Under the pieces are notes generated by a model. It was given only the letters and a program-made list of their open reading frames with translations. It ran no database searches and had not been told where the DNA came from. Positions 1 to 64,000 of a stretch of DNA of 64,000 nucleotides are shown in pieces. Position 1 is the first letter of the stretch; the number at the start of each line of letters is the position of its first letter. The stretch is from Chloroflexota bacterium (GTDB lineage Bacteria; Chloroflexota; Anaerolineae; Anaerolineales; VGOW01): positions 1-64,000 of the forward strand of contig JACPWC010000056.1 of the NCBI GenBank assembly GCA_016197225.1, read 5' to 3'. The translations under genes were made by a program, and so were the position numbers.

Positions 1-22
1 GACTACTCAGGGTAAAGAAATC

Positions 23-100
23 AGGACGCAGATTTCGCAGATGAACACAGATAAAACCACCAAAAAGTTATCAGCGAAAATCCGCGTTCATCTGCGTCCT
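23..100. repeat. Palindromic repeat, CGCAGAT family
   Basis: AGGACGCAGA at 23-32 is the perfect reverse complement of TCTGCGTCCT at 91-100. Inside the arms, variants of the word CGCAGATGAAC recur on both sides. The same words form palindromes at 37019-37088 and 46234-46309. This is an intergenic element with no coding content. Confidence 0.75.
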
Positions 101-159
101 AAAAAACAAACTGCCCTGGCAAGCTTGAACATGATAGCTCATATTCAACACCAGGGCAG
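101..159 (-). terminator. Rho-independent terminator of etfBA
   Basis: Read on the minus strand, CTGCCCTGG pairs with CCAGGGCAG (151-159 with 111-119). The stem encloses a second near-perfect hairpin and is followed by a T-rich run (101-110). It lies 23 nt after the etfA stop, so it probably ends the etfBA transcript. Confidence 0.65.
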
Positions 160-182
160 TCAAGTTTTGGTAAGTGACAGCG

Positions 183-1175
183 CTACTTCCCCAACCTCTT
201 CCTAAACTCTGAGCTTAACGCAGGCGCAATTTTGAACAGATCGCCGACGACGCCGTAACGGGCCAGCTTGAAGATCGGCGCTTCGGCATCCTTGTTGATG
301 GCGACGATGACTTTCGAGGTTCGCATTCCGGCCTGATGTTGGATCGCGCCGGAGATGCCGCAAGCGATGTACAAGTCGGGGGCAACGGTGCGGCCCGTTT
401 GGCCGACCTGGTGTGCGTAAGGAATCCAGCCTGCGTCCACAGCGGCGCGGCTGGCGCCCATCGCCCCGCCCAGCACCTCGGCCAGTTCGCGCACGGGGGC
501 AAAGCCTTCGGGGCCACCCACACCGCGCCCGCCCGAGACGATGATCTTGGCGTCGGCCAGACTCACCTTGCCTTCTTCAATCGAGTAGCCCGTCACCTTC
601 GTGGCAATCTCGTCTTCTTTGAGAACAGCCTCTACTTTCGTAATTGCGCCGCTCTTGCCCGCTGTTGGTTCCGGCTTGGGAAAGGCGCGCGGGCGCAGGG
701 TGATGAATTGCGAGTGAAACGAGCGCCCTGTTTTCGCCACGACCGTGCTAAGCAGTTTGCCGGCATAAGCCGGATGAGTGACGTAAACCAAGCCGTCTTT
801 GTAGTTCAAAGCAATGCCGTCGGCGATGGCCGAGGTGTTAAGGGTGATGGCCGCCATGCTCATCACGTCGCGCCCGCGCGTGGTGTTCGGGGCCGCGATC
901 ACGTCCGGGGTTGAGTCGGCGGCCAGTTTGGCGAGCAGGGCCGCGTAAGGCCGTGCCCGAAAGTCGGCCAGAGTCCCGTCGTCACACAATGTTACTGCAT
1001 CTGCGCCATACTCAAACGCTTCTTTGGCCACGCTTTCAACATTATGGCCGAATACCAATGTCGTCACACTGGCGCTCATGTCACCCGCCAGTTTCTTCGC
1101 CGCCCCCAACGATTCCCACGACGCCGACAGTGCCGCGCCTTTGAATTGATCAATGTAAACCCAAATGTTTGCCAT
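183..1175 (-). CDS. etfA: Electron transfer flavoprotein, alpha subunit
   Basis: This is the alpha subunit of the soluble ETF heterodimer, which carries FAD and passes electrons from acyl-CoA and other dehydrogenases to the quinone pool. It has 330 residues, the usual family length. The N-terminal Rossmann-like half starts MANIWVYIDQF. The C-terminal FAD domain carries GGRGVGG (about residue 213) and the family signature LYIACGISGAIQHQ, followed by AINKDAEAPIF. It follows etfB on the same strand, separated by a 75-nt repeat element, and the two are probably co-transcribed. No acyl-CoA dehydrogenase or ETF:quinone oxidoreductase is nearby, so the electron donor cannot be told from context. Confidence 0.95.
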   Translation of the reverse strand: MANIWVYIDQFKGAALSASWESLGAAKKLAGDMSASVTTLVFGHNVESVAKEAFEYGADAVTLCDDGTLADFRARPYAALLAKLAADSTPDVIAAPNTTRGRDVMSMAAITLNTSAIADGIALNYKDGLVYVTHPAYAGKLLSTVVAKTGRSFHSQFITLRPRAFPKPEPTAGKSGAITKVEAVLKEDEIATKVTGYSIEEGKVSLADAKIIVSGGRGVGGPEGFAPVRELAEVLGGAMGASRAAVDAGWIPYAHQVGQTGRTVAPDLYIACGISGAIQHQAGMRTSKVIVAINKDAEAPIFKLARYGVVGDLFKIAPALSSEFRKRLGK

Positions 1176-1180
1176 AGGTT

Positions 1181-1250
1181 GAATGACGAGTGACGAGTGA
1201 CGAATGACGAAGGCTAAGCGCCCTTCATCTGTCGTCTGTCGTCTGTCGCC
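1181..1250. repeat. Low-complexity inverted repeat (GACGA/TCGTC words)
   Basis: Copies of GAATGACGA and GAGTGACGA at 1181-1211 are followed by the roughly complementary words TCATCTGTCGTCTGTCG at 1225-1246. It fills the whole etfB-etfA gap. The same word style occurs at 6011-6074. Confidence 0.6.
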
Positions 1251-2039
1251 CTAAATGACTTTCTCCGCAATCAGCTTGTCGGCTAGTTTGGCGGCGATCT
1301 CTTCGGGGGAGCCGTCAATGATCTCGACGTTGCTCTCGCGCGCCGGAAGCGGGTAGATTTCGGGCCAGGTCACCGACGAGCCGGCCACGCCCACTTTGGC
1401 CGGGTCAAGGCCCAGGTCGGCGACCGACCAGGTTGGGATGACGGCTTTGGCCGCCTTGCGAATGCCCATGAACGACGGGTAGCGCGGCTCGTTAATGTCT
1501 TTGACCACGCTGACGACGGCGGGCAGTTTGGCAACGCAGAGTTGCTTGCCTTCCTCGAGCGAGCGCTCGACGGCAACCGTTTTGGCGGCGGCATCAATCT
1601 CAATTTTGGAAAGATAAGTGAGGGGCGTCCAACCGAGTTTGGTTGCCACAGCCACGGCGGTCAACCCGGTGTCGCCGTCAATGGCTTGCTTGCCAAAGAC
1701 GACGATGTCCACGTCGCCCAGCTTTTGAATGGCGGCGGCCAGGGCGGTGGCAGTGGCGGCGGTGTCCGAGCCTTTCAGCGCCGGGTCGGAGATCAGAATG
1801 GCTTGATCGCATCCCATCGCCAGACAGGTCTTGAGAGTTTCCTTCGCGCCTTCCGGCCCCATGCTTAGAGCCGTGGCTTTGCCGTTGTGTTTTTCTTTGA
1901 GCCGGATTGCTTCTTCAACTGCGTACTCGTCCCACGGGTTGACGACCAGCCCGGAATCGCCCCAGGTGACATGCCCGTCTTTCACTTCGACTTTGGCCGC
2001 GGTGTCGGGCGTTTGTTTGGTGCAAACTACGATATGCAA
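1251..2039 (-). CDS. etfB: Electron transfer flavoprotein, beta subunit
   Basis: This is the beta subunit of the electron transfer flavoprotein; in this family it holds the structural AMP and docks dehydrogenases. It has 262 residues. The family motif NPWDEYAVEEAIRLKE is near residue 35, and DGDTG lies in the nucleotide-binding region. The start is a TTG (2037-2039), chosen because AGGAGG sits six bases upstream and the next residues (HIVVCTKQTPDT) match normal EtfB N-termini. It leads the etfBA operon. A -10 box lies at 2095-2100 on the minus strand. Confidence 0.94.
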   Translation of the reverse strand: MHIVVCTKQTPDTAAKVEVKDGHVTWGDSGLVVNPWDEYAVEEAIRLKEKHNGKATALSMGPEGAKETLKTCLAMGCDQAILISDPALKGSDTAATATALAAAIQKLGDVDIVVFGKQAIDGDTGLTAVAVATKLGWTPLTYLSKIEIDAAAKTVAVERSLEEGKQLCVAKLPAVVSVVKDINEPRYPSFMGIRKAAKAVIPTWSVADLGLDPAKVGVAGSSVTWPEIYPLPARESNVEIIDGSPEEIAAKLADKLIAEKVI

Positions 2040-2066
2040 GAGAGGCCTCCTGAAATAAAAATTTGA

Positions 2067-2100
2067 GCGCGGCCTCTGGTAAGGCCGCGCCCAGATTATA
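2067..2100 (-). promoter_or_regulatory. etfB promoter -10 box and 5'-end hairpin
   Basis: TATAAT reads on the minus strand at 2100-2095. Just downstream, GCGCGGCC (2067-2074) and GGCCGCGC (2083-2090) form a hairpin that would sit near the 5' end of the etfB mRNA. I find no clear -35. The hairpin looks like another of the local palindromes and may stabilise the transcript (inference). Confidence 0.5.
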
Positions 2101-2158
2101 TCACTGCGAGGTTGTTGGAATTTGCCGTAATCTACTCCATTTCACATATGCGTTCGCT

Positions 2159-2620
2159 TTAGGGCGCAACCGTGATTGTGGTGTCGCTGGCAGACTTCCA
2201 GGCATAAGTCTTGCCGCCGCCGGTGACGCACGAGCCTTCGCCGCGCACGGCCAGCTTGCCCTTGCCTGTAGCTTCCAGGTGCCCGTTCGCGCCGCTCAGG
2301 GTGAGCTTGATGTTCTTCACGTTCTTGGCCGTGCCGCTTCCACTGCCGACGTAAATCGTGATGTTGCCGTTGGCTGAATGCTTGACAAAGGTCTTGCCGC
2401 TGGATATGGCGATTGAGCCGCTGTCGGGCTTGGAGTACACCAGCGCGCCGGCGTCGGCAGAAAGCGACAACGTGGCAAAGTCGCCGGTGAAAACAAGCGT
2501 GCCGTCGCCGTCGCAAGTGATGGAGCCTGCGCCCGAAGTCTGGGCCGAGGCCGGGCCGGCCAACACCAGCAAAAGAGCCAGCACCAAGATCAGGCTGAGA
2601 AATTTGTTTCGAGTGGTCAT
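2159..2620 (-). CDS. Secreted protein of unknown function
   Basis: This is a 153-residue protein with a clear signal peptide: a basic N-terminus (MTTRNKF), a Leu/Val-rich core and a likely cleavage after GPASAQ. The mature part is rich in Gly, Ser and Thr with alternating short strands, suggesting a small beta-rich exported protein. It has two Cys in the mature part (SITCDGDG and GSCVTGG) that could form a disulfide. I do not recognise the family. The ATG at 2620 was chosen over longer in-frame starts because AAAGGAG precedes it and it begins the signal peptide. It is divergent from the TPR gene at 2736. Confidence 0.75.
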   Translation of the reverse strand: MTTRNKFLSLILVLALLLVLAGPASAQTSGAGSITCDGDGTLVFTGDFATLSLSADAGALVYSKPDSGSIAISSGKTFVKHSANGNITIYVGSGSGTAKNVKNIKLTLSGANGHLEATGKGKLAVRGEGSCVTGGGKTYAWKSASDTTITVAP

Positions 2621-2723
2621 TGTAAAAGTCTCCTTTAGGGCTTGCGTTGATTTGCACTCTATTCTCCTCAGCCGTGTTACATCGCAACAATGCGGCTGTA
2701 AAAAAATTGTAATGCCGGGTTGG

Positions 2724-2729
2724 TATAAT
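2724..2729 (+). promoter_or_regulatory. -10 box giving a leaderless mRNA
   Basis: TATAAT ends six bases before the ATG at 2736, so transcription should begin at or next to the start codon. There is no Shine-Dalgarno sequence. No good -35 is visible. Confidence 0.65.
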
Positions 2730-2735
2730 TGCCGC

Positions 2736-4166
2736 ATGATGTCGCTTCGCAAACACCCGGCCCTCAAAATCGGCCTGGCTTTCCTCATTGTCCTCCTGCT
2801 CAACATTCAGCCTAACTGGAAACCTTTGCAAGACGATTGGCGAGTCCTGCGCGGCTCAACCAGCTTCACCGGCGACTCGTACCGGGCGATCAGCGATGCT
2901 TACGCTCGCCAGCCCTGGAACGCCGACTGGGCGCAGAGCGCCGGGTTCGCCGCCCTGGCTGTGGGCGACTACGCCGCCGCCCAAACCGCCCTGCAAAAAA
3001 CTGCCAGCCTCAAAGGGTGGACGCCGGAACTACACATCGCTCTCGGCGATGCTTATCAGGGCCAGGGGTTGAGCGACCAGGCGGTGACGGAATGGGAGAC
3101 CGCCCTGCCCGACCACCTGACCGACACCGCTCTGCTCACCAAGCTGGCCCGAGTCTACGAAAACAAAGGCCGCTACCCCGAAGCCGCCGCCGTCCTCAGA
3201 ACCCTCGTCGCCCTCGAACCGGACAACGCTTTCGCCCAATATCGTTTCGGCGTCGTCCTGTCGGTGATCGATCCGCCCTCGGCCCCGGCCCACCTGGCGC
3301 TGGCCGCCGGTTTGGATGAGTCGGTTCAACCATTTGCCGAAAGCCTAAGCCAGGCCGTGGCCGCCGGGCTGGACGCCGATGATCCGGCTTACATGGCCGG
3401 CGTCATCGGCTATACCTTGATCGGCCTGCAAGAGTATCCGCTGGCCAAAGCGTCTCTGCTCAACGCCGTGAGCGACCGGCCCGACTTCGCCGAAGCCCAC
3501 GCTTACCTGGGCCTGGCCGAAGACCGGCTGGGCGGCGACGGGCTGGATTCTTACGAACGCGCCCTGGCCCTCGACGACACTCTGCCGCTGGCTCACTACC
3601 TGCTTGGTTTGCATCATCGCCGCAAAGGCGACAACGATGCCGCCATTGCCGAACTCAAACGCGCCTTCGACCTCGACCCGGCCAACGCCGCCGCCGCCGC
3701 CGAACTGGGCAGTGCTTACGCCGAACTCAATAATTTGCAAGAGGCCGAAAGCTGGTACATCCAGGCCGTCAACGTTGCGTCAGAGGATGCGAACTTCTGG
3801 GTGTTGTTGTCGCAGTTCTATCTGGATCACGAGATTCGAATCGAAGACGCCGCCCTGGCCACCGCCCAAAAAGCATACGAGCTGGCCCCCAACCTGGCCG
3901 AAGCCAACGACGCGCTCGGCTACGCTTATTACCTCAACGGCTCGTTCAAGTTCGCCGAAGAATTTTTGCTCAAGGCCCAAAGCCTCGACGGGCGCTCGGC
4001 TCGCATCAACTTTCATCTGGGACTGATGTATCTCGACACCAACCGGCCCGACGAAGCCCGGCAGGCCCTCAACGCCGCCGCCAGCCTGGACGCTGGCGGC
4101 CCCATCGCCGAAGCCGCCATTCGCGCCCTCACCACCCGCCTCGGCGGCCCCTCACCCACGCCATGA
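2736..4166 (+). CDS. Membrane-anchored TPR-repeat protein
   Basis: This 476-residue protein has one N-terminal membrane segment (LKIGLAFLIVLLLNIQP) followed by about ten TPR-like helical repeats to the C-terminus. Typical repeat cores are LGDAYQGQG, LARVYENKGRYPEA, LGLAEDRLGG, LGSAYAEL and LGYAYYLNG. TPRs are protein-binding scaffolds; the partner is unknown. The ATG at 2736 (or 2739) follows a TATAAT by six bases, so it is probably leaderless. The stop overlaps the next ATG (4163-4166), which suggests translational coupling with the lipoprotein gene downstream. An O-linked glycosylation or PEP-CTERM/TPR role is possible but not shown. Confidence 0.8.
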   Translation: MMSLRKHPALKIGLAFLIVLLLNIQPNWKPLQDDWRVLRGSTSFTGDSYRAISDAYARQPWNADWAQSAGFAALAVGDYAAAQTALQKTASLKGWTPELHIALGDAYQGQGLSDQAVTEWETALPDHLTDTALLTKLARVYENKGRYPEAAAVLRTLVALEPDNAFAQYRFGVVLSVIDPPSAPAHLALAAGLDESVQPFAESLSQAVAAGLDADDPAYMAGVIGYTLIGLQEYPLAKASLLNAVSDRPDFAEAHAYLGLAEDRLGGDGLDSYERALALDDTLPLAHYLLGLHHRRKGDNDAAIAELKRAFDLDPANAAAAAELGSAYAELNNLQEAESWYIQAVNVASEDANFWVLLSQFYLDHEIRIEDAALATAQKAYELAPNLAEANDALGYAYYLNGSFKFAEEFLLKAQSLDGRSARINFHLGLMYLDTNRPDEARQALNAAASLDAGGPIAEAAIRALTTRLGGPSPTP

Positions 4167-4858
4167 AACCAGTAGCCAGAAGTCAGAAGCCAGAAGCCAG
4201 AGGCCTCTTCGGAGCCTGGCTTCGTCGTTCATTGCCTCATTGTTCATTGTTCATTGCCTCATTGTTCATTGCTCTCCTCGCCGCCTGCCAGCCCCAACTC
4301 AAATCCGGCGACGTCCTCTTCGCCGACGACTTTGCCAAAACCGAGAGCGGCTGGAACCGCGGATCGGACGCCGACGCTACCACCGATTATCTTGACGGCG
4401 AATACCAGATCAAAATTTTCACCGCCAACCTCAACGTCTGGTCGGTCGGCGCTCCTGCCTTCGGCGACGCCTTGATTGACGTCAACGCCCGCACCGCTGG
4501 CGGCCCTGATAACAATCTCTTCGGCCTGATCTGCCGCTATCAGGACGACCAGAACTTCTACTTCCTGGTCATCAGCGCCGACAGCTACTACGGCATCGGT
4601 AAATATAAAGAGGGCGCGAGCATGCTTCTCAACAGCGCCGTCTACGAATATTCCGACATCATTCCGCCCGGCCCGGCGGCCCACCACCTCACCGCCACCT
4701 GCATCGGCGACACCCTCACCCTGTCCATCAATGGCACAAAACTTGCACAAGCTAAGGATACAGATTTCAAGACTGGAAAACTTGGCCTGATCGCCGGCTC
4801 GTTTGACGAACCTGAGGTAGATGTTCGCTTCGACAACCTGGCCGTCACTCAACCCTGA
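4163..4858 (+). CDS. Lipoprotein with LamG/DUF1080-like beta-sandwich domain
   Basis: This 231-residue protein has a signal peptide ending in a lipobox (LLAAC, Cys about residue 42) and one domain of about 180 residues. The domain begins LFADDFAKTESGW and ends FDNLAVTQP, with the pattern of concanavalin-like carbohydrate-binding folds (FGLICRYQD, FYFLVISADSYYG, LTLSINGTKLA, GKLGLIAGSF). It overlaps the TPR gene by four bases and is followed by a paralogue at 4892. The region encoding the N-terminus (about 4170-4262) is made of repeated CAGAAGCC and CATTGTTCATTG words, so the first 35 residues or so are repeat-derived. The true start could be a later codon. Confidence 0.75.
   Translation: MKPVARSQKPEARGLFGAWLRRSLPHCSLFIASLFIALLAACQPQLKSGDVLFADDFAKTESGWNRGSDADATTDYLDGEYQIKIFTANLNVWSVGAPAFGDALIDVNARTAGGPDNNLFGLICRYQDDQNFYFLVISADSYYGIGKYKEGASMLLNSAVYEYSDIIPPGPAAHHLTATCIGDTLTLSINGTKLAQAKDTDFKTGKLGLIAGSFDEPEVDVRFDNLAVTQP
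4170..4262. repeat. Repeat words inside the signal-peptide coding region
   Basis: Tandem CAGAAGCCAGAAGC-type words (4176-4202) face TGGCTTC at 4217-4223, and CATTGTTCATTG and CATTGCCTCATTG words repeat across 4230-4262. The same words occur intergenically at 9142-9202. Here they are translated as the N-terminus of a lipoprotein. Confidence 0.6.
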
Positions 4859-4891
4859 ACTCACCCATTCCCTGGCTTCGTCTCGTTAACC

Positions 4892-5524
4892 ATGAAACCC
4901 TTTTGGCGTTTAATACCGCTTGTCTTCCTCCCCTTGTTCACTGCCTGCGCCAGCCCGACTCCCACGCCCATCAAGACTGCCGATCTGTTCACAGACGATT
5001 TCTCGCAGGACGCCGGCAACTGGGAAACTTTCGCCGACGAGAACGGGGCGGCCGCCGCCATCGCCGACGGGAAACTGGCTCTGACCATTACCCGCGCCTC
5101 CACCGTCGGCTTCTCGGTGGCCGCCATCAACCTCGCCAACTTCGATCTCACCATCACCACGGCTCAGATCAGCGGCGGGTTGGCGAACGGCTACGGCATC
5201 ATCTTTCGTTACATTGATGAAGAGAATTTCTACCGCTTCGACATTTCGGGCGATGGGTTGTGGGGCGTGAGCCGCCGCCTGAAAGATCAATGGTTGCCCA
5301 TCGCCGAGTTGACGGCCTCCCCGGCCATCCAAACCGGCCACGCCGCCAACACGTTACGCCTCGTGGCCCGCTCCGACCAGTTTGAGTTCTACGTCAACGG
5401 CGTCCTGCTGGGCCAGCTCACCGACGCCAATTTGCCGGTGGGCCGCATCGGCCTCTTCGCCAGCACCTTCGACGACCCCAACACCCAAGTGGCCTTCGAC
5501 GATCTCAAGATCGTCAACCCCTGA
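4892..5524 (+). CDS. Lipoprotein, paralogue of the 4163 gene
   Basis: This 210-residue protein has a signal peptide with lipobox FTAC (Cys about residue 19), a short SPTPTP linker and one beta-sandwich domain. The domain runs from LFTDDFSQDAGNW to VAFDDLKIVNP. Shared elements with the upstream gene include DDF, FRYIDEENFYRF, G(L/K)(I/L)GL(F/I)A and the FDDP/FDEP close. The two arose by tandem duplication and probably both display carbohydrate-binding or adhesion-type domains on the cell surface. Together with the TPR gene they form a three-gene unit. Confidence 0.76.
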   Translation: MKPFWRLIPLVFLPLFTACASPTPTPIKTADLFTDDFSQDAGNWETFADENGAAAAIADGKLALTITRASTVGFSVAAINLANFDLTITTAQISGGLANGYGIIFRYIDEENFYRFDISGDGLWGVSRRLKDQWLPIAELTASPAIQTGHAANTLRLVARSDQFEFYVNGVLLGQLTDANLPVGRIGLFASTFDDPNTQVAFDDLKIVNP

Positions 5525-5556
5525 AAACCCGCTTCAGGTTACAATTCCAGCGCGCT

Positions 5557-5636
5557 TCACCACAAAGTCACTAAAGCACAAAGTCACACAAAGGAAAACT
5601 TTGTGTTCCTTCGAGTCTTTGTAGCTTGGTGGTAAA
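5557..5636. repeat. Palindromic repeat, ACAAAG family
   Basis: CACCACAAAG and ACAAAG words on the left (5559-5593) face CTTTGTG and CTTTGTAGCTTGGTGG words on the right (5599-5632). It is an intergenic element between the lipoprotein and hinT. Confidence 0.65.
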
Positions 5637-5665
5637 TCCTCGTTTTTGCCTGAAGGAGCATATTC

Positions 5666-6010
5666 ATGCCCGACTGTGTCTTCTGCAAAATTGTAAGCGG
5701 CGAGTTGCCTTCCAGGATTGTTCACCAGGGTGAACTGGTTACAGCATTTCGCGACCTCAACCCGCAGGCGCCGGTTCACGTCCTCATCGTGCCCAACCAG
5801 CACATCGGCGGCGTGAACGACCTCACTGCCGAACACACGCCGATCCTGGCCGCCCTCTTCGCCGCCGCCAAAAAAATCGCCAGCGACGAAGGCCTGGCCC
5901 AAAACGGGTATCGGCTCGTCCTCAATCAGGGCAGTCACGGCGGCCAAACCGTCGTCCATTTGCACCTGCACCTGCTCGGAGGCCGGCGCATGATCTGGCC
6001 GCCGGGATAA
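5666..6010 (+). CDS. hinT: HIT-family nucleotide hydrolase (HinT)
   Basis: This 114-residue histidine-triad protein hydrolyses nucleoside phosphoramidates and AMP-lysine-type substrates in the cytoplasm. It has the N-terminal zinc-type CxxC (CVFCKI) and the active-site triad HLHLHLLGGR near the C-terminus. GAAGGAG lies seven bases before the ATG. Length and ends match bacterial HinT. Confidence 0.93.
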   Translation: MPDCVFCKIVSGELPSRIVHQGELVTAFRDLNPQAPVHVLIVPNQHIGGVNDLTAEHTPILAALFAAAKKIASDEGLAQNGYRLVLNQGSHGGQTVVHLHLHLLGGRRMIWPPG

Positions 6011-6074
6011 AACGACGACAGACAGACGACGAAGGACGACGATGTATGCCTTCGTCATTCATCATTCGTCATTG
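6011..6074. repeat. Low-complexity inverted repeat (GACGA/TCGTC words)
   Basis: GACGAAGG at 6028-6035 pairs with CCTTCGTC at 6049-6056, flanked by further GACGAC and TCGTCATTCATCATTCGTC words. The style matches the element at 1181-1250. The right edge abuts the -10 box of yqeY. Confidence 0.6.
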
Positions 6075-6080
6075 TATAAT
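6075..6080 (+). promoter_or_regulatory. -10 box giving a leaderless yqeY mRNA
   Basis: TATAAT is followed by seven bases and then the ATG at 6088. There is no Shine-Dalgarno sequence, so the message is probably leaderless. Confidence 0.65.
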
Positions 6081-6087
6081 TCCCCTC

Positions 6088-6540
6088 ATGTCCCTCAAAG
6101 AAACCATCGAAACCGAACTCAAAAACGCCATGCGGGCCGGCGACGAAACGCGCAAGACGGCCCTACGCAGCATCATCGCCGGAATCAAGCTGGCCGCCGT
6201 CGAACAGCGCGGCACCGACCTGACCGACGACGATGTGCAAAACATCGTCCGCAAAGAGATCAAAGCCCAGCGCGAGGCCCTGGCCGACGCCCAAAAGGCC
6301 TCGCGCCCCGACCTTGTTGCTCAAAGCGAAGCGCTGATCGCCGTCTTAGAGACCTTCCTGCCCAAACAACTTTCTCGCGCCGAGATCAGCGCCGAAGCCA
6401 AAGCGGTGATGGCCGAAGTGGGCGCGACCGGCCCGGCAGACATGGGCAAGGTGATGAAAGTGCTTCAGCCTAAAGTCAAAGGCCTGGCCGACAGCAAGTT
6501 GGTGGGCGACGTGGTGAAAGAACTGCTCGCGCAGAAATAA
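6088..6540 (+). CDS. yqeY: GatB/YqeY domain protein
   Basis: This 150-residue protein resembles the C-terminal tRNA-binding tail of GatB. YqeY proteins stand alone and are thought to act in tRNA amidation or binding. The start MSLKETIETELKNAMRAGD, the helix RSIIAGIKLA and the second domain (about residues 95-150, ADMGKVMKVLQPKVKG) match the family. The ATG at 6088 follows a TATAAT box by seven bases. The stop is directly followed by the next ATG (6541), so it is co-transcribed with pgpH. Confidence 0.9.
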   Translation: MSLKETIETELKNAMRAGDETRKTALRSIIAGIKLAAVEQRGTDLTDDDVQNIVRKEIKAQREALADAQKASRPDLVAQSEALIAVLETFLPKQLSRAEISAEAKAVMAEVGATGPADMGKVMKVLQPKVKGLADSKLVGDVVKELLAQK

Positions 6541-8661
6541 ATGTATCTTTTGCAATCGCAACCGGGCGTCCGGCGTATGGGCCGCACCCGCCGCGCCCTC
6601 TGGTTGTTGGTGATCACCGGCGCCATCTTCGTGGCGGCCACCACCATCCTGGCCGCGCCCATCAGCCCGCCCCGCGACACCGTCAACCTGGCCGCCGGCG
6701 ACGTGACCGCCGCCGACATCATCGCCCCGCGTTCCATCACCTACGTCTCACAAATTCAAACTGTTGCCGCGCGCGAGGCCGCCGCCAAAGCTGTGCCCGA
6801 CGTATTCGACCCGCCCGACAGCCGGGTGGCCCGACAGCAGGTCACCAACGCCCGGCGGTTGTTCGATTACATCTCCTCGGTGCGGGCGGATGTTTTTGCC
6901 ACGCCGGAGCAACGGCTGGCCGACCTGGCCGCCGCCACCGGCTTCACCCTTGACAACGCCCTGGCCCAAACCTTGCTCGACTTGAGCGAAGGAAGCTGGT
7001 CAGCCGTGCAGACCGAAACCGTGTCCGTCATCGAGCGCGTGCTCAGCGGCCAGGTGCGCGAAGACCGCTTGGAAGAGACGAAGATACGAGTCCCGGCCCT
7101 GGTCAGCGTCAGCCTCACCGAGGCCCAGGCCGACCTCGTTACCCGACTCGCCACGCCCTACATCGTTCCCAACTCTTTCTACAACGACGCCCAAACCACC
7201 GCCGCCCGCGACGCCGCCCGCCAGGTGGTGGCGCCCATCTCACAGTCGTTCGTGCAAGGCCAGATCGTCATCAGCCGGGGCCGCATCGTCACCGAAACCG
7301 ACCTTGAGGCGCTGGATGCGCTGGGCCTGATCGCGCCCGAAAGCCGTTGGGAGAATGTTGTCAGCAATGCGCTCTCGGTGGCGATCTCGGTCGCCATCAT
7401 GGGCCTCTACATGGCCCGCTTCCATCCCCTCTTTTTTTATTCGCCCCGGGTGATGCTCTACCCCGGCATCCTCTTCCTCGTCTTCCTGCTCGCCGCTCGC
7501 TTCATGGCGCCAGATCGGACGGTTCTGCCGTTTCTGTTTCCCTCGGCGGGCCTGTCCATGCTCATTGCCATCACCCTCGGCCCCAACGCCGCCATTGCCA
7601 TGACCATCATCCTTGCCGCCCTGGTCGGCGTTCTGGCCGGCGGGCGGCTCGACGTGACGGTTTACGTCGCCATTGGCGGGATTGTGTCGGCGCTGACTCT
7701 TGGCAAGGCCGAGCGGGTGAACTCATTCTTCTGGGCCGGGTTGGCCGCCTCGGCGGCCAATGCCGGAATCGTCCTCGTGTTCCGTCTGGCCGATCCTTAC
7801 AGTGACGCCCTCGGCCTGGCGACTTTGTTGATCGCCAGCCTGGTCAACGGCGCGATCTCGGCCTCAGTCACCCTCACCGGCCTCTTCATCCTCAGCCCCA
7901 TCTTTGACATCACCACACCCCTGCAACTGATCGAATTAGGGCGGCCTAATCACCCGCTCCTGCAATTCATGCTCAGGCAAGCGCCGGGCACGTACCAGCA
8001 TAGCCTGCAAGTGGCGAACCTGGCCGAGCAGGCCGCCGAGCAAATCGGGGCCAACGCCGTGCTGGTGCGCGTCGGCGCGCTCTTTCACGACATTGGCAAG
8101 TCGCTCCATCCTCAGTATTTCGTCGAGAACCAGATCGAAGGCGAGAACCCGCACGACGGCTTCCTGCCCGAAGTCAGCGCCCAGTGCATCATTCAACACG
8201 TCCCCGACGGCTTGAAAATGGCGGCCAAACACCGCCTGCCGCGCGCCATTCGTGACTGCATTGCCGAGCATCACGGCTCCAACATCGCCAACTTTCAATA
8301 TCAACGCGCCCTCAAGCTGGCCGGGGGCGACGACTCCAAAGTGGATAAATCCAAATTCCGCTACCCTGGCCCCAAGCCGCAATCCAAAGAGACCGCTCTG
8401 CTCATGCTGGCCGACGGTTGTGAGGCCAAATCGCGATCCGACCTGCCACGCCACGCCGATGAGATCGAGAAGATCGTCAAAACTATCATTGACCTTCGCC
8501 TGGCCGGGGGTCAACTCACCGACTGCGGCCTGACCCTGCACGAGCTGGAGCTTGCCCGCCAGTCGTTCGTCGAAACGCTCCAGGGCTTTTTCCATTCGCG
8601 GCTAAAATACCCGGAAGAAAATTTGGAGCCGACGATTGAGGAAGAGGTGGAGCGGCGGTAA
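6541..8661 (+). CDS. pgpH: 7TM-HD family cyclic-di-AMP phosphodiesterase (PgpH/YqfF)
   Basis: This 706-residue membrane protein has an N-terminal membrane helix (about 18-40) and an extracellular 7TMR-HDED domain to about 250. A multi-helix membrane region (about 275-470) and a cytoplasmic HD domain (about 480-650) follow. The HD domain shows YQHSLQVANLA (His about 485), LFHDIGK (about 515) and IAEHHGS. In this family the HD domain hydrolyses cyclic-di-AMP, a regulator of osmotic and cell-wall state. Position between yqeY and ybeY is the common one for this gene. It begins one base after the yqeY stop. Confidence 0.92.
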   Translation: MYLLQSQPGVRRMGRTRRALWLLVITGAIFVAATTILAAPISPPRDTVNLAAGDVTAADIIAPRSITYVSQIQTVAAREAAAKAVPDVFDPPDSRVARQQVTNARRLFDYISSVRADVFATPEQRLADLAAATGFTLDNALAQTLLDLSEGSWSAVQTETVSVIERVLSGQVREDRLEETKIRVPALVSVSLTEAQADLVTRLATPYIVPNSFYNDAQTTAARDAARQVVAPISQSFVQGQIVISRGRIVTETDLEALDALGLIAPESRWENVVSNALSVAISVAIMGLYMARFHPLFFYSPRVMLYPGILFLVFLLAARFMAPDRTVLPFLFPSAGLSMLIAITLGPNAAIAMTIILAALVGVLAGGRLDVTVYVAIGGIVSALTLGKAERVNSFFWAGLAASAANAGIVLVFRLADPYSDALGLATLLIASLVNGAISASVTLTGLFILSPIFDITTPLQLIELGRPNHPLLQFMLRQAPGTYQHSLQVANLAEQAAEQIGANAVLVRVGALFHDIGKSLHPQYFVENQIEGENPHDGFLPEVSAQCIIQHVPDGLKMAAKHRLPRAIRDCIAEHHGSNIANFQYQRALKLAGGDDSKVDKSKFRYPGPKPQSKETALLMLADGCEAKSRSDLPRHADEIEKIVKTIIDLRLAGGQLTDCGLTLHELELARQSFVETLQGFFHSRLKYPEENLEPTIEEEVERR

Positions 8662-8676
8662 GTTGACGCTTTCACT

Positions 8677-9174
8677 ATGCCCAACGCCAAGCACATCATC
8701 CACATTCAAATTGACGAAGCCTTCTCCGGCGACGTGGCCGCCAAACTCTTGCGCGACGCCGCCCGCGCCGCCCTCAAACACGAAGGAGCCGCCTCGGGGT
8801 CGCTTAGCCTGGCCGTCAGCGACGACGAGGCCTTGCGTAATCTCAACAGTCAGTTCCTCGGCCACGACTATCCAACCGATGTGCTCTCTTTCCCCTCCGA
8901 CTCAGACGACCCCGACGACCAGGGCCGTTATTTTGGCGATGTGATCATTTCATATCCACGTGCTTACGCCCAGGCTGAAACGGGCGGCCACCCGGTTGAA
9001 GCCGAACTGCAACTCCTCACCGTTCACGGTGTTCTACACTTGCTCGGCCATGACCACGCCGACGAGAAGCAAAAAACAGTCATGTGGCAAGCGCAGGCGG
9101 AGATACTGGCCGGGTTGGGGTGTGAGATTACCGAACCGTACCCAGAAGCCACGAGGCAGGAGCCGGAAGAATAA
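8677..9174 (+). CDS. ybeY: Endoribonuclease YbeY (16S rRNA 3' maturation)
   Basis: This 165-residue zinc-dependent RNase is involved in 16S rRNA processing and ribosome quality control. The zinc-binding motif HGVLHLLGHDH is at about residues 112-122, and FGDVIIS and DVLSFP are also family hallmarks. It starts 15 nt after pgpH. The last ten codons lie inside a repeat element (9142-9202), so the C-terminus (TRQEPEE) is probably repeat-derived. Confidence 0.93.
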   Translation: MPNAKHIIHIQIDEAFSGDVAAKLLRDAARAALKHEGAASGSLSLAVSDDEALRNLNSQFLGHDYPTDVLSFPSDSDDPDDQGRYFGDVIISYPRAYAQAETGGHPVEAELQLLTVHGVLHLLGHDHADEKQKTVMWQAQAEILAGLGCEITEPYPEATRQEPEE

Positions 9175-9202
9175 CTTCTGCCTCCTGACTTCTGGCTTCT
9201 GG
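9142..9202. repeat. Inverted repeat overlapping the ybeY 3' end
   Basis: CCAGAAGCC (9142-9150) pairs with GGCTTCTGG (9194-9202). AGGCAG/CCTGCC-type words lie inside. The ybeY stop codon (9172-9174) lies within the element. Confidence 0.6.
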
Positions 9203-9210
9203 CTTCTTTC

Positions 9211-9582
9211 ATGCGAGCAACCTCTCGTTTAAGTTCCTTCCGCCACGCCTTTGCCGGCTGGTGGCACGTTCTACGAACTCAGCGCAACGCCTGGATTCAC
9301 GCTATCATCTCGACTGCTGTTTTTATAGTTGGCCTTTGGGTGGGATTGGAGCGACGCGACTGGGCCATCATTTTGCTGGCAATGGTGGCAGTGTGGATGG
9401 GCGAGTTCGTCAACACGGCGCTTGAAGCTGTTGTAGACTTAGCCAGCCCGGACATTCACCCGCTGGCAAAGGTCGGCAAAGACGTGGGGGCCGCCGCCGT
9501 CCTCATCGCCGCCCTTGCCGCTGTTCTGATTGGTTTATTGATTCTTGGCCCGCCGCTGTGGGAGAAAATCAGTGGGCAGTAA
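9211..9582 (+). CDS. dgkA: Diacylglycerol/undecaprenol kinase
   Basis: This 123-residue membrane kinase has three transmembrane helices. Gram-positive-type members phosphorylate undecaprenol or diacylglycerol to recycle envelope lipids. Family elements are FRHAFAGWWHVLRTQRNAW, the active-site stretch GEFVNTALEAVVDL (about 70-83) and the following HPLAKVGKDVGAAAVL. The N-terminus and stop both abut repeat elements; the last codons (SGQ, stop) fall in the repeat at 9571-9639. Confidence 0.9.
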   Translation: MRATSRLSSFRHAFAGWWHVLRTQRNAWIHAIISTAVFIVGLWVGLERRDWAIILLAMVAVWMGEFVNTALEAVVDLASPDIHPLAKVGKDVGAAAVLIAALAAVLIGLLILGPPLWEKISGQ

Positions 9583-9639
9583 GCAGTAGACAGTAGGCAG
9601 TCCAGCGCCCACTGTTCACTGTACGCTGTTCACTAACCC
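9571..9639. repeat. Low-complexity inverted repeat (CAGTA words) overlapping the dgkA 3' end
   Basis: AGTGGGC at 9571-9577 pairs with GCCCACT at 9607-9613. GCAGTA and CAGTAGGCAGT words on the left face ACTGTTCACTG words on the right. The dgkA stop (9580-9582) is inside. Confidence 0.6.
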
Positions 9640-9643
9640 GTCA

Positions 9644-12130
9644 ATGGATATTGATTTAGAACTTTACCGACACGAAATTCGCGTTTCCACCAACCCCCTC
9701 ATCCGACTCTCGGCCATTGATATTGCGCCCGACCGGCCCCAGTGGACGATGGTCTTCATTCACGGCTTCGGCGGGCAGGCCAGCCAGTGGAAATACCAGC
9801 TTCGCAAGTTTGGCAACGCCAACCGTGTGGTCGCCCTCGACCTGCGCGGCCACGGCCAATCCGGCAAGCCAACCGGCGACTACATGATGGCCGAGATTCA
9901 AAAAGATTTGGAGACGGCGCTGGATGTGTTGGGCGTCAAAGGTCAGTTCGTCCTCATCGGCCACTCTTTCGGCGGAGCCATTGTCACGGAATACGCCGCC
10001 CACCATCCCGACCGCATTGCCCAGCTAATTCTCGTCGCCTCGTCGGGCGAGTATAAAATCCGCCCGCTATTTCGCTTTGTCCTCAGCCTGCCGGTGTCGG
10101 TGATTAGCGCCCTCACGCCGCTGGCGGGCGGCAAGCTCTCGGCGCCGCCGCACGTGCTCAAGCCCATGCACGAGAACACTCTCTCCAGGTGGAACGGCTG
10201 GAGCATGTTCCGAAGCCTGACCGTGCCGACGACGATCATTCGCGGCCATCGCGACGACGTCTTCGAGCGCACGCACTTTGAAGAAGTGACCCGCGCCATC
10301 CCCGGCTCGAACGACGAAGACATCGGCTCGTCGGGTCACATGGTGATGTTGGAGCGGCGCGAGGCCGTCAACCGGGCCATCGAGCGCGCGCTGGAAGAGC
10401 CAAAAAAGTCGTGGCGCGATCCCAACATCACCACCGACACTACGGCCCGGGCGGCGCTGGTTCGGGAGCGGCCCTGGCTTGCCCACTACGACGACGGTGT
10501 CCCCTTCACTGTTGCCGTCCCGCGCGTCCCGCTGCATCACTTTTTGCGCTCCGCCGCCCGCCGCTTCCCGCTCAACATTGCCCTCAATTACGAAGGCGCG
10601 TGGATCACGTATCGCCGTTTGAATCAAGAATCGAATCGATTTGCCAACGCCTTGCGCTCGCTCGGCGTGGACAAGGGCGACCGGGTGATGTTGCTCCTGC
10701 CTAACGTGCCGCAGATGGTGACCTGTTTTTACGGAACGCTCAAGGCCGGGGCCGCCGCCGTGTTTACCCTGCCCATCACTGAGACCGACGAACTGGTGAG
10801 GCAGGTGCGCGACAGTGACGCGAAGGTGTTGGTGACGCTCACCAAATTTGGCGACGTGGCTCGCGAGGTGAAACGGCGGACCGGCCTGTCGCACGTCATC
10901 TTCGCCAACGCCGGCGACTATTTGCCGCCGTTGAAATATGTGGGCTGGAAGCTCAAGCGCGAAAAAGAGAGCGGCCACCAACTGGGTTTCGCGCTTGAGC
11001 CGGGCATGCACTTGCTCAACCGGATTCTGTACACGCATAGCGGCAAGTCGCCCGAAGTGCAAGTGGGGCCGGACGATTTAGCCGTCATTCAATATACCAG
11101 CGGCACCATCAACGTCCCCAAAGGGGTGATGCTCTCGCACCGCAATCTGGTGGCCAACACCTTGCAGACTCGCCACTGGCTCCCGGCCTCCAAAGAAGGC
11201 CGCGAGCGGTTCTTGTGTTGCCTGCCGTTTGTTCACGCTTACGGCATGACAACGGCTCTCAACTGCGGCATCTCGCTGGGCGCAACATTGATTCTCAAAC
11301 CGACGTTTGAAGTGACGGACGTTCTGAAGACAATCAAGAGCGAGCGCCCCACCATCTTCCCCGGCATCCCCGGCATGTACGTCGCCATCAACAACTTCCC
11401 CGGCGCGCGCAAATATGGCATCAGTTCGATCAAGGCTTGCCTCAGCGGGTCAGCGCCACTGCCAGTGGAAGTGCAAGAGTCGTTCGAGCGGCTGACTCGC
11501 GGGCGGCTGGTGGAAGGCTACGGCCTCACCGAGGCCTCACCGGTTACCCATGCCAACCCGTTGAACGGTCTACGAAAAGTGGGAAGCATCGGCATCCCTC
11601 TGCCCTCCACTGAAGCCAAGATTGTAGACCTGGCAAGCGGCAAGGACGTGCCGCCGGGGCAGATCGGCGAGTTGGCAATTCACGGGCCGCAGGTGATGCT
11701 CGGCTATTGGGGCAAGAGCGACGACTCGCGCCGCATTCTCACCTCAGACGGCTGGCTGTTGACGGGCGACGTGGCCCGGATGGACGAAGAGGGCTACTTT
11801 CAACTCATCGCCCGCAAGGCCGAGATGTGGTATCCGGCCAAAGCCGAGAGCCAGCAACCGGCTTTTCCGCGCGACGTGGAAGAGGTGTTGTTTGAAGTGC
11901 CGCAGGTGAAAGAGGCGGCGGTGGTGGCCATCGCCAACCAGCCCATTGCCTTTGTGATCTCGCAAAAGGAGCGCCCGACTGCCGACTCGCTGATCGCCTA
12001 CTGCAAACGCCGCCTGCCGCCCGAACTCGTGCCGCGCCTGGTCATCTTCGTGGACGACTTCCCGCGCTCGTTCATTGGCAAGGTGCTGAGGCGGGAGCTG
12101 GCGAGGAAGTATGAGGAGGGGGAGAGGTGA
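9644..12130 (+). CDS. Fusion: alpha/beta hydrolase + acyl-CoA synthetase (AMP-binding)
   Basis: This 828-residue protein fuses two enzymes. Residues 1 to about 260 form an alpha/beta hydrolase with nucleophile elbow GHSFGG (Ser about 108), a likely acid in RGHRDDVF and His in SSGHMV. Residues about 290-828 form an ANL ligase with TSGTINVPKG (about 484), YGLTEASP (about 626), TGDVARMDEEGYF (about 706) and the C-terminal catalytic Lys in IGKVLRRE. The phosphate-loop motif differs from the usual SGTTGxPKG (TG replaced by IN). A logical role is to hydrolyse an ester or thioester and then activate the released acid as acyl-CoA (inference). The substrate is unknown. There is no Shine-Dalgarno sequence before the ATG. 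Confidence 0.85.
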   Translation: MDIDLELYRHEIRVSTNPLIRLSAIDIAPDRPQWTMVFIHGFGGQASQWKYQLRKFGNANRVVALDLRGHGQSGKPTGDYMMAEIQKDLETALDVLGVKGQFVLIGHSFGGAIVTEYAAHHPDRIAQLILVASSGEYKIRPLFRFVLSLPVSVISALTPLAGGKLSAPPHVLKPMHENTLSRWNGWSMFRSLTVPTTIIRGHRDDVFERTHFEEVTRAIPGSNDEDIGSSGHMVMLERREAVNRAIERALEEPKKSWRDPNITTDTTARAALVRERPWLAHYDDGVPFTVAVPRVPLHHFLRSAARRFPLNIALNYEGAWITYRRLNQESNRFANALRSLGVDKGDRVMLLLPNVPQMVTCFYGTLKAGAAAVFTLPITETDELVRQVRDSDAKVLVTLTKFGDVAREVKRRTGLSHVIFANAGDYLPPLKYVGWKLKREKESGHQLGFALEPGMHLLNRILYTHSGKSPEVQVGPDDLAVIQYTSGTINVPKGVMLSHRNLVANTLQTRHWLPASKEGRERFLCCLPFVHAYGMTTALNCGISLGATLILKPTFEVTDVLKTIKSERPTIFPGIPGMYVAINNFPGARKYGISSIKACLSGSAPLPVEVQESFERLTRGRLVEGYGLTEASPVTHANPLNGLRKVGSIGIPLPSTEAKIVDLASGKDVPPGQIGELAIHGPQVMLGYWGKSDDSRRILTSDGWLLTGDVARMDEEGYFQLIARKAEMWYPAKAESQQPAFPRDVEEVLFEVPQVKEAAVVAIANQPIAFVISQKERPTADSLIAYCKRRLPPELVPRLVIFVDDFPRSFIGKVLRRELARKYEEGER

Positions 12131-12154
12131 CAGCGTTACCTTCTGAGTTATAAT
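12127..12154 (+). promoter_or_regulatory. tRNA-Leu promoter
   Basis: GTGACA (12127-12132), 16-base spacer, TATAAT (12149-12154), ending nine bases before the mature tRNA. The -35 overlaps the stop of the preceding gene. Confidence 0.7.
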
Positions 12155-12163
12155 CGCCTCGCC

Positions 12164-12245
12164 GGGGAAGTGCTGAAATTGGCAGACAGGCATGACTTAG
12201 GATCATGTGCCGCAAGGCGTGAGGGTTCAAGTCCCTCCTTCCCCA
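12164..12245 (+). tRNA. tRNA-Leu (anticodon UAG)
   Basis: The acceptor stem pairs GGGGAAG (12164-12170) with CTTCCCC (12238-12244), discriminator A at 12245. The anticodon arm CATGA-CTTAGGA-TCATG gives anticodon TAG, reading CUA and other CUN codons. A long variable arm (TGCCGCAAGGCG) is typical of class II leucine tRNA, and the T arm is GAGGG-TTCAAGT-CCCTC. The gene encodes CC after the discriminator but then T, so the terminal A of CCA must be added after transcription. Confidence 0.93.
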
Positions 12246-12247
12246 CC

Positions 12248-12276
12248 TTGACAGAGCCTTAGGCCACTTTTATAAT
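12248..12276 (+). promoter_or_regulatory. Consensus sigma-A promoter for rpmF
   Basis: TTGACA (12248-12253), 17-base spacer, TATAAT (12271-12276): a perfect consensus match. The -35 begins two bases after the tRNA discriminator. It gives rpmF a leader of about 90 nt. Confidence 0.85.
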
Positions 12277-12330
12277 GTTCGTCGTTGCCTGCCGAAACAC
12301 AGCAGGCTTTTTTACGCCCTGCAACGCATT

Positions 12331-12360
12331 TTGTAGGGGCAACCCGGCAGGTTGCCTATC
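12331..12360. repeat. Palindrome in the rpmF 5' leader
   Basis: GGCAACC (12338-12344) pairs with GGTTGCC (12350-12356) and is preceded by GTAGG. The left end GTAGGGGCAA resembles the palindrome inside murE (17200-17238). It lies five bases before the rpmF Shine-Dalgarno sequence. Confidence 0.55.
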
Positions 12361-12373
12361 AAGGAGTATTCCA

Positions 12374-12559
12374 ATGCCACCACATCCAAAACGAAAACAT
12401 TCCAAAGGCCGCCGCAACCGCCGCCGTTCACACGATGCGCTCACCGCCCCGGCCCTGGTCGCCTGCACCAACTGCGGTGAAATGCACCGCCCGCACGTGG
12501 TCTGCTCAAACTGCGGCCATTACGACGGGCGTGAAGTCGTCGCCAAAGAAAAGAAATAA
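12374..12559 (+). CDS. rpmF: 50S ribosomal protein L32
   Basis: This 61-residue basic protein is a component of the large ribosomal subunit. The start [20 protein letters not shown] is typical of L32. It is the zinc-ribbon form, with CTNC and CSNC pairs. The ATG at 12374 is preceded by AAGGAG eight bases upstream. It is followed by a strong terminator and then fabD; rpmF next to fatty-acid synthesis genes is a common arrangement in bacteria. Confidence 0.95.
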
Positions 12560-12580
12560 TTCTCCGCCGTCGCCGCTAAA

Positions 12581-12606
12581 GGCCGTGAGCTTTCACGGCC
12601 TTTTTT
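12581..12606 (+). terminator. Rho-independent terminator after rpmF
   Basis: GGCCGTGA (12581-12588) pairs with TCACGGCC (12593-12600) with a four-base loop, followed by TTTTTT. Confidence 0.88.
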
Positions 12607-12650
12607 GTTCGAGGCGGTCTGGCAACAAGAAAACACGCCGTGTCTTTTGT

Positions 12651-12673
12651 GGAGCGAATTGTCAATTCGCTCT
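12651..12673. repeat. Palindromic repeat, GAGCGA-family, upstream of fabD
   Basis: AGCGAATTG and CAATTCGCT flank a single central base within 12653-12671, an almost perfect palindrome. Related copies with AGCGAGTTG/CAACTCGCT are at 13658-13682 and 40304-40330. Confidence 0.65.
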
Positions 12674-12693
12674 GCAAACTTAGAGGTCTCCCG

Positions 12694-13638
12694 ATGTTGA
12701 ACCCCCAAACCACCGCCTTCCTCTTTCCCGGTCAAGGCTCGCAGACGGTTGGCATGGGCAAGGCCCTGGCCGAAACGTCAGCCGCCGCCAAAGCTGTCTT
12801 TGAAGAAGCTGACCGGATTCTCGATTTCAAAATTTCCGGGTTGTGTTGGAACGGCCCGGAAGCTGATCTCAACGACACTTACAACACTCAACCTGCCCTG
12901 TACGTTGGCTCGATGGCCGTTCTGGCCGCGTTGCATGAAGTGCTGGGCGAGTTCAGGCCAAAGTTTATGGCCGGGCACTCGCTGGGCGAAGTGACGGCGC
13001 TGGTGGCGGCTGGGGCGCTGGAGTTTATGGACGGGTTGGAACTGGTGCGCGAGCGAGGCCGATTGATGAAACGGGCCGGAGAACTCTCGCCGGGGGGCAT
13101 GGCCGCTATCTTGAATCTTGATGCTCCCGTGTTAGCCGACGTGTGCGCCGAGGCCTCGGCGGCCACCGGCAAGACCGTCCAGGTGGCCAACGACAACTCG
13201 CCGGGGCAGGTTGTGATCTCCGGCGACGGCACGGCGCTGGAGAAAGCCATCGAGTTAGCCAAAGCGCGCGGCGCGAAGCGGGCCATCAAACTGCCGGTTT
13301 CCATCGCCGCCCACTCGCCGCTGATGGAAGTGGTAATTGCCGACTACGCCAAATTTGTGGACGGCCTGCCCTTTGTGGCCCCGCTGACGACGGTGATCGC
13401 CAACTCCACCGCCCAACCCATCCCGGCTGACGGCCACGCTATTCGCGCCGAACTAGTGGGCCAACTGACCACGCCCGTGCGCTGGACAGAGTCGATTCGT
13501 TACCTGGCCGCCGAGGGCGTGACGGCGTTTGTCGAGCTTGGCTCGAAAGATGTGCTGACGGGTTTGGTTAAACGCATTGCGCCTGAGGCGACGGGTTATG
13601 CCGTTGGCACGTCTGAGGCTATCACTGCATTAAAGTAG
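12694..13638 (+). CDS. fabD: Malonyl-CoA:ACP transacylase
   Basis: This 314-residue enzyme transfers malonyl from CoA to acyl carrier protein to start fatty-acid elongation. The N-terminal motif is FLFPGQGSQ, the nucleophile elbow is GHSLGE (Ser about 94), and the catalytic His is in IAAHSPLM. The ATG at 12694 follows AGAGG by eight bases; an earlier in-frame start would read through the palindrome at 12651. No other fab genes are nearby. Confidence 0.94.
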   Translation: MLNPQTTAFLFPGQGSQTVGMGKALAETSAAAKAVFEEADRILDFKISGLCWNGPEADLNDTYNTQPALYVGSMAVLAALHEVLGEFRPKFMAGHSLGEVTALVAAGALEFMDGLELVRERGRLMKRAGELSPGGMAAILNLDAPVLADVCAEASAATGKTVQVANDNSPGQVVISGDGTALEKAIELAKARGAKRAIKLPVSIAAHSPLMEVVIADYAKFVDGLPFVAPLTTVIANSTAQPIPADGHAIRAELVGQLTTPVRWTESIRYLAAEGVTAFVELGSKDVLTGLVKRIAPEATGYAVGTSEAITALK

Positions 13639-13657
13639 GGCGAAGCCGCCAGGGAGA

Positions 13658-13682
13658 TAGAGCGAGTTGGCAACTCGCTCTA
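13658..13682. repeat. Palindromic repeat, GAGCGA-family
   Basis: TAGAGCGAGTTG, one central base, CAACTCGCTCTA: 12-bp perfect arms. It lies in the gap between convergent fabD and the methyltransferase, where it could serve as a bidirectional terminator, although no T-run follows. Confidence 0.75.
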
Positions 13683-13699
13683 CAAGAAGACTGCTGAAC

Positions 13700-14443
13700 T
13701 TAAGACGAACGCCGAGCCAGCACAAAGGCCGAAGTGCCAAACGGGATGTTGAGACGGGGCGAGAGGCGGACTTCAAACGAAATCCATAGTTTCAGCAAAG
13801 CGTTGAGAAGGGCTGGCAATTGAAAGAGGTCGGAGGTGGGCGCTTCCCCTTCGGGCCGGCGGCGCAACCGGCGAAAGAGGTAGGCGGGCAGAAACAGGGC
13901 CGAGTTCCAGTAAAAGGCTTTGACGGGGGACAGTCCGGCCTTCTTCAGTTCAGCCAGAATTTCGGGCAGACGATAACGCTTGTCAATCTTCACGGCCACG
14001 TCATGTTGCCCGGCCAGTTCCGGGAAAGCGGGCAGGTTGAGGAGAAGATAGCCGCCGGGTTTGAGCACGCGAGCGATCTCTCGCAAGCCGACTGCCAGGC
14101 CGAGGCCGGGAGAGTCCAGCACGTCGAGGCTGACTACGGCTTCAAATTGCGAGGCCGGGTAGGGCAACTCTCCGGCGGAGGCCGCCGCCAAATTTTGCGC
14201 GCCTCGTTCGGACGTGAACTTCAACGCTTCGGGCGAAATATCAATGCCCATCATTTTGATAGATGGGAAGCTCTGTCGCAGGGCGGCCATCTGGCCGCCG
14301 GTGCCGCAACCGGCGTCAAGCATCATCCACGACCGCCCGTTCAGGTGGCTGGCGGCCAGCCCCACCACCAGACTCCGCAAGCCGTGATACCACCAGTAGT
14401 TGTCCTCAACGCCACGCATGGTGGCGTATTCATAGACTTCCAT
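13700..14443 (-). CDS. Class I SAM-dependent methyltransferase
   Basis: This 247-residue protein has motif I MLDAGCGTGG (about 42-51), acidic motif II MGIDISP, and post-motif LARVLKPGGYLLLNLP. The N-terminus VEDNYWWYHGLRSL is typical of methyltransferases in polysaccharide or lipid-linked sugar gene sets. Its ATG directly follows the stop of the sugar transferase gene (TAAATG), so the two are co-translated. It probably modifies a lipid-linked sugar or glycan (inference); the acceptor is unknown. Confidence 0.82.
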   Translation of the reverse strand: MEVYEYATMRGVEDNYWWYHGLRSLVVGLAASHLNGRSWMMLDAGCGTGGQMAALRQSFPSIKMMGIDISPEALKFTSERGAQNLAAASAGELPYPASQFEAVVSLDVLDSPGLGLAVGLREIARVLKPGGYLLLNLPAFPELAGQHDVAVKIDKRYRLPEILAELKKAGLSPVKAFYWNSALFLPAYLFRRLRRRPEGEAPTSDLFQLPALLNALLKLWISFEVRLSPRLNIPFGTSAFVLARRSS

Positions 14444-15847
14444 TTAGTAAGCCGACGGATCCACCCAGCCCCGGATCATCGTTCGCAAAATAATCTTGAA
14501 GTCCAGCCAGATTGACCAGTTCTCGATGTACCACAAGTCGTACTTGGTTCGCTCTTCAATGGAGGTGTCGCCGCGCAGGCCATTGACCTGCGCCCAGCCG
14601 GTGAGGCCGGCCTTCTCGCGGTGGCGTTCCATGTATCGCGGAATGCGGCGCTGGAATTCTTCGACGTACTTGGGCTGTTCGGCGCGCGGGCCGACCAGGC
14701 TCATTTGCCCAAGCAGGACGTTGATGAGTTGAGGGAACTCGTCCAGTGAGAAGCGGCGAATGAAGATACCCAGCCGGGTGCGGCGCGGATCGTCTTTTAC
14801 CGTCCATTGGCTCCTGGCCTCGGCGTCCCGGCGCATGGAACGGAACTTGAGCATGGGGAAGGGTTTGCCGTCCAGCCCCACCCGCTCCTGGATGAAGAAG
14901 ACCGGGCCGGGCGAGTCTAGCTTGATGAGGATGGCGATGAAGAGCATGAGCGGCGACAGGAGCACCAAGCCAACGGCGCTCATGGCCAAATCAACCAGGC
15001 GCTTGAGGGTGAGCTTCCAGCCGCGCAGGGCCACGTCACGGACGGTGAGCAGAGGCAGGCCGCCCAGGTCGTCAACGGTGACCCCGGCGGCCATGATCTC
15101 AAACACGTCCGGGAAGACTTTGACGCTCACTTTTCCGCGCTGACAGTCGGCGATCAGTTTGAGCAATTCTTCGTGCGAGGCCGAAGGCAGGGCAATAATG
15201 ACCTCGTCAACGTTGTGCTGGTCAATCAGGCGCGGCAGGTCGTCGCTGTGGCCCAGCACCGGCACGCCCAACAGTTCGGGCGGCGAGTCCTGGCCGTTCA
15301 CCAGGCCAATCACTTCGTAGCCCAGGTAGGGCGACCACTGAATCTTTTGCAGGACGACGCGGGCCACGTCGTCGGCGCCGACGATGAGGACGCGCTCGCG
15401 GCCCGTGCCGCGCAGTTGGAGCCGTGTGCGAAAACGTTGATGCGCCCAGCGGCCAAAACTCACCAGGGCAATGCCCACCACCCAGGCATAGGCCAGCGTC
15501 GCGCGCGGGTAGTCCACCTCGAAGGCGGTGTTCTTGAAGAAGATGGACGATAGCGAGACGGCCAGCAGGGAGCCGATGCTCACCGCGCCAAAGATGGCAT
15601 AGAACTGATCCACGCGCGAGCGCACCACGTGATACATGCGGTAGAAAAACATTACCAACAATACGCAGGCGGCTTGAAGCAATATCAGGCCGGTATAAGA
15701 AGTGATCGGGGCCAGGTTCACTGCCGGGGCCGGGAACTCAATAGCGGCCCGCATGAGGTAAGCCACGATGAAGGCCAGGATGGTCGTCAGCCCGTCCAAG
15801 ACGACGAGCGAAAGGGTGGAGAGGGCGCGAAAGCGTGAAGTGGTCAT
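14444..15847 (-). CDS. Undecaprenyl-phosphate sugar phosphotransferase (WcaJ/CpsE type)
   Basis: This 467-residue protein moves a hexose-1-phosphate to undecaprenyl phosphate, the first step of exopolysaccharide or glycan assembly. It has four N-terminal membrane helices (about 10-125), a CoA-binding/Rossmann-like middle (VLIVGADDVAR, about 150-290), one helix at about 300, then the catalytic bacterial sugar transferase domain. Catalytic-domain motifs are KRLVDLAMS, DSPGPVFFIQERVG, KFRSMR, RFSLDEFPQL and SLVGPRAE. The ATG at 15847 overlaps the murE stop by four bases; upstream in-frame codons only run back through murE. Confidence 0.9.
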   Translation of the reverse strand: MTTSRFRALSTLSLVVLDGLTTILAFIVAYLMRAAIEFPAPAVNLAPITSYTGLILLQAACVLLVMFFYRMYHVVRSRVDQFYAIFGAVSIGSLLAVSLSSIFFKNTAFEVDYPRATLAYAWVVGIALVSFGRWAHQRFRTRLQLRGTGRERVLIVGADDVARVVLQKIQWSPYLGYEVIGLVNGQDSPPELLGVPVLGHSDDLPRLIDQHNVDEVIIALPSASHEELLKLIADCQRGKVSVKVFPDVFEIMAAGVTVDDLGGLPLLTVRDVALRGWKLTLKRLVDLAMSAVGLVLLSPLMLFIAILIKLDSPGPVFFIQERVGLDGKPFPMLKFRSMRRDAEARSQWTVKDDPRRTRLGIFIRRFSLDEFPQLINVLLGQMSLVGPRAEQPKYVEEFQRRIPRYMERHREKAGLTGWAQVNGLRGDTSIEERTKYDLWYIENWSIWLDFKIILRTMIRGWVDPSAY

Positions 15848-17430
15848 GGGTGTTCTTGCTTGCTGGTGGGCAACCGGGGCATGGCCGGGCCGCGCAGGCC
15901 CAACCGGGCCGAGAGCGCGGCTCGCATCGCCACCCGGTCGTCCCAGGGATACTCGATGACGCCAAAGCACATGCTTTGCTCGTGGGCCTTGCCGCAGGCG
16001 ATCACCACGTCATCTGGCCCGGCCATGTTCACTGCAAACTGAATCGCCTCGCCCCGGTCGGCGATGCGCCAAAATGTTTTGCCCTCAATGCCGCCTTTGC
16101 TCGTTGCGCCTTCAGCCGATTCGGCCATGATGGAGTCGAGCGACTCGGTGCGCGGGTCTTCGGCGGTGATCACGGTAAAGTCGGCCAGTTCAGCCGCCAC
16201 TTCGCCCATCCACCGCCGCTTGGCCACATCCCGCAAGCCCGCCGAGCCGAAGACGACGATGACGCGGCCTGTTGACACGCGACGCACGGCTTCAATCGCC
16301 CGTTTCAGAGCGTTGGGCGTATGAGCAAAGTCAACGATGGCGGTGAAATCCTGGCCGAGGTCGATTCGTTCCATGCGGCCCGGGATGCCGGAGAGTGAGA
16401 TCACTCCCCGGCGCACCGTCTGAGGCGGCAGGCCCATCGTCAGTCCCACGGCAATGGCGGCCAAACAGTTGGAGACGTTGTACTCTCCCACCAGCCTTGT
16501 CTCAACCAGGAACGAAGGCGTTGATCGTATCGCAGTGTAATTGCCCTCCAGGCCGGGCAGGTTAAGCTCAACCACAAAGCGTGTCCCGTCGGATTTATGG
16601 AGGACGTTCGCTGCCCGAACATCGGCCCTGGCGTCGAAGCCATACGAAACATAGTTGACGGCAACGCGCTTTTGCAAATAGTCAAACGAACCGTCGTCGG
16701 CGTTGAGCACCGCCAGCTTGGGCGTGCCCGGTTTGGCCCAGGCCGTACTCAGGCCCTCAAAGAGTCTGGCTTTGGCGGCGCGGTAGCCCTCGACTGAGCC
16801 ATGAAAATCCAGATGCTCGTGAGTGATGTTGGTGACGACAGCCACGTCGAAGTCACAGGCCGTCACTCGATGTTGGGCCAGACCGTGCGAGGTGGTCTCC
16901 AACACGCAGTGAGTCATGCCTGCCTCCACCATTTGCGCCAGGTAACGTTGCACGTCCGGCGCGTCGGGCGTGGTGGTGTGCAGGCCGGTGTCCAATAACT
17001 GATCACCAATAACCGCACTGACAGTTGTGATTAGCCCGGCCCTGAGTCCGGCGGCCTTGAGAATGCTGTGGATCAAACTGCTGGTGGTGGTCTTGCCGTC
17101 GGTACCGGTCACGCCGATCATCACCAGCTTGCGGGCCGGGAAGTTGTGGAAGGCGGCGCACAGCCAGGCCAGGGCTTCGGCGGAGTCGGGGACACGGACG
17201 TAGGACAAATTGGCAATTTGCCCCGCTGCCTCTCCTACAATAGCAACTGCGCCTTTCTCAAGAGCTTGCGCGATAAATTGGTGACCATCTACGGTGCCGC
17301 CGCGCCGGGCGACGAACAGCGCGCCGGGCGTTACCTGACGCGAGTCGTGTTCGATGCTGGTGATGTCGGGGTCGCTAGGGGCGCGGTCGAGAATGGCCGG
17401 AAGCGCCGCCAGAAGCTGTGATAAGAGCAT
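15844..17430 (-). CDS. murE: UDP-MurNAc-dipeptide ligase (MurE)
   Basis: This 528-residue ATP-dependent ligase adds the third amino acid to the peptidoglycan stem peptide. It has the ATP loop GVTGTDGKTTT (about 106), TTPDAPD, NITHEHLDFHGS and the C-terminal ligase domain. The substrate motif is EDPR rather than the DNPR of diaminopimelate enzymes, so the residue added (Dap, Lys or ornithine) is uncertain. The ATG at 17430 follows a minus-strand TATAAT by seven bases (leaderless). A 39-bp palindromic element lies in frame near codons 65-77. It heads the murE / sugar transferase / methyltransferase operon. Confidence 0.9.
   Translation of the reverse strand: MLLSQLLAALPAILDRAPSDPDITSIEHDSRQVTPGALFVARRGGTVDGHQFIAQALEKGAVAIVGEAAGQIANLSYVRVPDSAEALAWLCAAFHNFPARKLVMIGVTGTDGKTTTSSLIHSILKAAGLRAGLITTVSAVIGDQLLDTGLHTTTPDAPDVQRYLAQMVEAGMTHCVLETTSHGLAQHRVTACDFDVAVVTNITHEHLDFHGSVEGYRAAKARLFEGLSTAWAKPGTPKLAVLNADDGSFDYLQKRVAVNYVSYGFDARADVRAANVLHKSDGTRFVVELNLPGLEGNYTAIRSTPSFLVETRLVGEYNVSNCLAAIAVGLTMGLPPQTVRRGVISLSGIPGRMERIDLGQDFTAIVDFAHTPNALKRAIEAVRRVSTGRVIVVFGSAGLRDVAKRRWMGEVAAELADFTVITAEDPRTESLDSIMAESAEGATSKGGIEGKTFWRIADRGEAIQFAVNMAGPDDVVIACGKAHEQSMCFGVIEYPWDDRVAMRAALSARLGLRGPAMPRLPTSKQEHP
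17200..17238. repeat. In-frame palindromic element inside murE
   Basis: GTAGGA (17200-17205) pairs with TCCTAC (17233-17238), and CAAATTG-G-CAATTTG (17206-17220) is an inner palindrome. At 39 bp it is a multiple of three and encodes VGEAAGQIANLSY in MurE. Its sequence resembles the palindrome at 12331-12360. Confidence 0.55.
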
Positions 17431-17437
17431 GGCGAGG

Positions 17438-17443
17438 ATTATA
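17438..17443 (-). promoter_or_regulatory. -10 box giving a leaderless murE mRNA
   Basis: TATAAT on the minus strand, seven bases before the ATG at 17430. There is no Shine-Dalgarno sequence. Confidence 0.7.
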
Positions 17444-17455
17444 ACAGGGCGAATC

Positions 17456-17484
17456 AAAAAGAGCCGGGCGCCCCGGCTCTTTTT
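17456..17484 (-). terminator. Terminator of the nuo-atp operon
   Basis: AAAAAGAGCCGGG (17456-17468) and CCCGGCTCTTTTT (17472-17484) form a perfect 13-bp stem with a three-base loop and T-runs both ways. It separates atpF from murE. Confidence 0.9.
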
Positions 17485-17503
17485 AACAAGCAGATTCAAC
17501 CTT

Positions 17504-18235
17504 CTACTGCACCGACTGCCTCAGCCCTTCCAGCTTGCCCCGGGCCGAGCCGTCAATGACGCGGTCGCCCACACGCACGACAAGACCGCCAAGAATGGCC
17601 GGGTCAACGCGGAAGGAAACGCTCGACGCGCCGGTCAGGTCACGCTTGACAGCGGCCTGCTCGGCGTCGTTGAGCGGCAGGGCCGAGGTCACTTCGGCGG
17701 CCACGCCGTCGCTAGACGCGCCTTCGAGCATGGTCACTTTGCCGGCCTTGACGCCGCTGAAGAATTCTTCGATCAAAGAGCGGGCGTAGGCGTCTTCTTT
17801 CTGAAGAACGCCGCCGATGACTTGTTGGGAGGCGGCCAGGGCCAGCGCGGCGACCTGCGGGCGCAGGCCGGCCAGAGCGTTCTGCTTGATCTGCTCGGCT
17901 TCTTCGGCGGCGCTGTGCAGGGTGCGAGCCTTCTCGGCCTCAGCCCCGGCGCGCACAGCGGCGGCGGCCTGCTCGGCGCGTTGGGTGGCTTCGCCCACCT
18001 TACGGGCGGCTTCAGCCTGAGCGTCGGCGATGATCCTGGCCGCATCTTTCTCGGCGTTGGCGCGGGCTTCACCGGCGATGCGGGCGTCTTCCAGCCCCTG
18101 GGCGATCTTGGCCTTGCGTTCATCCAGCAGTTTGAGGATCGGCGTGTAAGCCCAGGCATACAGAACGACGGCCAGGATTATGAAATTGAGCAGTTGGACG
18201 ACGAAGAATCCTAAGTTGATACCAAGTGCTTCCAT
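17504..18235 (-). CDS. atpF: ATP synthase subunit b fused to a delta C-terminal domain
   Basis: This 243-residue protein starts with a normal subunit b: one membrane helix (about 8-28, FFVVQLLNFIILAVVLYAW), YTPILKLLDERKAKI and a long Ala/Glu/Lys coiled coil to about 155. The last 80 residues do not belong to b: EVTSALPLNDAEQ, VDPAILGGLVVRVGD and VIDGSARGKLEGL match the C-terminal domain of subunit delta. The N-terminal delta domain, which caps F1, is missing, and no atpH follows. Subunit b is the peripheral stalk linking F0 and F1. It is the last gene before the terminator; atpAGDC are not in the window. Confidence 0.85.
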   Translation of the reverse strand: MEALGINLGFFVVQLLNFIILAVVLYAWAYTPILKLLDERKAKIAQGLEDARIAGEARANAEKDAARIIADAQAEAARKVGEATQRAEQAAAAVRAGAEAEKARTLHSAAEEAEQIKQNALAGLRPQVAALALAASQQVIGGVLQKEDAYARSLIEEFFSGVKAGKVTMLEGASSDGVAAEVTSALPLNDAEQAAVKRDLTGASSVSFRVDPAILGGLVVRVGDRVIDGSARGKLEGLRQSVQ

Positions 18236-18245
18236 GAGTCGCTCC

Positions 18246-18488
18246 TTAAGCGGCGAAGACGATGATCAGCGCCACAGCCAGCGCGTAAATGGCGACGGCT
18301 TCGGCGAAGGCGATGCCGAGGATCATGTTGGTCTGGATGGTCGGCGTGGCGTCCGGGTTGCGGCCCATAGCCTGCACCGCGCCGTTGACGACGATACCCA
18401 CCCCGGCGCCAGCGCCGATGGCCCCGGTCATGGCCAGGCCGGCGCCGATGAAGCGCATTGCATGCAAAAAGGTCTCAGGGTCATTCAT
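18246..18488 (-). CDS. atpE: ATP synthase subunit c
   Basis: This 80-residue proteolipid of the rotor ring has two membrane helices and a polar loop (GRNPDATPTIQ). The first helix is glycine rich (GAGLAMTGAIGAGAGVG). The ion-carrying Glu lies in the second helix (GIAFAEAVAIYALAV, about residue 63). The lack of a Gln/Ser sodium signature around the Glu suggests proton coupling (inference). AGGAG-like sequence precedes the ATG. Confidence 0.95.
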   Translation of the reverse strand: MNDPETFLHAMRFIGAGLAMTGAIGAGAGVGIVVNGAVQAMGRNPDATPTIQTNMILGIAFAEAVAIYALAVALIIVFAA

Positions 18489-18509
18489 GATAGAAAATCC
18501 TCCAATGGT

Positions 18510-18553
18510 GAGAAATCAGCGATTAGTGATTAGCTATTAGTTATTGGTTATTA
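18510..18553. repeat. Low-complexity repeat (ATTAGT words)
   Basis: Words of the type GATTAGTGATTAG, TATTAGTTATTGG and TTATTAG repeat between atpB and atpE. The element runs into the atpB stop codon (18551-18553). Confidence 0.5.
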
Positions 18554-19624
18554 GTGATGTTCTTCGCCGCCGCCGTGGCTGACTGTGGCCTGGCTGATAA
18601 AAACCAGGGCCAGCATGGAGAAGACGTAGGCTTGAATAGCGCCGACGAAAACTTCCAGCAAATAGAGGCCGGTTGGCACAACAACTGCCGTGAGCGCGCC
18701 CAGAATTGAAATGAGAAGCGCCCCGGCGAAGATGTTGCCGAAAAGACGGAAGCCAAACGAGAGAATCTTGGCGAACTCGGAAACCAGTTCCAGCAAACCC
18801 ACGCCGAAGTCAATGACGCCAAACATCGGCACGGTGAACATCGTTTTGGTGTTGAAGAACTTGGTGAGGTAGCCCGCGCCCAGCGCCCAAAAGCCAAAGA
18901 CCTGAATGGCTACCACAGCAATCACCGCCAGAGCAAAGGTGAAGTTCAAGTCGGTGGGCGCGCCGCGCAGGAAGGGAACGACTTCACACGAGGTGCAGAG
19001 GCCTTCGCTATGTCCGCCCTCGACAGCGGCTTCACCTTCACCGCCTTCGGCTTCGTGAGCCACCTGCTTTGTCCCGTCAATCGTGTACAGCGAGCCAAAG
19101 AGGTTAACCGGCTCGTAGCCTTTGGTCTGGCCGTGCGCCTGCTCCAGCCGCCCGATGCTTTCAAAGCCGGGGACCAGCTTGGTCATGTTGGCGGCAAAGA
19201 CGAGCAGGAAGATGGTGGCGGTGATGGGGAAGATTTTCCGCGCCCACTTGCCCGCCGCGCCCTCGGCGGCGTTCCACAGAAATTCGATCAAAAATTCCGT
19301 GAAATTGTAGAAGCCTTCGGGAACCAGCCTGCCGCTGTTCACGAAACGCCACGCTCCGAAAGCCATCAGGATCAAAGCCAGATCGGCGACGAGGGTGGCA
19401 AGCAGAGTGTTGGTGATCGGGAAGCCGGCGATGGACAAGCCGGTTGGTTCACCCGGCAAAACAACGGCTGGGCTGACAGGTCGTGTCCAAGTAGGGGGTT
19501 GTATCGCGGCAGGGAGAAATAATCTGCCAAAAGCAAAGTAGACCCCTAACAGGATCAATACCAATACAATCCAGCGTTTGACCGGCACGCGTCGCTCAGT
19601 CGCTTCATGAGTTGTGTCACTCAC
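18551..19624 (-). CDS. atpB: ATP synthase subunit a
   Basis: This 357-residue membrane subunit forms the proton half-channels. The essential Arg is in FGFRLFGNIFAG (about 268), and the C-terminal helices GALTAVVVPTGLY and GAIQAYVFSMLALVFI follow. It is longer than the common 240-280 because of a hydrophilic loop (about 155-210) rich in Glu/Gly/His with a CTSC pair. The tail ends HGGGEEHH. The GTG at 19624 was chosen because AGGAGG lies nine bases upstream and it overlaps the atpI stop by eight bases. Confidence 0.92.
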   Translation of the reverse strand: MSDTTHEATERRVPVKRWIVLVLILLGVYFAFGRLFLPAAIQPPTWTRPVSPAVVLPGEPTGLSIAGFPITNTLLATLVADLALILMAFGAWRFVNSGRLVPEGFYNFTEFLIEFLWNAAEGAAGKWARKIFPITATIFLLVFAANMTKLVPGFESIGRLEQAHGQTKGYEPVNLFGSLYTIDGTKQVAHEAEGGEGEAAVEGGHSEGLCTSCEVVPFLRGAPTDLNFTFALAVIAVVAIQVFGFWALGAGYLTKFFNTKTMFTVPMFGVIDFGVGLLELVSEFAKILSFGFRLFGNIFAGALLISILGALTAVVVPTGLYLLEVFVGAIQAYVFSMLALVFISQATVSHGGGEEHH

Positions 19625-19931
19625 TAGAGTTTTCCTCCTTCTTTTCTTGAGTGGCTGTTCCTTTGGGCGGAACAACGGATTTCATTTTAGAGATGGCGCT
19701 CATGGCGACCCGAAACATGACAAAGATCGTGATCGGCACGGAGCCAAGCAGAAACAAGATTGTAAACAGCGGCTTGACGCCGAATTGATTGTCGAGCCAC
19801 AAGCCGCCAAGCAAAGCCACAATGATAATGACCAGCGTCAAGCAACCCACTTGCCCGGCAAACCCGGCCAGGCCCAGGTTCAAAGCGTACTGGGTGTTAT
19901 TCGTTGGGGTTGTATCTTTGCCGGGCGTCAT
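19617..19931 (-). CDS. atpI: AtpI/AtpZ-type accessory protein
   Basis: This 104-residue protein has two membrane helices (about 28-48 and 57-77, LLGGLWLDNQFG and LFLLGSVPITIFVMFRVA) and a charged tail. The family helps c-ring assembly or Mg transport and usually opens the atp operon, as here. It overlaps atpB by eight bases and follows nuoN after 25 nt. Confidence 0.85.
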   Translation of the reverse strand: MTPGKDTTPTNNTQYALNLGLAGFAGQVGCLTLVIIIVALLGGLWLDNQFGVKPLFTILFLLGSVPITIFVMFRVAMSAISKMKSVVPPKGTATQEKKEENSSE

Positions 19932-19956
19932 CGAAATTGTATCACGAGCAAAAGAG

Positions 19957-21420
19957 TTAGAACAACGTCGAGGCCGCCGTCGTCGCCCAATTCAACAACG
20001 GCGTGACCACGATGCCCACCAACAGAATGCCGAAGCACAACAAGCCCAGGGCAAAGGCGTAGGCCCGGGGAACCGGGATGGCGCTCGCCCCTTCCGGCGC
20101 GGGTTTGACGTATACCATCTTCAACACGATCAGATAGTAGTACAGGCCAATGATCGAGTTGATCACGCCCAGAAACGTCAGCCACACCAGGCCGGCCTGC
20201 ATGGCCGCCGCGAAGACGAAGAACTTGCTCACAAACCCCACCAGCGGCGGCATGCCGCCCAGCGAGAGGAATGCTACCAGCATGGCCATGGCCAGCCCCG
20301 GCGAACGGCGGCTCAGGCCGGCGTAGTCGGCAATTTCGTCCGAGCCGGCGGCGCGGGCGAACAAGATCACCACGCCGAAGGCGGCCAGATTGGTGAGCAC
20401 ATAAGCCATCAAATAGAGAACAGTCGCCGCCACGCCTTGCTGAGTGAAGGCCACAATGCCCATCATGGCGTAACCGGCGTGAGCGATGGACGAGTAGGCC
20501 AGCAGGCGTTTGATGTTGCGCTGGGGCAAGGCCAACAAGTTGCCGACTGTCATCGTCACCGCAGACATGGCCATCAGCATCGGCAACCAGCCCGTACCCA
20601 GAGCGGCGCTGGCAATGCCCGGCAGGCCGGCCATGAAGACGCGGATGAGAGCGGCGAACCCGGCGCTCTTGGAGGCCACCGAGAGGAAAGCCGTCACCGG
20701 CGTGGGCGCGCCTTCGTACACGTCGGGCGTCCAGAAATGGAAGGGCACGATGGCAACCTTGAAGCCCAGGCCGACCACAATCAAGACCGCCGACACGATG
20801 AGCGGCAGGATCGGAATTTTGCCCGCGCCAATCGCTTCGGCGATGGCGTACAGATTCGTCTGGCCGGTATAGCCAAAGAGCAGGCTGAAGCCGTAGAGCA
20901 TCACCGTGGACGTGAGCGCGCCGAAGAGGAAATACTTGAGGCCCGACTCAGCCGACTTGTCGTCGTCACGCAAAAACCCGGCCAGCGCGTACAGGCCAAT
21001 GGAGGTTGTTTCCAGGGCCAGGTAGAGCATGATCAGGTCGGCGGCGGCGGCCATGAAGTTCATGCCCAGCACACTGCCGAGCAGAATGGCGTAGTATTCG
21101 CCCTTGCGTCCCAGACCCTCAACGTCCAAACTGAGCAGGGCCGTGATCGCGCCGGAGAACATGAACAACATGCGGAAGAGAAAGGCGGCGGAGTCGTTGC
21201 GGATCATGCCGCCGAAGATCAGGGCATTATTGGGCTGGGAGAAGATCAGGCCGGCGGCCATCGCCGCAAACAGGCCGACGGCTGTCACCAGTCCCAGTTG
21301 GCGGCGGCGGCTTTCGGGCAGAGTCAGGTCAAGGCCCATGACGACTGCCGCCAGCACGACGACGATGATTTCAGGAACGAGCGCCAGCAGGTGCGCCGTT
21401 TCAAAAGTCTGAATTTCCAT
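19957..21420 (-). CDS. nuoN: NADH-quinone oxidoreductase subunit N
   Basis: This 487-residue antiporter-like membrane subunit of complex I has about 14 membrane helices. Family elements are ALVPEIIVVVLAAVVMG at the N-terminus, the proton-channel region LYLALETTSIGLYALAGF (with Glu), FKVAIVPFHFWTPDVYEGAPTPV and KRLLAYSSIAHAGY. Its ATG directly abuts the stop of the upstream nuoM (21421). The last nuo gene before atpI. Confidence 0.95.
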   Translation of the reverse strand: MEIQTFETAHLLALVPEIIVVVLAAVVMGLDLTLPESRRRQLGLVTAVGLFAAMAAGLIFSQPNNALIFGGMIRNDSAAFLFRMLFMFSGAITALLSLDVEGLGRKGEYYAILLGSVLGMNFMAAAADLIMLYLALETTSIGLYALAGFLRDDDKSAESGLKYFLFGALTSTVMLYGFSLLFGYTGQTNLYAIAEAIGAGKIPILPLIVSAVLIVVGLGFKVAIVPFHFWTPDVYEGAPTPVTAFLSVASKSAGFAALIRVFMAGLPGIASAALGTGWLPMLMAMSAVTMTVGNLLALPQRNIKRLLAYSSIAHAGYAMMGIVAFTQQGVAATVLYLMAYVLTNLAAFGVVILFARAAGSDEIADYAGLSRRSPGLAMAMLVAFLSLGGMPPLVGFVSKFFVFAAAMQAGLVWLTFLGVINSIIGLYYYLIVLKMVYVKPAPEGASAIPVPRAYAFALGLLCFGILLVGIVVTPLLNWATTAASTLF

Positions 21421-22980
21421 TTATGCGCCTCCCAGGAGTTTGAGCACCGCATTTACTCCCGACGACACCATTGGCCCCATGAGGAACGGGAAGACGCCGA
21501 TGGCGACGATGGTGGCCGACAACACGGTGATGGCCACCTTATCCAACACGGTGACATCGCCGACGTGGTGGTCGTGCTCCTCGGAAATATCGCCGAAGAA
21601 CACCCGCTGGACACAGATCAACAAGTAGGCCGCCGTGATCACAATAGCAATCGCCGAGACGACGGCGATGAGGGCATAGTAACTGCCGATGAAGTCCGAC
21701 GTTTGCGTCCCGGCCCGCCACAGGCCCATGAAGATGGGGAACTCGGCGACAAACCCGGCGAACCCGGGCATGCCCATCGAAGACAGGCAGGCGATCACAA
21801 AGCCCACCATCACGAACGGCATCTTCTTGGCCATACCGCCCAGTTCGGGCGTCATGCGAGTGTGCGCCCGGTCGTAGATCATGCCGGTGGTGGCGAAGAG
21901 CATAGCCGTCATCACGCCGTGAGCGAACATTTGCATGGAGCCGCCGACGTAGCCGGTGTAGTTCAGAGTGGCAAAGGCCATTGACACCAGACCCATGTGC
22001 GACACCGACGAGTAGCCGATCATGTACTTCATGTCGGTCTGGCGCATGGCGATGAACGCGCCGTAGACGACGTTGATGAGAGTCAGGACGACGATCCAGG
22101 GCAGGTGGGCTCGCGCGCCTTCAGGCATGAGCATGATGCCCACCCGCAGAGCGGCAAACGCGCCCAGCTTCATCAGCACGCCGGCATGGAACATGGAGAC
22201 GGCAGTGGGGGCCGCCACGTGGCCGTCGGGGCTCCAGTTGTGGAAGGGGTAGATGCCGCCCAGGACGGCGAACCCGAAGAAGACGATGGGGAACCAGACC
22301 CATTCAAAAGGGCGCGCACCCAATAACGGCACGGTGATGTTGAAATTGAAAGCCCCGGCGACCTGCGCTTCTGAAATCTTGAGCATGTCGAAGGTGTACA
22401 CGCCGGTGGCTTTGCCGACAGCGTAATACATGGCAAAGCCGCCGACGAGCGAGAAGACCGAGCCGATGAACAGAAACAACGTCAGCTTCATGGCTGCGTA
22501 TTCGCGCGTCACCTTCCAGCCCCAGATGGCGATGAGCAGGTACATCGGGAAGACGGCGATTTCGTAGAAGAAGAACAATTGGAAGAGATCGAGGGAGACG
22601 AATACGCCGAACACGCCGGTAGCCAGGATGAACAGGAAGGCGAAGAACTCGCGCGGGCGGTCGTCAATGCCCCACGAGATCAGCACCCCGGTGAAGATGA
22701 CGATGCCGGTCAGCAGAACCATCGGGTTACTGATGCCGTCCACGCCGAGATGGTAGGAGATGCCGAACTGGGGAATCCAATCGAACTTCTCAATAAACTG
22801 GTAGCCGCCGGCAGCCACGTCGTAGCCGAAGTACACATACAACGACAAGCCCAGACAGAGTGAGGCCGCCGACAGAGCCGCTACCCGGATTTCGCTCTTG
22901 CGCTCCGCCGGGAACAGCAACAACAAGCACCCGGCGATGAGGGGGGTTAGAGTGATGATGCTAAGAAATGGAAAATTCAT
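21421..22980 (-). CDS. nuoM: NADH-quinone oxidoreductase subunit M (second copy)
   Basis: This 519-residue proton-pumping antiporter-like subunit has the motifs YEIAVFPMYLLIAIWG (channel Glu) and GIYPFHNWSPDGHVAAPT, and the MIGYSSVSHMG loop. It is one of two NuoM proteins in the operon. This copy has PFHNWSPDGH where the other has PFHTWLPDAH, so the two are diverged paralogues rather than a recent duplication. Confidence 0.94.
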   Translation of the reverse strand: MNFPFLSIITLTPLIAGCLLLLFPAERKSEIRVAALSAASLCLGLSLYVYFGYDVAAGGYQFIEKFDWIPQFGISYHLGVDGISNPMVLLTGIVIFTGVLISWGIDDRPREFFAFLFILATGVFGVFVSLDLFQLFFFYEIAVFPMYLLIAIWGWKVTREYAAMKLTLFLFIGSVFSLVGGFAMYYAVGKATGVYTFDMLKISEAQVAGAFNFNITVPLLGARPFEWVWFPIVFFGFAVLGGIYPFHNWSPDGHVAAPTAVSMFHAGVLMKLGAFAALRVGIMLMPEGARAHLPWIVVLTLINVVYGAFIAMRQTDMKYMIGYSSVSHMGLVSMAFATLNYTGYVGGSMQMFAHGVMTAMLFATTGMIYDRAHTRMTPELGGMAKKMPFVMVGFVIACLSSMGMPGFAGFVAEFPIFMGLWRAGTQTSDFIGSYYALIAVVSAIAIVITAAYLLICVQRVFFGDISEEHDHHVGDVTVLDKVAITVLSATIVAIGVFPFLMGPMVSSGVNAVLKLLGGA

Positions 22981-22996
22981 AAGCGATCCTTGTTTG

Positions 22997-23440
22997 TCAC
23001 TTTAGATGCTTGAGGTAGGTCTTCGTATTGTCCTCTCTCACGATCACAAGTTGACCTCTCAATTCAAGATATAAGACCCGATCGGCAAAAGTTAACATGG
23101 AGCATTCGGAGTTCCCCATCTCTTTCAAGTGAAGACGAAACCGATGGTTGCGCTCTTCCGTTATGATCCACATACCAGTGTTACTAAAGGAGACATCTCC
23201 ATCAGGGCAACTTACTTTGTAAGTTCCATCCTTATAAAACTTTACAGCGAACCCATATGAACCACCAGGCGGGAAAGGGTAATCCCCAATCCTTCCCCAA
23301 CTGCCAACCGTCAAAATCTCTTCAAGTTCCGTTGCAGTCAGTTGCCTCGAGGCCCATAGTCCTGCGCCGACCGCCGCTCCGATGAGCAAGAAGCTCAACA
23401 GGAAAAGGCGCAGTAACCGGGACCTACTATTTTTAGACAA
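22997..23440 (-). CDS. Small membrane-anchored protein of unknown function inside the nuo operon
   Basis: This 147-residue protein has one N-terminal membrane segment (LFLLSFLLIGAAVGAGLW) and an exported domain of about 110 residues that looks beta rich (FAVKFYKDGTYKV, DVSFSNTGMWIITEE, HRFRLHLKEMG, LYLELRGQLVIV). It has Cys residues in VSCPDGD and SECSML. I do not recognise the family. It sits between the two nuoM genes, is visibly more AT-rich than its neighbours, and is followed upstream by a short repeat-like stretch (about 23490-23522). It looks like an insertion into the operon. Confidence 0.65.
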   Translation of the reverse strand: MSKNSRSRLLRLFLLSFLLIGAAVGAGLWASRQLTATELEEILTVGSWGRIGDYPFPPGGSYGFAVKFYKDGTYKVSCPDGDVSFSNTGMWIITEERNHRFRLHLKEMGNSECSMLTFADRVLYLELRGQLVIVREDNTKTYLKHLK

Positions 23441-23526
23441 TCTAATCCGCCCGCCACCTTTGGTTCTAGGTTTTCCTTCTCGCTCACCCTTTGATACTCA
23501 ATCTCCGATCTCTAATCTTCAGAAAC

Positions 23527-25065
23527 TTACCCTATCAATCGTTTCACCGCCTCATTAATCACCGTCGCTATCCACCACGGCCACACGCCGATGAGGAGCA
23601 TCAGGGCCATGAGCGGAGCAATGGTCACAACTTCGCGGGTGGTCATTTCCATGCCGTGCCCGGCCCACTTGGGATTCTTGGGGCCGTGCAGAACTTTGCC
23701 GATGGCCTTGAGAATGTAAGCGCCGGTGAAGAGCAGGCCCAGCATACTGATGGCGGTGATGGCGGTGAAGACCGGCCACGCGCCCCGCACCACCGCAAAC
23801 TCGGACACGAAGCCGTTGAGGCCGGGCAGGCCGAGCGAGGCCATGGAACTGAAGATCAGAATGCCGCCGTAGATCGGCGCGTACTGCCAGATGCCGCCGC
23901 CGATCTCGTTCAGGTCGCGGGTGTGGGAGCGCTCGTACACCACGCCGACCAGGAAGAACATGGCCGCCGCCGACAGGCCGTGATTGAACATTTGCAGAAC
24001 CGCGCCCGTCCCGGCAATGACGGCGGTTTCGCGGAAGGTTTCGCTCGACGTGCCAGCCGCCCAGGCGGCCACGGCAATGCCCAGCACCACAAAGCCCATG
24101 TGATTGATCGACGAGTAAGCCACGAGGCGCTTGAAGTCGTTCTGGCCGTAAGCGGCGAACGCGCCCATCACAATGGCCAGCACGGCCAGCACGGCCAGCA
24201 CGGGCGCAAACGCCTGCGCCTGCGCCGGGAAGAGCGGCAGAACCAGGCGCAGGAAACCGAACGCGCCAAGCTTCAATAACACGCCAGCCAGGATCATCGA
24301 GCCGGCAGTGGGTGCTTCGGTGTGAGCATCCGGCAACCAGGTGTGGAACGGCCATAACGGAATCTTGATCGCGAAGGCCAGGCTGAAAGCCAGGAACGCT
24401 ACCGTTTTGATCGTCGCCGTCGAGAGAATGCCGGGTAGCAACTCTTTATTGAATGACGGCCAGATGTTCATCAACCGCACAATGTCGAACGTTCCAGCAC
24501 TGAGGCCAATGAGCTGAATGGAAAGCAGAAGGCCCAGTGAGCCGGCCATGGTGTAGACAATGAACTTGAACGAGGCGTAGCGCCGATCCTTGCCGCCCCA
24601 TTGGTTGATCAGGAAATACATCGGCACCAGGCCAACTTCGTAGAACAGGAAGAATATCAGCAGGTCGAGCGAGGCGAACACGCCCAACATGCCGGTCTCG
24701 AGCATGAGAAACAACATCATGTACGGCTTGATGCGCTCCTGGATGCTGAACGAGGCCAGCAGAGCCAGAGGCGTGAGCAAGCCGGTGAGCAAAATCATGG
24801 GCACCGCCAACCCATCCACCCCAACGTGGTAACTGGCGCCAATGGCTTCGTACCAGGTCGCCTGCTCCTGAAAACGGAAGCCCTCGCCGCCCCCGGCATA
24901 GGCGAACCACAACGCAATCGAAAGCCCGGCCGGAAGCAGGCTGGCCAGGAAGGCCGCCCAGCGAATGGCCTGTTTCTGGTCACTTGGGATCAACCCCACT
25001 ACCACCATTCCCAACAGGGGGGTAAAGATGACCAGCGAGACAAGATGATCTTGAACAAAATTCAT
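23527..25065 (-). CDS. nuoM: NADH-quinone oxidoreductase subunit M (first copy)
   Basis: This 512-residue antiporter-like proton pump has FLFYEVGLVPMYFLINQWGG (channel Glu, about 140), IKIPLWPFHTWLPDAHTEAPT (about 220-240) and FKRLVAYSSINHMGFV. It follows nuoL after ten bases. Its C-terminal extension (GMEMTTREVVTIAPL) is standard. Confidence 0.95.
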   Translation of the reverse strand: MNFVQDHLVSLVIFTPLLGMVVVGLIPSDQKQAIRWAAFLASLLPAGLSIALWFAYAGGGEGFRFQEQATWYEAIGASYHVGVDGLAVPMILLTGLLTPLALLASFSIQERIKPYMMLFLMLETGMLGVFASLDLLIFFLFYEVGLVPMYFLINQWGGKDRRYASFKFIVYTMAGSLGLLLSIQLIGLSAGTFDIVRLMNIWPSFNKELLPGILSTATIKTVAFLAFSLAFAIKIPLWPFHTWLPDAHTEAPTAGSMILAGVLLKLGAFGFLRLVLPLFPAQAQAFAPVLAVLAVLAIVMGAFAAYGQNDFKRLVAYSSINHMGFVVLGIAVAAWAAGTSSETFRETAVIAGTGAVLQMFNHGLSAAAMFFLVGVVYERSHTRDLNEIGGGIWQYAPIYGGILIFSSMASLGLPGLNGFVSEFAVVRGAWPVFTAITAISMLGLLFTGAYILKAIGKVLHGPKNPKWAGHGMEMTTREVVTIAPLMALMLLIGVWPWWIATVINEAVKRLIG

Positions 25066-25075
25066 TTGAGTGCTC

Positions 25076-27295
25076 CTATCGCGCCAGCATGAAGTAGTAC
25101 ACGCCGCTGAATGCCAGCACGATTAAGATGCCGATTAAGAGATAGTTCTGGACGCGGCCCGTCTGGATGACGCGGAACGACTTGCCCACCCACTGGATGC
25201 CATTGGCCAGATAAATCGGCGGATTGTCGATGGTCTTCTTCTCCAGTTGATCCTTGAAGAAGTTGCCGATCACCACCGCCGTCCGGCCAACCGTATGCAG
25301 GAAGCCGTCGATGATCGTCCGATCCATCACTTGATACACCAACACCGACGAGATCCACTTGGCCGGGCGGACGAAAACGGTGTCGTACAGTTCGTCCATG
25401 TAATACTTGTTCTGGAGGAAGGTGTAGAGCGGGCCGAGGAACTGCATTGGGTCTTTGTCGTCGGCTTTCTTCCAGGCATTGCGATAAACCAGCCAGCCGA
25501 TCAGGATGCCGCCCAGGGCGACCACCAACGAGGTGATGAGCGGCACCGATTGAAATGGAATAGCCTCACCGCCTGCTTCCGGCAGGAGCGTCCTCAATAC
25601 GAAGTGCTTGAACTTGAAGTCAACGTTCAAAGCCGCCGCCAACGAGCCAAGTACCGGGAATTCGGTTGGAATATTTAACCAGCCGGAGGTGATGGCGAAG
25701 AACGACAAAATCACCAGCGGCGTCGTCATCGTCCAGACGCTCTCGTGAGCATGCTCGGCGGCGTGGGTGCGCGGCTCGCCGAAGAAGACCATGATGATCT
25801 GGCGGGTGGTGTAGAAAGCGGTCAACAAGGCGGCAATCGCCAACATCCAGAACACGGGTTGGGCGTGGAGCCAGCCGTCGAGCAAAATTTCGTCCTTCGA
25901 CCAGAAACCGGCGGTGATGAAGGGGAAACCGGCCAGGGCCATGCCGCCGATGAGGAACGTCCAGAACGTCCACGGCATCTTGGTGCGCAAGCCGCCCATG
26001 AAGCGCATGTCCTGCGGGTCAATGTGCTCGTGCGAATGGTGCATGCCGTGTTCCATACCGTGAATGATGGAGCCGGAACCGAGGAACAACAGGGCTTTGA
26101 AGAAGGCGTGGGTCATCAAGTGAAAGACGGCGGCCACGTAGCCGCCGATGCCGAGCGCGGCCAGCATGAATCCCAATTGTGAAATCGTCGAATAGGCCAG
26201 CACCTTCTTCACGTCGTTTTGCGTGAAGGCGATGGTGGCCGCGAAGAGGGCGGTGAAAGCGCCGATCGTGCCCAGGGCCATCATCGGCGGCGTCAACGGC
26301 CCGCCCTCGTGCCAGCCCGCCGACAGCACCGGGAAGAGGCGGATCATCGCGTACACACCGGCTGACACCATCGCGGCGGCATGGATCATGGCGCTGACTG
26401 GCGTGGGGCCTTCCATCGCGTCGGGCAACCACACGTGCAGAGGGAACTGGGCGCTCTTGCCGACTGTGCCCACCAGCAAGAGCAGGCCGGTGAGGCCGGC
26501 AATCGTTAAGCCAGCGATGAATGACGGTTCGCTGGCGATGTAGTGCAAAAACTCTTCGTTGTAGAACATGGCGCGGAAGCTGAGGGTGCCAGCCGCCGGG
26601 CCAAGAATTTCGCGCGCCTTTTCGGTGGTCGAAGCAAAATAGAGATAGACGATGCCGAGCATCATCACCACGTCGCCGACGCGGGTGGTCATGAAGGCTT
26701 TGACCGCCGCCTGCCGGGGCGTGATCTTCTTCGGGTCGTCGTAGTTGCGGCCATACCAGAAGCCGATGAGGGCGTAAGAGCAGAAGCCCATAACCTCCCA
26801 GCCGATGAACATCAGGAGCAAATTGTCGGCCACCACCAGGGTCAACATGCCGAAGGCGAAGAGCGAGAGAAAGCAGAAGAAGCGCGAGTACATCGGCTCG
26901 ACGCCGTTGTGCGAAGGCGACCCCGGCTCATCGTGAGAATCTTCCGGCTTGCCGTAATTTTGATAGCCGACGCTGTAGACGAAGATCATCAAGCAGGCCA
27001 GCGGCACGAAGAACAGCATGACCGCCGTGAGCGGATCCACCAGCACGCCCATTCGCAGAACGGTGTCGCCGGTGGGCAACCATGGCACACTGTCCACGAA
27101 AACCGACCCCGTTTCGCCAAAGTGCGGCGCGATGATGGCGTAGTAGAGCGTGATCCAGCTCAACACCCACGAGATGCCAATGGAACCAACAGCAACGGTG
27201 TGGCTCAGCGCCTTGCTTCGATGAGTGAAAAACCAGATTAGAAAGAATGACAGGAGGGGGGGAACCGGGATCAACCAGACGTATTCAATGCGCAT
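25076..27295 (-). CDS. nuoL: NADH-quinone oxidoreductase subunit L (long form)
   Basis: This 739-residue distal proton-pumping subunit has GWEVMGFCSYALIGFW (channel Glu), SAQFPLHVWLPDAMEGPTPV and KKVLAYSTISQLGFM. A His-rich loop (HGMEHGMHHSHEHIDP, about 410) is present. The lateral-helix region between VFVRPAKWI and the last membrane helix is about 25-30 residues longer than in the NuoL I know, with the extra stretch around KDQLEKKTIDNPPIYLANG. A longer lateral helix fits an enzyme with two NuoM subunits. It overlaps nothing; nuoK ends four bases upstream. Confidence 0.94.
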   Translation of the reverse strand: MRIEYVWLIPVPPLLSFFLIWFFTHRSKALSHTVAVGSIGISWVLSWITLYYAIIAPHFGETGSVFVDSVPWLPTGDTVLRMGVLVDPLTAVMLFFVPLACLMIFVYSVGYQNYGKPEDSHDEPGSPSHNGVEPMYSRFFCFLSLFAFGMLTLVVADNLLLMFIGWEVMGFCSYALIGFWYGRNYDDPKKITPRQAAVKAFMTTRVGDVVMMLGIVYLYFASTTEKAREILGPAAGTLSFRAMFYNEEFLHYIASEPSFIAGLTIAGLTGLLLLVGTVGKSAQFPLHVWLPDAMEGPTPVSAMIHAAAMVSAGVYAMIRLFPVLSAGWHEGGPLTPPMMALGTIGAFTALFAATIAFTQNDVKKVLAYSTISQLGFMLAALGIGGYVAAVFHLMTHAFFKALLFLGSGSIIHGMEHGMHHSHEHIDPQDMRFMGGLRTKMPWTFWTFLIGGMALAGFPFITAGFWSKDEILLDGWLHAQPVFWMLAIAALLTAFYTTRQIIMVFFGEPRTHAAEHAHESVWTMTTPLVILSFFAITSGWLNIPTEFPVLGSLAAALNVDFKFKHFVLRTLLPEAGGEAIPFQSVPLITSLVVALGGILIGWLVYRNAWKKADDKDPMQFLGPLYTFLQNKYYMDELYDTVFVRPAKWISSVLVYQVMDRTIIDGFLHTVGRTAVVIGNFFKDQLEKKTIDNPPIYLANGIQWVGKSFRVIQTGRVQNYLLIGILIVLAFSGVYYFMLAR

Positions 27296-27299
27296 AATC

Positions 27300-27608
27300 T
27301 CACCACTTCAGCAAATTCATCTCTTCGGCGACCACGCTGCTGCGGCGGCGATAGATGGAGATGATCAGAGCCAGGCCGACGGAGGCCTCGGCGGCGGCCA
27401 CGGCGAAGACGATGACGGCGAACACCTGGCCGCTAATGGCCGTCGGTTGCAAGTATCGCCAGAAGGCAACCAGATTGATAATCACGGCATTCATCATCAA
27501 CTCCACGCCCATCAAAACGGCGATGGCGTTGCGCCGGGCCAGGACGCCGTAGAGGCCGATACAAAACAGGGCGGCGGCCAGGAAGAGATACCAGCTTAGA
27601 GGAACCAT
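27300..27608 (-). CDS. nuoK: NADH-quinone oxidoreductase subunit K
   Basis: This 102-residue, three-helix membrane subunit is homologous to MrpC. Conserved Glu residues lie in GVELMMNAVIINLVAF (about 36) and AVAAAEASVGLAL (about 72). It directly precedes nuoL, as usual. Confidence 0.95.
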   Translation of the reverse strand: MVPLSWYLFLAAALFCIGLYGVLARRNAIAVLMGVELMMNAVIINLVAFWRYLQPTAISGQVFAVIVFAVAAAEASVGLALIISIYRRRSSVVAEEMNLLKW

Positions 27609-27659
27609 GTTTGCAATCCTAAATCAGTGAACAGTAATCGGTAATTGGAGAATTAGAGA

Positions 27660-28166
27660 TTATTTTTTCTCGCCAGCTACGGCAATTGCGCCGACGAGGG
27701 CGATGATCAACAGCACCGAGGCCACCTCAAACGGCAGCACAAATTCGTCTGGCCGCACCAGGGCCAGGCCCAACTGCCGCACGTTGCCGCTCAAATCCAG
27801 CGTCGCCAGCGCCGGCCACGCGCCGGCGTTCAGGTTGAGCAAACCGGCCAGCCCCACAAAAGCCGCCGCGACCACCACCAGGCTGATCTGCCACTGGCTG
27901 TTAGCCTGCGCCAGTTCATCGCTCATGGCCTTGCGGGTGAGCATCATGGCAATGAGGATGAGCACGGCAATAGCTCCGATGTAAAGCACCACCTGCACCA
28001 CAGCCAGAAAGCCCGCCTCCAGCAAAACAAATATCACCGCCACCGAGAACAGGGTGACGATGAGCCACAGGGCGGCGTGAACCAGGTGGCGAACCGTAAC
28101 AACAAGCACCGCCGAAATGAGGGTTACGGCGGCAACAATAAGGAAAATGATTTGCGAAATATTCAT
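27660..28166 (-). CDS. nuoJ: NADH-quinone oxidoreductase subunit J
   Basis: This 168-residue, five-helix membrane subunit has the characteristic LEAGFLAVVQVVLYIGAIAVL (about 50-70), including the pi-bulge helix, and a final helix FEVASVLLIIALVGAI. The nuoK gap (27609-27659) holds short GAATTAGAG/CAGTAATCGG-type repeat words. Confidence 0.93.
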   Translation of the reverse strand: MNISQIIFLIVAAVTLISAVLVVTVRHLVHAALWLIVTLFSVAVIFVLLEAGFLAVVQVVLYIGAIAVLILIAMMLTRKAMSDELAQANSQWQISLVVVAAAFVGLAGLLNLNAGAWPALATLDLSGNVRQLGLALVRPDEFVLPFEVASVLLIIALVGAIAVAGEKK

Positions 28167-28180
28167 GTTAGTTCACCCGA

Positions 28181-29443
28181 TTAATGGGCGGGCGCGTGCT
28201 CCGGGCCGTGGTGGGCCGCTTCCTCATGTGCTTGTACGGCATGTGTCTCCGCTTCTACCTTTTCCCGCACTTCCCTGGCGCCCCGGCGGATGAACTCGCC
28301 GACGACCAGCACCAACAAAATATTGGCGGCGAAGAGGGCCACGGCCTGCCCCACCTCGCTCACGCCAGGCAAGAACTCGGTCACAGCCTTTTGTACCAGC
28401 GCCGTCACCACCAGCGTCGCCAGCGACAGCGGAACCAGGAACTTCCAATTGAACGAGAGCAAGTGATCAATGCGGATTCGGGGAAGCGTGGAGCGCACCC
28501 AGATGACGACGAAGTAAACGGCAAACGATTTGAAGAGGAAGTAGACCACGCCCAGCACTGGTATTTCTTTGGCAAATGGCCCCTGCCAGCCGCCGAGGAA
28601 GACGACGGCCGTGAGCACGCAAATGGTGAAGGCGTGCAAAAACTCGCCCAGCATCCACATGCCGAACTTCATGCCGGTGTACTCGATGTGGAAACCGGCC
28701 ACAATTTCGCTTTCGGCTTCCAGCAGGTCAAAGGGGGCGCGGCCAATTTCGGCCACTGAGGTGGCAAAGAAGATCAGCGCCGCCAGCGGGGCTGAGACGA
28801 TGAACCAGACCGAGTTTTGGGCTTTGACGATGTCCTGCATGCCCATTGAACCGGCCAGAAGAACCGGGATGAGCAGGGCTACGATCATCGGCACTTCGTA
28901 CGACACCAACTGGGCAACAGTGCGAAACGCGCCGAGCAGGGCAAACTTATTATTGGACGACCAGCCGCCCATCTTGATGGCAATGGTTCCCAACCCGCTG
29001 ACGGCCACCACGTAGAGAATGCCCACGTTTACGTTCGCGCCGATCATCGTAGAGGCAAACGGGATGACGGCCCAGATGGTAATCACCGATACGACGGACA
29101 GCATCGGGGCCAGGTTGTAGACCCACTTGTCGGCTCCGGTCGGGGTAATGTCTTCCTTTGTCAACAGCTTGAACACGTCGGCAAAAGATTGAAGGAGGCC
29201 AAACGGCCCCACCCGGTTCGGGCCAAGCCGATCCTGAAACCGGCCCGCCACTTTGCGCTCCAGCCAGATGGTGAAGATGGGCAGGAGCAGGGCAAAGGTG
29301 GCAACCGTGAAGATGGCGATGAGCTTTTGGATGATGAAGACGACCGGCTCGGGCAGGCCTAGTTGGTTGAGAAGAAACCAGCCCAACAGTTCGTAAAGAT
29401 AGATAAAGATGTTGCCTGCGGCTTGTAAATTAAACTCTGGCAT
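28181..29443 (-). CDS. nuoH: NADH-quinone oxidoreductase subunit H
   Basis: This 420-residue membrane subunit forms the quinone chamber entrance. Key elements are ERKVAGRFQDRLGPNRVGPFG (about 64-84), AEIGRAPFDLLEAESEIVAG with the acidic E-channel, and GMWMLGEF. It has a charged C-terminal tail rich in His, Glu and Ala (after about residue 390) that is unusual. It directly follows nuoA, without the nuoBCD genes that normally lie between. Confidence 0.95.
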   Translation of the reverse strand: MPEFNLQAAGNIFIYLYELLGWFLLNQLGLPEPVVFIIQKLIAIFTVATFALLLPIFTIWLERKVAGRFQDRLGPNRVGPFGLLQSFADVFKLLTKEDITPTGADKWVYNLAPMLSVVSVITIWAVIPFASTMIGANVNVGILYVVAVSGLGTIAIKMGGWSSNNKFALLGAFRTVAQLVSYEVPMIVALLIPVLLAGSMGMQDIVKAQNSVWFIVSAPLAALIFFATSVAEIGRAPFDLLEAESEIVAGFHIEYTGMKFGMWMLGEFLHAFTICVLTAVVFLGGWQGPFAKEIPVLGVVYFLFKSFAVYFVVIWVRSTLPRIRIDHLLSFNWKFLVPLSLATLVVTALVQKAVTEFLPGVSEVGQAVALFAANILLVLVVGEFIRRGAREVREKVEAETHAVQAHEEAAHHGPEHAPAH

Positions 29444-29460
29444 AAATCACTCCAATACTG

Positions 29461-29512
29461 AATACAGAATACCCAATACTCAACAGCAATTGAGTATTGG
29501 GTATTCTGTATT
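29461..29512. repeat. Long perfect inverted repeat between nuoA and nuoH
   Basis: The 23-bp arm 29461-29483 is perfectly complementary to 29490-29512, with a six-base loop. The arm is built of AATAC words. Being inside the nuo operon, it would fold into a strong hairpin in the mRNA and could tune nuoA versus nuoH levels (inference). Confidence 0.85.
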
Positions 29513-29520
29513 GTGTATTC

Positions 29521-29877
29521 TTAGACCCACTCCAGCGCGCCCTTGCGCCAGGCGTAGACCAGGCCTCCGGCCAGCAGGGCTATGAAGATGACGCCCTCGA
29601 AGACCATGAAGAACGGCATCACGTCGAAAGCAACCGCCCACGGAAAGAGGAAGACCGTTTCCACGTCGAAGATGACGAAGACTAGGGCAAAGATGTAATA
29701 CTGCATCTTGAACTGCACCCAGGTCTCGCCGACGGTTTCAATGCCGCACTCGTAGGTTTCGTATTTCTTGGCGTTCGGCTTTTTGGGAGAGAGGAACCAG
29801 GCCGCCACAATAGGCACGGTGGGGAAAATAATCCCGATCAACAAAAAGATACCTATAAATATCCAGTCAGCTTGCAT
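29521..29877 (-). CDS. nuoA: NADH-quinone oxidoreductase subunit A
   Basis: This 118-residue, three-helix membrane subunit has the loop KKPNAKKYETYECGIETVG with the conserved Cys, FKMQYYIFALVFVIFDVETVFLFPWA, and a final helix. GAGG lies six bases before the ATG. First gene of the nuo-atp operon; nuoB does not follow. Confidence 0.95.
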   Translation of the reverse strand: MQADWIFIGIFLLIGIIFPTVPIVAAWFLSPKKPNAKKYETYECGIETVGETWVQFKMQYYIFALVFVIFDVETVFLFPWAVAFDVMPFFMVFEGVIFIALLAGGLVYAWRKGALEWV

Positions 29878-29951
29878 GCGTTGCCTCGAATTGTGGGAGC
29901 TTGTGAGTTTTTAGATGAGAGAACTCTCAAAAGTTTGTGCCAAACGTCGCA

Positions 29952-29981
29952 ATAGTAGCATAGGACTAGAGAACTTGTCAA
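29952..29981 (-). promoter_or_regulatory. Sigma-A promoter of the nuo-atp operon
   Basis: On the minus strand TTGACA (29981-29976), 18-base spacer, TACTAT (29957-29952). This puts the transcript start about 65 nt before nuoA. Confidence 0.65.
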
Positions 29982-30037
29982 TGAAAGTACGGGGCTTTTT
30001 GCCGCAGATATTGCCGATCAAGAAAGTAGCGCCGCTA

Positions 30038-31030
30038 TCACACAAGTTCCGCGTGTTTGTTTTCGAGCCATTGGGCGAGGAGAAGTGAGTCAGGGCGGAG
30101 AGTTCCATCGGAGTTACGGTCTAGCCAGCCGCGCCAAATGAGGTCTTCAATGTCGCCCAGCGCAGGCGGGCGCGGAAGAGTTTTGTAGCCAACTGCCGAG
30201 AGAAGCACCGGCGCAAGGTTGCTGAGAGAGCTAAAAGCTAGATCGAAATGCTCGCCAGCGCGATGGGATAAGGCATTGACGATTGATTGGGCATCGGCGG
30301 GGATTGGATGGAGATTCAGGGCCAACGACAACAAATGGGGGTGGCGGCCAACGGCGGCCAAAACTGCGTCTACCAGTGGAGCCTCAACCTGGCTACCCAG
30401 GATTTTACGCGCCTCATCTGTCCCAAACGCACCCAGACGGATTTCCTGCAAAGTATTGAAGTAAGGCGACCCGCGCGGATTCAATTTCGCAGTCTGTTGA
30501 TTCAATTCGGAGACGCGGCGGTGGCTGGCGACGATGAGCGAGAGGCCGCCTGACCGCGAAGAGAGTGACCGCAATGCGCCGAGAAGTTCTCCCGCCGATG
30601 CCGCTGGAGGGGCGAGCAGATGGCTGAGGAAGTGGCCGAAGTGATCCACGAGCAGGACCACCCGCAACCCGGATCGCCCCATCTGGCGAAAGAACCGCTC
30701 CAACGCAAACGCGCCATAATCGCCCATCGCCACAAATTGTTTGGCTTCGACACGAATTGCGGGTGGGGCTTCGACACACAGTTTCCCAAAAACGCTCTGC
30801 CAAAAAGTGGTAGCGATGAAGTAGGCGGGCAGATGTCGCCCGTCGAGGGCGAAGACAGCCAACCGCTCAGGGTGGGGCAGCCATTCGGCGCGGACCTCGG
30901 CGCGGGCGAGTTGGGCCAGCAACAGCGATTTGCCCGTGTCCGGCTCGCCGACAATGGCCGCGCTCTGCCCGGAGGCCAAACGGGAGAAGGCGGCGCGAAG
31001 TTCGGCCTCACGGCCTAACAAAGGAGTCAT
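30038..31030 (-). CDS. P-loop (AAA/STAND-like) ATPase
   Basis: This 330-residue protein has N-terminal LLGREAEL, Walker A GEPDTGKS (about 37-44), Walker B VVLLVDHF (about 127), a sensor-like IVASHRR and a helical C-terminal region ending LIWRGWLDRN, which resembles a winged helix. In Walker B the Asp is followed by His, not Glu, so hydrolysis may be slow or lost. The start overlaps the stop of the 31027 gene by four bases. The three ATPases here share the FxRExEL start and are probably paralogues. The biological role is unknown. Confidence 0.75.
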   Translation of the reverse strand: MTPLLGREAELRAAFSRLASGQSAAIVGEPDTGKSLLLAQLARAEVRAEWLPHPERLAVFALDGRHLPAYFIATTFWQSVFGKLCVEAPPAIRVEAKQFVAMGDYGAFALERFFRQMGRSGLRVVLLVDHFGHFLSHLLAPPAASAGELLGALRSLSSRSGGLSLIVASHRRVSELNQQTAKLNPRGSPYFNTLQEIRLGAFGTDEARKILGSQVEAPLVDAVLAAVGRHPHLLSLALNLHPIPADAQSIVNALSHRAGEHFDLAFSSLSNLAPVLLSAVGYKTLPRPPALGDIEDLIWRGWLDRNSDGTLRPDSLLLAQWLENKHAELV

Positions 31031-32289
31031 TGCAATGCATTCGGCAACAAGGCTTTTTTGGCGAGATCAATGATATTCGTAGGGATGACTTTCCACACTT
31101 TTTGCAGCCATGCGATCTCTTCGTTAGTTATCAGTCCGCCGAGTTTGAACTGCTTATTGTGCAACCATTGGGTGAAAGCCTCTTGCGGCTCGTCGCCGCG
31201 CGTGCCGACGATTTTCTGCTCGACCAGCCAGGCGCGGAAGGCCGCCGAACCCAGGCGATACCCACCATTCCCGTCGGCCTCCAGGGTGCCCCGGCGAACC
31301 ATTTCTTTGACCTCGGTCCCATACCAGAGCAAAGTCTGTTCAGCCTTTTCCAAGTTGAACGTTTGTCTCCCGGCCTGGCCTTGCAAATCGCGCAGGGCAA
31401 AGATGATCAATGCAATCTGGGCTTTGCTGTCCAGATATTTCCACACGTCTTGAAACTGCGACTCGGCGCGATGGATAAAGGCGCCGCGCAGGGCCAGGTA
31501 ACCAGCGGATTGCACACCGCGCTCGACAGCGTCGAACAGCGCGTCGCCTGCGAGTTGCAACAGCAAGGGGTGGTGGCCGGCGAGCAACACGGCTTCATCC
31601 ACGGCCTCCGGCGGCAAATGGTTTTTGAGCCATACCCGAACCGGGACCTCGTCGAAACAGCCGAGTGTCAATTCGTCGAGATAGTTGAACAAGTCGGAGC
31701 CGCGCGTCGCCACTTTGTATTCTTCACCTAGGGTGTTCATTTGGGCAACCGAGAGGCGGCTGGCGGTGATGAGGCACAACCCTTTGCTTTTCATCGTAAT
31801 CGCGCGCAGTGCGCCCAGGAAATCCAGCGTGTGGAAGGCAGGCAGATTGAAGAGATAATCGAACTCGTCTACAAAAGCTACGACACATCCTTCGGCTCGG
31901 CCCACTTTTTGAAAAGCCCGAAACAAGGCTTGTTCATTCACTTCCTTCTTTTTGAGCAACGGCTTGAGCGGCGCAGTGACCTCCGGGTTGTCTTCGATTG
32001 CTTGTACGATCAGTTCGCGCCAGAAGTCGTGGCGGGTTTTGCTCTCACCGAAGAGTTGAAAGTCAATCTCGACCAGCGCGTACTGATCCGCGTTCAAGGT
32101 GTGGTTATCAAAAACGTCCGGGGTAGCGACGTGATGCAAGAGCGACGTTTTGCCTACGTGTGGGTTGCCAACAATAGCCGTGTTGCGCCGTTTGGCAATG
32201 CGCTCAAAGACGGCCTTGATCTCGGCATCCCGGTTGAAGAAATCCGGGCCAAAGGCGGGGGTAAAGGGAAGGAAGGGGTTGGGAGGCAT
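31027..32289 (-). CDS. P-loop (AAA/STAND-like) ATPase with C-terminal helical tail
   Basis: This 420-residue protein has FFNRDAEI, Walker A GNPHVGKTS (about 42-50), Walker B VVAFVDEFD (about 137) and sensor ITASRLS. A winged-helix-like region (about 270-345) and a separate C-terminal stretch (about 375-420, LGGLITNEEIAWLQKVWKV) follow; the last may be a small adaptor domain. ATPases of this kind occur in signalling and conflict systems. It forms a two-gene operon with the 30038 gene. Its upstream gap contains a palindrome (32335-32398). Confidence 0.76.
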   Translation of the reverse strand: MPPNPFLPFTPAFGPDFFNRDAEIKAVFERIAKRRNTAIVGNPHVGKTSLLHHVATPDVFDNHTLNADQYALVEIDFQLFGESKTRHDFWRELIVQAIEDNPEVTAPLKPLLKKKEVNEQALFRAFQKVGRAEGCVVAFVDEFDYLFNLPAFHTLDFLGALRAITMKSKGLCLITASRLSVAQMNTLGEEYKVATRGSDLFNYLDELTLGCFDEVPVRVWLKNHLPPEAVDEAVLLAGHHPLLLQLAGDALFDAVERGVQSAGYLALRGAFIHRAESQFQDVWKYLDSKAQIALIIFALRDLQGQAGRQTFNLEKAEQTLLWYGTEVKEMVRRGTLEADGNGGYRLGSAAFRAWLVEQKIVGTRGDEPQEAFTQWLHNKQFKLGGLITNEEIAWLQKVWKVIPTNIIDLAKKALLPNALQ

Positions 32290-32334
32290 TGAAATAGTAA
32301 CCGTTCAACTCACCATCGCCTGGAAATGAATTTC

Positions 32335-32398
32335 GGGCTACAGAATTGCGCCGAATGAGCATGGTTTTTGGTAGCCCGATTTATCGGGCGCAACTTTG
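32335..32398. repeat. Nested palindrome in the ATPase intergenic gap
   Basis: GGGCTAC (32335-32341) pairs with GTAGCCC (32371-32377), and GCCCGAT-TT-ATCGGGC (32374-32389) is an inner palindrome. GCGCAACTTTGTCGCCC follows. The 199-nt gap (32290-32488) has no other recognisable content. Confidence 0.6.
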
Positions 32399-32488
32399 TC
32401 GCCCAGCGACTTCATCGGCGAGAGAGGCAGGAGTTCGAATCTCAACTAACTGACGCGATAGCTCGCCAGTACGTTAACACCACCATAC

Positions 32489-35173
32489 TTACGATTGTAC
32501 AATCAACCGTATAATCAAAGAGCCAGAGTTGTCGTTGATTTGCCTATCGTTTATTCGCAAGTATATATTGCCGCTTGTGGGTGCTTGAAGAGTCGTTGAG
32601 TTGCCGACGGCAAACATGTGCTCGCCGATCATCCCAATTAGACTACCGTGTAGCGCCGGAAATATGTTGTCTGGATAGTTGAGATCTTGAGTGCATATAC
32701 GTTCATCTGTACATCCTCGCCCATCTATTAGTACAAAGCCATTTAAAGGAGACCATTTACTGGATATATATTGAATAGTAACTGTTTGTCCTGCATTTAC
32801 AAAAACTCCAGTGTCTTGCCAGTCTCTATCCGCATAAACTTCAACAGTAGTGTAAGTCAGTGTTACAGAAATGGGAGGGCTTGTATAGGCAGGCGTCCGA
32901 GTCGGAGACGGTTTAGACGTATCAGTCAGAGTAGGAGTTAGGGAGGTTGGTGTTGGCGGCGTGGGAGTGATATTCGCCGTAATGACATACCACCCATCCA
33001 ATTGCGTTACTGATGTCTGCGTTGGTGTTGGTGGCGTGGGTGTTTCAGTGAGTGACGGCGTATCGCTTGGAGGCGGAACAGTATTAGTGGGCGGAGGCGA
33101 AGTAAAAGCAACGGTCTCGGTGGCAGTGAGGGTGGCCGGTATTCCTCTCGCGCCAAAAACTGCAAGCACTCCAATAAACGCGATCAATAACACAATGCCG
33201 CCAATGATTATTGCTGTTTTTGTCCGGCTTGCCGTCGGCAGTTTAGGCTCGGCGCGCGGTAGTAGCGTTGGCTCAAAGGGCTTGGGTGGCAGTTTGCTCA
33301 GGCGGACCGCCGCCGCCAACTCTTCGGCGGCATTTTCGTAATCCGGATCAATGCTCACAATCTGGCGAAAATACTCGACGGCCTCGGCGGTCCGCCCCTG
33401 TTTGAGCGCACCCATACCTTCGGCATAAGTGACTGCTAATTTGATCGCGGCTTCGACTTTACTGCGCCCATCCGCATCGCCTGCCCTATCAAACGCATCG
33501 AGGGCCTCCGCGTATTGCCTGGCCGCAAACGCCCGCTCCGCTCTCGCTTTCCAATCTGATTTGAACGCCGCTTCTACTTTACTACGCCCTTCCGCATCGC
33601 CTACCTTATCAAACGCATCAAGGGCCTCTTCGTATTGCTTGGCCGCAAATGCCCGCTCCGCCCTCGCTTTCCAAATAAAGAGCCTTTTCTCTTTGGCTGC
33701 CTCATTGCCCGGCATCACCACTATCGCCCGCTCGTAATCTCTCAGGGCTTTATCTTCATCTTCAGCCCGTTCAGCGCGGGCCAGCAGGGCTTTCACCAAA
33801 CTTGCCCGCGACTGAATATCATCCCGCTTGTAAGCTTCCTCGTAGGAACTTACTGCCGCATCGAGCTGGTTCAATTCAAGATAAGCTTCGGCCACACTCA
33901 ACCTGGCCTGCAGGTGTTCAGGGTTGGCTCGGAGCGCCCGCTCAAAGTTATCCACTGCCACTTGCAGGTTGTTTTCATCCAGTTCCAGCTTGCCAACTTC
34001 ATAATAACGTTGCGCGCGCGGGTTGACCCGGTCAAGCTCATCCTGCACTTGACTGAGCGGTTTGCGTTCGCGAATCCAGCGATAAAGAAGAGGCACCAGA
34101 AAGCGATAGCCTTTCCCCGACGCCGGCTGAAGCAGTTGCCACTCCACCAGCTTCTCCGGTGAGGCTTCAAGTTCACGGGTGACGATCCGGATGCGCCGGG
34201 TTTGCAAAGTATCCAGAATTGCTTCGCGGCTGGCGGCGGCGATTTCGTCAGGCAAAAGTTCGGCCATGGCCGAGGTGATAATCCGGTCAGCAGGCGAGAG
34301 GCCATCCCAAATCCAGGCAAAGACGTTATCGCCCACTTGAAAGACCTGGGGAACAATCCCTTCAACATCTTTTTCGTTGATCAAAGGAATTTCGGAATCA
34401 GGTGAGGCGTAGGCATGGTCGAACAGCAACTGGCAAAGGAGTTGGGTAAAGTAAGGGTGGCCGTTGGTCAGGTTGTAGATATGCTCAACTGCGGCGGCAG
34501 TGTAATGAATGCGATTTGAGGGAGCAGTAATGAGTTGTGTCGTTGAGTCTCGGTCAAGCACTGAGATGCGAATGGTCCGCGCCCCTTTGAAGGTGGCGAG
34601 GAAGTCAGTGTTGTCGAGGTCTTTTGGATCGCGCCCCAACGCAAAGGCAAACTCCAACCGCGTCTCTTCACGAATCCAACGGCGCAGGGTCTCAAACAAC
34701 CGGTTGGCGGCGGCGCTTGGCTCAAGGCGTTCGCGCTGAATCACGTCCAGCACATCAAATTCGTCAAAAAGCAAAACCAGATGGTGGTCAGTTGATGGCA
34801 GAGCGGCATAAACTTGAGGCAAAAACTGGCGCTGGAAGTTCGTGCCCGCATCGTCAAAGTCAATGTCGGGTTCATCGAGGCCGAGTTCCAGAGCAATGGA
34901 ACGCGCCAGTTCGCGCATCACCTCGCCCAGCGGTTTAGTGGCCTTATCCATCAAATCCTGATAGACCACCACAAATTGTTTGAGGTCGAGGCGGCGTTGA
35001 AGTTGCAGGAGGACAGACGTTTTGCCAATACGCCGCTGGCCGAAGATGACCACTGCATTCTGGCCGGGCGCGACGATTGCGCGTTCTACTTGCCGTAGAA
35101 CATCCTCGCGGCCAAAGAAACCTTGCTCGCCGGCACTAGGGTTGCCGGCAATATAAGGGTTGAGCGGTGGCAT
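32489..35173 (-). CDS. Membrane-spanning ATPase with TPR repeats and LecA-like sugar-binding domain
   Basis: This 894-residue protein joins five parts. An N-terminal P-loop ATPase has FFGREDVL, Walker A GQRRIGKTS (about 45-53) and Walker B LLFDEFD (about 140). TPR-like repeats follow (about 400-610), including a 40-residue unit present twice (KARAERAFAAKQY and KARAERAFAARQY). Then come a membrane helix (AIIIGGIVLLIAFIGVLAVF, about 640) and a Pro/Thr-rich linker. The exported domain has WQDTGVFVNAGQTVTI, IGMIGEHMFAVG and LRINDRQINDNSG, resembling PA-IL/LecA lectins. This could couple an outside sugar signal to an inside ATPase (inference). The ATG at 35173 lies six bases after a TATAAT. Confidence 0.8.
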   Translation of the reverse strand: MPPLNPYIAGNPSAGEQGFFGREDVLRQVERAIVAPGQNAVVIFGQRRIGKTSVLLQLQRRLDLKQFVVVYQDLMDKATKPLGEVMRELARSIALELGLDEPDIDFDDAGTNFQRQFLPQVYAALPSTDHHLVLLFDEFDVLDVIQRERLEPSAAANRLFETLRRWIREETRLEFAFALGRDPKDLDNTDFLATFKGARTIRISVLDRDSTTQLITAPSNRIHYTAAAVEHIYNLTNGHPYFTQLLCQLLFDHAYASPDSEIPLINEKDVEGIVPQVFQVGDNVFAWIWDGLSPADRIITSAMAELLPDEIAAASREAILDTLQTRRIRIVTRELEASPEKLVEWQLLQPASGKGYRFLVPLLYRWIRERKPLSQVQDELDRVNPRAQRYYEVGKLELDENNLQVAVDNFERALRANPEHLQARLSVAEAYLELNQLDAAVSSYEEAYKRDDIQSRASLVKALLARAERAEDEDKALRDYERAIVVMPGNEAAKEKRLFIWKARAERAFAAKQYEEALDAFDKVGDAEGRSKVEAAFKSDWKARAERAFAARQYAEALDAFDRAGDADGRSKVEAAIKLAVTYAEGMGALKQGRTAEAVEYFRQIVSIDPDYENAAEELAAAVRLSKLPPKPFEPTLLPRAEPKLPTASRTKTAIIIGGIVLLIAFIGVLAVFGARGIPATLTATETVAFTSPPPTNTVPPPSDTPSLTETPTPPTPTQTSVTQLDGWYVITANITPTPPTPTSLTPTLTDTSKPSPTRTPAYTSPPISVTLTYTTVEVYADRDWQDTGVFVNAGQTVTIQYISSKWSPLNGFVLIDGRGCTDERICTQDLNYPDNIFPALHGSLIGMIGEHMFAVGNSTTLQAPTSGNIYLRINDRQINDNSGSLIIRLIVQS
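33430..33669. repeat. Tandem duplication, 2 x 120 bp, inside the 32489 ATPase gene
   Basis: The stretch starting at 33450 recurs at 33570 with only scattered changes. The period of 120 bp equals 40 codons and keeps the frame. It encodes the two KARAERAFAA-type TPR units. Confidence 0.8.
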
Positions 35174-35179
35174 AAGCAA

Positions 35180-35185
35180 ATTATA
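35180..35185 (-). promoter_or_regulatory. -10 box giving a leaderless mRNA for the 32489 ATPase
   Basis: TATAAT on the minus strand, six bases before the ATG at 35173. It is divergent from the jetA -10 box 55 bp away. Confidence 0.65.
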
Positions 35186-35234
35186 GCCATAATTGAGGAA
35201 AGCGAAACTGCCTCGCCAATTAAACAGGATTGGC

Positions 35235-35240
35235 TATAAT
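35235..35240 (+). promoter_or_regulatory. -10 box giving a leaderless jetA mRNA
   Basis: TATAAT, eight bases before the ATG at 35249; no Shine-Dalgarno sequence. The 75-bp gap 35174-35248 therefore holds two divergent promoters and could hold a shared operator. Confidence 0.65.
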
Positions 35241-35248
35241 CCTACCCA

Positions 35249-36427
35249 ATGCTCCTCAACGCCCTGCCCACCTCTCTTTTCAACCCCTTCACCGCTCCCG
35301 GCGCTGACGTTTATGCCAACATTCTCGCCGGCCTCTTTGCCGAAACGCAACGCCGCCCGCAGCCGCTCTCGCGCAACCTCGTCCTTGACATCATTCTCAG
35401 CCACCTGGCTAAGTCAGAAACACTAGCGCGCGCTCAAGACATCCTGAACTACCTCGAGCGCTGTGGCTGGCTTCGGCCCGAAGTCCAAACCGACTTCACT
35501 CGCGCTTACACCCTCCCGGCTCACGCCTTTGAGCTATTGCAGATTCTAAGCAAGACTGCGACCGACGAACCGCCGCCGGTTGAGGGATTGATGGTGGCGA
35601 TTCACGATCTCCTGCAAGCCGCCGCGCGCGGCGAAGGGCGTGAGGCCCGTCTGGCCGAAGCAGGCCGCCTAACCTCACAACTTCAGGCCGAACTCAAGAA
35701 GATTCAACACAACCCGGCCTGGCATCAGCTCAACTTCGAAGCGCTGGCTCAACTTCGGCAGGACATCTTAAACACCACCGCCAAACACGGCGAGGCCGCC
35801 GCCCCGATTGAGGGCGACTTTCAGGCCATTGATCGCCTGTTAAATGAGATCGAGTCCCGCCAGCGCGCGCTGGCCGAGTCGGCCAAAACGGAAGCGCAAC
35901 CCGCCAGCGCCCAACTAATTAGAATTCTGAATTTCCTCTCATCAGACCCTTCGGGTCTAACCGATTCGCTCATCAATCTATATCACTTGGAAGTGTTCGA
36001 CTCCGAGCCGCTCGCTTTTCCTTCTTTTCCCCCATTTCCTTTTATTCCCGACTCTGTTTCCATTCCCTCGCCTTCCACTAGCGCCGCCAAAGCCGCCCAG
36101 CGCGAAACGGCCCGCCAACTCAATCGGCCTGTGAGCCGCGAGCGTGTCAGGCGTTTGGCGCAAAGCATTTTGCGCGACCGATCCGAAATCCGCGCCGCCG
36201 ACATCGTCCTCAGCGGTTCTGCCGACCCTTCGGGACTCCTTTCAGTCGCAGGGCAAACTCTGCCGCTCCTCATTTTCCTGCGCGCTTACGGCGACGGCTC
36301 GCTTGGTTATCACGTCGAAGAACTGGAAGAGTTCACCTGGGTCGAAGCGGGCGGCGTCGGCTTCCGCGACTTTTTAGTAAAAGGAGAAACACCCAATGAG
36401 CCTGAGCCAATTCGCTCAGAATTATGA
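35249..36427 (+). CDS. JetA/MksF-like (kleisin) subunit of a Wadjet/MksBEF-type complex
   Basis: This 392-residue protein begins LPTSLFNPFTAPGADVYANIL and continues with an N-terminal winged-helix-like part (QDILNYLERCGWLRPE). A helical middle (about 110-220) and a C-terminal part with QLNRPVSRERVRRLAQSIL follow. The pattern and position before a DUF4194 gene and an SMC gene match JetA/MukF-type kleisins, which bridge the SMC heads. It is shorter than JetA proteins I know (about 450-500). Two short palindromes are inserted in frame (35944-35958 and 36223-36253, both encoding DPSG). It overlaps jetB by 32 nt. Confidence 0.72.
   Translation: MLLNALPTSLFNPFTAPGADVYANILAGLFAETQRRPQPLSRNLVLDIILSHLAKSETLARAQDILNYLERCGWLRPEVQTDFTRAYTLPAHAFELLQILSKTATDEPPPVEGLMVAIHDLLQAAARGEGREARLAEAGRLTSQLQAELKKIQHNPAWHQLNFEALAQLRQDILNTTAKHGEAAAPIEGDFQAIDRLLNEIESRQRALAESAKTEAQPASAQLIRILNFLSSDPSGLTDSLINLYHLEVFDSEPLAFPSFPPFPFIPDSVSIPSPSTSAAKAAQRETARQLNRPVSRERVRRLAQSILRDRSEIRAADIVLSGSADPSGLLSVAGQTLPLLIFLRAYGDGSLGYHVEELEEFTWVEAGGVGFRDFLVKGETPNEPEPIRSEL
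35944..35958. repeat. In-frame palindrome in jetA (first)
   Basis: AGACCC-TTC-GGGTCT, six-bp arms, three-base loop. Encodes SDPSGL in a region of low conservation. Confidence 0.5.
36223..36253. repeat. In-frame palindrome-like element in jetA (second)
   Basis: GACCCTTCGGGACTCC followed by TTTCAGTCGCAGGGC; CTGCCGACCC faces TCGCAGGG. It shares GACCCTTCGGG with the first element and again encodes DPSGL. Confidence 0.45.
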
Positions 36428-37001
36428 TCTGCTTTCGGCGCTCGACCAGGCAACCTTTGCCGAAGCCATTCAACGGCTGATGGACGAAGGTTTCATCTGG
36501 CAGGAAGAGGAGGCCGACCGGCGCGCCTACAACTTCATCGCCCGGAGGCAGGAGCTGGTGGCCGACTACCTGCGCGTGGGCGGCTGGGAGTTGCGCCACC
36601 ACGAGCAACTCCACGCTTTCCAACTTGTTCACGGTAAAGGCGCGCGCCGCCGCCGGCTCGACCCAAACACAACCTTCTGGCTGTTGTTCTTGCGGCTGAT
36701 GTACGCGGAGAAGAGCGAAAAGAAAGAGGGATTGCTCACTCGCTACCCGGTCGTCACTATTGACGACATTGTGGCGCGCTGGGCCAAGCTCTTTCCCGAT
36801 CGGGGCGAGACTGAATCCGCGAGCCTTTACGACGCCCTGCCGACTCTGCACAGTCTTAAGCTCATCCGGCCAGCCGGCGGCGAGGTTCTGCGAACGGGAA
36901 ATTCGGAGCAACAGATCGAACTCCTGCCCACGCTCGAAATCGTCGTGCCTGCCGAAGAGATCGCCGCCCTGGCCCAGCAACTTGGCGAACGCCAGACTTA
37001 G
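36396..37001 (+). CDS. JetB/MksE-like (DUF4194) subunit
   Basis: This 201-residue protein resembles the MukE/MksE/JetB (DUF4194) family, which binds the kleisin. It has an N-terminal winged helix (QRLMDEGFIWQEE), YNFIARRQELVADYLRVGGWEL (about 48-69), RLDPNTTFWLLFLRLMY (about 89-105) and a second winged helix in the C-terminal half (LYDALPTLHSLKLIR). The ATG is preceded by AAAGGAG eight bases upstream, inside jetA. It sits between the kleisin and SMC genes, as in Wadjet and MksBEF operons. Confidence 0.78.
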   Translation: MSLSQFAQNYDLLSALDQATFAEAIQRLMDEGFIWQEEEADRRAYNFIARRQELVADYLRVGGWELRHHEQLHAFQLVHGKGARRRRLDPNTTFWLLFLRLMYAEKSEKKEGLLTRYPVVTIDDIVARWAKLFPDRGETESASLYDALPTLHSLKLIRPAGGEVLRTGNSEQQIELLPTLEIVVPAEEIAALAQQLGERQT

Positions 37002-37018
37002 GGCGTGCCAGAGAATTC

Positions 37019-37088
37019 ATCCGCAGATTTTCGCCGATTACCACAGATTTGTTCAACTCATCTGCGAAAATCTGCGTAATCTGTGGAT
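37019..37088. repeat. Palindromic repeat, CGCAGAT family, between jetB and jetC
   Basis: ATCCGCAGATT and CCACAGATTTG on the left face CATCTGCG, AATCTGCGTAATCTGTGGAT on the right. Same family as 23-100 and 46234-46309. Confidence 0.7.
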
Positions 37089-37109
37089 GACCAAACCTTA
37101 GAACTACTC

Positions 37110-37967
37110 ATGCTCTCTCTTACCCGCCTCTTCCTCCACAACTGGCTCCGCTTCAATGCTCAAGTGATTGAGGTTGACGAGAGCTTCTACCTGGCCGGGC
37201 AAGACCAGGACGGACTCGCGGCGCTGGATGCGATCCAACTGGCGCTGGTGGCCGACCCGGCCCGGCTACGGTTTGGCCGCCACCCGCGTGGCGGCTTCAC
37301 CTACGACGTTGACGCCTACGCCCGTGGCCGCCTCAACGAGAGTCAATGGCTCAGGCCAGGCAACACCGTCTCTTACGCCGTGCTCGAGTTCGCCGACAAA
37401 CGCGCCGGCGGCGCGTTCACGCTCGGCGTTTGCGTCGAGGCCGGAAGCCACCGGCCGGTGGAGCAAACTTTTTTCATCCTGCCCGAAGCCCTCAACCCCG
37501 GCGTCTTCGTCACCACCGGGCGGCCCCTGCCGCGCATCGAACTACGCGCCCTGCTCCGCAACCGGCGCGGCGCAAAATCCTTTGAGCACGCTACGGATTA
37601 CCAGGCCGAACTGCTCAACCAGTTGGGCGGCCTCGACGAGGACTTCTTCCAACTTTTTCCGCGCGCCCTGCGCTTTGAGCCAATTCACAACATTGACGAG
37701 TTCGTGAACGCCTGGGTGCTGGCCGAGCACCCACTCGACCTCACGCCACTGCGCCGCGCCCGCGAGCGGCTGGGGCCTCTGCAAGCCGAAGTTGAGCGCA
37801 TTGAAAAACGAATCGCCGGACTGCAAAACGTGCTTGAGCACCAGGCCGAAGCCCGCCGCCTGACTGACCAGCGCGACCAGCACACCCTGCTGGCCGCCCT
37901 GCTCCGCGCGAGCGCCGCCGCCAAACAAGCAGAGTCGATTCAAGAGCAAATTGCTCAAACGCAATAA
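37110..37967 (+). CDS. JetC/MksB-like SMC protein, N-terminal fragment with degenerate Walker A
   Basis: This 285-residue fragment is the N-terminal head and first coiled coil of a MukB/JetC-type SMC. The start MLSLTRLFLHNWLRF and the stretch ALDAIQLALVADPARLRFG align with the head of JetC proteins. Where a P-loop GxNGSGKST should stand, the sequence reads GQDQDGLAA (37197-37223): the catalytic Lys is Leu (CTC at 37215-37217) and Ser is Ala. The coiled coil (about 230-285) then ends at TAA 37965-37967. The same frame continues open to 40307, so this is one gene split by one stop. The ATG at 37110 was chosen over a GTG at 37083 that lies in a repeat. Confidence 0.75.
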   Translation: MLSLTRLFLHNWLRFNAQVIEVDESFYLAGQDQDGLAALDAIQLALVADPARLRFGRHPRGGFTYDVDAYARGRLNESQWLRPGNTVSYAVLEFADKRAGGAFTLGVCVEAGSHRPVEQTFFILPEALNPGVFVTTGRPLPRIELRALLRNRRGAKSFEHATDYQAELLNQLGGLDEDFFQLFPRALRFEPIHNIDEFVNAWVLAEHPLDLTPLRRARERLGPLQAEVERIEKRIAGLQNVLEHQAEARRLTDQRDQHTLLAALLRASAAAKQAESIQEQIAQTQ

Positions 37968-37995
37968 CAAATCAAAATAACCAATAACCAATATA
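37963..37995. repeat. Low-complexity insertion carrying the jetC in-frame stop
   Basis: Words AATAAC, AAATAACC and AATAACC follow one another. The first supplies TAA at 37965-37967. AT-rich, unlike the GC-rich coding sequence on both sides. The reading frame is the same before and after. Confidence 0.6.
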
Positions 37996-38153
37996 CGGCT
38001 TCGCAAACTACCATCGCCAACCTCGAATCCAAACTGCGCGAAGTTGAGCGCCTGCTCTTCGAGGCCGGTCAGGCGCGGCGGCGCTCGGAACTGCAACTGG
38101 GACTGGCCGCCGCCTCGCGTGAGGCCGACGACCTTCGCGCCCGCTGGGGGGCA

Positions 38154-40307
38154 TTGCGCCGCGACCTGACGAAGACGGCTGACTCATTGCGCTCTCTGCT
38201 CGGCAAGCTGGATGACGACGCTGCGCTCCGGGCCTGGGGCGACGGTGTGGCCGCCTCTGCTCCCGAACGTCCGCCGGCCCCGGCCCTTTCGGCGGCGACG
38301 GAAGAGGCCGCCACCCAACTGGAGACGGCTTCCACCAAACTCGTCGAACAAAGAGCCAAACTCGTCGAACAGATCAGCGCCCTGCGTTCCAGAGTCGAGT
38401 CGCTCAATCAGGAACTAACCGGCCTGCGGGAGCGCGATCAGATTCCATATCCGCCTTACGTCCTCAAACTGCAAGAGATCGTCGCGCCCATCATTGGCCG
38501 CAGGCCGCCGCTGTTGTGTGAACTATTGGAGATTCCGGATGCGAAGTGGCAGAACGTGGTGGAGGCGGCGCTGGGGCCGCGCCGCTTTGGGGCCATCGTC
38601 TCGCTCACCTGGCTCGAAGACGCCCAGCGCGCCCTGAACAAGGCTGGGCTGACCGAGGCCGGCCTGCTGGACTTTGCCAGCGCCGACAAAGACGCCCGCC
38701 CGGCCCAGCCCGGCTCGCTGGCCGAGCAGGTGATGACCGAGTATCCCGACTTGCGCGACTACGTCAACGCCATGCTGGGCGACATCATCACCTGTGACGC
38801 GGTTGAGAAACTGCGCGATCATCGCCGGGCGATCACACCCGAGGTGAAGTTTTACAGCGACTGGCTGATTCGCGACTGGTCGCCTGAGCAGTATCAACCC
38901 TGGTTTATCGGCAGTCGCGCCAAAGGTTCGCACATTGAGTTGCGCGAGAGCGAGTTGAAAGAGGCAAACGGCAAACTGAGTGAACTCGAAAAGCGGTTGG
39001 CCGAAACCGAAGCACGGCTGGCGGCGCTCGAACATCGCCGTGAACTTCCGGCGCTGAGGGCGCGGTTGAGCGCGCCACTGGACGAGCGCCCGGCCCGCGA
39101 GCAGGCGGACGCTTTGCAGGCCGAACTGCGAACACTCGACCTGACTCCGGTGGCCGAGTTTGAGAAGAAAGCCAGAGGCTTGCGGGACGACCTGGCTCGC
39201 GAGAGCAAGACTCGCGATGAGATCAGCCACAAGCTGGCCCTGGAGGAACTTGAACTAAGAGCGCAGCAGGCCGACCTGGAAGCCGCCCGACAAGACCACG
39301 CCGAACTTGAGGGGCAGGCCGCCGCCGCTCGCGCCCAACTCGCAGAAGTTGTCACTGCCGCCGAGGAGGCCCTGCCCCAGTTTCTCAAGCTTGAGCCGAA
39401 CGAGGCCGTCCGCAACGCCCTGCAAAAAGAACGGGAGTTTGAAACGAAGGCAAAGGACGCCCGCCAGCGCCTGACCGAGGCGGCCACGATTTATAACCTC
39501 ACCTTCCAGTTTGTGGCCCGACCCAACGACCCCGCCGAGGCTCGCTACGCTGAAGAGCATCAGCGACTCACGGCCAGCGACTTGCCGCGCTACCAGGCCC
39601 AGATTGACAGCACCGAGCGCGACATCGAAGAAGAATTGCGCGATCACGTTCTGCGCGGACTGCGCCAGCATTTTGCCCAGGCGGATCAGGTCCTAACGCA
39701 GATCAACGACGCCCTGGCCGAACTGGCACGCGACGGCCAGACTTACCGCTTTACCTGCGAACCCGCGCCTGAGTTCAAAGCGTTTTACGACCTGGTGACC
39801 GGTTCGGAACAGGTTGAAGGCTCGTTGTTCGAGAGCCGGTTCTATCTTGATCACAAAGTTGCGTTCGACAAGTTCCACGAGACCCTCACCTCTCAACCCG
39901 ACTCCGGCCTGGCCGATTATCGCCGCTACCTGCGCTATCACGTCGAAGCCAAGAGCGGGAAGGGCAAAGCACAACGGCTGGAGGCAACCGCCGACGGCGG
40001 AACCGAGATCGTCTTTTATCTGGCGCTGGCCGCGTCCTTCACCCGGCTGTATCGCCTCTCGGCGCGTGAGGGCCGCCCCATCATCCGGCTGGCGGCTTTT
40101 GGCGAGGCCTTTGCCAGGATGGACGTTGAACACGTCGGCCCGGTGCTGGAACTCTTCAGGCAATGCAAATTGCAAACGGCGGTTGCCACGCCACTGGAGC
40201 GATGCGAGTATCTTGTGCCGCACACGCCCACCAACGTCGTGCTCACGCCCGTCGGCAGTGCAGTGCTGATCGAGCCGTACCGAAATTACGAAGCGCCTCA
40301 ATTGTAG
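38154..40307 (+). CDS. JetC/MksB-like SMC protein, C-terminal fragment with degenerate Walker B
   Basis: This is the remainder of the SMC: coiled coil, hinge-like middle (PYPPYVLKLQEIVAPIIG), second coiled coil and C-terminal head. The head keeps the family frame (YRRYLRYHVEAKSG, ATPLERCEYLVPH), but the ABC signature reads ADGGTE (39990-40007) instead of SGGE. Walker B reads AAFGEAF with Gly (GGC 40101-40103) in place of Asp. With the Walker A loss this is a pseudo-ATPase. The frame is open from 37968; the only early start is TTG 38154 (next GTG 38247), with no clear Shine-Dalgarno sequence. Expression may need restart or readthrough, or the gene is decaying. The stop is supplied by the palindrome at 40304. 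No jetD follows. Confidence 0.7.
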   Translation: MRRDLTKTADSLRSLLGKLDDDAALRAWGDGVAASAPERPPAPALSAATEEAATQLETASTKLVEQRAKLVEQISALRSRVESLNQELTGLRERDQIPYPPYVLKLQEIVAPIIGRRPPLLCELLEIPDAKWQNVVEAALGPRRFGAIVSLTWLEDAQRALNKAGLTEAGLLDFASADKDARPAQPGSLAEQVMTEYPDLRDYVNAMLGDIITCDAVEKLRDHRRAITPEVKFYSDWLIRDWSPEQYQPWFIGSRAKGSHIELRESELKEANGKLSELEKRLAETEARLAALEHRRELPALRARLSAPLDERPAREQADALQAELRTLDLTPVAEFEKKARGLRDDLARESKTRDEISHKLALEELELRAQQADLEAARQDHAELEGQAAAARAQLAEVVTAAEEALPQFLKLEPNEAVRNALQKEREFETKAKDARQRLTEAATIYNLTFQFVARPNDPAEARYAEEHQRLTASDLPRYQAQIDSTERDIEEELRDHVLRGLRQHFAQADQVLTQINDALAELARDGQTYRFTCEPAPEFKAFYDLVTGSEQVEGSLFESRFYLDHKVAFDKFHETLTSQPDSGLADYRRYLRYHVEAKSGKGKAQRLEATADGGTEIVFYLALAASFTRLYRLSAREGRPIIRLAAFGEAFARMDVEHVGPVLELFRQCKLQTAVATPLERCEYLVPHTPTNVVLTPVGSAVLIEPYRNYEAPQL

Positions 40308-40330
40308 AGCGAGTTGACAACTCGCTCTAC
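40304..40330. repeat. Palindromic repeat, GAGCGA-family; supplies the jetC stop
   Basis: GTAGAGCGAGTTG, one central base, CAACTCGCTCTAC: perfect 13-bp arms. The TAG at 40305-40307 inside it ends the SMC reading frame. Confidence 0.8.
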
Positions 40331-40365
40331 GTGCCCTCAATTGAAAGCCGCTCAACCTCAGTTGG

Positions 40366-40371
40366 TATAAT
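40366..40371 (+). promoter_or_regulatory. -10 box giving a leaderless femAB mRNA
   Basis: TATAAT, six bases before GTG 40378; TTGAAA at 40341-40346 with a 19-base spacer is a possible -35. Confidence 0.65.
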
Positions 40372-40377
40372 GCCCCC

Positions 40378-41397
40378 GTGCCTTCTCCCATTACTTCTTC
40401 GGCGTGGGACGCCTTCGTCGAATCGCATCCACACGGTCACATATTACAAACCTCAGCCTGGGCCGAACTCAAATGCGCCTTTGGCTGGTCGGCGGCGCGG
40501 GTAGACGTGCGCGAGAACGGCCAGCTTGTGGCCGGGGCGCAAATTCTGTTTCGGCCACTGCCCCTCGGCTTGGCCACCATCGCCTACATTCCCAAAGGCC
40601 CGCTGGTGGACTGGCGCAACCCTTCGCTGGTCAATTATCTGTTTGAATCAATTGACAACGTGGCCCGATCCGGACGGGCGATCTTTTTGAAGATCGAGCC
40701 GGACGACGCGCCGGTCAACCGTCTCGACGAGTTGGGCTTTCAACCCAGCCCGCACCTGATCCAGCCGCGCCGCACGCTCGTAGTGGATTTGCGGCCCGAC
40801 GAAGACGCGATCCTGGCGACCATGAAACAGAAGACGCGCTACAACATCCGGCTGGCGGCCAAAAAGGAAGTGGCCGTCTCCACCTCCGACGATGTTGAAG
40901 CCTTCATTCGGTTGATGCAGGTGACGGGCGAGCGCGACAAGTTCGGCGTGCATTCGGGCGACTACTATCGCAAGGCCTACGAGCTGTTTCACCCCTCGGG
41001 CCGCGCCCAGCTTTTTCTGGCCTCGTTCAACAGCCAGCCGCTGGCCGGGCTGATGCTGTTCGTCCTCGGCGGGCGGGCGTGGTATTTCTACGGTTGCTCA
41101 TCGGACGCCGAGCGCAACCGCATGCCGGCCTATCTTTTGCAGTGGGAAGCCATGCACTGGGCCAGGGTGCGCGGCGCAACCAGTTACGACCTGTGGGGCG
41201 TGCCGGACGAAGACGAAGGGACGCTCGAAGCCAATTTCGAGACTCGCCACGACGGGCTGTGGGGTGTCTATCGTTTCAAGCGCGGTTTTGGCGGCCAGCT
41301 CGCGCGCGCGCCGGGGGCGTTCGACAAAGTCTACTCACCGTTTTGGTATCGGCTGTATTTGGCGTATTTGAAACAGAAAAAGGGAAGTGAGGCGTAA
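40378..41397 (+). CDS. FemAB/FemX-family aminoacyltransferase (peptidoglycan bridge)
   Basis: This 339-residue GNAT-fold protein belongs to the family that adds amino acids to lipid II to build interpeptide bridges. Family elements are HILQTSAWAELKCAFGW, GLATIAYIPKGPLVDW, MKQKTRYNIRLAAKK (about 149-163), YYRKAYELF, LLQWEAMHWARVRGATSYDLWG and FKRGFGG near the end. It starts with GTG six bases after a TATAAT, so it is probably leaderless. The amino acid added is unknown; a bridge implies Lys or ornithine at stem position three in many such bacteria. Confidence 0.88.
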   Translation: MPSPITSSAWDAFVESHPHGHILQTSAWAELKCAFGWSAARVDVRENGQLVAGAQILFRPLPLGLATIAYIPKGPLVDWRNPSLVNYLFESIDNVARSGRAIFLKIEPDDAPVNRLDELGFQPSPHLIQPRRTLVVDLRPDEDAILATMKQKTRYNIRLAAKKEVAVSTSDDVEAFIRLMQVTGERDKFGVHSGDYYRKAYELFHPSGRAQLFLASFNSQPLAGLMLFVLGGRAWYFYGCSSDAERNRMPAYLLQWEAMHWARVRGATSYDLWGVPDEDEGTLEANFETRHDGLWGVYRFKRGFGGQLARAPGAFDKVYSPFWYRLYLAYLKQKKGSEA

Positions 41398-41414
41398 CCT
41401 ACGGGCCGCTCTCG

Positions 41415-43013
41415 TCAGCCACGCGGCCCGGAGGCCGCAATCCCGGCCTCAACCTTATCCACAAACTGTTGGAAATTCTCGACAAACTTGTGGGCCAGGT
41501 CTTTGGCCTTCGCGTCGTAAGCATCCTTGTCGGCCCAGGTGTTGCGCGGCACGAGCACCTCTGCCGGGACACCGGGGCAGGCGGTGGGAATGTGCAGGCC
41601 AAAGATAGGATCAGTTTCGGTGGGCACGTCGCGCAGGCGGCCATCCAGAATGGCGGTGACCATAGCCCGAGTGTAAGAGATTTTCATGCGCGAGCCAACG
41701 CCGTACGGCCCGCCGCTCCAGCCGGTGTTGATCAGCCAGACCTGCGATTGATGTTGGGCGATCTTTTCCTTGAGCATGTTGGCGTACACGTGCGGGTGGT
41801 GCACCATGAACGGCGCGCCGAAGCAGGTGGAGAAGGTGGCCTGCGGCTCGGTCACGCCGCGCTCGGTTCCGGCCAGCTTGGCCGTGTAACCGGAGAGGAA
41901 GTAGTACATGGCCTGCTCGGCACTGAGGCGGGAAACCGGCGGCAAAACGCCAAAGGCGTCGGCGGTGAGGAAGATGACGTTCCTGGGGTGATTGCCGATT
42001 CCGCTGGCGACGTAGTTCGGGATGTAATGGATCGGGTAGGCGGCGCGGGTGTTCTCGGTGATGGCTTCGCTGTTGAGGTCGAGGGCGCGCGTCTCGTCGT
42101 CCATCACCACGTTTTCCAGCACTGTGCCAAACATGCTCAGGGTGGCGTAAATCTCCGGCTCGGCTTCCGACGAAAGACGAATAACTTTGGCGTAGCAACC
42201 GCCTTCAAAGTTGAACACGTCGGCGTTGCCCCAGCCGTGCTCGTCGTCGCCGATCAGGCCGCGGCGGTGATCCGCCGAGAGGGTGGTCTTGCCGGTGCCG
42301 GAGAGGCCGAAGAAGAGCGCCGTGTCGCCCTGCGGCCCGACGTTGGCCGAGCAGTGCATGGGGAACACGCCTTCGAGCGGCAGAAGATAGTTGAGGGCGG
42401 TGAAGATGGATTTCTTGATCTCGCCCGCGTAGCGCGTGCCGGCGATGATGACGGTGCGCGTGGCAAAGTTGAGGACGATGGCGGCGGTGGGGCCGGAGGC
42501 CGGCTTGCGCGTGCCGTGTCGCTCAGGATCAGGATGGTACTCCGGCGCGTGCAGAATGGTGAAGGTTGGTTCGAAGTCGCCCAGGTCAGAGGCATAAGGG
42601 CGGATGAATTGATTGTAGGCAAACAGGGTGTGCCAGGCGCTCTCGGAGATCAGCCGCACGTTGAGGCGGCGGCGCGGGTTGGCACAGGCGTACAGGTCAC
42701 GGACGAAAAGCTCTTTGGTGTTCAGGTAGGCTTTGACATCCGCTTCGAGGGCTTCGTACTTGTCTTGTGACAGCGCCTGATTGACCTTGCCCCACCAGAC
42801 TTTGCCCTCGCTACCCGGCTCTTTGACGATGAATTTGTCATTGGGCGAGCGCCCGGTGAAGGGAGAGGTGACGGCCAGAAACGCCCCGCCGGTGGTCAAC
42901 CGGCCTTCGCTACGATGCACGGCCATTTCGATGGTGGCCGCCGCCGAGGGGTTCCACGTTTGTTTGAGGCCGGTAAGGCCGATGTTGCCAATGCCGTGTT
43001 TGCTGTGAATCAT
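41415..43013 (-). CDS. pckA: Phosphoenolpyruvate carboxykinase (ATP)
   Basis: This 532-residue cytoplasmic enzyme converts oxaloacetate and ATP to PEP, CO2 and ADP for gluconeogenesis. It has RSPNDKFIV, YAGEIKKSIFTALNYLLP with the metal/active-site Lys, MHCSANVG, the kinase loop GLSGTGKTTLSAD (about 245) and the GDDEHGWG motif. The ATG at 43013 follows GAGG by five bases. It lies downstream of mdh on the same strand, placing malate, oxaloacetate and PEP interconversion in one unit. Confidence 0.95.
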   Translation of the reverse strand: MIHSKHGIGNIGLTGLKQTWNPSAAATIEMAVHRSEGRLTTGGAFLAVTSPFTGRSPNDKFIVKEPGSEGKVWWGKVNQALSQDKYEALEADVKAYLNTKELFVRDLYACANPRRRLNVRLISESAWHTLFAYNQFIRPYASDLGDFEPTFTILHAPEYHPDPERHGTRKPASGPTAAIVLNFATRTVIIAGTRYAGEIKKSIFTALNYLLPLEGVFPMHCSANVGPQGDTALFFGLSGTGKTTLSADHRRGLIGDDEHGWGNADVFNFEGGCYAKVIRLSSEAEPEIYATLSMFGTVLENVVMDDETRALDLNSEAITENTRAAYPIHYIPNYVASGIGNHPRNVIFLTADAFGVLPPVSRLSAEQAMYYFLSGYTAKLAGTERGVTEPQATFSTCFGAPFMVHHPHVYANMLKEKIAQHQSQVWLINTGWSGGPYGVGSRMKISYTRAMVTAILDGRLRDVPTETDPIFGLHIPTACPGVPAEVLVPRNTWADKDAYDAKAKDLAHKFVENFQQFVDKVEAGIAASGPRG

Positions 43014-43038
43014 GTGAACCTCGTGGAGCGTGGAATGT

Positions 43039-43073
43039 GGGGCGTGGAGCGTTCGCCTCATGCTCCACGCCCC
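43039..43073. repeat. Inverted repeat between mdh and pckA
   Basis: GGGGCGTGGAGC (43039-43050) pairs perfectly with GCTCCACGCCCC (43062-43073). Extra GTGGAGCGTGG words lie on the left. A strong mRNA hairpin within the operon. Confidence 0.8.
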
Positions 43074-43082
43074 CACACTTCA

Positions 43083-44021
43083 CTAGAACTTCAACGCGCC
43101 CATCGTCTCGCGGATGATCTTGACCGATCTGTCGGCCATGGCTTTTTCGTCGTCCGTGAGTTTGTACTCGATGATCTGCTCGATGCCGTTCGCGCCCAGC
43201 TTGACCGGCACGCCGAAGCAGATGTCGTTCAGACCGTATTCGCCCGTCAGCAGGGCCGAGCAGGAGGCGATGAGTTTGGAGTCGAGCAGAACCGCCTCGG
43301 CAATTTTGGCCAGGGCCGCGCCGGGCGCGTAGTAGGCCGAAGTGCCAAGCAGGTTCACAATCTCGCCGCCGCCTTTGCGCGTGCGCTCGACGATGGCGTT
43401 GAGCTTTTCGGGGGACAGCCACTCGGTGATTGGGCGGCCAAACACGGTGGAGTAACGGGTGAGCGGAACCATCTCGTCGCCGTGCCCGCCCAGCACCACC
43501 GTCTGCACATTCTCAACGGAAACATCCAACTCTTGCGCCACAAAGGCCGCCATGCGAGCCGAGTCCAAAATTCCGGCCTGGCCGATGATGCGGTTGCGGG
43601 GGAGTTTGGAATGTTTGTGAGCCAGGTAGGTCATCGTGTCAAGCGGGTTGGTGACCACGATGTAGACCGCCTCCGGCGAAAGCGCCAGGGCTTTATCCAG
43701 CACGTCAGTGATGACGGCTTGATTCGCCCCGACCAGGTCTTCGCGGCTCATCCCCGGTTTTCTGGGGAGGCCGCCGGTAATGATGACCACGTCCGAGTTC
43801 TCGGTGCCCTCGTAAGAGCCGTCGGCGTTGCCGCGAATGCGGGCGTTGTAATGCTCGATCGGGCCGGTCTGGAGGAGGTCGAGGCCTTTACCAACCGGCA
43901 TGGTCTTGGCTTGCGGAATGTCCACCAGCACCAGATCGCAGATGCCGCGCTTGGCCAGCCACAGGGCGCACGAAGCGCCCACGTTGCCAACGCCGATGAG
44001 GCTAACTTTTTGACGGCGCAT
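43083..44021 (-). CDS. mdh: Malate dehydrogenase (LDH-like)
   Basis: This 312-residue NAD-dependent enzyme has VSLIGVGNVGASCALWL for NAD, GGLPRKPGMSREDL with the substrate-binding Arg, VVTNPLDTMTYLA, and the catalytic GGHGDEMVP with His. The Arg in the LPRKPGM loop favours oxaloacetate over pyruvate, giving malate rather than lactate dehydrogenase. It is separated from rplY by a single base. Confidence 0.94.
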   Translation of the reverse strand: MRRQKVSLIGVGNVGASCALWLAKRGICDLVLVDIPQAKTMPVGKGLDLLQTGPIEHYNARIRGNADGSYEGTENSDVVIITGGLPRKPGMSREDLVGANQAVITDVLDKALALSPEAVYIVVTNPLDTMTYLAHKHSKLPRNRIIGQAGILDSARMAAFVAQELDVSVENVQTVVLGGHGDEMVPLTRYSTVFGRPITEWLSPEKLNAIVERTRKGGGEIVNLLGTSAYYAPGAALAKIAEAVLLDSKLIASCSALLTGEYGLNDICFGVPVKLGANGIEQIIEYKLTDDEKAMADRSVKIIRETMGALKF

Positions 44022-44022
44022 T

Positions 44023-44667
44023 TTATTCCTCCTCTTCGCCTTCTTCTTCCTTCTTGCCCTTCTCCACCACTTCCACTTCGGCGGCAGTCTCGGGCTTCTC
44101 GGTGGTCAGTTCTTCCTGTGAAGCGTAGGTGACGCGGGCCACTTGCTCGTCGGCGTGCGTCAGCACCTTGATCGTGCTCGGCAGAACCAGGTCGCTGACG
44201 TGGATGGAGTTGTTGATCTCTTTGAGCACGCCCAGGTCAACGCTCACTTCGTTCATTAGATCGCCCGGCAAACATTCAATTTCGATCTCGGCCAGACCGC
44301 GCACCAGGATGCCACCCAGAGTCACCACGGCCGGGGCGGCCCCCACCAGGCGAACCGGGATCGAGACGCGCATCGTCCGGTTCATGTCCACTTCGTAGAA
44401 GTCCACGTGCAGAATTTCGTCGGTGACAAAGTTGCGCTGAATCTCGCGCACCAGAGTCTTGTGCGGCTGGCCGTTCACCGTCAAGTCAATCAGCACCGTG
44501 CCGACCAGGCGGTTGAGGGTTTTGCCGGCCTCGCGGCTGTTGAGTTGCAGGGCCACCGGTTTCTTGTCGGCTCCATACAACACCGCCGGCATGAGGCCGC
44601 CCCGGCGGAGCGGGCCAAGCCCTTTGCGGACGGTCGTTCGGTGCTCAGCCGTCAGTTTTGCTTCCAT
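44023..44667 (-). CDS. rplY: 50S ribosomal protein L25 (CTC form)
   Basis: This 214-residue 5S rRNA-binding protein has an N-terminal L25 domain (MEAKLTAEHRTTVRKGLGPLR, about 1-95) plus the CTC/TL5 extension (about 96-185, LVGAAPAVVTLGG) and an acidic tail of Glu and Lys. AAAGGAG precedes the ATG. A 180-nt structured leader lies upstream. No pth gene follows; mdh does. Confidence 0.92.
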   Translation of the reverse strand: MEAKLTAEHRTTVRKGLGPLRRGGLMPAVLYGADKKPVALQLNSREAGKTLNRLVGTVLIDLTVNGQPHKTLVREIQRNFVTDEILHVDFYEVDMNRTMRVSIPVRLVGAAPAVVTLGGILVRGLAEIEIECLPGDLMNEVSVDLGVLKEINNSIHVSDLVLPSTIKVLTHADEQVARVTYASQEELTTEKPETAAEVEVVEKGKKEEEGEEEE

Positions 44668-44766
44668 TGTTCAAATCTCCTTTGTGCTAATAATTTACTT
44701 CAAGGCAAGCCCGGCTGACAGCCCCGCCAGCAGGATGCCTTGAGTTCTACGCGATTCTAAAACTGT

Positions 44767-44860
44767 TTCCACCGGGCAGTTCGCCCCCAAATTTCAGGCA
44801 AACAAAAGGGGCGTTCCGAACTTGCGGGAAGCGCCCCACGGTGGAAGCGGGGAGATTATA
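44767..44860 (-). promoter_or_regulatory. rplY promoter and structured leader, possible attenuator
   Basis: TATAAT reads on the minus strand at 44860-44855, giving a leader of about 180 nt. In the RNA, the first helix side is TTCCACCG (44846-44839) and its partner is CGGTGGAA (44774-44767). Enclosed within is a hairpin with stem GGGGCG/CGCCCC (44837-44832 with 44813-44808) followed by TTTTG. The hairpin plus T-run looks like a terminator, and the long-range helix could compete with it. Autoregulation by L25 is an inference. Confidence 0.5.
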
Positions 44861-44934
44861 ACACGAACCGGCGGCCCGATTTGCGGTACTTGCAAGAGTT
44901 CAAATAACTTCGTCAGTGCGCCGCCATAAAAAGA

Positions 44935-45186
44935 GCACGGCTTGTCCAGCTACACTCAGGCAAGCCGTGTTTTCGCCTTGCAGATAGTGGCCGGGTCACG
45001 CCCTAACCCGCCCGCCAGCCGTTTGCCCACAGCCACCCCGCTTCGCGACTGCCGAGAAGTGCCGCATAAAAGAGCACGGATTGCCAGAATTATCGGATAC
45101 CGATCCGTCCATTCCGAAAATCCGTGCTGTCCTGCCGTCGAAAAAAGAACACGGCTGGCCTGGTTGAGCTTGGGCAGGTCGTGTTT
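44935..45186. other. Gene-free stretch with three related ACGG hairpins
   Basis: The gap 44668-45213 has no gene. Its right part holds three hairpins with the core CACGG/CCGTG flanked by A- and T-runs: 44935-44970 (ACGGCTTG/CAAGCCGT), 45073-45128 (AGCACGGATT/AATCCGTGCT, with a nested palindrome) and 45148-45186 (AACACG/CGTGTT). Each is preceded by AAAAGAG or AAAAAAGA and two are followed by GTTTTC, so they resemble bidirectional terminators. They may end the dehydratase transcript or be small RNAs (inference). Confidence 0.5.
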
Positions 45187-45213
45187 TCACTCTCCGCGTT
45201 TCCCGCCTTCCAG

Positions 45214-46170
45214 TCACCCCACCAGCGCCATCCTCAAATGCTCCAACGAAGTATTCCCGCCCGAACACACCAGCCCCACTTTCTTCCCGGCCAGTTCTTC
45301 GCGCAAGTGGTAAGCGGCGGCCAGCGGCGCGGCCCCGGCTGCTTCAGCCAGGGTGTGGGCGTGTTCAATCATCCAGACCATCCCCTGCCGAATCTCCTCG
45401 TCGCGTAACAGCACAAAGTCGTTGAGTTCCTGCCATAGAATTCGCTGAGGCAGTTCAAAACCAACGGCGGTCGCCAGGCCTTCGGCAAAGGTTTTGTTCT
45501 CGGCGGTCGCCATGCGGCGCTCGCGCCACGAGTGGTAGGCGGCGGGCGCAAGTTCGGACTGCACACCGATGACGCGGATGTTCCGGTTGATGGCATGGGC
45601 CGCCAGGCACGAACCGGCGGCCCCGCTCCCGCCACCGACGGGGACAATGATCGCCTCGAGGCCCGGTTGGTCTTCCAGCATCTCCAGCGCCTCGGTCGCC
45701 ACGCCGGCGATCAACAGCGGCTCGTCCCCGGAATGAATGTAACGATAGCCGTGCTTCTGCGCCAGCATTGCGCAATGCTCGCGCGCGTCGTCGAACTTTG
45801 CGCCGTGAAAAATCACTTCGGCCCCCATGCCGCGCATGGCGGCCACTTTGCCGGGGTTCGCGCCTTCAGGCACGACGATGCGGGCCGCCACTCCAAACAG
45901 TTGCGCGGCAAAGGCAATGGACTGACCATGATTGCCGGTGGACGAGCAGATCACGCCCCGCGCTTTTTCCTCGGGGCTGAGTTGTGACATCAAATTGACG
46001 CCGCCTCTCACTTTGAACGCGCCCACCGGCTGGTAGTTTTCGTGCTTGATGTAGACCTCAGTTCCGATGAGAGCGTTGACGGCGGGATAGCTGTGCAGTG
46101 GCGTGCGCGGCAAGTAGCGCTGAATGCGGTTATGAGCGGCGAGGATGTCGGGGAAGGTTGGGATGTCCAT
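45214..46170 (-). CDS. PLP-dependent threonine/serine dehydratase
   Basis: This 318-residue fold-type II PLP enzyme has the cofactor Lys in VGAFKVRGG (about 53), SSTGNHGQS and the phosphate loop VPVGGGSGAAG (about 172-182). It lacks the C-terminal ACT domain of biosynthetic IlvA, so it is of the catabolic or racemase-like size. It probably converts Thr to 2-oxobutanoate and/or Ser to pyruvate. Other 2-amino-acid ligands cannot be excluded. Confidence 0.88.
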   Translation of the reverse strand: MDIPTFPDILAAHNRIQRYLPRTPLHSYPAVNALIGTEVYIKHENYQPVGAFKVRGGVNLMSQLSPEEKARGVICSSTGNHGQSIAFAAQLFGVAARIVVPEGANPGKVAAMRGMGAEVIFHGAKFDDAREHCAMLAQKHGYRYIHSGDEPLLIAGVATEALEMLEDQPGLEAIIVPVGGGSGAAGSCLAAHAINRNIRVIGVQSELAPAAYHSWRERRMATAENKTFAEGLATAVGFELPQRILWQELNDFVLLRDEEIRQGMVWMIEHAHTLAEAAGAAPLAAAYHLREELAGKKVGLVCSGGNTSLEHLRMALVG

Positions 46171-46233
46171 TGGTGTGCCTTGTCGGAACTAAACTTCAGC
46201 CGCGAATTATCGTAGCTGTTCAGGTATTTAACG

Positions 46234-46309
46234 GAACGCAGATGAATGCGGATAAAACGCTGATCTCCGCTGATTGTTTTCAAAAAAACATCTGCGTAAA
46301 TCTGCGTTC
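46234..46309. repeat. Palindromic repeat, CGCAGAT family
   Basis: GAACGCAGA (46234-46242) pairs with TCTGCGTTC (46301-46309); further CTGCG words lie inside. It sits between pyrG and the dehydratase gene. Confidence 0.7.
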
Positions 46310-46328
46310 TAATTTTTTAGCCGGGTAA

Positions 46329-47990
46329 TCACGAGCCAAGCGCTTCGGCCCGGCGAGTCTTCTTGATGGTCGCTTCGCGCTGGTTGGCAAACTCGGCGGT
46401 GGCGGTGATGAAGGCTTTGAAAAGCGGGTTCGGACGGTTGGGCCGCGAGGTGAACTCGGGGTGGAATTGACTGCCGACCATGAAGGGGTGGTCGGCCACT
46501 TCGCTGATCTCGACCAGGCGGCTGTCGGGTGAGAGGCCGGAGAACACCAACCCCTTCTCAACCAACGGTTGACGATAGGAGTTGTTAAACTCAAATCGGT
46601 GGCGGTGGCGCTCGTACGAAATTTGCTCGACATCGCCATAAGCGGCGGCGGCCTTGGTGCCCGGAACCAGCTTGCACGGATAGATGCCCAACCGCATCGT
46701 GCCGCCCATGTCGGTGATGTCGCGCTGGTCGGCCATCAAGTCAATGATGGCGTGCGCCGTAGAAGAGTCAAATTCGGTGGAGTTGGCATCTTCGTCCCCA
46801 AGCACATAACGGGCAAACTCAATACACATCACCTGCATCCCCAGGCACAGGCCCAGGTAGGGCACTTTCTTTTCGCGCGCCCAGTTGGCGGCCAAAATTT
46901 TGCCCTCAATGCCGCGCTCGCCGAAACCGCCCGGCACCACAATGCCGTCCACGCTCGACAACAAGTCCCAGCCCTTGTCCTTTTCCAAATCCGACGAGTG
47001 CAACCATTCGATCTGCACTTCGCGATTGTTAGCCAGCGCGGCGTGGTTCAGCGCTTCGCGGACGCTCATGTAAGCATCCTGTAGCTCCACGTATTTGCCG
47101 ACGACGGCCACCCGAACCGGCTTCTTCGGGCGGCGGACTTCTTCGATCATGGCCTTCCACGCCGTCCAGTCGGGCGGGTGCAGGGTTTGCAGGCTGAGGC
47201 GGTTCACAATGTACTCGCCCAGGCCGTGCGTCTCAAGGGTGAGCGGCACTTCGTAAGGCACGGGCGTCGTCACCAGCGGAATCACGGCTCGCTCCGGCAC
47301 ATCGCAGAAGAGGGCGATCTTGGCCCGCATGTCGTTCGTCACCGGATAATCGGAGCGGGCAATGATCACGTCCGGGTTGATGCCGATGCCGCGCAATTCG
47401 CGCACCGAGTGCTGGGTGGGCTTGGTCTTGAGTTCATTCGTCGCGCCGATGTGCGGCAGGAGCGTGACGTGAACGTACATTGTGTTCTCGCGGCCCAGGT
47501 CGGAGCGCAGTTGGCGGATGGACTCCAGAAACGGCAGGCTCTCAATGTCGCCCACCGTGCCGCCGACTTCGACAATGACGATCTCTGCGCCCGTCGCTTT
47601 GGACACCAGACCGATGCGCCGTTTGATTTCGTTGGTGATGTGGGGGATGACCTGGATCGTGCCGCCCAGATAGTCGCCCCGGCGCTCGGCGGCGATCACT
47701 TCGGCATATACCTGGCCGGTGGTGACGTTGCACACTTTGCGCAGGTTGATGTCAATGAAGCGTTCGTAGTGGCCCAGGTCGAGATCAGTTTCAGCGCCGT
47801 CTTCGGTGACGAACACTTCGCCGTGCTGGTAAGGCGACATCGTGCCGGGGTCAACATTGATGTAAGGATCGAGCTTCTGAATGGAAACGTTGAGGCCGCG
47901 TTCTCTGAGCATGCGGCCCACAGCCGCGGCGGCCACCCCTTTGCCCACCGAACTGACCACGCCGCCGGTGACGAAGATGTATTTGGTCAT
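46329..47990 (-). CDS. pyrG: CTP synthase
   Basis: This 553-residue enzyme makes CTP from UTP, ATP and glutamine. The N-terminal synthase domain starts KYIFVTGGVVSSVGKGV and has KLDPYINVDPGTMSP. The C-terminal class I glutaminase domain has GGFGERGIEGK and the nucleophile in GLCLGMQ (Cys about 391). The ATG is preceded by GGAGG six bases upstream. Length is typical. Confidence 0.97.
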   Translation of the reverse strand: MTKYIFVTGGVVSSVGKGVAAAAVGRMLRERGLNVSIQKLDPYINVDPGTMSPYQHGEVFVTEDGAETDLDLGHYERFIDINLRKVCNVTTGQVYAEVIAAERRGDYLGGTIQVIPHITNEIKRRIGLVSKATGAEIVIVEVGGTVGDIESLPFLESIRQLRSDLGRENTMYVHVTLLPHIGATNELKTKPTQHSVRELRGIGINPDVIIARSDYPVTNDMRAKIALFCDVPERAVIPLVTTPVPYEVPLTLETHGLGEYIVNRLSLQTLHPPDWTAWKAMIEEVRRPKKPVRVAVVGKYVELQDAYMSVREALNHAALANNREVQIEWLHSSDLEKDKGWDLLSSVDGIVVPGGFGERGIEGKILAANWAREKKVPYLGLCLGMQVMCIEFARYVLGDEDANSTEFDSSTAHAIIDLMADQRDITDMGGTMRLGIYPCKLVPGTKAAAAYGDVEQISYERHRHRFEFNNSYRQPLVEKGLVFSGLSPDSRLVEISEVADHPFMVGSQFHPEFTSRPNRPNPLFKAFITATAEFANQREATIKKTRRAEALGS

Positions 47991-48012
47991 ACTCTATCCT
48001 CCTAATTCCAAG

Positions 48013-48057
48013 AAACGACAAACGTCAAACGACAGAAGCAATTGACGTTTGTCGTTT
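48013..48057. repeat. Perfect inverted repeat upstream of pyrG
   Basis: AAACGACAAACGTCAA (48013-48028) pairs with TTGACGTTTGTCGTTT (48042-48057), 16-bp arms. It lies between the pyrG start and the end of the glycosidase-like gene. Confidence 0.85.
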
Positions 48058-48087
48058 GACTTGGCATGGCCTCCTGCGGGTTACGTT

Positions 48088-49308
48088 TCACTGACCGGCC
48101 ATATAAACCGCCATCGGCACCAGCATGTCGTTGATGTCGAACGTCCGCCAGTCGGGGTTGTTGGAGGTGCCGGCGGTGAAGACGGTGAAGCCGAGCACAT
48201 AGTCATCCTGCCGCAGTTCCGAGTCGTACCAGCTCAACTGGCTCATATAGATTTGCCAGGCGGCCATGTCCCGGTATTGATCCATCGCCTGCCAGTCGCC
48301 GATACACGAGTACCAGCCGTGGCCGCCCTGGCTAAGCGGGCAACCCGCGCCCGCTCCGCCATCAATTCCGGCTTCAGAGATGACCAGCGGAACGACCAGG
48401 CCACGCGGTTTGAGATAGCCTTCGTACCAGTAACGATAGCGCAGCGTGAGCGCCCCGGCGTCCTCCACATGAATGGCGTTAGGGATGCCGCCGTCCACTC
48501 CATATTGCATCACCGGCGACGAATACTCGTGCAGGGTGAGAATGCCGCCACAGCGTTGAACAGCCTCGATGGCCGGGATGAAGTAGGCGATGTCGGGGTA
48601 TTCGGGTTTGCCGGCGCTGAAGCCGCCGATGGCGGCCTTGAGGCCGAGCGCCTGCATTTGGCAAGCGCGCTCGGCTTCAAAGGCGGCGTACCATTTCCAC
48701 TGGTCTGGCGTGCTGGGCGGGAACTCGTTCCAGCCTTCCCAGTAATCCACGCCGGGGTTGGAGAGATATTCGCCAAGATAGAGGTTGATGAAATCGCGAG
48801 CAAAGTCGGCGGGGTTGGGATATTGCGACGGGTCTTTGCCGTCGAGAACGTCGCGGTTGGGGACGTTGGAGTAACGGCCAATGGTGATCGTCTGCGGAGA
48901 GATTTGTTTGACTTCAGCCAGCCAGCCGTGATTATCTACGGCTTTGACGACGCGCGGTTTGACCCGGCGGATAAATTCCATGATGCGCGAATCGTCGCTG
49001 AACAGGACATGAATGCCCATTTTGCTATTGCCGGGCGCGGCCAGTTCAGGCGGCCAGGGGTCTTGGGTTGGCTCCGGCGTGGGCGGCACGGGTGTGGGCG
49101 GGGCCGGGGCTTGCGTGTCTGGAATTTGGGTGGGGGCTGTGGTCGGCGCGGGGGTGGCTGTGGGCGCAACAATAGTGTCGGTTGCCCCAACAGTGACGGC
49201 CACCCTCTGAGTGGGCGCGGGAGTCAGGGTGACCAGATAGGGAGTCGGGTCAGAGCCGAGTCCGCAGGCAGTCAATAACAAAGCAAAGCACAGAATCCAC
49301 TTACGCAT
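48088..49308 (-). CDS. Lipoprotein with glycoside-hydrolase-like TIM-barrel domain
   Basis: This 406-residue protein has a lipobox LLTAC (Cys about 15), a long Pro/Thr/Ala linker to about residue 88, then a catalytic-type domain. WEGWNEFPPS (about 193) resembles the acid/base N-E pair, and PLVISEAGIDGG (about 310) the nucleophile Glu of clan A glycosidases (GH5/GH39 type). Both would act outside the cell on glycans. The substrate cannot be told. It is the only carbohydrate-active candidate of its kind in the window. Confidence 0.7.
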   Translation of the reverse strand: MRKWILCFALLLTACGLGSDPTPYLVTLTPAPTQRVAVTVGATDTIVAPTATPAPTTAPTQIPDTQAPAPPTPVPPTPEPTQDPWPPELAAPGNSKMGIHVLFSDDSRIMEFIRRVKPRVVKAVDNHGWLAEVKQISPQTITIGRYSNVPNRDVLDGKDPSQYPNPADFARDFINLYLGEYLSNPGVDYWEGWNEFPPSTPDQWKWYAAFEAERACQMQALGLKAAIGGFSAGKPEYPDIAYFIPAIEAVQRCGGILTLHEYSSPVMQYGVDGGIPNAIHVEDAGALTLRYRYWYEGYLKPRGLVVPLVISEAGIDGGAGAGCPLSQGGHGWYSCIGDWQAMDQYRDMAAWQIYMSQLSWYDSELRQDDYVLGFTVFTAGTSNNPDWRTFDINDMLVPMAVYMAGQ

Positions 49309-49329
49309 ATTTTGATCTCATATAAAAGA

Positions 49330-49365
49330 GATGGGGAGAGGGCTTCTTCAGCCGCTCTCCCCATC
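49330..49365 (-). terminator. Terminator after the roadblock gene
   Basis: GATGGGGAGAG (49330-49340) pairs with CTCTCCCCATC (49355-49365), with TCTTTTATA following on the minus strand. Confidence 0.75.
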
Positions 49366-49393
49366 AAGAAAGCTCACGTGTCCAAGAGAAACG

Positions 49394-49777
49394 TCATACG
49401 AGCTTGGCCAGGTCTTCGGCGGCGCGCCTCATGTCGAGCAACACCATACCTAATCTGGCTTGTTCGCGGCATAGTACGGTAAGCACAGCTTCTTCACCAA
49501 CCGAGAGGACGAAGACATGGCCTTTGTCGCCGTGAATGTAAACCTGCTCCAGTGCTTTGCGGCCAAGCTCGGTTGAGATGCGTTCGCCCAGCGAGAGCAT
49601 GGCGGCAGACATGGCGGCGACGCGATCTTCTTCGATGCCCGGCGGCAGGGCTGAAGCCATGGTCAAACCGTCCACGCTGACCATAGCCGAGGCTTCAATA
49701 TCCGGCGTGCTGATTTGCATTTCACGAAGGCGGGAGACCATTTGCTCGGTGCGCGATTTACCAGTGGGGTTGGCCAT
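49394..49777 (-). CDS. Roadblock/LC7-domain protein
   Basis: This 127-residue single-domain protein has the alpha-beta layout of roadblock/LC7 proteins: AMVSVDGLTMASALP, RVAAMSAAMLSLGERISTEL, QVYIHGDKGHVFVLSVG and VLTVLCREQARLGMVLLDMRRA. In bacteria these often regulate small Ras-like GTPases (MglB type) in polarity or signalling. No GTPase gene is adjacent. TATAGT at 49813-49818 on the minus strand is a likely -10. Confidence 0.85.
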   Translation of the reverse strand: MANPTGKSRTEQMVSRLREMQISTPDIEASAMVSVDGLTMASALPPGIEEDRVAAMSAAMLSLGERISTELGRKALEQVYIHGDKGHVFVLSVGEEAVLTVLCREQARLGMVLLDMRRAAEDLAKLV

Positions 49778-49992
49778 AGAATGTCCTCTCAGCGAAGGTC
49801 ATGACGGCGGTGACTATACCACAAGAAAAAAGGCGGTGCAACTTTCAGGCGCCACGCGCCACGAGTAATATTCACTTTACCTTGCCTCGGACGACCGAAT
49901 CGAAAAACGGGAGAGCCGAAAACCTAAACCCGGCTGGCAGGTAAAACTGGCATTTGACGAGGCAGAAGCCACAATTGCGGTAAACTCTAGGC

Positions 49993-51207
49993 GTGCCTCT
50001 TCCACTTCAAATCGTCATCGTCGGCGGTGGGGCCGCCGGTTTCTTTGCCGCCATCACCGCCGCCGAAGCCGACCTTCACCACCGCATCCTCCTGCTCGAA
50101 AAAAGCAAACACCTGCTGGCCAAAGTCCGCATCTCCGGCGGCGGACGGTGCAACGTCACCCACGCCTGCTTCGACCCGGTAGCCCTGATTCAAAACTACC
50201 CTCGCGGTGGCGCGGCTCTGCGCGGCCCCCTCACCCGCTTCCAGCCGCAAGACACCATTGACTGGTTTGCCGCGCGCGGCGCGCGCCTCAAAACCGAAGC
50301 CGATGGCCGCATCTTTCCCGTCAGCGACAAGTCGCAAACCATCATTGATTGCCTGATGAATTCGGCGGCAAAGGCCAGGGTTGAGATTCAAACCGAAGTT
50401 AGCATCGAGACGATCACGCACAGCAACGCCGGGTTCCTGCTCCGCCTGAAGAACGGCGAGAGCTTACGCGCCGACCGTCTGTTGTTGGCGACCGGCAATA
50501 ACCGCCACGGCCAGGCGTGGGCGGCGAGCCTGGGGCACACCCTTGCCCCGCTCGTGCCCTCCCTGTTCACCTTCAACATCGAAGATGTGCGCCTCGCCGG
50601 GCTGGCGGGCGTTGCGGTGGCCCAAGCTCAATTGACGCTTGGCCCGCTGACTCAGACCGGGCCGACTCTGATCACCCACTGGGGCCTCAGCGGCCCGGCG
50701 GTGCTCAAACTCTCGGCCTGGGGCGCAAGGCTGTTGCACGACTGCGGCTACAACGCCGAACTCAAGATTAACTGGCTACCGGATTTCGACGAGAGCGAAC
50801 TTCTGGAAAAATTGACGGCGACCAGGGCCGAACATCCCAAACGGCTCGTCGTCAACCACTCACCGTTTCCTCTGCCGGCCCGGCTCTGGGAGCGGTTGGC
50901 CGCCGCCGCCGGGGTGGCGGCCAATCTTCGATGGGCCGGGTTGTCGAAGCAAGCCACCGGCGCGCTGATCGATCAACTGCGGCGTGGATCGTATCAAATC
51001 ACCGGCAAAAGCACATTTAAAGAAGAGTTCGTGACGTGTGGCGGCGTCAATCTGGGCGAAGTCAACTTCAAGACGATGGAAAGCCGCCTCTGCCCGGGGC
51101 TGTACTTCGCCGGCGAAGTGTTGGACATTGACGGCGTGACGGGCGGCTTCAACTTTCAGAGCGCGTGGACGACCGCCTGGCTGGCCGGGAAGGCGATGGC
51201 GCTTTGA
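49993..51207 (+). CDS. HI0933/BaiN-family flavoprotein
   Basis: This 404-residue FAD-dependent oxidoreductase-like protein has an N-terminal dinucleotide motif VGGGAAGFFAAI (about 8-19), SGGGRCNVTH (about 48-57), THWGLSGPAVL (about 230) and the C-terminal GLYFAGEVLDIDGVTGGFNFQSAW typical of the family. Its natural substrate is poorly defined. It starts at GTG 49993, six bases after TAAACT, a possible -10 box for a leaderless message. Confidence 0.88.
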   Translation: MPLPLQIVIVGGGAAGFFAAITAAEADLHHRILLLEKSKHLLAKVRISGGGRCNVTHACFDPVALIQNYPRGGAALRGPLTRFQPQDTIDWFAARGARLKTEADGRIFPVSDKSQTIIDCLMNSAAKARVEIQTEVSIETITHSNAGFLLRLKNGESLRADRLLLATGNNRHGQAWAASLGHTLAPLVPSLFTFNIEDVRLAGLAGVAVAQAQLTLGPLTQTGPTLITHWGLSGPAVLKLSAWGARLLHDCGYNAELKINWLPDFDESELLEKLTATRAEHPKRLVVNHSPFPLPARLWERLAAAAGVAANLRWAGLSKQATGALIDQLRRGSYQITGKSTFKEEFVTCGGVNLGEVNFKTMESRLCPGLYFAGEVLDIDGVTGGFNFQSAWTTAWLAGKAMAL

Positions 51208-51296
51208 GTGTTCTTATCTATTCCTAACTTGTAACTGTCACCAATCGCGACTAATATTGATTGAAATTGTCTTATTCTCTCAGGAGGAGAATGTCT

Positions 51297-51647
51297 ATGA
51301 GCCGACCCACGCTTCGCAACGTTATTGTTGTTCTCACCCTCGCCACCGCCGCTATTCACCTCTACCTCAATTTTAACGCGGGCAAGTTTGTGCCACAACC
51401 GGCCTTCATTGCCAACTTCATCGGTTACATCGCCCTCCTGGTCGCCTTCTTCAAGTGGGTGAACCTGCCGTTCCTCAAAGGGCGCGAGAAACCCCTGTGG
51501 TACGCTTTCATGGGTTACGCCGCCCTCACCATCGTCGCCTATTTTGCCGTCAACGGCGCGAAAAGCTTCTCCAATCCGATTGGGCTGGCCGACAAAGCCA
51601 TCGAAGTCCTGCTCATCGTCGCCCTCTGGCTCCACAAAGAAAACTGA
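51297..51647 (+). CDS. Small membrane protein of unknown function
   Basis: This 116-residue protein has about four membrane helices (NVIVVLTLATAAIHLYLN, FIGYIALLVAFFKW, LWYAFMGYAALTIVAYFAV, IEVLLIVALWL). AGGAGG lies nine bases before the ATG at 51297; an ATG at 51291 is too close to it. It is followed closely by ribA. Family not recognised; it looks DoxX-like in layout but lacks a clear signature. Confidence 0.7.
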   Translation: MSRPTLRNVIVVLTLATAAIHLYLNFNAGKFVPQPAFIANFIGYIALLVAFFKWVNLPFLKGREKPLWYAFMGYAALTIVAYFAVNGAKSFSNPIGLADKAIEVLLIVALWLHKEN

Positions 51648-51662
51648 GGCGCGCCATCCACC

Positions 51663-52268
51663 ATGCTAACGCCACTCATCGTCACGCGGATGGTCTCCGC
51701 CCGAATTCCGACTGACGAGGGCGAGTTTGAACTCGCCCTTTACCTGAGCAGCCACGACGACAAAGAACACCTTGCCCTCTCTTACGGTGACGCACGCGAC
51801 GCCGACGATCTCCTCGTGCGCGTGCATTCCGAATGCTTCACCGGCGACGTGCTCGGCTCGCGCCGTTGCGACTGCGGCGAACAACTTCACCGTGCCATGC
51901 GTCTCATCGCCGACGCCGGGCGCGGCCTCATCCTCTACCTGCGGCAAGAGGGGCGCGGCATCGGCCTGCTCAACAAACTCCATGCCTACAACTTGCAGGA
52001 TCAGGGCTACGACACGGTCGAAGCCAATCTCGCCCTCGGCCACCAGGCCGACGAGCGCGACTATGGCATTGCCGCCCTCATTCTCAAAGACCTCAACATC
52101 CGCTCCATTCGCCTTCTCACCAACAACCCGCACAAAATGGAAAGCCTGCAACAGCTTGGCGTCCAGCTCACCAGTCGCGTGCCAATCCCGGCTGATGTCA
52201 ACCCCGACAACGCCTACTACCTGCGCACCAAAGTGGAGCGGATGCGCCACTTGCTGACGTTGGGCTAA
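51663..52268 (+). CDS. ribA: GTP cyclohydrolase II (RibA domain only)
   Basis: This 201-residue enzyme opens GTP to 2,5-diamino-6-ribosylamino-pyrimidinone phosphate, normally the first step to riboflavin. Zinc ligands lie in HSECFTGDVLGSRRCDCG (about 55-72), the active site in RQEGRGIGL (about 94-102), and TNNPHKMESL is typical. It lacks the RibB part common in bacterial fusions. It heads a plus-strand series with a RibD-type reductase, an MDR dehydrogenase, a PTPS-like gene and a GT4, not with ribBEH, so it may feed another pathway. Confidence 0.92.
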   Translation: MLTPLIVTRMVSARIPTDEGEFELALYLSSHDDKEHLALSYGDARDADDLLVRVHSECFTGDVLGSRRCDCGEQLHRAMRLIADAGRGLILYLRQEGRGIGLLNKLHAYNLQDQGYDTVEANLALGHQADERDYGIAALILKDLNIRSIRLLTNNPHKMESLQQLGVQLTSRVPIPADVNPDNAYYLRTKVERMRHLLTLG

Positions 52269-52274
52269 AGCCCG

Positions 52275-52321
52275 GCCCGACCTCACAGGTCTTCGCGAAG
52301 CGGACCTGTGAGGTCTGGCCG
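52275..52321. repeat. Palindromic repeat, ACCTCACAGG family
   Basis: GACCTCACAGGTC (52280-52292) faces GACCTGTGAGGTC (52304-52316), 13-bp arms with outer GGCC bases. A closely related palindrome is inside the GT4 gene at 54928-54961. Confidence 0.8.
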
Positions 52322-52330
52322 GGGGCAACA

Positions 52331-52960
52331 ATGATCCGCCCCCTCATCACCCTCAGCTACGCCCAAAGCGTGGATGGAAGCATCGCCGCCGCGCCCGGCC
52401 AGCCGCTCACCCTCAGCGGCCCGGAAGCGATGAAGCTGACGCATGAACTTCGCGCTAGTCACGACGCCATCCTCGTCGGCATTGGCACGGTACTGGCCGA
52501 CAACCCGCGCCTCAATGTTCGACTCGCTTCCGGCCCCCAGCCTCAGCCCGTCGTGCTCGACAGCCACTTGCGCTTTCCGCTCAACGCAAATCTGCTGAAC
52601 CATCCCAAGCCGCCCATCATCGCCGCCGCCGATCACGCCGACGCGCAACTTCAGGCCGCACTCGAGTTGGCCGGCGCAAAAGTGATTCGCTTCCCCACCA
52701 GTGACGGCGGCCACGTCCAACTTCCGGCCCTGCTGGCGTGGCTGTCCCAAACCGGAATCAAAAGCCTCATGGTCGAAGGCGGCAGTGGCGTCATCACCAG
52801 CTTTCTCTCAGCGCGGTTGGTGGATCGTGTCATCATCACCATCGCCCCGCGCTTCGTCGGCGGATTGCGAGCCGTGAGCGCCCCATGTGATCTGGCGCTA
52901 CGCAACGTGACGTATCGAACGCTCGGCGCAGATTTGATTGTGGAAGCCGACACTGTTTGA
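52331..52960 (+). CDS. RibD C-terminal (DHFR-like) reductase
   Basis: This 209-residue reductase domain has TLSYAQSVDGSIAA, SHDAILVGIGTVLADNPRLNVR (about 43-64) and SLMVEGGSGVITSFL (about 146-160). The deaminase half of RibD is absent. In archaeal and fungal Rib7 such proteins reduce the ribosyl chain of the RibA product with NADPH. Here it sits next to ribA. Its stop overlaps the next ATG (TGATG). Confidence 0.88.
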   Translation: MIRPLITLSYAQSVDGSIAAAPGQPLTLSGPEAMKLTHELRASHDAILVGIGTVLADNPRLNVRLASGPQPQPVVLDSHLRFPLNANLLNHPKPPIIAAADHADAQLQAALELAGAKVIRFPTSDGGHVQLPALLAWLSQTGIKSLMVEGGSGVITSFLSARLVDRVIITIAPRFVGGLRAVSAPCDLALRNVTYRTLGADLIVEADTV

Positions 52961-53943
52961 TGGGGCGCTCTCTTTTTTTCACCGCCCCGCATCGCGTGGA
53001 AGTGCGCGAGGAAACGGTGAGGCCGCCGCTCGCCGGGGAAGTTTGGGTGGAGTGCATTGCTTCCGCTATTAGCCCCGGCACTGAGATGCTCGTCTATCGC
53101 GGGCAAGCGCCGACAGAGTTGGCCGTTGATGAAACCATCAGCGCCCTCCCCGGCTCGTTCGGCTTCCCGTTGAAATACGGTTACGCCGCCGTTGGCCGCG
53201 TGAGTCAGCTTGGCTCGAACGTGGATGCATCGTGGCTCAACCGGCTCGTCTTCGCCTTCAACCCGCACGAGTCGCATTTCGTCGCCAACGTCGCCAACCT
53301 GCTCCCCGTGCCCGCCGAGGTTGACCCCGACACCGCTCTCTTCCTGCCGAACATGGAAACGGCGGTCAATTTTTTGCACGACGGCGCGCCGCTGGTTGGC
53401 GAACACGTTGCCGTGTTTGGGCAAGGCATCGTCGGCTTACTAACCACGGCCCTGCTAGCCCGCATCCCTCTTAACAGCCTGACCACGTTTGATCACTACT
53501 CACTTCGCCGCGAAACGTCGCGCAGGCTCGGCGCTCATGCCAGCCTTGATCCTTCAAAGCCGGTTGACCTGCAAACCGATCTCACTTACGAACTCTCCGG
53601 CTCGCCCGCCGCGCTCGATCAGGCCATAGCCGCCACCGGTTTCGATGGGCGAGTCATCATCGGCTCGTGGTACGGCCAAAAACGCGCCGACTTGAATCTA
53701 GGCGGGCGCTTTCATCGTAGTCGAATCCGGTTGATAAGCAGTCAGGTCAGCACCCTTGCGCCAGAACTGTCGGGCCGCTGGACGAAAGCCCGGCGGCTGG
53801 AGGTGGCCTGGCAAATGTTGCGCGAGGTGAAACCGGCTCATCTCATCACCCACCGCTTCCCATTCGACGAGGCGGCCAAAGCCTACGAATTGATTGACCA
53901 GCATCCCGACACTTGCATCCAGGTCATTTTGAGCTATCAATAG
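52960..53943 (+). CDS. Zinc-type MDR dehydrogenase-like protein
   Basis: This 327-residue medium-chain dehydrogenase/reductase has an N-terminal GroES-like part (VWVECIASAISPGTEMLVYRG), FPLKYGYAAVGRVSQLG, and a Rossmann part (EHVAVFGQGIVGLLTTALL, about 143-160). The usual catalytic zinc Cys is replaced by the SPGTE pattern seen in a subgroup of MDR proteins. ATG 52960 overlaps the preceding stop. The substrate is unknown; position suggests the product of the pterin-like pathway. Confidence 0.82.
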   Translation: MGRSLFFTAPHRVEVREETVRPPLAGEVWVECIASAISPGTEMLVYRGQAPTELAVDETISALPGSFGFPLKYGYAAVGRVSQLGSNVDASWLNRLVFAFNPHESHFVANVANLLPVPAEVDPDTALFLPNMETAVNFLHDGAPLVGEHVAVFGQGIVGLLTTALLARIPLNSLTTFDHYSLRRETSRRLGAHASLDPSKPVDLQTDLTYELSGSPAALDQAIAATGFDGRVIIGSWYGQKRADLNLGGRFHRSRIRLISSQVSTLAPELSGRWTKARRLEVAWQMLREVKPAHLITHRFPFDEAAKAYELIDQHPDTCIQVILSYQ

Positions 53944-54012
53944 GGTCAACGGATTGAACAGATTGAACGAATTTTTATAATCATCCGTTGAATACGTTCA
54001 ATCCGTTGACCC
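53943..54012. repeat. Palindromic repeat, GTCAACGGATTGAAC family
   Basis: GGGTCAACGGATTGAAC (53943-53959) is the perfect complement of GTTCAATCCGTTGACCC (53996-54012), 17-bp arms. It begins at the stop codon of the MDR gene. GATTGAACG words repeat inside. Confidence 0.88.
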
Positions 54013-54027
54013 AAAGAGGGGAACTTC

Positions 54028-54438
54028 ATGTATACAGTTGCAGTCAAGCGTGACTTCGTCGCCCAACACTACCTTGTCGGCGGCGACTGGGGGCCGGAGA
54101 ACCAGAGGCACTCGCATCACTACGTCATTGAACTCCAACTCGAAGGCGACGGGCTTGACCAACACGGCTACCTGGTTGACATTGTGGACATCGAGAAGCA
54201 CCTGAACTCGCTCGTGGCTTACTACCGCGACCAGACTCTCAACGACCTGCCGGAGTTCAGCGGCCTCAACCCCAGCGTCGAACACTTCTCGCGCATCCTG
54301 TGCCAAACGCTGGCGGCCCGCATCAAAGCCGAGACGCTGACAGCGGTGACGGTGAAGGTGTGGGAAAACGAGATTGCCTGGGCGGCTTGCAAGTTAGCAG
54401 TCAACAGTAAGCAGAGGGCAGTAGGCAGACGGCAGTAG
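54028..54438 (+). CDS. 6-pyruvoyl-tetrahydropterin synthase/QueD-like protein
   Basis: This 136-residue protein has the T-fold of PTPS/QueD. The zinc His residues fit AQHYL and HSHHY (about 13 and 28-30), and YLVDIVDIEKHL and ENEIAWAA (catalytic Glu) are present. The catalytic Cys that stands before the HGH motif in QueD is absent (GDWGPENQRHSHHY). AGAGGGG precedes the ATG. The last 15 residues or so (AVNSKQRAVGRRQ) are read from a CAGTAGGCAG repeat, so the native C-terminus was probably shorter. Confidence 0.8.
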   Translation: MYTVAVKRDFVAQHYLVGGDWGPENQRHSHHYVIELQLEGDGLDQHGYLVDIVDIEKHLNSLVAYYRDQTLNDLPEFSGLNPSVEHFSRILCQTLAARIKAETLTAVTVKVWENEIAWAACKLAVNSKQRAVGRRQ

Positions 54439-54495
54439 GCAGTCAAAAGCGAACACTGTTTACTGATTACTGTTTACTGTTTACTGCCTACTGGC
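54404..54495. repeat. Low-complexity repeat (CAGTA/TACTG words) overlapping the PTPS-like gene end
   Basis: GCAGTCAACAGTAAGCAG, GGCAGTAGGCAG and GGCAGTAGGCAGTC words on the left face GTTTACTGATTACTG, GTTTACTG and CTGCCTACTG on the right. The stop codon at 54436-54438 lies inside it. Confidence 0.7.
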
Positions 54496-54499
54496 AAAT

Positions 54500-55591
54500 A
54501 TGCGCCTCGGTCTCGTCATCTACGGCTCGCTCGACACCATCTCCGGCGGCTACCTCTACGACCGGATGCTGGTCGAGTATTTGCGGCGGGCAGGCGACGA
54601 GGTCGAGATCATCTCTCTCCCCTGGCGAAATTATGCCCGGCATCTGACTGACAACTTTTCCTCATCGCTCATTGCCCGTCTGCAAAATGGTAACTTCGAC
54701 CTGCTGTTGCAGGACGAGTTGAATCATCCGTCGCTGTTCCGGCTCAACCGGCGCTTGCGCGGGCGCTATCCCCTCATTTCCATCGTTCATCATTTGCGCT
54801 CGTCCGAGGCGCGCCCGGCCTGGCAGAACGTTTTCTATCGCCAGATCGAAAGCCGCTATCTTGCCAACGTAGACGGTTTCATCTTCAATAGTCGGACGAC
54901 GCAGGGAGCAGTTGAAGACCTCCGGCCAGACCTCACAGGTCTCTCAAGACCTGTGAGGTCTTTAGTCGCTTACCCTGCCGCCAACCACATCCATCCCACC
55001 CTCACCGCCGACGACATTCGCGCCCGCGCCTGCCAGCCGGGGCCGCTGAGGCTGGTGTTCGTCGGCAACGTGATTCCGCGCAAAGGCCTGCACACGTTGT
55101 TGGCGGCGGTTGCCCGACTAGACGGCTACAGACACCAAGTGTCTGTAGCCGTTATCGGCAGTCTCACCGCCGACACCCATTACGCCCAAGCCATTCGCCG
55201 CCAGATCGAGCGCGACGGGCTTTCGGACAACGTCATTTTGCGCGGTTCGCTCGGCGAGGCTGAATTAGCGAGTGAATTTGCCCGCAGTCAGGTGCTGGTC
55301 GTGCCATCATCCTACGAAGGCTTTGGCATTGTGTATCTTGAGGGGATGGCGTTTGGCCTGCCGGCGATTGCGACGATGGCGGGCGCGGCAGGCGAAATCA
55401 TCACACACGGCGAGAACGGGTTTTTGATCGCGCCGGGTGACGTTGAAGTGCTGGCCGGTCACATTCAAACCTTGATGCGCGACCGTGAGCGGTTGGTCGT
55501 CATGGGCCTGTTGGCGTTGGAGCGTTATCGCGCTCATCCGACGTGGGAACAAAGCGCGGAAAGCATCCGAAATTTTTTGCGTCAATTCTGA
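54500..55591 (+). CDS. Glycosyltransferase family 4
   Basis: This 363-residue GT-B enzyme has GGYLYDRMLVEYLRRAGDEV (N-terminal acceptor domain), LVFVGNVIPRKGLHTLL (about 188) and the donor-site E-x7-E motif EGFGIVYLE (about 272-280). It presumably transfers a nucleotide-activated sugar. Two palindromic elements lie in frame inside it (54928-54961 encoding PDLTGLSRPVRS, and 55123-55151 encoding GYRHQVSVA), and the frame stays open. As the last gene after the ribA/PTPS series it may glycosylate the product of that pathway. No Shine-Dalgarno sequence precedes the ATG. Confidence 0.87.
   Translation: MRLGLVIYGSLDTISGGYLYDRMLVEYLRRAGDEVEIISLPWRNYARHLTDNFSSSLIARLQNGNFDLLLQDELNHPSLFRLNRRLRGRYPLISIVHHLRSSEARPAWQNVFYRQIESRYLANVDGFIFNSRTTQGAVEDLRPDLTGLSRPVRSLVAYPAANHIHPTLTADDIRARACQPGPLRLVFVGNVIPRKGLHTLLAAVARLDGYRHQVSVAVIGSLTADTHYAQAIRRQIERDGLSDNVILRGSLGEAELASEFARSQVLVVPSSYEGFGIVYLEGMAFGLPAIATMAGAAGEIITHGENGFLIAPGDVEVLAGHIQTLMRDRERLVVMGLLALERYRAHPTWEQSAESIRNFLRQF
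54928..54961. repeat. In-frame palindrome in the GT4 gene, ACCTCACAGG family
   Basis: AGACCTCACAGGTCT (54928-54942) and AGACCTGTGAGGTCT (54947-54961): perfect 15-bp arms, four-base loop. Same family as the intergenic element at 52275-52321. Confidence 0.85.
55123..55151. repeat. Second in-frame palindrome in the GT4 gene
   Basis: CGGCTACAGACAC (55123-55135), CAA, GTGTCTGTAGCCG (55139-55151): perfect 13-bp arms. Confidence 0.8.
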
Positions 55592-55620
55592 TTCGCCATT
55601 TATACGTGACCGTCCCTACT

Positions 55621-56517
55621 TCACCGGTCGCCGACAAGCAAGGTTTCCCACGAGATTGGCGGCGACTCGATCAGCTTTTGCGCTTCGGTGGTGACGGCGC
55701 GAGTGATGGCAGAGGCGTTTGGGTTGGCGGCAACCAAATCGGCGGCGAGGAGGGGCGGGCCAAAAGCCACGCGGGCAACTACACTTTGGTAAGCCGGAAC
55801 CATGATCTGCAACATGGCGGCCATGCGCTCGCGGCCACGGGGCGTTCGGCGCAGGCGGGTGAGCGGGTGGTGTTGGGCCGCCGCCGAGACCACGCCGCTG
55901 ACGATGGCCGGAATGATTCGAGTCTGCGGGGCGAGACGGGCGAACAGGGCAATGCTCTCCGACCACTTTTGCAAAGACTCAACCGCGCCCGGCGCGACGG
56001 CAGGATCAGGTTCGATCTCGCCCGCCGGGAAGGTGAGCACCGCCCCGCCCTGCCGCAGGTGAGTCACGGCGGCGCGGATGACGGGCATCTTGTCGGCGCT
56101 CTCGGCGGTTGGCACGTAAATCATCTGGCGGCTGACGTTGGGCAGGGCTTGCAGGAAAGGCCGGTCGTTGGCGATGACGCGCAGGTCGGCGCGGGGCAGG
56201 CTGGCGAAGAGGGAGATGGTGTCGGCCATGCCGGGGTGGTTGGAGAGGATGAGGGCCGGGCCGGTCGGCGGCACGTTCTCGCGCCCGGCGGCTTCGAGCC
56301 TTCGCGCCACGCGCTTGAGCAACCACTCCGAGCCGCCGACCAGGCTCTTCTCGCTTACCACTTTATCAAAAGTAGTGATGAGGCGGGCAAAGCCTCGGGC
56401 CGGCAACCAAACCGCCCCCCGCAAGAGGCGGTTGCCCCGGAGCCTGTCGGCCAGACCGACAGAGTCAAACATGTCGTCAATGTTGATTTCGGTAAGCGTC
56501 TCAAAGTGGGTCATCAT
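55621..56517 (-). CDS. PlsC-like 1-acylglycerol-3-phosphate acyltransferase
   Basis: This 298-residue acyltransferase has the HX4D catalytic motif in SNHPGMAD (about 91-98), motif III FPAGEIEP (in place of FPEGTRS) and RIIPAIVSGVV. It probably acylates a glycerophospholipid precursor. It is convergent with the GT4 gene and divergent from the hydrolase at 56622. TACAAT on the minus strand at 56545-56540 is a likely -10, giving a short leader. Confidence 0.82.
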   Translation of the reverse strand: MMTHFETLTEINIDDMFDSVGLADRLRGNRLLRGAVWLPARGFARLITTFDKVVSEKSLVGGSEWLLKRVARRLEAAGRENVPPTGPALILSNHPGMADTISLFASLPRADLRVIANDRPFLQALPNVSRQMIYVPTAESADKMPVIRAAVTHLRQGGAVLTFPAGEIEPDPAVAPGAVESLQKWSESIALFARLAPQTRIIPAIVSGVVSAAAQHHPLTRLRRTPRGRERMAAMLQIMVPAYQSVVARVAFGPPLLAADLVAANPNASAITRAVTTEAQKLIESPPISWETLLVGDR

Positions 56518-56609
56518 CAGCAGTACCTGTGTCCGGCAGATTGTATCTTAACCTCACTTTGCGCCACATCTGCGAGTTAATTGCAAGCCAGCCTTACGCC
56601 AAACGTTTC

Positions 56610-56615
56610 TACAAT
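56610..56615 (+). promoter_or_regulatory. -10 box giving a leaderless hydrolase mRNA
   Basis: TACAAT, six bases, then GTG 56622. No Shine-Dalgarno sequence. Confidence 0.6.
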
Positions 56616-56621
56616 AGTGGC

Positions 56622-58076
56622 GTGCCAATCCACAACATCAATGGTCAGCAAATTCATGCCGTGCACGAGGGCAAGCCGGGCCGCCAGGTGGCGCTGTTGA
56701 TTCACGGCTGGTCGAGTTCGTGGTACGCCATGTCGCCGCTCATGCCGATGCTGGCTCAACGCTTTTCGTGCATCGCCGTAGACTTGCCGGGTTACGGCGA
56801 GTCGCCGCCTTTGCCCAAGCGAGCCACGATTCCTGATTACGCCGAACTGTTGGCTAAGCTGATCGAGGAAGTGAGCGACGGGCCGGTGGTGTTGATCGGC
56901 CACTCGATGGGCGGCATGATCAGCGCCACCCTGGCCATGCGCTACCCGGTGCTGGTGGAGCGCATCGTGATGCTGTGCCCGACCATCAGCGGCAAACTCT
57001 CCAACTACATCAACATTTTTGTTTCGCCGATTACGCTGATGGAGCGATTCGGGCTGGGCAGTGTCATCGTGTCGGCGACCGAGAAAATAGTGGTGGGCAT
57101 CACCGATCAGTTGATGCGTCCGGCCTCCTTTTCTGAACGCACCGGAATCACCCAGCAGGATTACATGCGTTTGCGGGCCGACGCCCGCCGCCCCGGCCAG
57201 GGCCGGGTGCGGGCCGAATGTTTTGGCGCGATGCGGGCCAACAATCTGGTTGGCAAGATTGGCAAGGTGGAGCCGCCGGCGCTGGTGATCTGGGGCGCGG
57301 AGGACAACACCGTGCCGCTGCGCGACGCCAGCGTGATCGCCGACGAGTGGCCCAACGCCGATTTGCGCATCATTCCCAAAGCCGGCCACTGGCCGCACTT
57401 TGAGACTCCCGATGCCACCCGCCGCCTGGTGGCGGCCTTCCTCGGTTTGCCCCTCATGAGCAGTGAACTCAACAAGCAGGTGGACGACAACAGCCTGAAG
57501 GTTATCAACGAAGTGGCGCAGTTTTTGGCCCACTCGGATGTGGGCAACAACTTGAACCAGCCCCAGCGCACCCGGCTGGCGGCGCAGTGCCAGCAGAAGA
57601 TGTACCGCGCCGGCGACACCATCGTGAGCATCAAAGATGGCGGCAACGCCATGTACATCGTTCAGGATGGAACAGTGGAAGTGTGGAGCGACCCGGAGAA
57701 TCCGGGGCAAGCGCCGAAGAACCTGAAACACGTTGCCAGCCTGACTCCCGGCCAGATCACCGGCGAGCTGGCGATGCTGGACGGCGGCATGAGAAGCGCC
57801 GACTTGCGCGCCGGGCCGCAGGGCGCGACCATGCTTCTGCTGGAACGTGAGCGGTTGCTGGCTTTGTGCGAAGACGATTCGACTCTCGGCTCGCGTGTGC
57901 TGTGGAATATTGCTACAGCAATGGCTTTACGAGTGCGGTTTATTTTGTGGCAGTTGCAAAGAGCGTTACAGAAGGCGAACCAGGCGGGGGTTTCGATGGA
58001 TACTGCGCCGAGGTCGTCATACCAGAATCAGGCTTCGCCGAGTGAGAAAGCGCAGAAGGTTGTGAGAACGCCGTGA
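56622..58076 (+). CDS. Alpha/beta hydrolase fused to a cyclic-nucleotide-binding domain
   Basis: This 484-residue protein has an N-terminal alpha/beta hydrolase (about 1-280) with LIHGWSSSW, nucleophile elbow IGHSMGGM, acid in WGAEDNTVP and His in AGHWPHFE. A CAP-like cNMP-binding domain (about 315-430) follows, with YRAGDTIVSIKDGGNAMYIVQ, ITGELAMLDGGMRSADL and the conserved Arg in the phosphate cassette. The hydrolase may be switched by cAMP or a related nucleotide (inference). GTG 56622 was chosen over an in-frame start at 56529 because a TACAAT box sits six bases before it. Confidence 0.85.
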   Translation: MPIHNINGQQIHAVHEGKPGRQVALLIHGWSSSWYAMSPLMPMLAQRFSCIAVDLPGYGESPPLPKRATIPDYAELLAKLIEEVSDGPVVLIGHSMGGMISATLAMRYPVLVERIVMLCPTISGKLSNYINIFVSPITLMERFGLGSVIVSATEKIVVGITDQLMRPASFSERTGITQQDYMRLRADARRPGQGRVRAECFGAMRANNLVGKIGKVEPPALVIWGAEDNTVPLRDASVIADEWPNADLRIIPKAGHWPHFETPDATRRLVAAFLGLPLMSSELNKQVDDNSLKVINEVAQFLAHSDVGNNLNQPQRTRLAAQCQQKMYRAGDTIVSIKDGGNAMYIVQDGTVEVWSDPENPGQAPKNLKHVASLTPGQITGELAMLDGGMRSADLRAGPQGATMLLLERERLLALCEDDSTLGSRVLWNIATAMALRVRFILWQLQRALQKANQAGVSMDTAPRSSYQNQASPSEKAQKVVRTP

Positions 58077-58087
58077 GGCTCTCGGTC

Positions 58088-58165
58088 AACGAATGGGCAA
58101 CCGCTTCGCGTAAACGAATGTCCGCCTCCTGCATTCGTTTGTAAAGTGTATTCGTTGTCCAGCAA
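58088..58165. repeat. Low-complexity inverted repeat (ACGAATG/CATTCGT words)
   Basis: AACGAATG at 58088-58095 and 58113-58120 face CATTCGTTT at 58132-58140 and TATTCGTT at 58149-58156. It lies between the hydrolase-cNMP gene and the nitrilase promoter. Confidence 0.6.
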
Positions 58166-58173
58166 ATCTGGCG

Positions 58174-58179
58174 TACAAT
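58174..58179 (+). promoter_or_regulatory. -10 box giving a leaderless nitrilase mRNA
   Basis: TACAAT, seven bases, then ATG 58187. No Shine-Dalgarno sequence. Confidence 0.6.
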
Positions 58180-58186
58180 CGCCCTC

Positions 58187-59200
58187 ATGCGCGCCGCCGC
58201 CATTCAATTCTTCGCCACCCCGTTTGACCTCAACCGCAATCTGCAAACCGCCGAGCGCCTGATTCGCCAGGCCGCGTCGCAAGGCGCGCACGTCGTCGTC
58301 CTGCCCGAACTGTTCAACACCGGCTATGTCTACAACAAACGCCTGCCTGCCGCCGCGGAGAGTGGCGATGGGCCGACTCTGCGCTGGCTCACTTCACTGA
58401 GCGCCGAACTCAATATCATCATCGCCGGGACGCTGTTGTTGCGTGAGCAGACTTCCGAAGTCTTGGAGACTTCGGAAGTCTATAACTCGGAAGTCTATAA
58501 CGTGTTCATGCTGGCCGAGCCGGGCGGCAAAATTCATCGCTACCGCAAGCAATACCCGTTTCTGTGGGAGCACTGCTACTTTGAGGCCGGGCGTGGGCCG
58601 CTCATCGCCGAAACGGCATTAGGCCGAATCGGGCTGATGGTCTGCTGGGACATCGCTCACGACAAAGTTTGGGAGCAGTATCGCGGCAAAGTGGACGTGA
58701 TGCTGATCGCGTCGTCGCCGCCGCGCTTTCATCGGGCCGTGCTCAACTTCCCGCTGGGCAAGAAGGTGTATCTGGCCGAGATGATGCCGACGCTCCTGCG
58801 CCAGCGCGAGGCGATTGACCGCTGGTATTTTGAGGACGTAGCAAGCCGCGCCGCGTGGCTCGGGTCGCCCGTCGTTCATGCCGTCATGGCCGGCCGGTTC
58901 GTCACCGAGATTCCGTTTCCGCGTTTGAGCTTTTGGCTGGGAGCGCTCATGCGGCCCAGGTTGTGGCCGTTGGCCGGGCAGGCGCATCTCGCCACCCTTC
59001 GGGCCACGTTCTACGGCACGAGCGCGGTTTTCGATTCGCAAGGCGGAACGTTGGCGCGAGTGGAGGGGGAAGAGGGAATCGCAGTGGCTGACGTTTCCCC
59101 TGCGAGCGGCGGCGGCCCCGTCACTCAAACGGGAGTTATCAAAGTTCCGGCGCAGTTGAGGGTGATGGAAGCGTTGATGAAGGTGTGGGCGAGGAGGTGA
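58187..59200 (+). CDS. Nitrilase-superfamily carbon-nitrogen hydrolase
   Basis: This 337-residue protein has the Glu-Lys-Cys triad: Glu in VVLPELFNTGY (about 40), Lys in HRYRKQYPF (about 121), Cys in GLMVCWDIAH (about 150). It probably hydrolyses an amide (omega-amidase or N-carbamoyl type). It is longer than the usual 260-290 aa. A palindrome and a tandem 15-bp repeat (58449-58501) are inserted in frame around residues 88-105, encoding a TSEVLETSEVYNSEVYN-type stretch just before the conserved YNVFML strand. Confidence 0.86.
   Translation: MRAAAIQFFATPFDLNRNLQTAERLIRQAASQGAHVVVLPELFNTGYVYNKRLPAAAESGDGPTLRWLTSLSAELNIIIAGTLLLREQTSEVLETSEVYNSEVYNVFMLAEPGGKIHRYRKQYPFLWEHCYFEAGRGPLIAETALGRIGLMVCWDIAHDKVWEQYRGKVDVMLIASSPPRFHRAVLNFPLGKKVYLAEMMPTLLRQREAIDRWYFEDVASRAAWLGSPVVHAVMAGRFVTEIPFPRLSFWLGALMRPRLWPLAGQAHLATLRATFYGTSAVFDSQGGTLARVEGEEGIAVADVSPASGGGPVTQTGVIKVPAQLRVMEALMKVWARR
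58449..58501. repeat. In-frame palindrome plus tandem repeat in the nitrilase gene
   Basis: AGACTTCCGAAGTCT (58449-58463) and AGACTTCGGAAGTCT (58467-58481) are perfect 15-bp arms with loop TGG. TCGGAAGTCTATAAC then occurs twice in tandem (58472-58486, 58487-58501). The frame is kept. Confidence 0.85.
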
Positions 59201-59204
59201 CAAC

Positions 59205-59261
59205 GGATTTGGGGAATTGAGCGGATGTCCAGTTGCCCGGTGTACAATTCTCCCCAAATCC
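59205..59261. repeat. Inverted repeat around the ABC ATPase promoter
   Basis: GGATTTGGGGA (59205-59215) pairs with TCCCCAAATCC (59251-59261). A TACAAT -10-like box (59243-59248) lies inside, 24 bases before the ATG at 59273. Confidence 0.6.
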
Positions 59262-59272
59262 CCATACTCACC

Positions 59273-60025
59273 ATGCCCCCTATCCTCTCCATCCACCACC
59301 TTACCCTCACCTACTCAAACGGCGACGACAACCTGTTGGCGCTGACCAACCTTTCATTTGACGTGGCCCTCGGCGAATTCCTGTGCATTGTCGGGCCGTC
59401 GGGTTGCGGCAAGAGCAGTTTGCTCAAGGTGCTGGCCGGGCTTCGCCAGCCAACGTCGGGGCAGGTGACGTTTGAAGGCCAACCACTCACCGGCCCGCGC
59501 GAGGGCATTGGCCTGGTGTTCCAGAAAGCCAACCTCATGCCCTGGCGCACCGTCCTGCAAAACATCACCCTGCCGCTCGAACTTGAGGGCATGGACGCCG
59601 GCAAAGCTCGCGCCCGGGCTGAAGAGTTGATCGAACTGGTGGGCCTGAGCGGCTTTGAGCATACACGCCCGCGCCACCTCTCCGGCGGCATGGAGCAGAG
59701 AGTCGCCATCGCCCGCGCCCTCGTTCACCGGCCCAACGTGCTCCTGCTCGACGAGCCGTTCGGCGCGCTCGACGCCCTCACTCGCGAACGCATGGGCCTC
59801 GAACTTCTGCGAATCTGGGATCGTTATCGCAAGACCGTCGTCATGGTCACCCACTCGATCTCCGAAGCCGTCTTCCTGGCCGACCGGGTTCTGGTCTTCA
59901 CCCAGCGCCCCGGTTCCATTCGCGCCGACCTGCCCGTGCCGCTTCCCCGCCCGCGCGCGCTGGCCCAAACCTACTCGCCCGCATTCGGCGAACTGGCAAC
60001 GCAAATTCGCGCCGCGATTGAATGA
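59273..60025 (+). CDS. ABC transporter ATP-binding protein (NrtD/SsuB/TauB type)
   Basis: This 250-residue ATPase has Walker A GPSGCGKSS (about 43-51), Q-loop LVFQKANLMPW, signature LSGGMEQRVAIARAL (about 136-150), Walker B LLLDEPFGALD and switch His VTHSI. The NLMPWRT sequence is typical of importers for nitrate, sulfonate or taurine and of thiamine-precursor systems. No permease or binding-protein gene is adjacent, so it is an orphan ATPase here. ATG 59273 was preferred over an in-frame ATG at 59225, which lies in the repeat and before the -10 box. Confidence 0.9.
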   Translation: MPPILSIHHLTLTYSNGDDNLLALTNLSFDVALGEFLCIVGPSGCGKSSLLKVLAGLRQPTSGQVTFEGQPLTGPREGIGLVFQKANLMPWRTVLQNITLPLELEGMDAGKARARAEELIELVGLSGFEHTRPRHLSGGMEQRVAIARALVHRPNVLLLDEPFGALDALTRERMGLELLRIWDRYRKTVVMVTHSISEAVFLADRVLVFTQRPGSIRADLPVPLPRPRALAQTYSPAFGELATQIRAAIE

Positions 60026-60051
60026 CGGCAAGCCCCATTTTCTTTTCTGTG

Positions 60052-60057
60052 TATAAT
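60052..60057 (+). promoter_or_regulatory. -10 box for the parvulin lipoprotein gene
   Basis: TATAAT, giving a leader of about 15-20 nt that includes CGGAG before GTG 60080. Confidence 0.6.
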
Positions 60058-60079
60058 CCTGACACTTTCGGAGAATTCA

Positions 60080-60991
60080 GTGCGCTATCTTCTAATTTTG
60101 CTTTTGATTCCAGTTTTAGCCGCCGCGTGCGGGGAAGCAGAAAACACTCCCACCCCCGCGAACGGCGGCCCCACCCCGGTTTCGGTGATAGCTACCCCCA
60201 TTCCAGAGCCGACCGTCACCCCGATTCCTCAAGCCGCCACCGTCAACGGTCAACCCATTTACCTCAACGATTATCAAAACGAAGTCGCCCGGTTTGAAGC
60301 CGGGGTTGCCAGCCTGGGACGCGACCTTTCGCAGGAAGGCGATTACCGCCAGCGCGTGCTGGACGCCTTGATTGACAAGACTCTGATTCTGCAAGCCGCC
60401 GCCGCCGCCGGAATCACGCTAACCGATGTTGAGGTTCAGGCCGCCTACGACCAGGCGGTGGCCGAGCGCGGCGGGCAGGCCCAGTTCGATGCCTGGCTGG
60501 CCGCCAACCTGTACACCGCCGACCAGTTCCGGGCCGAACTGCGCGATGGCATCCTCACCGCCGCCGTTCAGTCGCAAATTGCAGATGCCGTGCCGAACGA
60601 CGTGGAGCAGGTTCACGCCCGGCACATTCTCGTCGCCACCATCGAAGAAACTAATCTGGTGTTGGCCGACCTGGGCGCTGGCGCGGATTTTGCAACCCTA
60701 GCGGTAGAACGCTCGCTCGATCAAAGCTCGCGCATCAACGGCGGCGACCTGGGCTGGTTCCCGCCGACCGGCCTGACCGTGAAAGAGGTTGCCGACGCCG
60801 CCTTCAGCCTGCAACCCGGCGAGACCAGCGGCGTCGTTCAAAGCCAGTTGGGCTATCATATCGTGCAGACACTTGAACGTGGCCTCCATCCGCTTTCGCC
60901 GGCGGCCAGAGCGTTTTTGCAACAACAGGCGCTCGACGCCTGGCGCGCCGACTTGCGAGCCAAAGCCGCTGTTGAAATGTTTGTGCCGTAG
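60080..60991 (+). CDS. PrsA/SurA-like parvulin peptidyl-prolyl isomerase, lipoprotein
   Basis: This 303-residue exported foldase has a signal peptide with lipobox LAAAC (Cys about 17), a Thr/Pro linker, a SurA-like N-terminal helical region (about 60-170) and a parvulin domain (about 175-275). The parvulin domain has QVHARHILVAT, GADFATLAVERSLD, GGDLGWFPP and GYHIVQTLERG. It helps folding of exported proteins at the membrane surface. The start is GTG 60080 with CGGAG upstream. Confidence 0.9.
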   Translation: MRYLLILLLIPVLAAACGEAENTPTPANGGPTPVSVIATPIPEPTVTPIPQAATVNGQPIYLNDYQNEVARFEAGVASLGRDLSQEGDYRQRVLDALIDKTLILQAAAAAGITLTDVEVQAAYDQAVAERGGQAQFDAWLAANLYTADQFRAELRDGILTAAVQSQIADAVPNDVEQVHARHILVATIEETNLVLADLGAGADFATLAVERSLDQSSRINGGDLGWFPPTGLTVKEVADAAFSLQPGETSGVVQSQLGYHIVQTLERGLHPLSPAARAFLQQQALDAWRADLRAKAAVEMFVP

Positions 60992-61002
60992 GAGTTCCTG
61001 TT

Positions 61003-61797
61003 ATGGGTCATCGTGGATCAGTCATCGTCAATCTATTCACCGTATTAATTTTAGCCGGCACGGTGGTGATGGGCCTCTATTTTTTTGTTATTCTTCTCAG
61101 CCCGTCCATCTTTCTCAACCCGTTCCCGCCGTCCACCCTTCCAGCCATTGCTGTCCTGCCCAGCGTAACGCCGGCCCCGCCCACGTCAATCGTTCCAACC
61201 TTCCCGCCCCTGTTTACACCCACACCCACCTTCACCAGCACCCAGCCGCGCCCTTCGGCTACCTTCACCCCCGGCAGTGAGGCCACCACTCCTGCGCCTG
61301 ACATTACCGCCAGCGACGTTACGGAAGTGACCGCCGCGCCCGGCAATACCGAAACCTTCACGCCCACGCCGACTCCCACCGATACACCTTCCGGACCAAC
61401 ACCCACACCCAGCAGGACTCGTTCGGCCTTCCCCTTCACCGCGCAGGAGAATGCGCCAATACCCGTGCAGAATTTTGCCAACTCGGCCGGCTGTAACTGG
61501 ATGGGCATCGCCGGGCAGGCCTTAGGCCTGCCGCCAGGCGGCAACCCGATAGTTGGCCTCATCGTCCACCTCGAGGGCGGCGGTTTGAATGCCGACGCCT
61601 TCACCGGAAGCAAGACGGCTTACGGCCCGGCCGGCTACGAATTCTTCCTCAACAATCACGTAGTGCAGACGACGGGCGAGTATAAAGTGCAATTGCTCGA
61701 CACCAGCGGCACACCTCTCTCCGACTTCGTCATCGTCAACACCTTTGCCGACTGCAGCAAGAACCTGCTGTTGGTGAACTTCGTGCAGAACCACTAA
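61003..61797 (+). CDS. Membrane-anchored protein with Pro/Thr linker, unknown function
   Basis: This 264-residue protein has one N-terminal membrane helix (VNLFTVLILAGTVVMGLYFFVILL), a long Pro/Thr-rich spacer (about 45-145) and a C-terminal exported domain of about 105 residues. The domain has two Cys (SAGCNWMG and ADCSKN) that may pair, and beta-strand-like segments (NPIVGLIVHLEGGG, GEYKVQLLD), suggesting an Ig-like fold. AGGAG precedes the ATG. It follows the parvulin gene by 11 nt, so it may be a client or partner. Confidence 0.75.
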   Translation: MGHRGSVIVNLFTVLILAGTVVMGLYFFVILLSPSIFLNPFPPSTLPAIAVLPSVTPAPPTSIVPTFPPLFTPTPTFTSTQPRPSATFTPGSEATTPAPDITASDVTEVTAAPGNTETFTPTPTPTDTPSGPTPTPSRTRSAFPFTAQENAPIPVQNFANSAGCNWMGIAGQALGLPPGGNPIVGLIVHLEGGGLNADAFTGSKTAYGPAGYEFFLNNHVVQTTGEYKVQLLDTSGTPLSDFVIVNTFADCSKNLLLVNFVQNH

Positions 61798-61815
61798 CTT
61801 CAGTGAGCAGTGGAC

Positions 61816-61854
61816 AGTGAACAGTGGCCGGCTGTTTACCGGCCACTGTTCACT
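61816..61854. repeat. Perfect inverted repeat (AGTGAACAGTGG)
   Basis: AGTGAACAGTGGCCGG (61816-61831) pairs with CCGGCCACTGTTCACT (61839-61854): 16-bp arms, seven-base loop. Further GTGAGCAGTGGACAGTG words lie on the left. Confidence 0.85.
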
Positions 61855-61864
61855 AACCACTACC

Positions 61865-62689
61865 ATGGGCACGCTCTACATCGTCGCTACGCCGATTGGC
61901 AATCTGGAAGATATTTCGGCGCGCGCCCTGCGTGTGCTGCGCGAAGTGAGCCTCATCGCCGCCGAAGACACCCGGCAGACGGCCAAGCTGTTGAGCCATT
62001 TCGACATCAACACGCCAACGACCAGCTATTTCGAACACAACAAACTCGCCAAGCTCGATCACATTCTGGAAAAGCTGGGGAGGGGCGACGTGGCCCTGGT
62101 GTCAGATGGCGGCCTCCCCGGAATCTCGGACCCGGGCTACGAATTAATCCGCGAAGCGATTGATCGTGGCTTCACCGTCACCCCAATCCCCGGGCCGTCG
62201 GCGATTCTTTCGGCGCTGGTGGCCTCCGGCCTGCCCACCGATTCGTTCGTCTATCTCGGCTTTCTGCCGCGCAAGGCCGGCGATCGGGCGCGCCTTCTCG
62301 CCGCCAACACCGCCGACCCGCGCACGCTGATCTTCTTCGAGACGCCGCACCGCCTGCTCGAGTCGCTGGCCGACCTTCAGCGCGAGTTGGGCGACCGGCG
62401 GATTGCCGTGTGCCGTGAGCTGACCAAACTGCACGAGGAGATTTTTCGCGGCTCGGTCAGTGAGGCCTTCGCTCACTTCAACGCCAAAGAGGTTCGCGGC
62501 GAGATCACGCTCGTCGTCAAAGGGCAAAAGAATGAAGCCCCGGCAGAAACCTGGGACGAGGCCCGCATCCGCGCCGCCCTGCGCGACCTGCTGGCGCTGG
62601 GGCTGGAGCGTAAAGAGGCGGCCAAACAAATCGCCGCCCAAAGCAATTGGGAACGGCGGGAGGTTTATAAGATCGCGACAGAGTTGTAG
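61865..62689 (+). CDS. rsmI: 16S rRNA (cytidine-2'-O) methyltransferase RsmI
   Basis: This 274-residue SAM methyltransferase modifies C1402 of 16S rRNA. It has the N-terminal LYIVATPIGNLEDISARAL, AEDTRQTAKLLSHF, VSDGGLPGISDPGYEL and the IPGPSAIL motif. ATG 61865 was chosen because it starts the conserved MGTLYIVATP; an earlier in-frame start at 61817 lies in the repeat. Confidence 0.95.
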   Translation: MGTLYIVATPIGNLEDISARALRVLREVSLIAAEDTRQTAKLLSHFDINTPTTSYFEHNKLAKLDHILEKLGRGDVALVSDGGLPGISDPGYELIREAIDRGFTVTPIPGPSAILSALVASGLPTDSFVYLGFLPRKAGDRARLLAANTADPRTLIFFETPHRLLESLADLQRELGDRRIAVCRELTKLHEEIFRGSVSEAFAHFNAKEVRGEITLVVKGQKNEAPAETWDEARIRAALRDLLALGLERKEAAKQIAAQSNWERREVYKIATEL

Positions 62690-62698
62690 AAGGACAAT

Positions 62699-62727
62699 TT
62701 GACACATTGGGGAAGTAACTTTACACT
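62699..62727 (+). promoter_or_regulatory. Sigma-A promoter of the kinase gene
   Basis: TTGACA (62699-62704), 17-base spacer, TACACT (62722-62727). The transcript start would be about 35 nt before the kinase ATG. Confidence 0.7.
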
Positions 62728-62769
62728 ACGCCTGCTATTTGACAGACAGGCGGCGCTTTCCCAATACTC

Positions 62770-64000
62770 ATGTCGAATCTCGTCGGTTCCACCTTAGGCT
62801 CGCACCACATCCTCGAACAAATTGGCTTTGGCGGCATGGCCAGCGTTTACATCGCCTACCAGCCCGGCCTCGAGCGGATGGTGGCCATCAAAGTCCTGCC
62901 AGAGCTTTATGCCCAGAACGCCAAGTTCATGGAGCGCTTTGCCCAGGAAGCCCGGATCATCGCCCGCCTCGAACACCCCAACATTATTCCCATCTTCGAT
63001 TTTGCCACGCACGACGGCCTGGCTTACCTGACCATGCGTTACGTGCAGGCCGGAACTGCCAAAGAGATTTTGAGCCGGGGGCCGCTCTCGCTGGCCGACG
63101 TTTCCAAAATCATCACCGACATTGCCAGCGCCCTCGATTACGCGCACGCTCAGGGCGTGATTCACCGCGACGTGAAACCGGCCAACATTCTGGTAGACAA
63201 GACCGGCCACGCCTACCTCACCGATTTTGGCATTGCCAAACTCCTCGAAGCCACCGCCGACCTGACCAGCACCGGCTCTTCAATGGGCACCCCGGCTTAC
63301 ATGGCTCCCGAGCAAACGCTCAATCAACTCATCACCCCGCAAACCGATGTGTACTCGCTGGGCGTGATGCTCTACGAAATGGTGACCGGGCATTTGCCAT
63401 TCGACTCCGAGACTCCGATGGCCACGGCTCTGATGCACGTCAACACCTCTGCGCCGTCCATCCGCCACTTCAACCCCGGCCTGCCCCCCGCCCTCGAAGC
63501 CATGATCGAAAAGGCGCTGGCCAAGGAGCCTGGCGACCGCTATGCGACGGCAGGTCAACTGGCGCAAGCCTTCAACGCTGTGGTGGCGGCTACTGCCAGC
63601 GCGGCCACCGAGGGCGCGGTCAGCACCGCCAGCGACACAGCCTCGTCCACCAAACCGCCGCATCAACTGATCAAACTGGCCGCAGAGGCGGCGGCGGACA
63701 AACATGCCGAAGAAGTGACGAACCAGGTGCGTGAGATCGTGCGCCGCAAGCAATTGGCGGCGCAACAAAAACGGTTCGTACAGTTCCTGCCCTGGGCCGT
63801 CGGCGTGCTGGTGATTCTTGTGCTGGGGGCCAATCTCTTCCAGGCTCGGAGTGATGCTGAACAGGTGCGGATTCAGGCCGCGCAAACCAGCACTGCCGCC
63901 ATTGCCGAGTTGCTCAACGAAGTCAAGGTAGCCCAAACTGCCGCCGCCCGTGACAGCGACCCCGGTGCGCGTGGCACAGCTAACGCTCTGGAGACGCGCG
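62770..64000 (+). CDS. Ser/Thr protein kinase (Hanks type), truncated by the window end
   Basis: At least 410 residues are visible. The kinase domain (about 12-275) has the Gly-rich loop IGFGGMASVY, VAIKVL (Lys), the catalytic loop HRDVKPANILV, DFGIAK and MAPEQ. A linker and one membrane helix (WAVGVLVILVLGANLF, about 340) follow, then an Ala/Gln-rich stretch that runs off the end. Such kinases sense outside signals through the part beyond the membrane; that domain lies outside the window. ATG 62770 follows a good promoter. Confidence 0.9.
   Translation, partial: MSNLVGSTLGSHHILEQIGFGGMASVYIAYQPGLERMVAIKVLPELYAQNAKFMERFAQEARIIARLEHPNIIPIFDFATHDGLAYLTMRYVQAGTAKEILSRGPLSLADVSKIITDIASALDYAHAQGVIHRDVKPANILVDKTGHAYLTDFGIAKLLEATADLTSTGSSMGTPAYMAPEQTLNQLITPQTDVYSLGVMLYEMVTGHLPFDSETPMATALMHVNTSAPSIRHFNPGLPPALEAMIEKALAKEPGDRYATAGQLAQAFNAVVAATASAATEGAVSTASDTASSTKPPHQLIKLAAEAAADKHAEEVTNQVREIVRRKQLAAQQKRFVQFLPWAVGVLVILVLGANLFQARSDAEQVRIQAAQTSTAAIAELLNEVKVAQTAAARDSDPGARGTANALETR

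What the first reader, a model, noticed from the sequence alone, without database searches (positions are those of the whole stretch)
35249..40307. JetABC/MksBEF-like operon whose SMC subunit has lost all three ATPase motifs
Seen in the sequence: the SMC-like protein has GQDQDGLAA where GxNGSGKST should be (Lys to Leu at 37215-37217), ADGGTE where SGGE should be (39990-40007), and AAFGEAF where the FDEAF-type Walker B should be (Asp to Gly at 40101-40103). The surrounding family residues are kept. The kleisin-like and DUF4194-like genes are intact, and no JetD/MksG nuclease gene follows. Known: Wadjet and MksBEF need ATP hydrolysis by the SMC to extrude DNA loops. Inference: this is either a non-extruding pseudo-SMC complex, possibly driven by the neighbouring ATPases, or a decaying defence or condensin locus.
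Basis: partly seen in the sequence, partly recalled or inferred. Interest (0 to 1): 0.75.

Follow-up and report, generated by a model that had tools for sequence, protein, structure and literature searches.

The report
ATPase-dead, nuclease-less Wadjet (JetABC) operon
Two related bacteria share a remodelled version of the Wadjet anti-plasmid machine that has lost its ATP-burning motor sites, its DNA-cutting subunit and part of its ring-closing arm, yet kept its remaining parts under selection, although the copy in this window has since been interrupted by a stop codon.

Summary
The motif losses are real: Walker A GQDQDGLAA, signature ADGGTE and Walker B AAFGEAF, at the stated coordinates. The operon derives from type I Wadjet (JetA, JetB, JetC hits), with no jetD. 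A congeneric genome (G004) carries an unbroken 1076-aa orthologue, 46% identical, with the same three motifs dead, the same missing segment of JetA and no JetD anywhere in its genome. All 16 sister-family loci and 16 further full-length JetCs have intact motifs, and every sister locus has JetD. On a tree without motif columns the two dead proteins form one clade (support 100) nested among intact ones. They share nine identical changes at otherwise invariant sites, including the Walker A Ser, the signature Ser/Gly and the Walker B Asp, so ATPase loss predates their split. After the split dN/dS is 0.38 (0.32-0.45), and G004 has no stops where neutral drift predicts about 16. This is a pseudo-SMC complex kept under weakened but real selection, most likely as an ATP-independent DNA-binding or DNA-bridging scaffold. 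The function is inferred. The window copy is probably now truncated. Neighbouring ATPases as drivers are not supported.

The parts
35249..36427 (+). jetA-like kleisin gene (392 aa): N- and C-terminal regions kept, central conserved block deleted
   Evidence: PF18982 JetA 1e-24; PADLOC JetA1 4.5e-23; alignment with 13 sister JetA proteins
35711..35716 (+). site in jetA (codons 155-156, ..QHN|PAW..) where the conserved NIGxHI...DHxSRxRP block of the sister JetA proteins is missing; the same block is missing in G004
   Evidence: 29 of 94 invariant JetA columns lost in both, 11 of them gaps in both
36396..37001 (+). jetB-like KITE gene (201 aa), conserved residues almost all kept
   Evidence: DUF4194 5.8e-22; JetB1 4.6e-38; 3 of 49 invariant columns lost in both
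37083..40307 (+). jetC-like SMC gene (start GTG 37083 or, more likely, ATG 37110); ATPase motifs dead; broken by one in-frame TAA
   Evidence: JetC1 model PDLC00519 3.3e-56 and 7.5e-127 for the two parts
37197..37223 (+). degenerate Walker A, GQDQDGLAA (sisters GHNGSGKSS)
37965..37967 (+). in-frame TAA, in an AT-rich patch carrying a dispersed genomic repeat
39990..40007 (+). degenerate ABC signature, ADGGTE (sisters TSGGET), with a 4-5 residue deletion just before it shared with G004
40092..40112 (+). degenerate Walker B, AAFGEAF (sisters VAFDEAF)

Best explanation
The operon is a derivative of a type I Wadjet system that, in a common ancestor of two congeneric species, lost ATP binding and hydrolysis by its SMC subunit (JetC), the JetD nuclease, and a conserved central block of its kleisin (JetA). 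[Shown by sequence.] It was then kept under purifying selection, weaker than on working Wadjet JetC. [Shown for the JetA, JetB and JetC pairs.] Both ends of the kleisin, the KITE subunit, the SMC hinge and the coiled coils are retained, so a JetABC particle probably still assembles, but it cannot run an ATP cycle, extrude loops or cut DNA. [Inferred.] It most likely acts as a static DNA-binding or DNA-bridging scaffold, a nucleoid-type role. [Inferred, weak.] The copy in the window has since acquired a nonsense codon and is probably a truncated or newly dead allele. [The stop is shown; its consequence is inferred.]
For: Congeneric orthologue with the same three dead motifs and an open 1076-codon frame. 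Sixteen sister loci and 16 further full-length JetCs are intact. JetD lies in all 16 sister loci and in neither dead locus; G004 has no JetD_C anywhere. The dead pair form one clade (support 100) nested with intact G453 and G388 (96) on a tree without motif columns. Nine identical derived changes at sites invariant in 25 intact proteins, including Walker A Ser, signature Ser and Gly and Walker B Asp. Changes concentrate in catalytic residues: 12 of 13 against 30 of 107 altered in at least one protein, Fisher p = 1e-5. Post-split dN/dS 0.38 [0.32-0.45] for JetC, 0.46 for JetA, 0.32 for JetB, with dS similar to FemAB of the same species pair. No stop in G004 JetC against about 16 expected under neutrality (minimum 5 in 200 simulations). 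Identity of the dead pair equals or exceeds that of sister pairs in the coiled coils but is 0.61-0.74 of it at the ATP sites.
Against: Only two members are known, and one of them is broken. dN/dS is about three times that of working JetC in the same genus (0.11-0.13), so selection is relaxed. The loci are not syntenic.
Confidence: 0.55

Rival explanations
1. Plain decay: a Wadjet operon that lost JetD and its ATPase in the ancestor and is eroding without function; G004 simply has not yet picked up a stop.
For: TAA in the window copy; dN/dS about three times that of working JetC; flattened conservation profile, with the largest loss at the ATP sites; absent from G002, which is 92% complete.
Against: dN/dS below 1 in all three genes after the split; three open frames in G004 at near-saturated dS where neutral evolution gives about 16, 6 and 3 stops; identity still varies by domain after the split.
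Confidence: 0.27
2. Negative regulator or decoy of active Wadjet: the dead JetABC joins an active JetABC (the genome's own or a rival's) and blocks it.
For: The window genome also has an intact jetABCD on another contig.
Against: G004 (97% complete) has the dead operon but no other JetC and no JetD; the dead JetC of G004 is only 29% identical to the window genome's canonical JetC.
Confidence: 0.08
3. The window's jetC works as two polypeptides (split SMC), or the TAA is read through.
For: Constraint is similar before and after the TAA (dN/dS 0.32 and 0.40); the frame continues exactly, with one stop only.
Against: The first start after the stop is TTG 38154, 62 codons into the second part; TAA ends many genes of the window; the patch is a repeat-derived AT-rich segment. 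A recent stop explains the same pattern.
Confidence: 0.07
4. The TAA is an assembly or base-call error and the window gene is in fact full length (a variant of the best explanation, not exclusive with it).
For: Draft genome in 126 contigs; a single stop in 1065 codons.
Against: The surrounding patch is itself unlike the rest of the gene and matches a dispersed repeat of the genome. The three motif losses do not depend on it, because G004 shares them.
Confidence: 0.2

Closest known systems
Type I Wadjet (JetABCD / MksBEFG / EptABCD)
   Same: Gene order jetA-jetB-jetC, JetA (PF18982), DUF4194 JetB, JetC of the PADLOC JetC1 type; family profile aligns over the whole length with solved JetC chains 8as8/8bfn/8q72
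   Different: All three ATPase motifs lost, no JetD, conserved central JetA block deleted; known Wadjet cleavage requires ATP and a working JetC ATPase (PMC10586767)
MksBEF condensin of Pseudomonas aeruginosa
   Different: MksBEF is an ATP-driven condensin (own knowledge); this one cannot bind or hydrolyse ATP by known rules
Lamassu LmuB (Vibrio DdmABC)
   Same: An SMC-like defence protein with a natural catalytic substitution (Walker B Glu to Gln) that suggests low or no hydrolysis (PMC10586767)
   Different: Only one hydrolysis residue is altered there; here ATP binding, Mg coordination and the signature are all gone, and there is no effector
Coalescin ClsN / archaeal ASRPs
   Same: Lineage-specific SMC-related protein with a chromosome-organising role
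   Different: ASRPs keep Walker A and Walker B and have a zinc hook (PMC9389158)

Membership tests
Type I Wadjet (JetABCD) | JetA kleisin, JetB KITE and JetC SMC encoded in order in one operon | tested here: met
Type I Wadjet (JetABCD) | JetC with Walker A, signature and Walker B motifs | tested here: not met
   32 of 32 other full-length JetCs meet it
Type I Wadjet (JetABCD) | JetD nuclease in the operon | tested here: not met
   no JetD in the G004 genome, and the only JetD in the window genome belongs to the other Wadjet
Type I Wadjet (JetABCD) | Complete kleisin, including the conserved central region | tested here: not met
Type I Wadjet (JetABCD) | Descent from the JetC1 family | tested here: met
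   nested inside the intact sister family; PDLC00519 7.5e-127
Type I Wadjet (JetABCD) | Plasmid restriction activity | not testable with these tools
   needs an experiment
MksBEF-type condensin | ATP-driven SMC, kleisin and KITE without nuclease | tested here: not met
   ATPase motifs lost, although the nuclease-less gene set matches
Maintained pseudoenzyme (as against pseudogene) | Catalytic residues lost, fold residues kept, purifying selection after the loss | tested here: met
   met for the pair and for G004, while the window copy now carries a stop

The most novel reading that the evidence does not exclude
An SMC-kleisin-KITE complex that has lost ATP binding, hydrolysis and its effector nuclease but has been kept by selection as an ATP-independent DNA-organising scaffold: a pseudo-SMC complex born from an anti-plasmid system.
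Probability: 0.4. Interest if true: 0.8.

Novelty: new variant of a known kind. Interest (0 to 1): 0.6.

Why it matters
SMC complexes are understood as ATP-driven motors. A lineage that discarded every ATPase motif and the effector, yet kept the SMC, kleisin and KITE genes, asks directly what an SMC ring can do without ATP. It also gives a natural separation-of-function series (intact sister Wadjets against the dead pair) for the roles of the heads, the kleisin's central region and JetD. I found no description of such a complex in the papers searched.

Tried and rejected
Chance or misalignment of the motifs: rejected, since two divergent proteins share the losses and 32 full-length relatives do not. 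Neighbouring ATPases as motor: rejected for lack of a conserved neighbourhood. Heterodimer with the intact JetC of the same genome: disfavoured because G004 has none. Reassigned TAA: rejected, since TAA ends six other genes checked. JetB IFDR-type JetD contact as a marker of JetD loss: the sister JetBs show no such motif in the alignment, so it is not usable here. Plasmid collection: only distant matches. One scan of genome contigs found a single short distant match. Solved-structure search with the single dead protein and with the JetA profile found nothing; the family JetC profile found 8as8 and others.

Full report
OBSERVATION. The three degenerate motifs are present at the stated positions. 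TAA terminates several ordinary genes of the window (nuoJ, nuoH, nuoA, femAB and others), so it is a stop. The patch around it (37960-38019) has 38% GC against about 63% around it and contains ATAACCAATAACCAA, which occurs 27 times in the genome against 9 for the reversed control. The stop therefore seems to have come with repeat-like DNA and is not obviously a base-call error, but I could not see reads.

IDENTITY. Pfam and PADLOC place the three genes as JetA (PF18982, 1e-24), JetB/DUF4194 (5.8e-22; JetB1 4.6e-38) and JetC1 (PDLC00519, 3.3e-56 and 7.5e-127 for the two parts). A family profile built with relatives aligns over its whole length with solved JetC chains 8as8/8bfn/8q72. No JetD follows. 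The same genome has a second operon, jetABCD, with intact GVNGVGKST, SGGET and FDEAF motifs on another contig.

RELATIVES. Searches of the genus and family, and samples of the order, class and phylum, fall into two score groups: canonical JetC (about 27-29% identity) and a closer sister family (32-41%). Besides the window protein, one congeneric genome, G004, has an orthologue with 46% identity, unbroken over 1076 codons, with LTGPDDSDSAAVLDA, HADDEAQIAFY and LAPFGLAFAQME at the three motifs. All 16 sister-family loci and 16 further full-length JetCs keep the three motifs. All 16 sister loci encode JetD; neither dead locus does. G004 (97% complete) has no JetD_C domain anywhere, and the window genome's only one belongs to its other Wadjet.

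SHARED REMODELLING. JetA of both dead operons lacks a central block that is nearly invariant in sisters (NIGxHI..VL......F..Y...D..Y..L.T.DH.SR.RP) and keeps the N- and C-terminal regions, including LPLL..LR.(Y/H)GDGSLGY...GxGFRDF; 29 of 94 invariant JetA columns are lost in both. JetB is almost untouched (3 of 49 lost). In JetC, of 120 columns invariant in 25 intact proteins, 12 of 13 catalytic columns but only 30 of 107 others are altered in at least one dead protein (Fisher p = 1e-5). Nine are altered to the same state in both, including the Walker A Ser, the signature Ser and Gly and the Walker B Asp. On a tree built without the motif columns the two are one clade (support 100) nested with intact G453 and G388 (96). 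Hence ATPase loss, JetD loss and the JetA deletion most simply happened once, before the two species split.

SELECTION AFTER THE LOSS. Differences between the two dead copies therefore arose after the loss. Counting by Nei-Gojobori gives dN/dS 0.38 (bootstrap 0.32-0.45) for JetC, 0.46 for JetA and 0.32 for JetB. dS is about 1.2-1.5, near saturation and similar to FemAB of the same genomes (1.43), which fits vertical descent. Working JetC in the genus has 0.11-0.13, so constraint is real but relaxed. A neutral simulation to a similar divergence gives about 16 stops per lineage in JetC (range 5-30) against 0 in G004 and 1 in the window. The dead pair is as conserved as sister pairs in the coiled coils (ratio 1.16), close in the rest of the N-terminal head (0.93) and the hinge (0.85), and clearly less at the ATP sites (0.74 and 0.61) and in the short C-terminal tail (0.65). 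Constraint before and after the TAA is similar (0.32 and 0.40, overlapping intervals), so the stop is recent, or an error.

HOW IT MAY WORK. Wadjet cleavage needs ATP and a working JetC ATPase, and JetD is the nuclease (PMC10586767). Without the Walker A Lys/Ser, the Walker B Asp and the signature, no known SMC cycle is possible. By comparison with MukBEF-type complexes (own knowledge) the kleisin's C-terminal winged helix binds the SMC cap and its N-terminal part dimerises; both are kept. The deleted block lies where the helical region that contacts the SMC neck would be expected (inference, no structure match). The simplest model is a JetABC particle frozen in one state that binds or bridges DNA. 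Regulation of active Wadjet is unlikely because G004 has no other JetC or JetD. The neighbouring ATPases (30038-35179) are not next to the G004 copy, so they are unlikely drivers. Slow decay of a useless locus is the main rival.

KNOWN OR NEW. MksBEF of P. aeruginosa is a precedent for a JetABC-type complex without the nuclease, and LmuB for one with impaired hydrolysis (PMC10586767); ClsN and its relatives keep their Walker motifs (PMC9389158). No paper found describes an SMC-kleisin-KITE set with all motifs lost. Filed as a new variant derived from Wadjet, not as a member of functional Wadjet, since three defining features were tested and not met.

Noticed in passing
37960-38019: AT-rich patch inside jetC carrying a dispersed genomic repeat (ATAACCAATAACCAA, 27 genome copies) that brings the stop codon; G004's jetA, jetB and jetC also hold repeat-like in-frame segments (for example SQIGNQQSAIGNQQSALND), suggesting small repeats invade coding DNA in this genus.
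   Followed up: partly
L012 2784-9803 (G000 contig C66): A complete, intact canonical Wadjet jetABCD in the same genome.
   Followed up: partly
30038-32289 (-) and 32489-35179 (-): Two nSTAND/AAA-like ATPase genes in tandem and a third AAA+TPR protein with a likely transmembrane segment and C-terminal domain; not next to the dead operon in G004.
   Followed up: no
40378-41397: FemAB-type gene: in the four congeners it lies in tandem with a second FemAB, in the window genome the two are on different contigs, so this place has been rearranged.
   Followed up: partly
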